From positions 1-35,234 of the forward strand of contig SXPK01000158.1 in assembly GCA_005776365.1 (NCBI GenBank): a DNA stretch of 35,234 bases, given 5' to 3'. Shown here in pieces: positions 1 through 35,234 of this stretch (position 1 is the first letter of the stretch; each line of letters opens with the position of its first letter). Both the position numbers and the translations under genes were made by a program. Under the pieces are notes generated by a model, which searched no databases, was not told the origin of the DNA, and was given only the letters and a program-made list of their open reading frames with translations. This DNA comes from Planctomycetia bacterium. GTDB taxonomy: Bacteria; Planctomycetota; UBA1135; UBA2386.

Positions 1-1
1 G

Positions 2-259
2 ATCTCGTCTTTGGTGATGCTGATTTACGTCGACCGCATCTGCGCCTTCGTCGACGCGCACCCAACGGTGAAGATGCTGGCGCTGTCGTTCTTGCTGCTG
101 ATCGGAACGACGCTGGTGGCCGAAGGCGCCGGATCGCACTTCTCCAAGGGCTACGTCTATTTAGCGATGGGCTTCTCCATCTTCGTCGAGGCTCTCAACC
201 TGCGGCTGCGCAAGAAGGGCAAGGCATTGCGCCTCCACGGGCCGGCGGCACCGCGGTGA
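2..259 (+). CDS. TerC/YkoY-family integral membrane protein, C-terminal fragment (5' end outside window)
   Basis: Frame open from the window start; '…RICAFVDAHPTVKMLALSFLLLIGTTLVAEGAGSHFSKGYVYLAMGFSIFVEALNLRLRKK' is the characteristic TerC C-terminal region. Confidence 0.85.
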   Translation: MSSLVMLIYVDRICAFVDAHPTVKMLALSFLLLIGTTLVAEGAGSHFSKGYVYLAMGFSIFVEALNLRLRKKGKALRLHGPAAPR

Positions 260-351
260 ACGCGCGGAGCTGCCACCTCGGCGTTGCGGCCGCTGCCCGT
301 CGGCAGGCAGAATCCGGGAAGGTTCGACCGTCCACTCCCTCCAAGGCCCCC

Positions 352-1299
352 ATGCTCCGTTGCTCCTGGCTACCGCTCCTGCTCACCGTGCTCGTCGGCT
401 GCGCCAGCTCCGATCCCAAGAAGTCTGCGGGCACCTTCGATCCCACCTTGGAAGCGGCGGCGCAGAAGAAGATCGACTCCGAGGCCGCGCGCAACGAGTT
501 CCATGCCGTGCTGCTGCAGATCGACCAGGCACTCGACGGCTATGTCCGCGCAGTCAACAACTCTGGCGTCGCGCGCTACGACACCGAACGCGACCAACTC
601 GACCGCTTGCTGCGTCAGTTCGTCAGCGGCAAGCCCGAAGGCTCGAACGCGACCAAGCTCATCGCGCTGGCTTCCGATGGCTCCGATCCCTATCGCCAGG
701 GCATCGCGCTCGCGGCGCTCGGCTTCTGCGACCGCAGCGATGCGATGGCGACGATCCTTCAGGGAGCGCAACTCGAAGACGAGCAGCTCGTCGACCGGGC
801 GGTGCTCGGGCTCGCGATCCTGCACGACCCACGCACGCCGCCGGGAGTGGTCGCGCGGATCGTCGAGAACGACAAACACAACGAGCGCGGCCGCATCGGC
901 GCCGCATGGGCGTTGATCCGGTTGCAGGAGAACAGTCTGCGCGTCGACGAGATCGTCCCGGTCTGGCTCCGATTGCTCCAAGGCAACAAGGACCAGCACC
1001 CGCTGATGATCGCCAACGCGCTGCGCGGCGTCGGCCTTACGCGGTCCGCAGAACATGCTGCGCTCGTCGCCGGTTACACGTCGCACCCGACGCCGCGCGT
1101 GCGGATGAATGCCGCGATCGCGCTCGGCCGCATGAACGCGCAAGCTCAGTACGAGTCGCTCATCACGATGCTCGGCCCCACTGAGACGGTACCCAACGTG
1201 CGACTCGCGGCGCGCAAGGCGCTGCAGCAGCTTGCTGGCGACGTGGACCGGGGCTACGACGTCGACCTGTGGCGACGCGAGTTCCGACGCGGCAGTTGA
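352..1299 (+). CDS. HEAT-repeat-like lipoprotein
   Basis: Internal ATG gives MLRCSWLPLLLTVLVGC^ASSD, a lipoprotein signal with lipobox (LVGC). The body contains alpha-helical HEAT-like repeats (e.g. 'TSHPTPRVRMNAAIALGRMNAQAQYESLITML'). Confidence 0.75.
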   Translation: MLRCSWLPLLLTVLVGCASSDPKKSAGTFDPTLEAAAQKKIDSEAARNEFHAVLLQIDQALDGYVRAVNNSGVARYDTERDQLDRLLRQFVSGKPEGSNATKLIALASDGSDPYRQGIALAALGFCDRSDAMATILQGAQLEDEQLVDRAVLGLAILHDPRTPPGVVARIVENDKHNERGRIGAAWALIRLQENSLRVDEIVPVWLRLLQGNKDQHPLMIANALRGVGLTRSAEHAALVAGYTSHPTPRVRMNAAIALGRMNAQAQYESLITMLGPTETVPNVRLAARKALQQLAGDVDRGYDVDLWRREFRRGS

Positions 1300-1301
1300 G
1301 C

Positions 1302-2528
1302 ATGCCCGCGCAGTGCGCGACCGCGCTATTGGCGGCCGCGCTGCTTGCGAGCTGCAGCGACACACCGAACCTCGCGCCGGCGGCGGATGCCGCTCAGGAC
1401 CCACCCGTCGACGTCGCCCGGCTCGATGCTGCGACCCTTCCCGCGCGCGTGGTCGAAGCCTGCCATGGCGACGTCACCGGCTTCGACCGTTTTGCGGCGC
1501 AGGTCACGTTGCCTGACGGCACGAAGGCGAAAGCCTTCGGCAGCCTGCCGCACCGATTGCGCGTCGAGTGGCCCGACGGCCGCATCGACTTGGTGGACGG
1601 CCTGGTTGGGAAGACCGCCGAACGCGACGGCGCGCCATCGCGCCGGCTCGAAGGCGACGAAGCCGCGCGGTCGACTGCGATGCTGCGACTTCTCGACGCC
1701 GCGACACTCGGGCCGTTGCGCCGGGCGAAGGCTTGCGCACGCATCGACGATGGCAAGTTGCGCCTCACGGTCGGCGATGGCGCGGTGTTCTTGCTCAGGC
1801 TCGAACCCAACACGCTCCGCGTCGCGTCGCTGCAACGAATCGAACCGGAAGCGGCGCCTACGGTCAGCGTCATCGATCACCTGCGCACCTCGACGACGCG
1901 CATCGTCCGCATCGCCGACACTGCGAGTCTGGGCGCCTGCACGATCCGTTTCGACGCTGTCGACTTCGCGTGGGACGAGTCGATGTTCGAAGTTGCCGCA
2001 ACGGACAAGCCAGCAACCACCGAGTCGCCCGCGCCGTCCATGACGGTCGGCGCCCCGCAGCGCCCAATCGAGCCGACGATCGAGTCCGTGCGCGCTGCGC
2101 GTTGGCTCTGCGTCGAGGACCCAGGCAGTTGGGAAGCACGATCGGCATTTGCGCAACGGGCCACCGCTGCGCTGCGCGCCGCGGGCCAGAGCACTGCCGG
2201 CTTCGCCGGGCTTGCGACCGACGGCGACCGCACGCTGCTGGTCGTGCCCTTCCGCGCTGGGCCTGCGGCCGGGGATTTCGCCGCATTCGAGGGCGCGGCG
2301 ATCCGGGAGGCTCCGAATGTGCGCGCATTGGCGGTCTACCCGCCGCGAGGGTCCTTCGACGAGCGGGCGAGCCTGGGCGCCGCCCAGATCCAGCGAGCCA
2401 TCCAGGACCGCGGCCTGCAACCTTCCGGCCTTGTGCTCACACAGCCGTTCCTGCACATCGACGAAGCAACGCCCACTTCGGCCGCACTGGCGAACCCCGT
2501 CGTTCGGGTCTCGATCGCGCTACGCTGA
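1302..2528 (+). CDS. Hypothetical lipoprotein; C-terminal half possibly GyrI-like/effector-binding-like
   Basis: ATG at 1302 overlaps-adjacent to the upstream stop; MPAQCATALLAAALLASC^SD lipobox. Long + ORF with consistent codon usage; C-terminal fold assignment is weak. Confidence 0.65.
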   Translation: MPAQCATALLAAALLASCSDTPNLAPAADAAQDPPVDVARLDAATLPARVVEACHGDVTGFDRFAAQVTLPDGTKAKAFGSLPHRLRVEWPDGRIDLVDGLVGKTAERDGAPSRRLEGDEAARSTAMLRLLDAATLGPLRRAKACARIDDGKLRLTVGDGAVFLLRLEPNTLRVASLQRIEPEAAPTVSVIDHLRTSTTRIVRIADTASLGACTIRFDAVDFAWDESMFEVAATDKPATTESPAPSMTVGAPQRPIEPTIESVRAARWLCVEDPGSWEARSAFAQRATAALRAAGQSTAGFAGLATDGDRTLLVVPFRAGPAAGDFAAFEGAAIREAPNVRALAVYPPRGSFDERASLGAAQIQRAIQDRGLQPSGLVLTQPFLHIDEATPTSAALANPVVRVSIALR

Positions 2529-2584
2529 CGCGTGGTTGCGCGACGTCACGCGCGGACTTTGCCCCGGTCGCGACACTTCCTTCC

Positions 2585-3118
2585 ATGAGCATCCCGAGTC
2601 GAACCACCATGTTCACCACCGTCCACGAGTCGCCCATCGGCCCGCTGCGCATCGCCGTCGACGACGCCGGCCAGTTGCTGCGCATCGACCTCCCTGGCCA
2701 CGAGGGCCGTGCTCGCGGCAAGGCGACTCCCTTGGGCAAGGGCGAGACCGAGGACCGTGCGCGCTGCGCGCACGTCACCTCGCAACTCGACGAATACTTC
2801 CGCGGCGAGCGCATCAAGTTCGACTTGGATCTCCGCCTCTGCGGCACCGATTTTCAACAGCGAGCGTGGCGCGCGCTGCAGCAGATCCCGTTCGGCAAGA
2901 CGCGGAACTACCAGGAGCAGGCCAAGAAGGCTGGCAACAGCAAGGCGATGCGCGCCGTCGGCGCCGCCAACGGCAAGAATCGAATCCCCATCGTCGTGCC
3001 CTGCCATCGCGTGATCGGCAAGGACGGCAGTCTGACGGGCTTTGGCGGCGGCGTTGCCGCGAAAGCCTGGCTCCTTGGCCACGAGCAGCGCGTCCTCGCC
3101 AAGACGAAGACGCGCTGA
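2585..3118 (+). CDS. ogt: Methylated-DNA--[protein]-cysteine S-methyltransferase
   Basis: Active-site IVVPCHRVIGKDGSLTGFGGG, plus the upstream 'FQQRAWRALQQIPFGKTRNYQEQAKKAGNSKAMRAVGAANGKN' hallmark. Confidence 0.93.
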   Translation: MSIPSRTTMFTTVHESPIGPLRIAVDDAGQLLRIDLPGHEGRARGKATPLGKGETEDRARCAHVTSQLDEYFRGERIKFDLDLRLCGTDFQQRAWRALQQIPFGKTRNYQEQAKKAGNSKAMRAVGAANGKNRIPIVVPCHRVIGKDGSLTGFGGGVAAKAWLLGHEQRVLAKTKTR

Positions 3119-3251
3119 TGCCGCGGCTTTCATCCCTGCAACGCGCGAAGGCACGCCATGGAACTGTGCAATCGGCAGCCGCGGTCGCGAGCCGAAGCGA
3201 AGCCTCGATGCGTCGCGACGACTCACCGGCGGGAGCGAAGCGCGAGCCGTT

Positions 3252-4427
3252 TCAGCTCTTCTGCTCGCGCCGCACCTTGGCGCGGTGGCTGAACGACGCC
3301 TTGACGTCGGGGCGGCCCATGTTGGCGACTGAGCAGTTCGCGCAGACGTCGCGCAACTCCATGTTGTAGAGCTGGCGACGCAGCTCCTTGAACTTCGGCC
3401 CGGTCCAGATCTCGGCAAACGTCTGCGTCTTGAAGTCGCCGAAGGTCGTGAACTCGAACCAGCAACCGCAGGGGAACACGGTGCCGTCCGGATTCACGTG
3501 GATGTAGTACCACGGGAAGTAACAAGGGCGGTTGTGGTGCCGCTTCTGCTTGGCCTTGAGCAAGAACTCGCGGTTCTTGTGATTGAGGTAGTTCGCGACT
3601 TCTTCTGACTCTGCGAGCGCGGTCGGATTCGCGCTCGGCGCGACGAGGGCAAAGCCGCCCCCTTCGTCGCTGCGCTGTTGATCGGTCACCTGCCCCTGGT
3701 CTGCGAAGGTCTCCGCGATCGGAATCGGCATCACCACCTGCATCCCGACTTCGTTGGCGACGCGCTGCGCCTCAGCCATCGTTTCGTTGCAGTGCTTCGC
3801 GTCGTTCATCAGCGACTCGCTCTCGATGCCGAGCCCGCCGATGACGGCCATGTGCACGAAGTTCATGAACTTCACGCCCCGTTCGTGCCAGAAACGGATC
3901 ATCTGCGGCACTTCGCGGATGTTGCTGCGCATCAAGACGCACGTGACGCTGATGTCGGGCTTGCTCACTCCCCGACGCTTCTTGCTCTCGTTGATGACGT
4001 CGAACCGACGCAAGAAGGGTTCCCACTTTGCCGGCTTGCGGATCTTCTCGAACGTCTCCTTGGTGATGCCGTCGCAGCTGACTGTGATCAACGGCATGCC
4101 CGAGTCGATCACGGAGTCCATGATCTTGTCGGTCATGGCGAGACAGTTGGTGCTGAAGTGGAAGTTGGGGACGCCGTGCTTCTTGCACAGCTCCAACGCC
4201 ATCGGCAGGTCAGGGGCGAGCAGCGGTTCGGCGCTGGAAGACAGCACGACGTCATGCGCCCGCGGGAACAGTTCCGCCGCGACCTTCTCCAGCAGCGGTC
4301 CACCCATCGTCCAGGGGTTCTCCTGGAACTCCGGGTGGGCGAAGTGGCACATGACGCAACGGATCTGGCAGCGCGTCACCATGTCGAGCTTGACGCGCAG
4401 GAACCGACGTTCGCGGATTACGGGCAT
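3252..4427 (-). CDS. Radical SAM protein with C-terminal SPASM-like Cys cluster
   Basis: CxxxCxxC motif (CQIRCVMC) after the N-terminal strand; C-terminal 'FPCGCWFEF…LRDVCANCSVANMGRP' SPASM-like Cys residues. The ORF track starts at TTG 4448; ATG at 4427 (MPVIRERRF) is preferred. Confidence 0.88.
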   Translation of the reverse strand: MPVIRERRFLRVKLDMVTRCQIRCVMCHFAHPEFQENPWTMGGPLLEKVAAELFPRAHDVVLSSSAEPLLAPDLPMALELCKKHGVPNFHFSTNCLAMTDKIMDSVIDSGMPLITVSCDGITKETFEKIRKPAKWEPFLRRFDVINESKKRRGVSKPDISVTCVLMRSNIREVPQMIRFWHERGVKFMNFVHMAVIGGLGIESESLMNDAKHCNETMAEAQRVANEVGMQVVMPIPIAETFADQGQVTDQQRSDEGGGFALVAPSANPTALAESEEVANYLNHKNREFLLKAKQKRHHNRPCYFPWYYIHVNPDGTVFPCGCWFEFTTFGDFKTQTFAEIWTGPKFKELRRQLYNMELRDVCANCSVANMGRPDVKASFSHRAKVRREQKS

Positions 4428-4789
4428 GGGTTTCGAGCTTATCGACAAAACCCCTCCCCTGCCTTTCGACCGCGCAGGAAGGACCGCGACGTAATCGTCT
4501 CGGTGTTGTGGCTGCTGCCGCGGTTCGTGAGCGAGTCCGAATCAAGATTTCGAGGACAGGCCGCGGGTTCGGATCCCGCATCGGAGGGTTCACTGAAGAT
4601 CCCAGAACGCAGCCAATGGGCCTCTGAGCCGGCCCTAGCCGCTGGCACTTTGTGCGACCACTTCTAGGATCGCTTCTGCATGCCGCCGAAACATGAGCAC
4701 GCGCCTTCACGGACCCTGGCCATCGTCGAGCCAGCAAGCGTGAATGCTGACAGCGGCACCGCTGCGCCATCCACTCGACGCGGAGGCTC

Positions 4790-5734
4790 ATGGCGAAGGT
4801 TGCGGTGACTGGCGGCACCGGCCTGCTCGGCAACGCGCTCGTCCCGCGGCTGCTCGCGCGCGGACACACACTGCGGCTACTCACTCGGCCGCTTGGGGCC
4901 GGGCGAAGTCGGCCAACCATCCCCGGCATCACCTGGCACGAGGGTTCCCTCGCGGACGGCGCGTCGCTCGACAGCTTTGCCGACGGTGTCGACTGCATTC
5001 TTCACGCGGCCTATTCAGAACCGGGCGCCACGACGATGCCTTTTGCGACTGCGACACAGACGTGGTTCGCCGAGAACTTCACGGGAACGATGCGCTTGCT
5101 GGAGCGCACCGTTGCGACTGGATCGAAGCAACTGCTCTACACATCGAGCCTCGCGGTGTTCTCGCGCGACCCCGACCTCGACCCTCGCGGCGATCGCTTC
5201 CTTCGCAACGAAGACGCGCCGCTGTCGCCGCTCGAGTTCTACGGCAGCCTGCGCTCGGCGTGCGAGTCGTTGCTGCGCACGGCTGCGCATGCCTACGGCC
5301 TGAACACCTCGATCTGGCGGCTCGGCCTCGTGCTGGGCATGCGCGAGCCCTGGACCGCGAGCCCCTTTGCGCAGCAAGCAAGAGAGGCAACGCACCACGG
5401 TGAGTTGCGCACGCCCTATGGCGCCTACACGGTTGCGGTCGAGGATGCGGCCGAGATCCTGGCGGACGCGGTGGGCGACCTGACGACGCGCGGCCAGACC
5501 TACCACGTCTTCGATCGCTGGATCACCCACGCCGACATGGCGCCGCGACTCGCTGCCGCGCTCGGCAAGCAGACGCGCATCGCATGCGACGCGGCGAAGG
5601 AGCCGCGACTGCCGATCCTCGGCGCGCGCATCAAGGAGCGCTTTTCGCGTTGGACGACCGAAGAAGGGCTGACGGCCCTCGCGCGCAACCTGGTCGCTCG
5701 CGTGAGCCATGAGCCCATCGCCAGACCCGGCTAG
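4790..5734 (+). CDS. NAD(P)-dependent epimerase/dehydratase (extended SDR)
   Basis: N-terminal Rossmann motif MAKVAVTGGTGLLGNALVPRLLARGH; '…SSLAVFS…'; GGAGG Shine-Dalgarno immediately upstream of the ATG. Confidence 0.88.
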   Translation: MAKVAVTGGTGLLGNALVPRLLARGHTLRLLTRPLGAGRSRPTIPGITWHEGSLADGASLDSFADGVDCILHAAYSEPGATTMPFATATQTWFAENFTGTMRLLERTVATGSKQLLYTSSLAVFSRDPDLDPRGDRFLRNEDAPLSPLEFYGSLRSACESLLRTAAHAYGLNTSIWRLGLVLGMREPWTASPFAQQAREATHHGELRTPYGAYTVAVEDAAEILADAVGDLTTRGQTYHVFDRWITHADMAPRLAAALGKQTRIACDAAKEPRLPILGARIKERFSRWTTEEGLTALARNLVARVSHEPIARPG

Positions 5735-5943
5735 CCGCGCTTCTCCTGCACTGCCTTGAGCTGACGCCGCGCGTCGCCGAGTTGCTCCAGCAAGTAGGCG
5801 GCTTGCTCGGCAAGTTGACGCCGGCTGTCGACTTCGTGCTGCAGCGAGGCCCGCAGTTCTTTGGCCTCCATCAGTCCGCGTTCGATGTTTGCGAGCCGCG
5901 ACTCGATGGCCGCCAGCCGTTCGTGGATCAGGTCCGGGTTCAT
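5731..5943 (-). CDS. Small coiled-coil protein (70 aa)
   Basis: Heptad-like sequence MNPDLIHERLAAIESRLANIERGLMEAKELRASLQHEVDSRRQLAEQAAYLLEQLGDARRQLKAVQEKRG; ATGA overlap with the upstream GT4 gene. Confidence 0.65.
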   Translation of the reverse strand: MNPDLIHERLAAIESRLANIERGLMEAKELRASLQHEVDSRRQLAEQAAYLLEQLGDARRQLKAVQEKRG

Positions 5944-7298
5944 CCTTGTCCTCGCGCCGCGCGCGAATGCATGAGTTCGGTGTAGATGGCCTCGAGCTCC
6001 ATCGCGTTGTCCCGCATGGTCTTGGTCTTGGGTAGCGCTCGCCGGTAGGCGTCGAGGCGCTGTGGCTCCACTGCGAGTCGCTCCAGCCTCTTGCGCAGGT
6101 CGCTGACGTCATCGGGCAAGAACAACTCGCCGTTCACGCCATCGCGCACGAGTTCGCTCATGCCGCCAAGGTTTGCGGCGACGACGGGAACGCCGGCAGC
6201 GAAGGCCTCCAGCACCACGAACGGAGTGTTCTCGTACCAGCGCGATGGAACAACGAGCACATCCGTGGTCGCAAGCACGGCGCCGAGTTCTCCGCGCGAG
6301 AAAGGCCCCACGAAGCGCACCCGCGTATCCCCCGCGCTGCGCTGCACGAGCGCGTTGGCGTAGTCCGGGAAATCCGTCGTGCGGCCGCGAATCGTCAACT
6401 CGATCGCAGCCTTGCTGCCGAGAACCGCGTCGACGACGAGGTCGACGCCCTTGTGGTCCGCAATGGTCCCGAAGTAGCCGACCCGCAGCGGCGCGCCGAC
6501 GCCTCGCGGCGAGCGTTGCGCATTCGCGCCCATCAGCCTCGACTCGTCGATGCCGTATGGGAGCGTCTCCAGCCGATGCTCCGGGTAGCCGTTCTTGACG
6601 AACATTCCCTTCAAGAACTGCGACGGCGCGACGATGCGATCGGCGCACAGCAAGGCCCGACGCAGCCGTTCCGGCCGCAGCGTCAAAGTCAGGCCGCGAG
6701 GAGTCGGCCCGTATCGAGGCGCGATCCCTGGCGGGCACGTGCGCGCCAACGCATCGAACTCCTGACGCACGCCCCGCTGCCCGAGATCCTGCGCGATGTC
6801 CGGGCGAATGCACTCGATGCAGCCCGCGCCGCCGTCCGGCGGACCTTGGCACAAGGTCCCGTCAGAACGCCGCAGCACGATTGCCGGGCAGAGGAACCAG
6901 AAGTCCATCAGGTGCGCGACGCTCGGCACGCGCTGTGCCTTGGCTTCTTCGATCAAGCTCGCGCCGATGTAGCGCACGTGAAAGAAGTGCACGACATCCG
7001 GCTGCCGTTGGCGCAGGTGCTCCGCGAACTTCGCGCTGACGAGCGGGTTCTCGTACTCCATGCGCTCGAAGTCGCGATCCGTGCAATACCAAAACCGGAT
7101 GCGCGACACCGGGATCCCGTCGACCACTTCGCGTTCGACCAGCATCTCCGGGTCCAAGTCCGCGAAGTTCGGCTCCAACGCGAAGACCTCCACATCGTGC
7201 CCGCGAGCCTGCATCGCCTTGCTCACGGCATAGACGTATTGCTCCGTGCCGGTGAAGTAGCGCGGCAAGAACTGGTGCACGACGAGTGTGAGCTTCAT
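5940..7298 (-). CDS. Glycosyltransferase family 4
   Basis: N-terminal MKLTLVVHQFLPRYFTGTEQYVYAVSKAMQARGHDVEVFA; C-terminal 'RVGYFGTIADHKGVDLVVDAV…VLVVPSRWYENTPFVVLEAFAAGVPVVAANLGGMSELVRDGVNGELF' GT4 signature. Confidence 0.92.
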   Translation of the reverse strand: MKLTLVVHQFLPRYFTGTEQYVYAVSKAMQARGHDVEVFALEPNFADLDPEMLVEREVVDGIPVSRIRFWYCTDRDFERMEYENPLVSAKFAEHLRQRQPDVVHFFHVRYIGASLIEEAKAQRVPSVAHLMDFWFLCPAIVLRRSDGTLCQGPPDGGAGCIECIRPDIAQDLGQRGVRQEFDALARTCPPGIAPRYGPTPRGLTLTLRPERLRRALLCADRIVAPSQFLKGMFVKNGYPEHRLETLPYGIDESRLMGANAQRSPRGVGAPLRVGYFGTIADHKGVDLVVDAVLGSKAAIELTIRGRTTDFPDYANALVQRSAGDTRVRFVGPFSRGELGAVLATTDVLVVPSRWYENTPFVVLEAFAAGVPVVAANLGGMSELVRDGVNGELFLPDDVSDLRKRLERLAVEPQRLDAYRRALPKTKTMRDNAMELEAIYTELMHSRAARGQG

Positions 7299-7606
7299 CG
7301 CCCGTGCACGCTCCCGTCATGCGATCCACCGTCACCGACAGTCGCAACGTGGCGCAAGGCGATGGGCTGGGACCTCGTTAGTTCCGTCGAACGCACGCGC
7401 CGAGCGTAGCGCGGCGTGTGCATCGGTCCCAGTCGCCCGCAATCCAGCATTTCTCGCTTGGCGCCATTGCGAGCCGTCGCAAGCGCATCAACCGGGAAGG
7501 CAAGCGAGTCGGAGCATCGACGACAGCGAGCGCGCCTGGCGCAGTCGCCGCCCGCGAATGCGGCGGCGACGCGGAAGCTCGATGACAGCTGTCGGCCAGC
7601 TCCGAT

Positions 7607-9163
7607 TCACAACCCGACCCACCCCACACCGCCATCCGTCGCAGTCCAGCCTGCGGAGTTCGCGGTTGGATCGTAGGACCAGCCTTGCGTGTAGATCAGC
7701 AGGCCGAACAAGTAAGGGTCGTTGGGAATCGAATAGTTCATCGTCGCCGTCGTCGTCGCCGTGAACAGGAACGTCGACAGCGCCGGGTCGACCCACATCG
7801 TGCAACCGTTCATGCCGATCACCGTGAGATCGACGGGCAGCGGCACTCCGCTGGAGGATCCGTTCGAGAAGCCGAGGCTCGCAATCGCGATGTTCGATGG
7901 GACGTTGGTGATGTCTTGCGCAAAGTTGCGACCGAGGCCGGGACGCGAACCGCTGGCGGCGCGCATCAGCGGCGTGCCCAGCGAGCCAAGGCAACCGGTT
8001 CCAAACGGGGTGTAGGTCGCGATCGGCGAGGCATCCTGCCAAGCGGTCGTGTAGACGTTCCACGCCGAGCCCAATGTCAGCCGCTGCAAGCGCACGCCGG
8101 TGGTCGAATCGAAGATCGACACGTAGGCCGGCGGCGCGGGCGGCGAAGCGACGGCCCAGTTTGCGCACGAGAAGCGAGAGGCATCAGCGGAGATCGAGAC
8201 GCCGTTGCAGTTCGGAATGCCGCCGACCGGAGTGAAGTTCTGGTGCGTCGTGGCGCCAGGGTTGTTCCAGTCGAAAGCGATGCGCGCGAGCCAACCGCCG
8301 CCACCGATGCCACCGACGACCGCGAAGGCGCCGGTGTTGGCCAACTCCATCGATGACGCGACCGAAAGGCCCAGGTTGTAGTCCTGCTGCCCAGGCGCCA
8401 CTGGATTGAAGTCGACCAGCGTGCCCGTTGGGACGTGCAGCGCGCCGAGCTTGGAGAAACCCGTTCCGGTGTAGACGAAGAGCGCGTACTGCTCGTCGAG
8501 GGTCACGGCGCAGTCCGCAACCATGCTGAATCCGGCCGTCAGGGCGCCAGGAACGACCACGCTCTGCGTGATCTGCAAGAACGTAGGGCTCGTCGGGTTG
8601 GTGTCGACGATGTCGAGCAGGCCGGACTGCAAGAGCAGGTGCGGCACGATGGCGAAGTTGCCGGAGAAGGACAGCGCCCAACGCTCGCGAATCGGACCAG
8701 TCAACGTGTTGGTCTGCGCAATCGCCACGCCATAGGTCGGGCTCGCCGCATCGATGTCGACGCAGACCAGTTCGTTGTAGCCCGACGTCGTGTCGATGGT
8801 CCAGATGCGCTGCCGCAACAAGTCGTAGCCGATCCCATAGCATGCGCGCGGCGACGCCCAGAGTTGCGACCATGCGCTGCTGCTCCCATTCCACTGCGCG
8901 ACGGAGATGCCTCCCGGTGACAGGCCGTTGGCGACGTAAAGCGTTCGGCCGGTGTTGGTCCACACGGCGCCGGTGACGTTGTTGGTCGAGCTGAGGCCGC
9001 CGCGCTCCGGGATGGTCAACGTCGACGACTCGATCATGTAGTAGGGATCAGTCGTGCCCGCCAAGGAAGTGCCGGCGAAGACGATCTCGTTCCCCGTCTG
9101 GGCGAACGCAGGGATGGAGAAGAACAGTGCGGCCGCGGCCGCGCGGGAAACATGTCGCAGCAT
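7607..9163 (-). CDS. Exported beta-propeller-like protein with conserved C-terminal domain ('FGTGC…IPNDP…QG')
   Basis: Start at ATG 9163 (MLRHVSRAAAAALFFSIPAFAQ signal peptide) rather than the ORF-track start. The C-terminal 135 aa resemble the C-terminus of the 30087-32144 product. Confidence 0.75.
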   Translation of the reverse strand: MLRHVSRAAAAALFFSIPAFAQTGNEIVFAGTSLAGTTDPYYMIESSTLTIPERGGLSSTNNVTGAVWTNTGRTLYVANGLSPGGISVAQWNGSSSAWSQLWASPRACYGIGYDLLRQRIWTIDTTSGYNELVCVDIDAASPTYGVAIAQTNTLTGPIRERWALSFSGNFAIVPHLLLQSGLLDIVDTNPTSPTFLQITQSVVVPGALTAGFSMVADCAVTLDEQYALFVYTGTGFSKLGALHVPTGTLVDFNPVAPGQQDYNLGLSVASSMELANTGAFAVVGGIGGGGWLARIAFDWNNPGATTHQNFTPVGGIPNCNGVSISADASRFSCANWAVASPPAPPAYVSIFDSTTGVRLQRLTLGSAWNVYTTAWQDASPIATYTPFGTGCLGSLGTPLMRAASGSRPGLGRNFAQDITNVPSNIAIASLGFSNGSSSGVPLPVDLTVIGMNGCTMWVDPALSTFLFTATTTATMNYSIPNDPYLFGLLIYTQGWSYDPTANSAGWTATDGGVGWVGL

Positions 9164-9701
9164 GGGTAGAAGGTTCTCTTGGGGAGCCAAGAGCCCGAAC
9201 ACCGGCGCACACGCACCACGGACGGGCCCTTCCTGCGTGGTGCCGGAGACTGTCCGCGAAGTTGCAGAAAAATCCGAGTCCCCTCCAGGGCGACGCCAGT
9301 TCTGCGTGCGATCAAGAGGCGTGAACGGGCCCGCAAGCGCCGGCGCCAACTGGATGGCGTTGCGAGGGGCACGAGCCAGGCACCGTGTGCAAAGAAGCCA
9401 ATCGGTCACGCATCGAGCACGACCCACACTCGTCGGCACAAGCAACTTCCACCAAGGCCCTTGCAGCAAGCGCGCAGTGCATGCGCATGGGCCGACCGGC
9501 GTGCCCTTCGCGCCTTGAACCACCTTCCAGATGCTGCGAGCCCCGGGCGCGCGATGCCCTTGCCGCGACGCTGCAACTCCCAGTGAAGTGCACAAGGACC
9601 ACGGACCATGCGGTAAGGGCACGATGCTCGCGCCGCGTCGATCCGTGAGCGCGCCTCTCGTTCGTTTCGGGTCCCCCGCATCCGCGCTACCGTGCGCGCC
9701 C

Positions 9702-10163
9702 ATGACCCAAGCCAAGAACTCTCCTTCGATCGCCGCGCGCCTCATTCGGCTCGTGCTCGGCGTGGTTGCCGGCGCTGTCCTCGGGGCCATGGCCAACATG
9801 GGCGTGCTCATTGCCTCCTCCGGGCTGTTCCCGCCGCCGCCTGGCGTGGACATCAATGACGTCGCGAGCATCAACGCGAACATCGCCAACTACTCGGTCG
9901 TCCAACTGCTGTGCCCGTTCCTTGCGCATGCGATCGGCACGCTGGTCGGCGCCTTCGTTGCCGCCATGGTGAATGGCCGCAGCGGGCATGGAGTGATGGC
10001 TGCGTTGATCGTCGGCGCGATGTTTCTCTCTGGCGGGGCCTACATGGTCAGCGTGATCCCAGCAGCGCCGCTGTGGTTCGACGCACTTGACCTCGGTGTC
10101 GCCTACCTGCCGATGGCCTACCTCGGCTGGAAGCTCACGCGCAGGGGCGGTTCGCCGAGCTGA
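9702..10163 (+). CDS. Small integral membrane protein, about 4 TM
   Basis: MTQAKNSPSIAARLIRLVLGVVAGAVLGAMANMGVLIASSGLF…; several hydrophobic segments. ATG 9702 preferred over the upstream ORF-track start. Confidence 0.7.
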   Translation: MTQAKNSPSIAARLIRLVLGVVAGAVLGAMANMGVLIASSGLFPPPPGVDINDVASINANIANYSVVQLLCPFLAHAIGTLVGAFVAAMVNGRSGHGVMAALIVGAMFLSGGAYMVSVIPAAPLWFDALDLGVAYLPMAYLGWKLTRRGGSPS

Positions 10164-10359
10164 AACTCGCGTCAAGGCGTGCGCATTTCGAAGCAGGCTC
10201 GGTCGCGAGCCATCGCAAGGCACGAGCGGAGGCGCGAAGGCAATGGCTCGACGGCGAGGTCCTGCACACTTGCCGTAGCAGTCATCGGCGCTGGCCTTCA
10301 GGTCGCGAACGCGACGACGACCAGCGCAGATCCAATGCAGGTCGGGTTCATCGCACTCA

Positions 10360-11907
10360 CTACCGGTGTGGCTGGTGCACGCCGATCAGCGTCTGGAACG
10401 TGAGCCAGACCGAGTGTTCGCCGTCGCCCGACAGGTGATCTGACTCGTCGTAGTTGTATTGCAGGCGAATGCGCGTGAACTCGCTCGGCTGATAGCAAAG
10501 GAGCGGCGAGATGCGCATGCGGTCCGTGCGGTCGAAGTCCAAGGCGCGCGTGTAGGTCGTCGGGTCGCTCGCGCCGCTTTGCAGATACGAGTAATCGCCG
10601 CCCGAGCCAGTCGCGTATTCGCCGCGCAGGCCGGTGGACCAGCCGCGTCGATAGCCCCAAAGCGCCTGCAAAAACCCTCCCTGATCCCGCAACGTGGCCG
10701 CTGGCGCCGCGGGATCGCCGTTGCCGTCCCGCTGCGACTCTGCGTCGAAGACGCGCGCCATCCATTCGCCTTGAACCTTGAAGAATGGCCAGCCCTTGTC
10801 GTTGCTGGTCGGCCGCCACAAGAAAACGAAGTCCGTGCCGTAGATCAGCGTGTCGCTGGACTGTCCGCTCGCATTTGGGCCAAACAGCGCCGACGCCCCG
10901 TATTGCAACACCGTCGCCTCGGTCGGCGTGCGGCTCTGCGACAGGCGCGCGGTGTAGAGCACGTCCTCGAGAGCACGCACGGTGCGTTGTTGGAACGCAC
11001 GTCCGCCGATCGGCTCCTCGCCGTAGACGTTCGCGTTGGACAAGAAGCTCTTGACCGTTGCGCCGCTCGCGTTCTGCATGCCGAAGATCGCTTCGGTGTA
11101 GGTGTCCGTCGGCATCACCCAGCTCATGCGCGCTCCAGGCGCACGCAGGCCATCACCGCCAAAGAAGCGCGACACCACCACCGGCTGGTCGCCCCAGTCC
11201 CAGTCGTGCAGGTGCACCGGGTTGATGCGGCCGAACTCGGTGAGGTAGTGACCAGTCTTGAGCTGCAGGCGATGCGGAAGCGATGAGGAGGTCGCGTAAG
11301 CTTCTTCGAGCTCGACGATCGTCTCGCCTTGCGGATCGATCACGCTGGTGATGTGCGAATCGACGCGGAAGTAGGGATCGACCGCGCCCGCGAGCGCGAG
11401 CTCGGCCTGCTGCAACGTGAAGCCGCGTTGCTTTGGATCGTGGTGGCCGCCCTGCAATTGCTGGATCACGCCGTTCTGCGCCGTCGACGTGCCGACTGAT
11501 CCGATCAAGTCGAGCGACATGTCGATGAGACGGAACTGACCCTCAGAATGGACGCCGGTCCCCGTCGATGTCGGGTCTTGCCCCAAGCTGCTGCGCACAT
11601 CCGTCGATGCGTGGGTGTGGCCATGATGGTGCGGGTCCTGACTGTGCAGGGACTGCGTCTGCTGCACGCCGTCCGGCACCGAGACCGGGCCGGGTTGGAC
11701 TTGGACCGAGTTAGCCCGCGTTTCTGCGAGCCCGCGCGGACGCGCGTCTCTCTGTGGATCCTGGGCTGCGGGGGTTGGGACCGGCAGCACGCTGGGTGCG
11801 GCGCCTGGTGTGGGGTTCTGCTGGCTCTGCGACGTCGGCGCAGCCAGCAACAAGGAACTGCTGATGCAGAGGCCCGAGAGGGGCGCGAAAAAAGGAAGGG
11901 AACTCAC
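10360..11907 (-). CDS. Outer-membrane beta-barrel (porin/receptor-like) protein with His-rich N-terminal region
   Basis: Alternating amphipathic strands, signal peptide, and metal-ligand-rich 'SQDPHHHGHTHASTD'. Start taken as GTG 11907 with a purine-rich RBS; the ORF-track start at TTG 11931 is an alternative. Confidence 0.7.
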   Translation of the reverse strand: MSSLPFFAPLSGLCISSSLLLAAPTSQSQQNPTPGAAPSVLPVPTPAAQDPQRDARPRGLAETRANSVQVQPGPVSVPDGVQQTQSLHSQDPHHHGHTHASTDVRSSLGQDPTSTGTGVHSEGQFRLIDMSLDLIGSVGTSTAQNGVIQQLQGGHHDPKQRGFTLQQAELALAGAVDPYFRVDSHITSVIDPQGETIVELEEAYATSSSLPHRLQLKTGHYLTEFGRINPVHLHDWDWGDQPVVVSRFFGGDGLRAPGARMSWVMPTDTYTEAIFGMQNASGATVKSFLSNANVYGEEPIGGRAFQQRTVRALEDVLYTARLSQSRTPTEATVLQYGASALFGPNASGQSSDTLIYGTDFVFLWRPTSNDKGWPFFKVQGEWMARVFDAESQRDGNGDPAAPAATLRDQGGFLQALWGYRRGWSTGLRGEYATGSGGDYSYLQSGASDPTTYTRALDFDRTDRMRISPLLCYQPSEFTRIRLQYNYDESDHLSGDGEHSVWLTFQTLIGVHQPHR

Positions 11908-12004
11908 GCGACGAATCTCTCTCGCAAACAAAGACGACGACGCAACGGTTGCCGCCGTGCGTCATTCGGACTTGGACCTGCCGCGTTGCCGCGGCGACGA
12001 GGGT

Positions 12005-12490
12005 TCAGACCGTCGTGTGCGGTGGCGCGCGTGCGCGCGAGCATGCCTGTCGCGCGCGCGCGAACACCACAAGGTCATCGCGCGAATACGCTTGTTCGAC
12101 TCGTTCGCAGGCTTCGAACCGTTCTGAGAACGGCTCGATGAAGCCATGCATCCTGTGCAACTGCGTGCACAGATGGCAGTCGTGTTCGTGACCGTGGTCC
12201 GACCGCTCATGCGCATCGAGCCACGCGACCGGTGCCTCGTGCACCGCGTCGGCAGACACTGCCTGGGCTGCCCGCGCATGACAACCCGCATGCGAACACG
12301 TCGCCACCGCGCCCCCCTCCAAACCGCGCAGCGCCTCCAGCGCATGCTGGAGTTGGTGCAAGGCCGGACCCAACACGTGCAGCAGCACGAGCAAGATCGC
12401 GGTCAGTTGGCGGAGACGGGGAGACACGGAATGCGCGGGAGGGTTGGGGCCCTGATTGGGGGCGAGAAAGGTAGGGACAGGGTTCTGCAC
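12005..12490 (-). CDS. His/Cys-rich small membrane-associated protein, DUF2946-like
   Basis: One N-terminal hydrophobic segment (LTAILLVLLHVLGPALHQLQHAL), then 'CSHAGCHARA' and 'DHGHEHDCHLCTQLH'. Same strand and directly upstream of the His-rich OM protein. Start is GTG. Confidence 0.55.
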   Translation of the reverse strand: MQNPVPTFLAPNQGPNPPAHSVSPRLRQLTAILLVLLHVLGPALHQLQHALEALRGLEGGAVATCSHAGCHARAAQAVSADAVHEAPVAWLDAHERSDHGHEHDCHLCTQLHRMHGFIEPFSERFEACERVEQAYSRDDLVVFARARQACSRARAPPHTTV

Positions 12491-12837
12491 TACAAGCTCC
12501 CGCTGCGGCTCTATGCGAGACTGGTGACACGGCGCGAGAGGTCAACGTCCGCACGCTGCATCGCCGTCGCCGTGCCTTTCGTTGGTTTGTGTCGCAGGCC
12601 CGTTGCTCAGGCTGGCGGCCGCATTGACGGTGCCTTCGCGAGAGCAGTCCACAGCGAGGCCCGAGCCTGCAATGGCGCGACGCGGGCAGGGCGCGCGCGG
12701 AGCCAGGCGCAATCGCAATATCTTGCCCCACGCAGCGCGCCGTCCCTGCGCAGTTGCCGCTGCAGCGCCTCGCAATGCCTCAGAATCACGGCATCCCCCA
12801 GGGCTGCGCATTGGGCAGTGCTACTATCCCCCGGCCG

Positions 12838-15015
12838 ATGGTGACCCCAGAGCCCTTTCCTGCGCCGGATCCCTTTGTCGGCACGATCCTCAAGGACCTC
12901 TACCGCATCGACCGCCGCATCGGCCGCGGCGGGATGGGCGCGGTCTATCAGGCCACGCAGCTCAATCTCGGTCGCAGCGTCGCAGTCAAGTTCTTGGCGC
13001 CGCTGATGGGCCTTGGGTCCGAGTCCCTGCAGCGCTTCCAACGCGAAGCGATGCTCCTCGGACAACTCAACCACCCCAACATCGTCGGCATCCTCGACTC
13101 GGGAGTGGAGACCTCCGGCGTCAGCTACATGGTGATGGAGTTCTTGAAGGGACAGACGCTGCAACAAGCTGTTCCTTCTGGCAAGGGACTCTCGATCGAG
13201 GCGCTCGTCGATTACTTCGCGCAGATCGCAGGAGCCATCAGTGCCGCGCACCAGCTCCGTCTCGTCCATCGCGACCTCAAGCCTGAGAACATCATCGTCG
13301 CCGAAGTGGTCGGCGGCGGCCACGTGCTCAAGGTGCTCGACTTCGGCATCGCACGCGGGCTCGACGACACCGCCACGCGCCTGACCCTGACGGATGCCGC
13401 TGTCGGAACGCCTGGCTATCTCGCGCCAGAACAACTGCACGACTCAGAATCGCTCGACGAGCGTTGCGACATCTACGCGCTCGGCGCTGTCCTCTACTTC
13501 ATGATCTGTGGCCTTGCGCCGTATCGAGGCAAGACCGTGGGGGCAATCCTGCAAATGCAGATCGAAGGTGTCACGGCGCCGATCGCTTGGGACCAAGTCA
13601 ACGGGCCGCGCGCGCTGGAAGGCGTGATCAAGAAAGCGATCCAACGCAATCCGGACGCACGCTACCAAAGCGTCAATGAGATGCTGCTCGCGTTCTATGG
13701 CGCCTGCGGGATGGAGCCACCAACCGCGCTCACCCGCACGCCGCACGCCACGTCGCGACCCTCTCGGGCGCACCCTGGTCGCCGCCGTCTGCTCTATGCC
13801 TGCACCGCCACAATCGGCCTCTCGCTCGTCAGCGGCACGGCGTGGTTGACCACCCGCGGCGACTCGCAGGCGCGTTCCCCGTGGTCATTCCGCGGCGTCG
13901 ACAACGATTCGATCCGCCTGGGAATGAGCGCCGCCTTCACCGGACCCGCAAAGGAGCTGGGCCGCAACATGCGGCTCGGCATCGAGACCTACTTTCGCTA
14001 CGTGAACGAAGAGCTGGGCGGGGTCGAAGGTCGCAAGCTCAAGCTGTTGGCGTTGGATGACCATTATGAACCTGCGCGAGCAGAGACCAACGCGCGCCAA
14101 CTGCTCGAAACAGACCAGGTGTTTGCACTGGTGGGCAACGTCGGCACTCAGACTGCGGCCGTGACGGTGCCTTATGCCGTGAACAACAAGTTCCTCCTGT
14201 TCGGTGCGCTCTCCGGCGCCGGCATCCTGCGGAAGGACCCTCCGGAGCGCTATGTCTTCAACTACCGGGCGAGCTACGAGCAGGAGACCTCAGCGATGGT
14301 CGGCTACTTCCTTGATGTGCTCAAGCGCCCGGCCGACTCGATCATGGTGTTTGCGCAGGACGACGCTTATGGCGACTCCGCGTTCGAAGGCGTGGCGAGG
14401 ACGCTGCGGCAACGGGTCGGTATCGACAGCAAGAACATCGTGCGCGTCGGCTACGACCGCAACTCGACGCAGGTTGGAGAGGCAGTGCAGAAGACGTTGG
14501 CCCTGCGCGAAAAGGTGAGCGCAATCGTCATCGCCGCAACCTACACCCCGGCGGCAAAGTACATCGCCGACCTGCGCAAAGCGGGAATGGACGCATTGTG
14601 CGCCGTCGTGTCATTCGTCGGCGCCACGCCCCTCGCCGAGGAGTTCATCAACAACCACGGCGCTGAGCTTGCGGACGGAGTCATCGTGACGCAGGTCGTG
14701 CCCCACATTCAATCGAACGCCACAGGCGTGCTGCGCTTCCGCGAACACCTCGCGCGCTACTCACCGAGCGAGTCGAACAGCTTTGTGGCGCTCGAGGGCT
14801 ACGTCGCCGCCGCAGTGCTGGTCGAAGGGATTCGGCGCGCGGGATGGCAACTGGATACCGAGCGCCTGGTCGACGCGATGGAACAGATCCATGGGTTCGA
14901 CCCCGGGTTTGGTGTGGCATTGCAGTATGGACCGTCGCGGCACCAGGGATCCGATCGGGTGTGGGCAACCGTGATGGACCGCACCGCAACGTATCGAGAA
15001 CTGAAGCTCGATTGA
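12838..15015 (+). CDS. Ser/Thr protein kinase – TM – periplasmic branched-chain-amino-acid-type binding protein (Peripla_BP_6-like) fusion
   Basis: Kinase motifs GRGGMGAVYQA, VAVKFL, HRDLKPENI, DFGIA, APEQL; TM 'LLYACTATIGLSLVSGTAWL'; then 'DSIRLGMSAAFTGPAKELGRNMRLGIETYFRYVNEELGGVEGRKLKLLALDDHYEPARAETNARQLL…' typical of LivJ-type receptors. Confidence 0.92.
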   Translation: MVTPEPFPAPDPFVGTILKDLYRIDRRIGRGGMGAVYQATQLNLGRSVAVKFLAPLMGLGSESLQRFQREAMLLGQLNHPNIVGILDSGVETSGVSYMVMEFLKGQTLQQAVPSGKGLSIEALVDYFAQIAGAISAAHQLRLVHRDLKPENIIVAEVVGGGHVLKVLDFGIARGLDDTATRLTLTDAAVGTPGYLAPEQLHDSESLDERCDIYALGAVLYFMICGLAPYRGKTVGAILQMQIEGVTAPIAWDQVNGPRALEGVIKKAIQRNPDARYQSVNEMLLAFYGACGMEPPTALTRTPHATSRPSRAHPGRRRLLYACTATIGLSLVSGTAWLTTRGDSQARSPWSFRGVDNDSIRLGMSAAFTGPAKELGRNMRLGIETYFRYVNEELGGVEGRKLKLLALDDHYEPARAETNARQLLETDQVFALVGNVGTQTAAVTVPYAVNNKFLLFGALSGAGILRKDPPERYVFNYRASYEQETSAMVGYFLDVLKRPADSIMVFAQDDAYGDSAFEGVARTLRQRVGIDSKNIVRVGYDRNSTQVGEAVQKTLALREKVSAIVIAATYTPAAKYIADLRKAGMDALCAVVSFVGATPLAEEFINNHGAELADGVIVTQVVPHIQSNATGVLRFREHLARYSPSESNSFVALEGYVAAAVLVEGIRRAGWQLDTERLVDAMEQIHGFDPGFGVALQYGPSRHQGSDRVWATVMDRTATYRELKLD

Positions 15016-15240
15016 GGGCAGGCGCCGGAGTGCTCTTGCCCTGGTTGGACGGGGTGAGCCTTCTGGGTGGGCATGACGCACCAGATGCGCTGCGTGCCCG
15101 GCTGGTTCGGTGCGTTGCGCTTCGACACGGGGTCCTCGCTGCGCCACAAGTGCCGGTGCCCAACTTGGAATGGACGCCCCGCGGACGCCCGTCATCGCAC
15201 GTGCCATGAGGTTCGTGCACCGCATGGTCGCTGATGGCGT

Positions 15241-15486
15241 TTGCCGTGCTCCCTCGACCTCCTGCGCATCGACGGCTGCTTGGCCTACGTGTTGGGCAAC
15301 CACGAGTTTTCGATCGGGCTGCCGAAGAACGCGAGCAACATCGCCATGTGGAACCTGTCGATCCCGTTGGATCGGGTGTTGTTCGGCCTCCGCTTCTGCC
15401 GGCAGGGGCTGGCACTCGAACCATTCGGCGGCGGACGCTTTGCGACCGTCACGAACGGCTTGGACGCGAGGAGCGGGAATCGCTGG
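15241..15486 (+). pseudogene. Remnant of the conserved C-terminal domain found in the 7607-9163 and 30087-32144 products
   Basis: Translation 'LPCSLDLLRIDGCLAYV…NIAMWNLSIPLDRVLFGLRFCRQGLALEPFGGGRFATVTNGLDARSGNR' aligns with 'LPVDLTVIGMNGCTMWV…MNYSIPNDPYLFGLLIYTQGWSYDPTANSAGWTATDGG'. In-frame TGA at 15232-15234 and no recognisable N-terminal protein upstream. Confidence 0.55.
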
Positions 15487-15510
15487 AGGGTCTCGACCCT
15501 CCACCTCTCA

Positions 15511-18500
15511 CTACTTCGGCCGCACGATCCCCCACTGACCGCCGTCTTCCTGGTCCCAAAAGACCATCAGCGCCCCCTGGGTTTCCTTGCCCGCCGGGAT
15601 CCACGTCGCACAGCCAACTCCACCCACAGCTCCTGGCAGCGGCGCGTGCGCGATGCAACTGAGGTCGGTGGACGAGAAAGCCAAGAGCCCAACTTCCGAC
15701 GACTCGCCAAATAGCGTCGCGATGAGGTCACGCTGCCCGTCGCCATCGAAATCGTCGGCGAGGATCAGTGACAGCCAGGGTGTCAACGACTCCTCGGCTG
15801 CAAGGGTCACGTCGAGTTCGCGGCGCAGCAGCAATTGCACAGACTGTCCAATGACCCCGTAGCGCTCGATTCCAGAAAAGCCGTCCTGCCAAGCCCCGGA
15901 GCGACACACGACCATGTCGACGCCGCCCTGACGAGCGCGCGACGGCAGCAAGGCTGCCTGGCTCAGAGAACTGACAACCAAGTCCTCGGAACGCGAGCCG
16001 CCAAGCCCGCCGGTCCAGGCCGAGTATGCGTATGCGTCGCACCAGCCTCGTTCCGTGCCATCCCAAGCTTCGCGCAACAACAACTCGCTGGGCCCGCCGC
16101 CCGTTGCGGCCGCAGCAATGCAGGCGAGTTGACCGAGGTTGCGCGTCCCCTCGATGGTCATCAACTCCCGACCGTCGAGGCCGCTTACAACGCACACGCG
16201 GCCGGCCTTGGGCAAGTCGCGCCTGGGCCACCAGCAATACGCAGTGCAAGCGAGGTCTTCGACGCCATCGTCGTTCCAGTCGCCGCATGCAATCGCCTGG
16301 CCGCAACAGTCGTCGTGGAACGGACTGTCCGAGACGCGATTTGGCCAAAGCCAGACTGGCCCATCTTCGCGAGCCGACAACCGCGCGACCGAACCACTCT
16401 CCGGCGAACCCAGCCGCTGGCTCGAAGGATCGCTGAGGACCATCTCCGGCCAGCCGTCGCCGTCGACGTCCGCGATCGACGTCATCATTCCGCCAAATCC
16501 CTGGCCGTCGTTTCGATTCTTGCGGGAGTGCATCACGCCTGGCGCAACCGCGCGTAGCACGCGCAGCGACGGCCAGTCGAGCACGAGGACTCTCCCTTCT
16601 TCCTGGAACAACCCGGCTGACCAAAGTTCGACGGTCTTGTCGGGACCAGATCGCGCGACCATCGAACCGACCCCAGACAGCCCGTCGTCCGACAGCGGTT
16701 GCACGCTCCACTTCTGCACGTGGCGCAACGGCGACGACGCGGAACTGCTCGGCAGCTTTGCCCGATAGCCCTCGTCCGCGACGATTGCGAAGCACGGCGG
16801 CTCGTCCTTCCAATGTCCGCCAAACTGCATGCCGGTGAGCATCCTCGCCAAAGCCAACGACGTGCTCGCGTCCGCCGCCGACGAGAATGTGGCTCGCAAC
16901 TCGAGCCATCGTGCAGGGCGATCGGATCGCAATGCGACGCGTCGCTCCAGTTGTCCATCCTCTCGCAGCGGCCATTCTTGCGGCTCCTGGCCTTCGAACC
17001 TGACGTCTACTTGGAGTTGGCCGCCATCGCGCCGGTCCCCGCGCGCCAACACGACCGCCGAGCGCATGCCGCGGTCGAAGGGGATGCGAAGTCGCAGATG
17101 CGAAGGCCTATTTGCCGAAGCCGAAACCAATGCGCAGGGTGTCTGCCGCAAGCCGAAACCGAACACCTCTATTCCTGGCACGCCGAGCCATGTCTCCGCG
17201 TCCGTCTCGAACTCGATGTCTGCACTTCTGGGCGACATCACTGTGCTCCAAGTGCGTCGGTAGGTGCCGTCGATGTCGGACATCCAGGCCGGCAGCATTT
17301 GGACGTCGACCGCGCCGATGTTGAGATCGATCCTCTGAATCTCCTCCCGGCCCTTGCCGTCGACCACGCGCAATTCGTGGCGCCCAGGCGGCAAGCATGC
17401 ATGGATTGACGCAGGCCCGAGTATGTCGATGGGCGTGCCGTTTACGAATCGGCGATCCGTCCCGACGTCAGGCGACATCTGTGCCCACGAATGCCCTGTC
17501 GAGAACAGGATCGGCGCCGTTCCTGATCGCGCTCCAGGCACACGTGACTCGATGTGCGTGCTGAAGCAGACCCATTGCACACCGTCGACAGCCTTGACTT
17601 CGAAAGTTGCTTCGGTCTCGGCAACGCGATCGCTCACGAGCTTTGCCGTGTGCGCGCCGCATGGCAGCCACAAGGGATCGAACAACCACGCATCTTCTGC
17701 GCCGTCGACGCGAACCGTCGCGTCCGCTGCGTCGCACGTCGCGGCGAACTGGACAAATCTTCCGCGCGGCCACTGATCCCACGCGACGAGTGCGAATGCG
17801 CCGAACGCCGCCGCGGCGACCATGGCCAGCCGCCGGCGGTCGCGCAGAGCCAGCGAGAGCGCGTTCGGGCGTCGTGCGCGCAGGACGCCGTCGCCCGCAG
17901 CGGCGCGAAGGTCTGCGGCGAGGTCCGCCGCGGTCGCGTAGCGCCGATCCGGTCGTGGATCGAGGCAGGAGTAGAGGATCGCTTGCGCCGAGGCGGGCAG
18001 CGCGAGGCTCGCTTTGCTGTCGAGCAAGAAGGCGCGCGAACCGCTCTTCATGACCTCACCTATCTCCTGCCGGAGTTCGGTTCCAGTCAGCGCGCGATAC
18101 AGCAACAGGCCAACGGCGTAGATGTCGGCGCGGCGGTCCACGGCGCCCGGATCGCGGCCCAATTGCTCGGGCGCCATATAGGCGAGCGTGCCCATCGCGA
18201 GTCCCGAATGCGTGAAAGACGCCTTGTTGCGCAAGTCGCGCGCGAGGCCAAAGTCGATCAAGACCGGCGACAGGTCGTCGCGCACCAGGATGTTCGCGGG
18301 CTTCACGTCGCGGTGCACGACGCCTTGTTCGTGCGCGGCGTGCAGACCCTCTGCCACCTCCGCCAACATGCGCAACATCCGTCGCTGGTAGCGCGTCGAG
18401 TTGCAGATGCTCTCGCGACGCTCGCGGTGCCCATCGAGGTCGATCTCGCGCAACAACATCGACAGCGCCGAAAGGTTGTCGAGATCCTTCTGCGTCGGCG

Positions 18501-18948
18501 CCGCTGCCTTGGCCAGCAACACCTCCAACTCGATTCCGACGATGCGCTCCATCACCAGCACCCCCGTGCCGTTGTCGAGCACCGCGTGGTCGCGATAGCG
18601 CACGATGGACTTGTGATCCAGCGTCTGCAGCAATCGACATTCTTGCTCGAAGCGCTCGCCCGTGCTCTGCGCCACAGCCGCAACGAGCTTGACCGCAACC
18701 AACGATCCGTCTGCCGCCGTGCCTGCGTAGGTCACTCCCATTCCGCCGGCACCGAGCATCCGCTGGAGCGTGCAGCCACGGAGCGTCGAGCCCTCCAAAC
18801 CAAACTGCTCGGAACGCGCAGCGCTCCGCTTGGTCAACAGGTCTGCCAGCGCTGCGAGCGGATCGCTCGCGTCGTCAATGCGCTGGTCCCACTGGCGCAG
18901 TACTTCGCCATCCGTGGACCCGGCTGAGCTCTCCTCGTTCGAAGTCAT
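15511..18948 (-). CDS. Ser/Thr protein kinase – TM – extracytoplasmic FG-GAP/VCBS-repeat protein
   Basis: Motifs [38 protein letters not shown] '[16 protein letters not shown]'; Ca-binding-like [18 protein letters not shown] and DFDGDGQRD. Confidence 0.92.
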
Positions 18949-18973
18949 TGCGACCCGGAGAGCAGTATCGCGT

Positions 18974-19002
18974 TGCCGGGACAGTTAGCAACCGTCCCGG
19001 CA
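18974..19002 (-). terminator. Hairpin 3' of the candidate selenoprotein gene (terminator candidate)
   Basis: Perfect 9-bp inverted repeat TGCCGGGAC – 11 nt – GTCCCGGCA, 12 nt beyond the stop at 19015 and before the next gene (18948). No clear U-tract. Confidence 0.5.
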
Positions 19003-19014
19003 CGAAGGTTGGCG

Positions 19015-19956
19015 CTACTTGCTGCCGCCCTTGCTCTGCTCCAGCATCGTCCGAAGGCGATTCTTCATCGACTCGGGCGCGGGTTGCTTGTCGAGCACGT
19101 CGAACGCGCGTTGGCCAAGCTCGCCGTCGCCGTTCTTGGCGGCCCAGGTCAGGGTCATTTGCCAGAAGAACGCCTCCTGGTCCTTCGGCGGAGACTTCCC
19201 GGCCTTGGCCATCGCCGCAATGCGGTTGGACGTCTCTTCTTGGCCGAGCTCGCGAACCTTGCCACGCAAGTCGCGAATCTCGGCGCCGAATAGATACTGC
19301 TCAAGCGCAGCGAGATCGTCCTTGCCGAGTTCGAGCTTCGCGGCGCGCTCCTTGGCGTCCTGCGCCGCGACGCACTGCAGATCCATCTCGACGAAGAGCA
19401 GGTCACGTTCGAGCTTGGCAACGTCGGCTGACTTGCTGGCGTCGGCGCGCAGAGAAGCGACCTTGGCGCGCAACTCGAACAGCGACTTCAGCCGCGCAGC
19501 ATTGGTCGTGAACGCCTCCACCGTGCGGGCGGACTGACGAACGACCACGTTGCCGTCCGCGTCCATGAAGCAAAGGCTCGGGAAGCCGCCGAAGCCCTTC
19601 TCCTGCAGCAGCTTTGGATACGGCTCGTCGTCGACGCGCGACGTGTTGTGCAAGAAGAGCACGACTGTGTCAGCGAAGGCCTTGAAGTCCGGTGCGGAGA
19701 GCGGACCGCTCTCCAGTGAGTCACACGGGCCTCAATGCGCGTAGCTACGCGTGAAGTAGGCAAAGATCGGCTTGCCGGTCTTCTTCGCTTCGGCGCGCGC
19801 GGCGTCGAAGTCGACGACCCATGGGGCCTGGTGGAAGACGGTCTTGGCGAGCTTCTCCTTGCGCAGCTCGACGAGCTGTTCTTGGGATTTGTTCTGCGCC
19901 GGCAGCAACGCGCCGAGCGCGAGCAACACGAAGGTGGAACGGGCGAGCAGGTTCAT
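19015..19956 (-). CDS. Thioredoxin-fold exported protein, candidate selenoprotein (Sec at codon 75, UGPC motif)
   Basis: ORF-track pieces 19732..20280 (from internal ATG 19956, MNLLARSTFVLLALGALLPAQ signal peptide) and 19015..19662 share one frame. The only interruption is TGA at 19734-19732: …GKPIFAYFTRSYAH-[TGA]-GPCDSLESGPLSAPDFKAFADTVVLFLHNTSRVDDEPYPKLLQEKGFGGFPSLCFMDADG…. Confidence 0.82.
19696..19714 (-). promoter_or_regulatory. Candidate bacterial SECIS hairpin
   Basis: On the minus strand GGAGAGCGGTCCGCTCTCC: 7-8 bp perfect stem with a G(GU)C-type apical loop, starting 17 nt after the UGA at 19734-19732. Confidence 0.7.
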
Positions 19957-20315
19957 CAGGATCTCTCGATGCCGCTTCGAAGCGAAGCGGGACGGAGAGC
20001 GTCCGCGGCGTGCGAACTGGGCGCAACCTCGGAGGGAGAAATGGCGGCCGCAGGGCTCGGCCGCTGGTGCGCACTGCTGCCAAATCGTTACGCCTCGCGA
20101 TGCGAGGCCGGATGAGTGGACTAGGGGGGGCCCGCGGAGATGGCCCGCATGCGGTGCCTTCTCAAGGCAGAGGCGAGGGAGCGGCCTCGTTGCCGCATTC
20201 CAAGATGCCGCCAGGCGCGCGCAACTCGGCTCGCGGACTTTGGAGCTAGCGAAGCTGGCAAGCGATCGCGCGGACCGCATTTGCTCCTACCCGCAGACCG
20301 CCGGCTGCCGCGATC

Positions 20316-20392
20316 TGGTAGGCGATGAGGGACTCGAACCCCCGACATCCTCCTTGTAAGGGAGGCGCTCTAACCAACTGAGCTAATCGCCC
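20316..20392 (-). tRNA. tRNA-Val (anticodon TAC), with encoded CCA
   Basis: GGGCGATTAGCTCAGTTGGTTAGAGCGCCTCCCTTACAAGGAGGATGTCGGGGGTTCGAGTCCCTCATCGCCTACCA; complete cloverleaf, anticodon loop CTTACAA. Confidence 0.96.
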
Positions 20393-20643
20393 GGGAAGGG
20401 CGGGAGACTCTAGCGCCGTTTCTTCCATGCGCCATCGCCGGACGACGAAGCGCTGGGCACACGTTGCATCGCGGCTGACAGGTGCATCGAGAGTGCGCAC
20501 CTTCGCGCACCACACGCGCGCGATCACACGGACGTCATCTGCCCGCTACAGGTAGGTCACTGACCCATCGCAGGCATCGGGATCACGAACAACTGATCAA
20601 AGCCGCCTGCGATCGCATCGTGGCGCTTCTCAAACCCTGACGT

Positions 20644-23600
20644 TCACTCCACCCGCCGCGCCGGCCGGAACCCAATCGTGTGACCAGACACTTGCGGCGC
20701 GGCGCCGTCGCGCGAGGTCACGCGCACGGTTGCAATCGTGTTGTCGAAGCTGCCGCCGCGGCTGGTGCGCTGCGGGAGGCCTTCGGCCGGCTGGAAGGGA
20801 TCGACTTCCGCGTGCGTCTCGTATGCATGCGTGTAGTGACCGTCGAGGCACCATTCCCACAGATTGCCGAGCATCTCGTGGAAGCCGAAGGGATTGGGCG
20901 GCAGCGCGCCGATCGGGCACGTTGCATTCCAACCGTCGTCGTAGGTCGGCCAATCCGCGATCGACGGCCAGGTCGCGCCGTGCTTCGCCGCGCTGCGGTC
21001 CGCGATGTTGAACTTGCCCACGAGGTCCGCCTGCTGGTCCGCGATGCTCCAACGCGCCGTCGTGCCACCGCGCGCCGCTCGTTCCCATTGCGCTTCGGTT
21101 GGCAACGACAGACCCGCGCGGCGACAGAACCGATCCGCGTCAAACCACGACACCTGCTCGACTGGATGCAACTCGCTCGCGATCCAATGGAGCCGCAAGG
21201 TGTAGGCGCTGGGTTGCGTGCCCATCAGGCGCTGCCACTGCGGCTGCGTGACTTCGTGCTTCGCCAAGAAGTAGGGGGAAACGCGAACCTCGTGCGGCGG
21301 CTCCTCGACCAACCTGGCCTCTGGGTCGAAAGCAACCGAGTCACGATCACGCGACGCGCCCATTCGGAACGACCCACCTGGCACCAGCACGAACACGATT
21401 GCCGATTCTGAGCCAAGGACGAGCTTGCCAGAGCCATCGCGAACAGGAGCAACGCCGCTGCACAGGCACGCGAACTCCCACAGACCGGACTGCGGATCAG
21501 CGCCGAGCGGCATCAGCCCTGGCTGCGGCAGGAGCTTCAGTTCCGGGTAGGCGCGTGTGAGTTCTGGAGCCGCTGCGGCCCATGCCAAGAAGGCGCCACC
21601 GCCCTCTGCGAACGATGCTTGCATGGTGCGCGCGAAGCGAAGGCGCCGCGCGACGCCCCATCCGGTCGCTGGATCGGCTCCCGCGCTCGCGTCGAGATGC
21701 ACGACGCGCAACCGTTCGAGGTCTCGGATCAGCGCCTCGAGCTGCGCGCTCCACCACGCGCTCGCGCGGTCGTCCGGCGCAAAGTTCCAGGTGCGGCGCA
21801 CGTCGACCTCTGCATCGAGACGAGCTCGCTCGGCTCGGAGCGCACCAATCGCATTGCCGGCCTCGGTGATGCCTGCATCCGACTGCGCGCGCGCAATGGC
21901 CTGACGCAGTCGCGTGCCGTCGATCGCAACAATGCCCGGCGCTGCTGCAGCCTTCGTCTCCGCGAGCGCCATCTCACGCGTCGCCGCAGCGTCGTCGCCG
22001 CACGCGAACTCGGCCCAGGCGAGGGCTTCGTGCAGAACCGAGTGCGAAATGGGAGGCTGCGAATCTTTGAGCAGGGCGCGTAGCGCATCGCGTCCCTTGC
22101 GCTCGCGACCGAACTCCGTGCGCTCGGGCCAACTCCACGATCGCGCAAGGTCGAAGCGCGCTCTGCGACTCGAGGGGAGCGGCTGCTCTGACGTCGGTTC
22201 CATCGTTGCGGACACAACGACTTCGCGCCCGCCGAGCTGCATCGCCCGCGTCGCCAAGGCTCGTTCTAGCGACGCCAACTCTGCCTCAACCTTCGCCAAG
22301 CGCTCGGCGCTCGGGTGCGAAGCGCGATCCGCTGCTCGTTCCGCCTCGGTGCTCGGCCTCGCTTGCAAGGCCAGCGCGGCGAGCTGTGCGTAATGGCCAG
22401 GCAACTCATCGACGAGCCGCTGTGCGCTGTCGGTCCATCTTGCCAGGTCTGGGATGCGATCTTGATACGGCGGCCACAGCGACGCCTCCTCTCTCAGCAG
22501 CACATCGAGGTCCTGTCGCGCGGCGAGTCGAAGCACGTCGCGACGCTGCGCGCCAGCCTCTTCTGCTTGCTCGGACGCGAGCATGGCATAGCGAAGCGAG
22601 ACGCCAACGCCAACGAACGCAGTCATCATGACGACCACAGCCGCAACGACCTGAAGGCGATGCCTGCGGACATACTTCCGCATCGAGTAGGCCATCGACG
22701 GCGGCCTGGCGCTGACCTCGTCGTCCGCAAGGTGCCGCTCCACGTCGGCAGCCAGCTCAGCGGCCGATGCATAGCGAAGTTCGGGATCGCGCTCCGTTGC
22801 CTTCTGCACGATCCAGTCGAGATCACCGCGCAAGGCGCGCTGCCAGGTTCGTTCTTGAGCGCCTTCCAGAACCGTCGCCGCGCTCGGTTTGCCGATGTCG
22901 AGATCGCGGATCCGCTCGCGAACATCCTGCGCACCACGAGTGCCCGCGAGCGCCACCGCGTGCGGGCCCTTGCCGGTCAACATCTCGTAGAGGACCGCGC
23001 CGAGCGAGAACACGTCCGCCCGCGTGTCGATCGCCTCGAAGTCACCGCGCAACTGTTCTGGGGACATGTAGCGCGGGGTCCCGAGCATCATCCCGGTCTC
23101 CGTCAGCCCCGCCGAATCGTCGCTCTGCTCCATCGCGCAGGCGATGCCGAAGTCGATCAGTTTGGGCCTTGGATCCTTGGCTCCGCCACAAACCAGCACG
23201 TTGCTCGGCTTGATGTCGCGATGCAGCACGCCTTTTTGATGCGCGTGGTGCACGCCATGGCACACCGCGCAGAACAACGCCAGCCGCGAACGCCGCGAAA
23301 GGCGATGCTGCTTGCAGAACTCGACGATCGGCAGGCCCTCGACCAGCTCCATCGAGAACCATGGCTTGCCCAGGTCAGTCGTCCCCGCATCGAAAACGCG
23401 CGCGATCGCATCGTGGTTCATGCGTGCCAGCGCGTCGCGCTCGCGCGAGAACCGCCGCAGAATCGATCGCGTGTCCATGCCGAGCTTCAACACCTTGACT
23501 GCGACCTCGCGCGGCAGCCCGCCGACCTCCACGGCGCGATACACTTCGCCAAACCCACCGCGTCCGAGCAGCGCCAGGATCCGATACGGACCAACGCGCT

Positions 23601-23817
23601 CCGGCTGCGCCTCGTCGGAGCTCGACACGGTCGGATAGCGCGCAACGAACTCGCGGATGCCGCTCACTTGATCGGGATACCTGCGTTCGATCGTCGCAAC
23701 GGCGAGCATTCTTTGTTTGGCCCCGGTGTTGCGGAACCACGCTGCTTCCAACTCCGACAACAGATCCTCGGGCAGATCCACTTTCTCGGGCACAGGGGTC
23801 GCGTCTTTGCTGCTCAT
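20644..23817 (-). CDS. Ser/Thr protein kinase – TM – formylglycine-generating-enzyme/sulfatase-modifying-factor (FGE) domain protein
   Basis: Motifs GRGGFGEVYRA, VAVKVL, HRDIKPSNV, DFGIA, SPEQL; TM 'LQVVAAVVVMMTAFVGVGVSL'; C-terminal 'PHEVRVSPYFLAKHEVTQPQWQRLMG…LPTEAQWERAARGG…NPFGFHEMLGNLWEWCLDG…RGGSFDN…GFRPARR'. Confidence 0.93.
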   Translation of the reverse strand: MSSKDATPVPEKVDLPEDLLSELEAAWFRNTGAKQRMLAVATIERRYPDQVSGIREFVARYPTVSSSDEAQPERVGPYRILALLGRGGFGEVYRAVEVGGLPREVAVKVLKLGMDTRSILRRFSRERDALARMNHDAIARVFDAGTTDLGKPWFSMELVEGLPIVEFCKQHRLSRRSRLALFCAVCHGVHHAHQKGVLHRDIKPSNVLVCGGAKDPRPKLIDFGIACAMEQSDDSAGLTETGMMLGTPRYMSPEQLRGDFEAIDTRADVFSLGAVLYEMLTGKGPHAVALAGTRGAQDVRERIRDLDIGKPSAATVLEGAQERTWQRALRGDLDWIVQKATERDPELRYASAAELAADVERHLADDEVSARPPSMAYSMRKYVRRHRLQVVAAVVVMMTAFVGVGVSLRYAMLASEQAEEAGAQRRDVLRLAARQDLDVLLREEASLWPPYQDRIPDLARWTDSAQRLVDELPGHYAQLAALALQARPSTEAERAADRASHPSAERLAKVEAELASLERALATRAMQLGGREVVVSATMEPTSEQPLPSSRRARFDLARSWSWPERTEFGRERKGRDALRALLKDSQPPISHSVLHEALAWAEFACGDDAAATREMALAETKAAAAPGIVAIDGTRLRQAIARAQSDAGITEAGNAIGALRAERARLDAEVDVRRTWNFAPDDRASAWWSAQLEALIRDLERLRVVHLDASAGADPATGWGVARRLRFARTMQASFAEGGGAFLAWAAAAPELTRAYPELKLLPQPGLMPLGADPQSGLWEFACLCSGVAPVRDGSGKLVLGSESAIVFVLVPGGSFRMGASRDRDSVAFDPEARLVEEPPHEVRVSPYFLAKHEVTQPQWQRLMGTQPSAYTLRLHWIASELHPVEQVSWFDADRFCRRAGLSLPTEAQWERAARGGTTARWSIADQQADLVGKFNIADRSAAKHGATWPSIADWPTYDDGWNATCPIGALPPNPFGFHEMLGNLWEWCLDGHYTHAYETHAEVDPFQPAEGLPQRTSRGGSFDNTIATVRVTSRDGAAPQVSGHTIGFRPARRVE

Positions 23818-24026
23818 GACGATCGTCGAGTGCGTCGATCGTCCACGACGACGACGACGACGCGCCAGTTCTTAGAACAGGTTTTCTTCGACGCGCGCTC
23901 TTACCTGCGTCACGAATTGGTGCTCTGCAGGGAACTCGCGACACAGCGATCGGGCTTGGGATGCGGCCCTCCCTTGCAGAAGTGCTGCGAGACCGCTGCT
24001 GCCGTCCTGCTGCCGTCCCCGTCAGT

Positions 24027-25796
24027 TCACAGCTCGTAGACCCACGGCACCAACCAGACCATGGCCGCAACCGTGGTGATCGTCAGCGGGAATCCGACTC
24101 GTAGATAGTCGGTGAAGCGGTAGCCGCCCGGCCCCATGACCATGATGTTGGTCTGGTAGCCGATCGGCGTGAGGAAGGAGTTGGATGCAGCGATTGCGAC
24201 CGCGATCGCGAACGGCCTCGGATCGACGCCCAGTTGCGCCGCACTTGCAAACGCAATGGGCAGGATGAGCGCCGCCGCCGCATTGTTGGTGATCATCTCG
24301 GTCACGATCACCGTCGTGAGGACCAAGCCGAGCAGCGTCAGGTGGACATTGCCGCCACCGGTAAGCATGGAGAGGCATCTCGCGAGTTCGGTCGCCAAAC
24401 CAGACTCCGACATCGCCTCACCGAGCGCAAACGAAGCGGCGATCACCAGGATCGTGTCCATGTCGACCGCCGCACGCGCTTCTGCGGCGCTGAGCACGCC
24501 GCACGCGACGATCAGCACGGCCCCGACGAGTGATGCATGCAGCATCGGCAATACCCCGAGCCCCGCGACGACACAGACTCCGACCATCACCACGCCGACG
24601 ATCCAGGCCCGTTTGCTCGCCGCCGGCGCCGAGCCTTCCATCGAGGTGATCATCAAGAAATCAGGCCGATCTCGCCAACGCAGGCGGAAGCCCGGATCTG
24701 CCAACAGAATCAACGTGTCGCCCAACCGCAGGCGAACGTCGCCCAGCTTGGTGTCGAGTTCCTGACCGGAGCGATGGATCGCCACGACGGCGGCTTGGTA
24801 GTGATCGCGGAATGCGATCTCCTTCAAGGTGCGGCCGACCAACGGTGAGTTCGCGCCCACGACGACCTGCAAGAACCTGTGCTTGGCCGAGTCGAAGTGC
24901 GCAACGTGGTTGCTCTCTGCCGACTCGAGGCCGCGGCGCGCATGCAGGTCGACAACCTTGCCCGACGTGCCGACGAAGTTGAGGAGGTCGCCGCTCTGCA
25001 ACGCAGCATCGGGACGGACCGGCGCGATCTGCTCGCCGCCGCGCTCGATGCTCGCGAGATAGAGGCCTTCGAGCGCGCGCAGGCCGGCGTTTTCGACGGT
25101 CTTGCCGACGAGTTGTCCCCCCGCCACCACGCGCATGCACACCGCAAACTGCCGGCCTCCACCGGTGCCGTCCGCAGCCGGGCTGCGACGGTCCGGCAGC
25201 AACCACGGCGAGGTGACGATCAAGGTCAGGATGCCGATCAATGCGACAGGCAAGCCGATCGGCGTGATCTCGAACAGGCTGAAGGGCACGCCGGTCTCCT
25301 TCGCGAGCATGCCGGACACGACCAGATTGGTCGAAGTGCCCATCGTCGTGATGACGCCGCCGAGCACGACAGCAAACGACATCGGCATCAGGTAGAGCGA
25401 CGCCGACACGCGCACCCGATCCGCCCACCGCAGGATCTGCGGGATCAGCATCGCGACAATCGGAGTGTTGTTGAGGAACGCGGAAGCGAACGCAGACGAG
25501 CCGAGCAGCCGCGACATCGCCATGCGGCCACCGCGACCGTCGCCAAGGAGTCGCTCGGTGAGCGGTTGAATGACGCCCGTCGCCTCGGTCGCGCGCGCCA
25601 GCACGAACAAGGCCGCGACGGTGAACGGCGCCGGGTTGCCAAAGCCCGCAAACGCCTGCTCAGGCGTGATCACATCGGTCAACAGGAGCAGGATCGCGGC
25701 CCCGAGCATCGTGTGCGCCGGCGACACCCATTCGCGGGCGAGGCTCAGCAGCGTCACGAGCGTGACGCCAAGCGTGGTCCAGGCTTGCCAGGTCAT
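24027..25796 (-). CDS. SLC13/DASS-family anion permease with TrkA-C (RCK_C)-like domains
   Basis: 'FLNNTPIVAMLIPQILRWADR…TTMGTSTNLVVSGML'; central soluble region with 'VVGANSPLVGRTLKEIAFRDHYQAAVVAIHRSGQEL'; C-terminal 'TNNAAAALILPIAFA…LTPIGYQTNIMVMGPGGYRFTDYLRVGFPL'. Confidence 0.9.
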   Translation of the reverse strand: MTWQAWTTLGVTLVTLLSLAREWVSPAHTMLGAAILLLLTDVITPEQAFAGFGNPAPFTVAALFVLARATEATGVIQPLTERLLGDGRGGRMAMSRLLGSSAFASAFLNNTPIVAMLIPQILRWADRVRVSASLYLMPMSFAVVLGGVITTMGTSTNLVVSGMLAKETGVPFSLFEITPIGLPVALIGILTLIVTSPWLLPDRRSPAADGTGGGRQFAVCMRVVAGGQLVGKTVENAGLRALEGLYLASIERGGEQIAPVRPDAALQSGDLLNFVGTSGKVVDLHARRGLESAESNHVAHFDSAKHRFLQVVVGANSPLVGRTLKEIAFRDHYQAAVVAIHRSGQELDTKLGDVRLRLGDTLILLADPGFRLRWRDRPDFLMITSMEGSAPAASKRAWIVGVVMVGVCVVAGLGVLPMLHASLVGAVLIVACGVLSAAEARAAVDMDTILVIAASFALGEAMSESGLATELARCLSMLTGGGNVHLTLLGLVLTTVIVTEMITNNAAAALILPIAFASAAQLGVDPRPFAIAVAIAASNSFLTPIGYQTNIMVMGPGGYRFTDYLRVGFPLTITTVAAMVWLVPWVYEL

Positions 25797-26247
25797 GGTC
25801 GACTGAGTTCAGGTTCGGATTGCATGGAACGACGCCGCGGCGGACCGCGGCGCGCTCGTGAGTGATTCGTCGTTTGGATCCCAGCTTGGCCGAGCACCGA
25901 TGCCGTGGTGCTCAGTTCGAGATTGCGATGCAGGCATCGGACCTCGAGTCCTTAGCCGTGGGCAACGGCTTGAGAACCCAGCCCAAGATCGGCGCAACCG
26001 CCAAAACCACTGGAGCCTTGCGGTCGGGCGCAGAGGACGCAACCAGCGACTCCCAACCCAACTTCGATCCGAGCCGAGGCTGAACCCTCGGTGGCATCGG
26101 CCACGCGCGTCAATGCGCGCGCGCAATGAACGCAGAGAACACCCGCGCCGCACGCCTGCTGACGCGCCCCTTCCTGCCCTGTGCATCTCGGACATACTGA
26201 ATCGTGCGCGGGGCAGAAGACGCCCGAAGCTGCACGCCAAATATCCG

Positions 26248-27693
26248 ATGTCCCGTCCACCAAGCAGCCTGCCGCGCGCAACGCAAGTCGCCGGCCACAC
26301 GACGCTGTTCTGCGTCGCGCTGCTTGCTGTCACGACCGCGATTCGCAGCGCGGATCCGATGCCCTTCCACAGTTGGACGCGCAGCAAGATCCACGAGACG
26401 GTCACGCCAGATGCGCCCTACGACACGCTATTCGTCGGGACGAGCCGGATGGAGTTCGGCCTGATGCCCTCGGAATTCGACGCGCGGAGCAGCGAACTCG
26501 GCATCCCAACCCGCACCTTCAACGGCGCCCTCAGCGGGCTGCGCACGCACGATGTCATTCACGTCTTGCATTGGATTACGGATCGCGCGCCGGCCTCACT
26601 GCGCCGTGTGGTGATGGAGTTGCACGACCTCGACCAGCACGTGAATGGCAGCCAGTGGTTCTCGGACATGCAGATCGAGATGCACGCGCCGTCGACGCTG
26701 CTCCCGCGGCTCGCCTCGGTGGCAAAGGTCTCGCGGGGGTTCGCAGAGCAAATGCGGCAAGGTGGGTCCGTGGCCCTGCACGGACTCGCCAATGCGCTGA
26801 CGCTCGGTGAAGGCGCGCGCATCGTCGCGGATCGAATCGCGATAGCAGACGGCGGGTCGCTGCCGAACGCCTGGCGATCGGGCAGCACGGGTTGGCGCGC
26901 GGTCGACACCCACTCGACACCGCACGTCGACCAGATGCGCCGGGATCTGATCGAGGGGCGCGCGTATTGGGAACGAGCCCTGTTCGACAAGTCACTGCGT
27001 CCCACGGCCGACGAGTTCCTAGGCGGCTTCCGCAGCGAGCCGTTCTTCGCATTGCAAGATCGGCTGCGGGCGCGAGGCATCGAACTCGTGCTCGTCGTGA
27101 TGCCCACGATCTCATTCGACTTCTACGGCCGAGAACTGGTCCCGGCGCTGAGTAGCCGCATCCTGACGATCGAATGCGATCGCCCTGCCGAGCACCGGCC
27201 GGTGTTCGCGTGGGAGAACTTCTTCTACGTGTCCCACCTGTCCATTGCCGGAGCCAAAGCGTTCTCGCGGCATCTCGCCGAACTCCTCGCCGAATGCGAT
27301 CAAGAGGGCCGTCGCGCACCGCGACCGCGCTATCGCGCACCCGGCGGGACTGTGGCGCGCATCGAACGCTCTGAGCAGGGGCTGAAGATCGTGGCCACCA
27401 ACGTGCCGCTCACCGGCGACCTCGTCGCAGCGCTCTCACGTCGGTCGCCGGATCGCGAACTGATGCCGGGCGTCAGTCTTTGCATCGAGTTGCCCGCGAT
27501 CGCGCAATGCGCTCTGGATCGCACCGGCCTCGATTCGGCCACTGGCACGATCCCCTGGGACCGCTTGCCGACGGGGGATGTCTACTGGCTTCAGGCTGGC
27601 GCAATGCGCGGCGATGAAGTCCTCGATCTCTGCGCGCCGATTCCAATCGATCTCACCGAGTTGCCTGCAGGCTCGGAGAAAGTCCGCCGCTGA
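26248..27693 (+). CDS. Exported SGNH/DltD-like protein of unknown function
   Basis: ATG 26248 followed by a hydrophobic N-terminus; 'DTLFVGTSRMEFGLMPSEFD' block-I-like and 'FYVSHLSIAGAKAFSRHLAELL' block-V-like motifs. Confidence 0.6.
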   Translation: MSRPPSSLPRATQVAGHTTLFCVALLAVTTAIRSADPMPFHSWTRSKIHETVTPDAPYDTLFVGTSRMEFGLMPSEFDARSSELGIPTRTFNGALSGLRTHDVIHVLHWITDRAPASLRRVVMELHDLDQHVNGSQWFSDMQIEMHAPSTLLPRLASVAKVSRGFAEQMRQGGSVALHGLANALTLGEGARIVADRIAIADGGSLPNAWRSGSTGWRAVDTHSTPHVDQMRRDLIEGRAYWERALFDKSLRPTADEFLGGFRSEPFFALQDRLRARGIELVLVVMPTISFDFYGRELVPALSSRILTIECDRPAEHRPVFAWENFFYVSHLSIAGAKAFSRHLAELLAECDQEGRRAPRPRYRAPGGTVARIERSEQGLKIVATNVPLTGDLVAALSRRSPDRELMPGVSLCIELPAIAQCALDRTGLDSATGTIPWDRLPTGDVYWLQAGAMRGDEVLDLCAPIPIDLTELPAGSEKVRR

Positions 27694-28239
27694 CGACGGG
27701 TCGATTGCACATGCGCGTTGACGCGCGGTCGAGATGAACGCTTCCACTTGCCAGTGCGCGTCCTCGGCACCGCACTGCTTGCTAACCCGCTGGCCCATCC
27801 GCTCGTGCAGCAGCTGTCGCCAAGCTCGCTCGACGACATCGAACGCACGTCGCGCCGTCTGCGGCATGCGCATCAACTCGCGAAGCAGGCATGGGCTTCG
27901 AGACCGCTCGCTGCGGCTGGCCTCTGGCAAGGCGTCGGCGAACAGTCGATGCACGAGGCACTTCCACCCAGCACGGACCCCCATTGCAGACAACGCATGG
28001 ACTTGGTGTCGTGACACGATTGTGTCGCCTGATTGCTGCACGGCGTTGATGAAGGACTGCAGCAACAGGCCGCGCGCACGCGCATGTGCCTGCAGCATGA
28101 CATCTTTGGTTGCGATGCGCCGCGGCTCATCGATTGGGCCGTGTCGTCTTGGACCGAATTCGAGCCCCTACCGCTTTCGAGCAAACTGAGGCAGCATTGC
28201 GAATCCTCACCCGGCCAGCACCGCCAGCAAGGCCCGCTT

Positions 28240-29892
28240 ATGCTCGACCGCAGAAGTCTCCTCAAGCTATCTCTTGCCTCCATTGGAACGGAGACGCTCC
28301 GAAATGCCCGGCCCTTGTCTGCATGGTTCGGCGATCCTCCGCCGAGCCCTCGCGTCACGCCATTCGTGCACGCCCTGCCGATCCCGCCGCTCGCCTCCTA
28401 CCGGCCGGCCTTTGAGACGGCGGCGCACTTCCCGCCGCAGAGCGTTCTTGCCCGGCGCTACTTCGAAGTCATCTCCGAGGAGCGCGCCGTCCGGTTGCAT
28501 CCGCAGTTGCCACTGACGCGCATCTGGGGCTATCGCGACGCTGGCTCGCCGACGTCGTCGCTGATGCTCGGTCCGACGCTGGTCGGACGTTCCAATGAGC
28601 CCTTCGTCCTGCGCTATACCAACCGGTTGCCGACGACCCACCAGGGCTTCGGCCTCACCCATACGGTGCTGCACCTGCACGGTTATCACGGCGACGCGCG
28701 GTATGACGGGTTTCCCGAGAACGTGCACGGCTACACCTCCGTCATCGCCCCAGGCGAGAGCTATGACCATGCGGTCACCAACCTCGATCCCGGGGCACTC
28801 GATGGCCAACCCGATGCATCCGATCGCCCAGCCACCATGTGGTATCACGACCACGTGCTCGACTACACCGCGCAAAACGTCATGCGCGGCCTCGCCGGGG
28901 CCTTCGTGTTCTTCGATGAACTCGACACCGGCAACGAGACCACGGAGCTCCGATTGCCGAGCGGGGCCTATGACATCCCACTGGTGCTCCAGGATCGACG
29001 CCTCGATGCGGCAGGGCAGCTTTGGTATGACCCGCTCGACCACAACGGCTTCCTCGGCGACCTGTTCTTGGTCAATGGCGCGATCCAGCCGTTCTTGAAC
29101 GTCAGCGCGCGCAAGTATCGCTTCCGCCTGCTCAATGGCTGCAACGCGCGCTTCCTTGCGATGCACCTCACCCGTGAGAACGGCACGGTGGAGCCGCTCG
29201 CTGTCATTGCCACAGAAGGCGGGCTGATGTCGACGACGCTGCGCAACGAACGGATGCTGTTCACGAGCCCAGCTCAGCGCCTGGATTTCGTCGTCGACTT
29301 CTCGCGCTATGCGCCCGGCACGGTGCTCTATCTGGAGAATCGGCTCGATCAACCGGATGGCCGCGGGCCGCGCGGAGCGTTCGACAATCCCGGGCTGCTG
29401 CCGCGCGGAGACCGTTTCCTCAAGATCGTGGTCGGCGATCCGGTCGAGGACCCAAGCCAGTTGCCTGACGTGCTACGACCCTTCTCGCCGATCAGCGCCT
29501 CGGTGCTGGCGACTGCCGAACGCCGCGATCTGCGCTTTAGTCGCAGCAACGGGGTCTGGGTCGTCAACAACCAGGCCGTCGACCTGGAGCGGCCGCTGTT
29601 CACCATCCAACGCGGCCGGCCGCAGATCTGGACCTTCCGCAACAACAGCGGCGGCTGGTGGCACCCGATCCACCCGCACCTCGAACACATGCGCGTGCTG
29701 CGTCGCAATGGCGGCCAGCCTTCGCGTTTCGAACGCGATGGTCAAGCGCGCCTGGACACGGTCAACCTCGGCGCCAACGACGAGGTGCAGGTCTACTACA
29801 AGGCCCACGACTACACCGGCCGGTGGGTGATCCACTGCCACACGATCGAGCACGAGGACGCGTTCATGATGGCCTGCTTCGACGTGGTCTGA
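28240..29892 (+). CDS. Multicopper oxidase
   Basis: Copper-ligand motifs LHLHGYHGDARYDGFPE, WYHDHVLDYTAQNVMRGLAG, HPIHPHLEHMRVL and HCHTIEHEDAFMM; N-terminal DRRSLLKLSLAS resembles a degenerate Tat/Sec signal. Confidence 0.93.
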   Translation: MLDRRSLLKLSLASIGTETLRNARPLSAWFGDPPPSPRVTPFVHALPIPPLASYRPAFETAAHFPPQSVLARRYFEVISEERAVRLHPQLPLTRIWGYRDAGSPTSSLMLGPTLVGRSNEPFVLRYTNRLPTTHQGFGLTHTVLHLHGYHGDARYDGFPENVHGYTSVIAPGESYDHAVTNLDPGALDGQPDASDRPATMWYHDHVLDYTAQNVMRGLAGAFVFFDELDTGNETTELRLPSGAYDIPLVLQDRRLDAAGQLWYDPLDHNGFLGDLFLVNGAIQPFLNVSARKYRFRLLNGCNARFLAMHLTRENGTVEPLAVIATEGGLMSTTLRNERMLFTSPAQRLDFVVDFSRYAPGTVLYLENRLDQPDGRGPRGAFDNPGLLPRGDRFLKIVVGDPVEDPSQLPDVLRPFSPISASVLATAERRDLRFSRSNGVWVVNNQAVDLERPLFTIQRGRPQIWTFRNNSGGWWHPIHPHLEHMRVLRRNGGQPSRFERDGQARLDTVNLGANDEVQVYYKAHDYTGRWVIHCHTIEHEDAFMMACFDVV

Positions 29893-30086
29893 TGTGACGT
29901 GGTCTCTGGTGACGTGATGTGAGGTGAATGGGGACGTTGGCGATGCTGGCGACCCCACGCAAGAACGCCCAGGGCAGGAGCCAAGGCGCATGAGGCCACG
30001 GCCCCATCGCAAACCCCTGTCACAAAGCAAAGGCTCGAGCATTCCGGTCCGCGGTGCCCGATCACGGCGCCATTCCCTCGAACCGC

Positions 30087-32144
30087 ATGCACCATTCGCA
30101 CCGCTTCGCGCCGCTCGTCGGCGTTCTCTTCGTTTCCTTCGCGCCCGCGCAGCAGTGGACCCCGGTTGCGCCAACCGCGTCGCCAGCCGCGCGCAATAGC
30201 CACGGCATGTCCTACGACGTCGCGCGTGGCGTCGCGGTGACCTTCGGCGGATACGACGGCAACGCCACGATCGCCCTCGGCGACACCTGGGCCTTCGACG
30301 GCGCCAACTGGACACCGCGCACGCCGGCGACTGCTCCCGATGCGCGCTGGGGCCACGGGATGGCATTCGACAGCCGCCGCGCACGCACGGTGTTGTTCGG
30401 CGGCTTCCGTCCAGGCGTCGGCTCGGTCGCCGACATGTGGGAGTTCGATGGCACGAGTTGGACGCAGGTGACGACGGCGAATGCGCCCGCGGGCCGCGCC
30501 TACCACGCGATGGCGTTCGACTCCGTTCGCAATCGCATGGTGGTCTTCGGCGGCCTCGGCAACGCGCTCGCGACGCTCGGCGATACGTGGAGCTTCGACG
30601 GCGTCGATTGGACGCAGGTCACGACTCCAATTACGCCATCACCGCGCCGCGGCGCAGCGATTGCGTTCGATGCCGCGCGCGGCATGTCCGTGCTGTTCGG
30701 CGGCGGTGACGGCACGACGAACTTCAACGATACGTGGACCTTCGACGGTTCGGCGTGGACGCAACGCACGACGACCGCGGCGCCGAGCGCCCGCTGGCAA
30801 GCCGCGGCGACGTTCGACTCGGTGCGCGGACAAATCGTGCTGCACGGCGGCGCCGACGTCGCGTATGCGACCAACTACGGCGACACGTGGGAATGGAACG
30901 ACACGAACTGGGCACAGACGACGACGGGCGGGCCGTCGGCGCGGCACGGGGCGGGGCTTGTGTACGACGGAAGGCGCGGTGCGGCGGTGATGTTCGGAGG
31001 ACGCGCGGCGGGGTTTGGTGGGGATACTTGGGAGCTCCGGTCGCGCCCATCAGGCCGAGCCCTGCGGCTGGGAGCCGACATGCGAATCGAGTTCCCATTT
31101 CACCCGATCATGCATACAGGCAATGGCGCGGCGACGATCGAGTATTGGGTCCGCGCCGACAGTCCGAGGGGACTCACTGACTGGGCGCGATACAACCCCG
31201 GCAGAGAACACAAGAACCTCAGTGTCCGATCTGACGGAGCCATCGGCCACATCTACGCCTGGGCACAGTGGCCGGATGTCTTCACCGCTCCCGGAGTCGT
31301 TGCAGCGGATGGGCAATGGCATCACGTAGCAGTCGTTCGCCATGACAATGGCTCATGGTTCATGTTTGCCAATGGGATCCAGGTCTACAGCCATGGAGCA
31401 ACCACGGGTGTCATTGAGGGAAGCGGGCCTACATGGATCGAATGCCAATCGACGCCGACCAACCTCCCCGGCTGGGACATCGACTGCCTACGCGTCTCAC
31501 GCATCGCCCGCTACACCGGCAACTTCAGTCCGGCTGTTGTCCCAGCCACCGATGCCTTCACTGTGATGCTGGTGCAGTTTGACGAGGGCTTTGGCACGAC
31601 AGTGCATGATGCAGGTCCAGGACTTCAGACTGGCACCATCGTGCCAGTCTTGCCCGGAGCCACACCGTCGTACACGTGGGTCGATGGACTCGGTGGCACT
31701 CAAGCCACCGCCACCTTCACCACCTACGGCACGAGCTGCGACACCACCTTCGGCGCACCCCAGCTCACCACCGCGCCCAACTCCACCCCGCGCCTCGGCC
31801 AAACGCTTCAGCTGCGGCTCTCCAACCTGCCGACCAACTCCTCGCAGTTGCCGTTCGGTTTCTTCGCGACGCACAACGAGTCCGCGATCGGCCTGCCGCT
31901 GCCCTTCTCGATGGCGCGCTACGGCATGAACGCCGACTGCCTGCAATACATCGACCCCGACTCGGGCCTCATGTTCACGCTCGTCAACAACGCCGGCTCC
32001 GCCGATTGGGACCTCGGGATCCCCAACGATCCCGCCCTGCTGCAGCTCGCCGTGTTCTTCCAAGGCCTCGTGCTCGACTGGAACCTCACCACCTCGTTCC
32101 CCGCCGCGTCCACCAACGCTGGCGTCGCAACGATCGGACACTGA
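30087..32144 (+). CDS. Exported Kelch-repeat + LamG/concanavalin-like + conserved C-terminal domain protein
   Basis: Signal MHHSHRFAPLVGVLFVSFAPAQQ; about 6 repeats of 'GDTWxFDGxxWTQxTTxxxPxxRxxHxMAFDxxRxRxVLFGG'; then 'NGAATIEYWVRADSP…GQWHHVAVVRHDNGSWFMFANGIQV' (LamG-like); then 'YGTSC…IPNDP…FFQG' C-terminal domain. Confidence 0.85.
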   Translation: MHHSHRFAPLVGVLFVSFAPAQQWTPVAPTASPAARNSHGMSYDVARGVAVTFGGYDGNATIALGDTWAFDGANWTPRTPATAPDARWGHGMAFDSRRARTVLFGGFRPGVGSVADMWEFDGTSWTQVTTANAPAGRAYHAMAFDSVRNRMVVFGGLGNALATLGDTWSFDGVDWTQVTTPITPSPRRGAAIAFDAARGMSVLFGGGDGTTNFNDTWTFDGSAWTQRTTTAAPSARWQAAATFDSVRGQIVLHGGADVAYATNYGDTWEWNDTNWAQTTTGGPSARHGAGLVYDGRRGAAVMFGGRAAGFGGDTWELRSRPSGRALRLGADMRIEFPFHPIMHTGNGAATIEYWVRADSPRGLTDWARYNPGREHKNLSVRSDGAIGHIYAWAQWPDVFTAPGVVAADGQWHHVAVVRHDNGSWFMFANGIQVYSHGATTGVIEGSGPTWIECQSTPTNLPGWDIDCLRVSRIARYTGNFSPAVVPATDAFTVMLVQFDEGFGTTVHDAGPGLQTGTIVPVLPGATPSYTWVDGLGGTQATATFTTYGTSCDTTFGAPQLTTAPNSTPRLGQTLQLRLSNLPTNSSQLPFGFFATHNESAIGLPLPFSMARYGMNADCLQYIDPDSGLMFTLVNNAGSADWDLGIPNDPALLQLAVFFQGLVLDWNLTTSFPAASTNAGVATIGH
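30230..31040 (+). repeat. Tandem Kelch-type coding repeats, about 51 aa / 150 bp period
   Basis: Repeated DNA such as 'acgtggacctTCGACGG…TGGACGCA…ACGACG…TTCGACTCGGTGCGC…TTCGGCGG' approximately every 150-160 bp. Confidence 0.75.
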
Positions 32145-32252
32145 ACGCGGTCCTCCACGGCGACCGCGCCGCCCGCTGCCGCGATCCCCGGCAGCAGCAA
32201 CCCGCCCCGGCGCGGCGCAATCCGGCATCTCGCCGTATGATCCGCGCCGCGC

Positions 32253-33107
32253 ATGACCGAGCCCACTACGGCGCCCGAACCGACGCAAGCGACCGCCACG
32301 CAGGCCGCCGAGCCGCGCCGCGACTTCATCCTCGCGCGCCACGGCGCGATCGCGCGACTGCGCGCGGTCCGACGCGCGCTGTCGATGGTGCTGGTCACTG
32401 CGCTGACTTGCGTCGCGTGGGGGATCGGCGCGAGCTGCCTGTTCTGGTCGCGCGAACGCCGGCACGGCTGGCGACGCATCCTGATGCGGCAATGGTGCCG
32501 CTTTGGTTGCGTGGCGCTCGGCGTCCGTGTGCGGACTCACGGCGTGCTGCCCAAGGACGCGCAGTATCTCGTCGCCAACCACCTCGGTTACCTCGACATC
32601 CTCGTGCTCGGCAGCCAGGCCAACGCCGCGTTCGTGTCGCGGGCCGACGTCGAGGGATGGCCGGTGATCGGTTGGCTCGCCAAGCAGTTCGACACCGTGT
32701 TCCTCGAACGCAGCAAGAAACGCGACCTGCCGGGCGTGAACGCGGATCTGAAAGAACGGCTCGAACGTGGCGACCTCATTGTGATGTTCCCCGAAGGCAC
32801 GAGTTCATCGGGCGAAGGGCTGCTGCCCTTCCGCTCGCCGCTGCTTGGCCCGCCTGCTGAGCATGGCAGCGCGGTCGCCGCCGCGTGCATCCGCTACGCG
32901 ACCGGCCAGGGCGATCCGGACCAGATGCACTGCGTCGCGTGGTGGGGCGACATGGAGTTCGCGCCGCACGCCTTCGCAATGCTGTCGGTCGCTCGCATCG
33001 ACGCCAACGTCGCGTTCGCTCCCGCCGCGCGCCGGAGTTCGGATCGAAAGCAACTTGCGGCCCAGTTGCAGCAGGACGTGGCGCAGCTGTTCGATCAACT
33101 CCGCTGA
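32253..33107 (+). CDS. 1-acyl-sn-glycerol-3-phosphate acyltransferase (PlsC-like)
   Basis: Acyltransferase motifs ANHLGYLD (HX4D), VFLERSKKRD and MFPEGTSSSGEGLLPFRSPLL. Confidence 0.92.
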   Translation: MTEPTTAPEPTQATATQAAEPRRDFILARHGAIARLRAVRRALSMVLVTALTCVAWGIGASCLFWSRERRHGWRRILMRQWCRFGCVALGVRVRTHGVLPKDAQYLVANHLGYLDILVLGSQANAAFVSRADVEGWPVIGWLAKQFDTVFLERSKKRDLPGVNADLKERLERGDLIVMFPEGTSSSGEGLLPFRSPLLGPPAEHGSAVAAACIRYATGQGDPDQMHCVAWWGDMEFAPHAFAMLSVARIDANVAFAPAARRSSDRKQLAAQLQQDVAQLFDQLR

Positions 33108-33138
33108 CGCGGCACCAGCGCGCGAACCCAACCTCCGC

Positions 33139-33762
33139 ATGGAGCAGCTTGCCGAGTTCCTCGATCGCCTCGCACAGGCGCCCGCATGGCTCGCTTGCGT
33201 CGCCATCCTCCTCGTCGCGCAGTTGAGCGAAGACATCGCCGTCATCGGCGCCGGCCTCGCTGCCGCGGCATCGACGCTGCCGACGATGCTCGCACTCGCC
33301 GCGGCGATCGCGGGCGTCTGGTTGGGCGATCTGCTGCTGTGGTTCGTCGGCCATGGCGCGCGCACGACCAAACTCTCACGCCGCTTTCTGGCGCGCTTCG
33401 TCGATGCCGCCACGGCCGAACGCTGCCGACGCGAACTGCACGACCGCAAGCTCGCATGGATCCTGCTCACCCGCGTGCTGCCTGGATCTCGCGCCCCCAC
33501 CTACGTGCTCGCCGGCGCGATCGGCATTCGGTTCCGTTGGTTTGCGATCGTGACGCTGCTCGCTGTCTTGGTCTGGACGCCGATCGTGTTCTTCGCGGCC
33601 TTCTTGCTCGGCGACGACGTGTGGCAACTCTCGCAACGTGCCGGCGCGACGGCCTGGGCAGCGATCCTCACGCTCCTCGTCCTGTTCATGCTGCGCCGGC
33701 GGCTCGCGCATTGGTTGGGCGGGTGCAAGCACGAAGGCATCCCGCCACGGACGCCGCAATGA
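33139..33762 (+). CDS. DedA/SNARE-associated family membrane protein
   Basis: 'VAQLSEDIAVIGAGLAAAASTLPTMLALAAAIAGVWLGDLLLWFVGHGAR…RVLPGSRAPTYVLAGAIGIRFRWFA' matches the DedA topology and the R-x3-G-x-R motif region. Confidence 0.85.
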   Translation: MEQLAEFLDRLAQAPAWLACVAILLVAQLSEDIAVIGAGLAAAASTLPTMLALAAAIAGVWLGDLLLWFVGHGARTTKLSRRFLARFVDAATAERCRRELHDRKLAWILLTRVLPGSRAPTYVLAGAIGIRFRWFAIVTLLAVLVWTPIVFFAAFLLGDDVWQLSQRAGATAWAAILTLLVLFMLRRRLAHWLGGCKHEGIPPRTPQ

Positions 33763-33817
33763 TCGACGCACACAGGCTCGCCCTTGCCGCGCGCCGCCGC
33801 GCCCTTCTACTCATGCG

Positions 33818-35014
33818 GTGACCAAGCCCGCGCCGTCGCCATACGCAGTCCACTGGGACCTCGACCCAGAGATCGTTTTCCTCAACCACGGCAGCTTTGG
33901 GCTTTGTCCGCGCGTGGTGATCGCGGCGCAGCGCGCCATCCAGGACGAGCTCGAGCGCGAACCGGTTCGGTTCTTGCACCGCCAACTGGAGCCACGTCTC
34001 GACGCCGCGCGCGAAGCCCTGTGCGAAGTCGTCGACTGCGACCCGCAGGATCTGGTCTTCGTCAGAAACGCCACCGAGGGCGTCAACACCGTGCTGCGCT
34101 CCCTGCAGTTCGAGCCTGGCGACGAGTTGTTGACGATCGACCACGAATACAACGCCACGCAGAACGCGATGCGCTTTTGCGCCGAACGCAGCGGCGCGCG
34201 CGTCGTCGTCGCCAACGTGCCGTTTCCGATCCTCGATCCGCGGCAGGTGACCGATGCGCTGCTCGCTGCCGCCACGCCACGCACCAAGCTGGTCGTCATC
34301 GACCACGTCACCAGCCCCACGGGCCTCGTGCTGCCGATCGCGGACATCGTGCGCGCCTTCGAGTCACGCGGCGTCGACACACTGATCGACGGCGCGCACG
34401 GACCGGGCATGATCGCCATGTCGCTGCGGACGCTGGGCGCGGCCTACTACACTGGCAACTGCCACAAGTGGCTCTGCACGCCAAAGGGCTCGGCATTGCT
34501 GTTCGTGCGCAAGGACCGGCAGGCGCAGATCCGTCCGCTCGCGATCAGCCACGCGGCCAACACCACGCGCACGGACCGTCCCTTCTTCTGGCAGGAGTTC
34601 GACTGGACAGGAACCTTCGACCCGTCCCCCGTGTTGGCGATTCCGGCGGCACTCGGATTCTTGCGCGGGCTGATGCCCGGCGGCCTCGAAGGGCTGCAGC
34701 ATCACAATCGCGCGCTCGCGCTCGCGGCGCGAAGGCTCCTGTGCCGCACGCTCGACGTCGAAACCCCCGCGCCGGAGTCGATGATCGGCTGCCTCGCATC
34801 CGTGCCACTGAAGAAGGACCGAATGCTCGCGGGACCAGCGATCCTGCCGCTCGGGCTCGACCCTTTGCACCACGCGCTGATGCAACATCACGGCATCGAG
34901 GTGCCGGTGATGAACTGGCCAAGCCCCGCCGTGCGGCTGATCCGCGTCGCGCCGCAGGCCTACAACTCGATCGAGCAATACGAGGCGCTCTGCGCGGCCT
35001 TGCGCGCGTTTTGA
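33818..35014 (+). CDS. PLP-dependent class V aminotransferase (isopenicillin-N epimerase-like)
   Basis: 'FLNHGSFGLCPRVVIAAQRA…FVRNATEGVNTVLRSL…DHEYNATQNAMR…LIDGAHGPGM…YYTGNCHKWLCTPKGSALLFVRK' (PLP Lys in CHKW). Start GTG. Confidence 0.92.
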   Translation: MTKPAPSPYAVHWDLDPEIVFLNHGSFGLCPRVVIAAQRAIQDELEREPVRFLHRQLEPRLDAAREALCEVVDCDPQDLVFVRNATEGVNTVLRSLQFEPGDELLTIDHEYNATQNAMRFCAERSGARVVVANVPFPILDPRQVTDALLAAATPRTKLVVIDHVTSPTGLVLPIADIVRAFESRGVDTLIDGAHGPGMIAMSLRTLGAAYYTGNCHKWLCTPKGSALLFVRKDRQAQIRPLAISHAANTTRTDRPFFWQEFDWTGTFDPSPVLAIPAALGFLRGLMPGGLEGLQHHNRALALAARRLLCRTLDVETPAPESMIGCLASVPLKKDRMLAGPAILPLGLDPLHHALMQHHGIEVPVMNWPSPAVRLIRVAPQAYNSIEQYEALCAALRAF

Positions 35015-35081
35015 TCCTGAGTTTGCAGGGCGACTTTGCTCAGGCGAAGTTGCCGCCCCCTGGGTTCACCGCGCGGCGCGA

Positions 35082-35107
35082 TCAAACGCCCGTTTGAAAC
35101 GCCCGTT
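35082..35107. promoter_or_regulatory. Candidate TetR-family operator (inverted repeat plus partial direct copy)
   Basis: TCAAACG-CC-CGTTTGA perfect inverted repeat at 35082-35097; second AAACGCCCGTT copy at 35097-35107, 25 nt upstream of the regulator start. Confidence 0.55.
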
Positions 35108-35132
35108 CGTCTCGCTAGGGTGCTTCCCCCCG

Positions 35133-35234
35133 ATGGCGACCGAAGCGACCCAGACCTCCATCCTCGACGCCGCCGAGCGTCTGCTCGCGGACGTTGGCTA
35201 TGCCGCGATGTCTCTGCGCGCAGTGACCCAGGAC
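35133..35234 (+). CDS. TetR/AcrR-family regulator, N-terminal fragment (truncated by window end)
   Basis: MATEATQTSILDAAERLLADVGYAAMSLRAVTQD is the classic TetR HTH N-terminus. Confidence 0.85.
   Translation, partial: MATEATQTSILDAAERLLADVGYAAMSLRAVTQD

Follow-up and report, generated by a model that had tools for sequence, protein, structure and literature searches.

The window, the whole 35,234-nucleotide stretch of planctomycete DNA analyzed here, carries a minus-strand gene that is open over its full length apart from one TGA (Table 1). Translation of positions 19956 to 19015 gave a 313-residue product whose sole interruption is that TGA, at residue 75, followed by Gly-Pro-Cys. The preliminary description had proposed this read-through product and had placed the TGA at the first Cys position of a CxxC-type motif; translation confirms both, and the motif reads U-G-P-C. 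The start at 20280 in its list of open reading frames is mechanical only, and the conserved start is the ATG at 19956, from which the homologs align and which opens the predicted signal peptide. The downstream open reading frame had been described as having no good start of its own, and it does begin at an internal GTG with no conserved start. Protein homology runs on both sides of the in-frame UGA. The SECIS hairpin, the spread of the Sec family through the phylum, the Cys paralog of this genome, and the C-terminal helical domain, all treated below, are additions to the preliminary description. The gene stands alone, and directly past its stop lies an inverted repeat that is terminator-like, without a T run.

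Table 1. Features of the candidate selenoprotein locus in the window.
Feature	Position	Strand	Evidence
Predicted selenoprotein gene, 313 codons plus TAG stop, ATG at 19956	19015..19956	minus	Full-length homolog alignment
Predicted signal peptide, residues 1-21 (MNLLARSTFVLLALGALLPAQ)	19894..19956	minus	Read from the sequence; N termini of homologs
Thioredoxin-like domain, about residues 46-143 (UGPC; cis-Pro-like GFP at 124-126)	19528..19821	minus	PF13899; AlphaFold2
In-frame UGA, almost certainly read as Sec, residue 75 of UGPC	19732..19734	minus	Codon column of 89 homologs
bSECIS hairpin UGGAGAGCG-GUC-CGCUCUCCG	19695..19715	minus	Folding energy, covariation, synonymous-codon null
C-terminal alpha-helical repeat domain, about residues 146-313	19018..19521	minus	AlphaFold2 helices; whole-chain YbbN match
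Perfect 8-bp inverted repeat GCCGGGAC...GTCCCGGC	18976..19002	minus	Read from the sequence

Homologs were sought in 154 genomes of the same order, and relatives were found in 66 of them. The codon at the aligned column was read in 89 distinct genes of the order; 68 have TGA, 15 have a Cys codon (TGC or TGT), and 6 have another codon (TGG, TAC, AGC, GAA, and AAC twice). Column 75, which the preliminary description had proposed to examine for Cys or Sec, is mostly TGA or Cys. Outside the order, TGA occupies the column in 22 of the 22 matches read, which are among the best-scoring matches and in which two loci recur. An even phylum-wide sample gave a match in 94 of 395 genomes, nearly all with one internal TGA. 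The earlier contention that the TGA is placed beyond chance is borne out by the column itself, which holds TGA in 68 of 89 genes within the order and in all 22 outside it.

A single TGA in an otherwise open frame might also be a nonsense mutation in an ordinary CGPC thioredoxin-like gene, and the same genome does contain a Cys paralog (L046, CGPC, codon TGC). This pseudogene reading is refuted by the homologs: the same TGA occurs in 68 of them, at identities as low as about 30%, the sequence is conserved before and after it, and covariation of the SECIS element is seen in the TGA forms only. We consider it extremely improbable. An error of sequencing or assembly at 19732-19734 has a negligible probability. 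The window does come from a fragmented metagenome assembly, but the same TGA recurs across dozens of independently assembled genomes, which rules out a read error, and a matching hairpin is present.

All four Sec genes named in the preliminary description, selA, selB, selC, and selD, are present in the genome, with selA and selB partial at contig ends of the 3.66 Mb assembly (283 contigs, 65% complete). The tRNA-Sec scored 77.2 bits and has the anticodon TCA (tRNA-SeC according to ARAGORN). SelB (156 bits) is a fragment truncated at its 5' end where the contig starts, and SelA (129 bits) is represented by its C-terminal part at a contig start, where it adjoins SelD (346 bits). SelD has one in-frame TGA (L014:542-544), which sits in SSSGUAAK ahead of a GC-rich stretch and agrees with the UxxK motif given for SelD (PMC13188914); judged from its sequence, the SelD of this genome is probably a selenoprotein itself. 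Across the order, 144 of the 154 genomes have a tRNA-Sec and 146 have SelA, so Sec decoding characterizes the order as a whole. None of the three outcomes that the preliminary description listed as refuting a selenoprotein occurs.

Readthrough would also be obtained if TGA were reassigned genome-wide, or if it were read nonspecifically as Trp, Gly, or another residue in place of Sec, and in one homolog (L064) the column reads TGG. TGA still ends 28 of the 58 Sec genes whose true stop lies in the fetched DNA, so it has not been reassigned. The usual alternative residue is Cys, and a dedicated tRNA-Sec, SelA, SelB, and SelD are present. Code reassignment was rejected on the TGA stops, the Cys alternatives, and the dedicated machinery, and we regard this whole class of explanation as very improbable.

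The hairpin begins 16 nt past the UGA, and 25 nt lie between the UGA and the loop. The stem is 8-9 bp, the apical loop is 3 nt (GUC) with GU first, and the folding energy is -14.2 kcal/mol (z = -3.6). The structure agrees with every rule of the bSECIS model given in PMC13188914. Conservation was compared to a null in which codons were redrawn among synonyms in 500 shuffles, with seven set inner pairs scored per gene. In the 68 Sec genes, the inner pairs are formed in 93.5% of cells compared to a null mean of 55% (maximum 62%), all seven are paired in 73.5% compared to 2.9%, and 84% carry the GU loop compared to 16%. In the 15 Cys homologs, the pairs are formed in 53% compared to 49% and the GU loop in 0%, both at the null level. 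Compensatory pair types were found at positions 20-38 (G-C, C-G, and T-A), at 23-35 and 25-33 (G-C and A-T), and at 26-32 (C-G, T-A, and G-C). The loop GU stays while the encoded residues vary (ESG, ESR, ENR, and ESS), and selection therefore acts on the RNA. Plain folding energy measured against synonymous shuffles sets the Sec genes clearly apart from other intervals of the same genes. It separates Sec genes from Cys homologs weakly, whereas the position-specific pair count separates them clearly.

In about half of the genes outside the order the hairpin lies in a second register, two bases away from the first, and 19 of 20 genes there have at least six of the seven pairs in one of the two registers. 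Five of the 68 Sec genes misfit the common hairpin registers; by eye, some of their stems are shifted further. With its two registers and its retained loop, the SECIS of this family is unusually clear. L064 (41-43, on contig C69 of genome G106), which has TGG (Trp) at the Sec column, yet carries a perfect SECIS with a GU loop, and its TGG is either a sequencing error or a very recent loss of Sec.

Most homologs share an N-terminal hydrophobic segment with AQ at its end. Residues 46-133 match PF13899 (Thioredoxin_7) with 33.9 bits, above the gathering cutoff of 27, and 41 of 43 family members match this model at E ≤ 0.001. PF13098 gives 16.3 bits, below its cutoff of 27, and is matched by 17 of 43 relatives at E ≤ 0.001. 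Residues W46, Y67, F68, R70, S71, U/C75, C78, E82, F125, P126, and G135 are invariant in the 43 sequences. In the AlphaFold2 model, which is confident (pLDDT 94.3), a series of helices comes after a thioredoxin fold. Profile comparison gave DsbH, a Bacteroides disulfide isomerase, and DsbD-gamma as solved relatives; by fold, YbbN ranks first on the whole chain, and DsbH and DsbD-gamma are next.

The best solved relative by sequence profile is Chlamydia DsbH (PDB 2ju5; NF043050; E = 5e-8), which is described as a disulfide reductase and has the same thioredoxin fold (rmsd 2.4 Å). DsbH is a Cys protein of about 150 residues with no helical C-terminal domain, whereas the window protein has Sec and the helical domain, and it scores 26.9 bits against the NF043050 cutoff of 190. 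The chaperedoxin YbbN/CnoX (PDB 3qou), in which a thioredoxin domain is joined to a C-terminal helical repeat domain, may share this architecture with the window protein. YbbN is the top Foldseek match (E = 8e-5), with a whole-chain TM-score of 0.24-0.27 (rmsd 21 Å over the chain) that is low because the domains are oriented differently. YbbN/CnoX is cytoplasmic, whereas the window protein has a predicted signal peptide and Sec.

The sequence shows the conservation of the UGA, the Sec machinery, the covarying SECIS, the Cys homologs, and the domain fold. Sec insertion itself is inferred, and the TGA at 19734-19732 almost certainly encodes selenocysteine. The locus as a whole is best explained by an exported selenoprotein with a Sec75/Cys78 redox center and a thiol role in the envelope, a reading to which we assign a probability of roughly 0.9. 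SelB with Sec-tRNA-Sec would bind the hairpin and insert Sec at residue 75, and the predicted signal peptide would direct export. Sec75 would be the attacking selenolate and Cys78 the resolving residue of the redox center in the thioredoxin-like domain. Oxidized thiols of envelope proteins would be reduced or isomerized, and the client proteins may be held partly by the C-terminal helical domain. Recycling would most likely occur via a DsbD-type reductase, and a DsbD-type protein is encoded in the genome. The protein is probably an envelope thiol-disulfide oxidoreductase; the chaperedoxin-like detail is tentative.

The protein could instead be a true selenoprotein with another job, such as a peroxidase, a methionine-sulfoxide-type reductase, or a deliverer of electrons to one partner. 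Sec is often used in peroxide chemistry, the YFxRS segment before the Sec is invariant in the family and differs from DsbH, and the role is fixed by no operon partner. Against this, dithiol reductases are built in this way, on a Thioredoxin_7 or DsbH fold that carries UxxC and a cis-Pro-like FP, and we judge a different job to be unlikely.

We file these proteins as a new selenoprotein family within the known UxxC thioredoxin-fold selenoproteins. The thiol:disulfide interchange selenoprotein (PF13098) and other UxxC thioredoxin-like entries of the 2026 prokaryotic selenoprotein inventory (PMC13188914) share UxxC in a thioredoxin fold with the family, and the inventory has no PF13899 UxxC entry. 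The Trx7/PDZ (seleno)protein NF041199 is also a Thioredoxin_7-type selenoprotein, but its family has a CxxU motif and a PDZ domain (PMC13188914, PMC9312934) where the window protein has UxxC, and the window protein is a partial match at 19.6 bits compared to a cutoff of 300. The VPGUxxT thioredoxin-like (seleno)protein NF041383 (type 2) likewise is thioredoxin-like with Sec; its motif is VPGUxxT compared to UxPC in the window family (SYAHUGPC in the window protein), which scores 25.8 bits against a cutoff of 275. The GOS_C (NF045500) and HUIPC (NF047660) models gave no hit to any family member at E ≤ 0.01, and no model in NCBIfam 20.0 covers the family, the weak matches falling far under their cutoffs. 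No published description of the family was found in the main text of open papers. The family is a large addition for a phylum with sparsely described selenoproteomes, and standard gene callers would cut every Sec member into two false genes.

A tree of the family built with the Sec column masked nests Cys genes in Sec clades, with the well-supported sister pairs L035/L078 and L029/L071, and needs several Sec/Cys state changes. Sec-to-Cys would be the simpler reading of their direction. The Cys paralog of the window's own genome (G000) is probably one gene split over two contigs, with L046 at the end of C261 and L047 at the start of C251. A contig scan with a Cys-demanding peptide pattern found five Cys homologs, each in the record of a planctomycete or of an unnamed bacterium, and the plasmid records searched contained no relative. 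Asn, Glu, Ser, or Tyr replaces Sec in L045, L050, L051, L053 (357-1784), and L054, and some of these also lack the second Cys. These divergent paralogs are possibly redox-dead members, and given the few that have lost active-site residues, part of the superfamily may have a nonredox role. One genome, G139, has seven family matches (contigs C77, C168, C124, C10, C126, and C213), two of them in tandem on C77.

A broader proposal, which is speculative and somewhat doubtful, is that these proteins are secreted, selenium-dependent "chaperedoxins" that form one family throughout the planctomycete phylum. Such proteins would combine a Sec thioredoxin domain with client-binding helical repeats, would have expanded into paralogs with up to seven matches per genome, would have switched repeatedly among Sec, Cys, and redox-dead forms, and would maintain envelope proteins in a reduced or folded state. 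With its many paralogs per genome, its Sec and Cys forms that occur naturally side by side in one genome, and its repeated switches, the family is well suited to studying why a bacterium would use extracytoplasmic Sec.

In the window, the gene is surrounded by genes for serine/threonine kinases and a transporter. No conserved partner gene was found in the homologous loci examined, where the neighbors vary from genome to genome, and the absence of a conserved neighbor means that the surroundings indicate no substrate or donor. Two large kinases flank the gene (20647-23817 and 15514-18948, both on the minus strand); one of them carries an FGE-sulfatase domain at its C terminus, and the other has weak FG-GAP repeats. 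A further serine/threonine kinase at 12754-15012 on the plus strand is fused to a Peripla_BP_6 ligand-binding domain, and its product resembles a receptor kinase whose sensor is of the amino-acid type.
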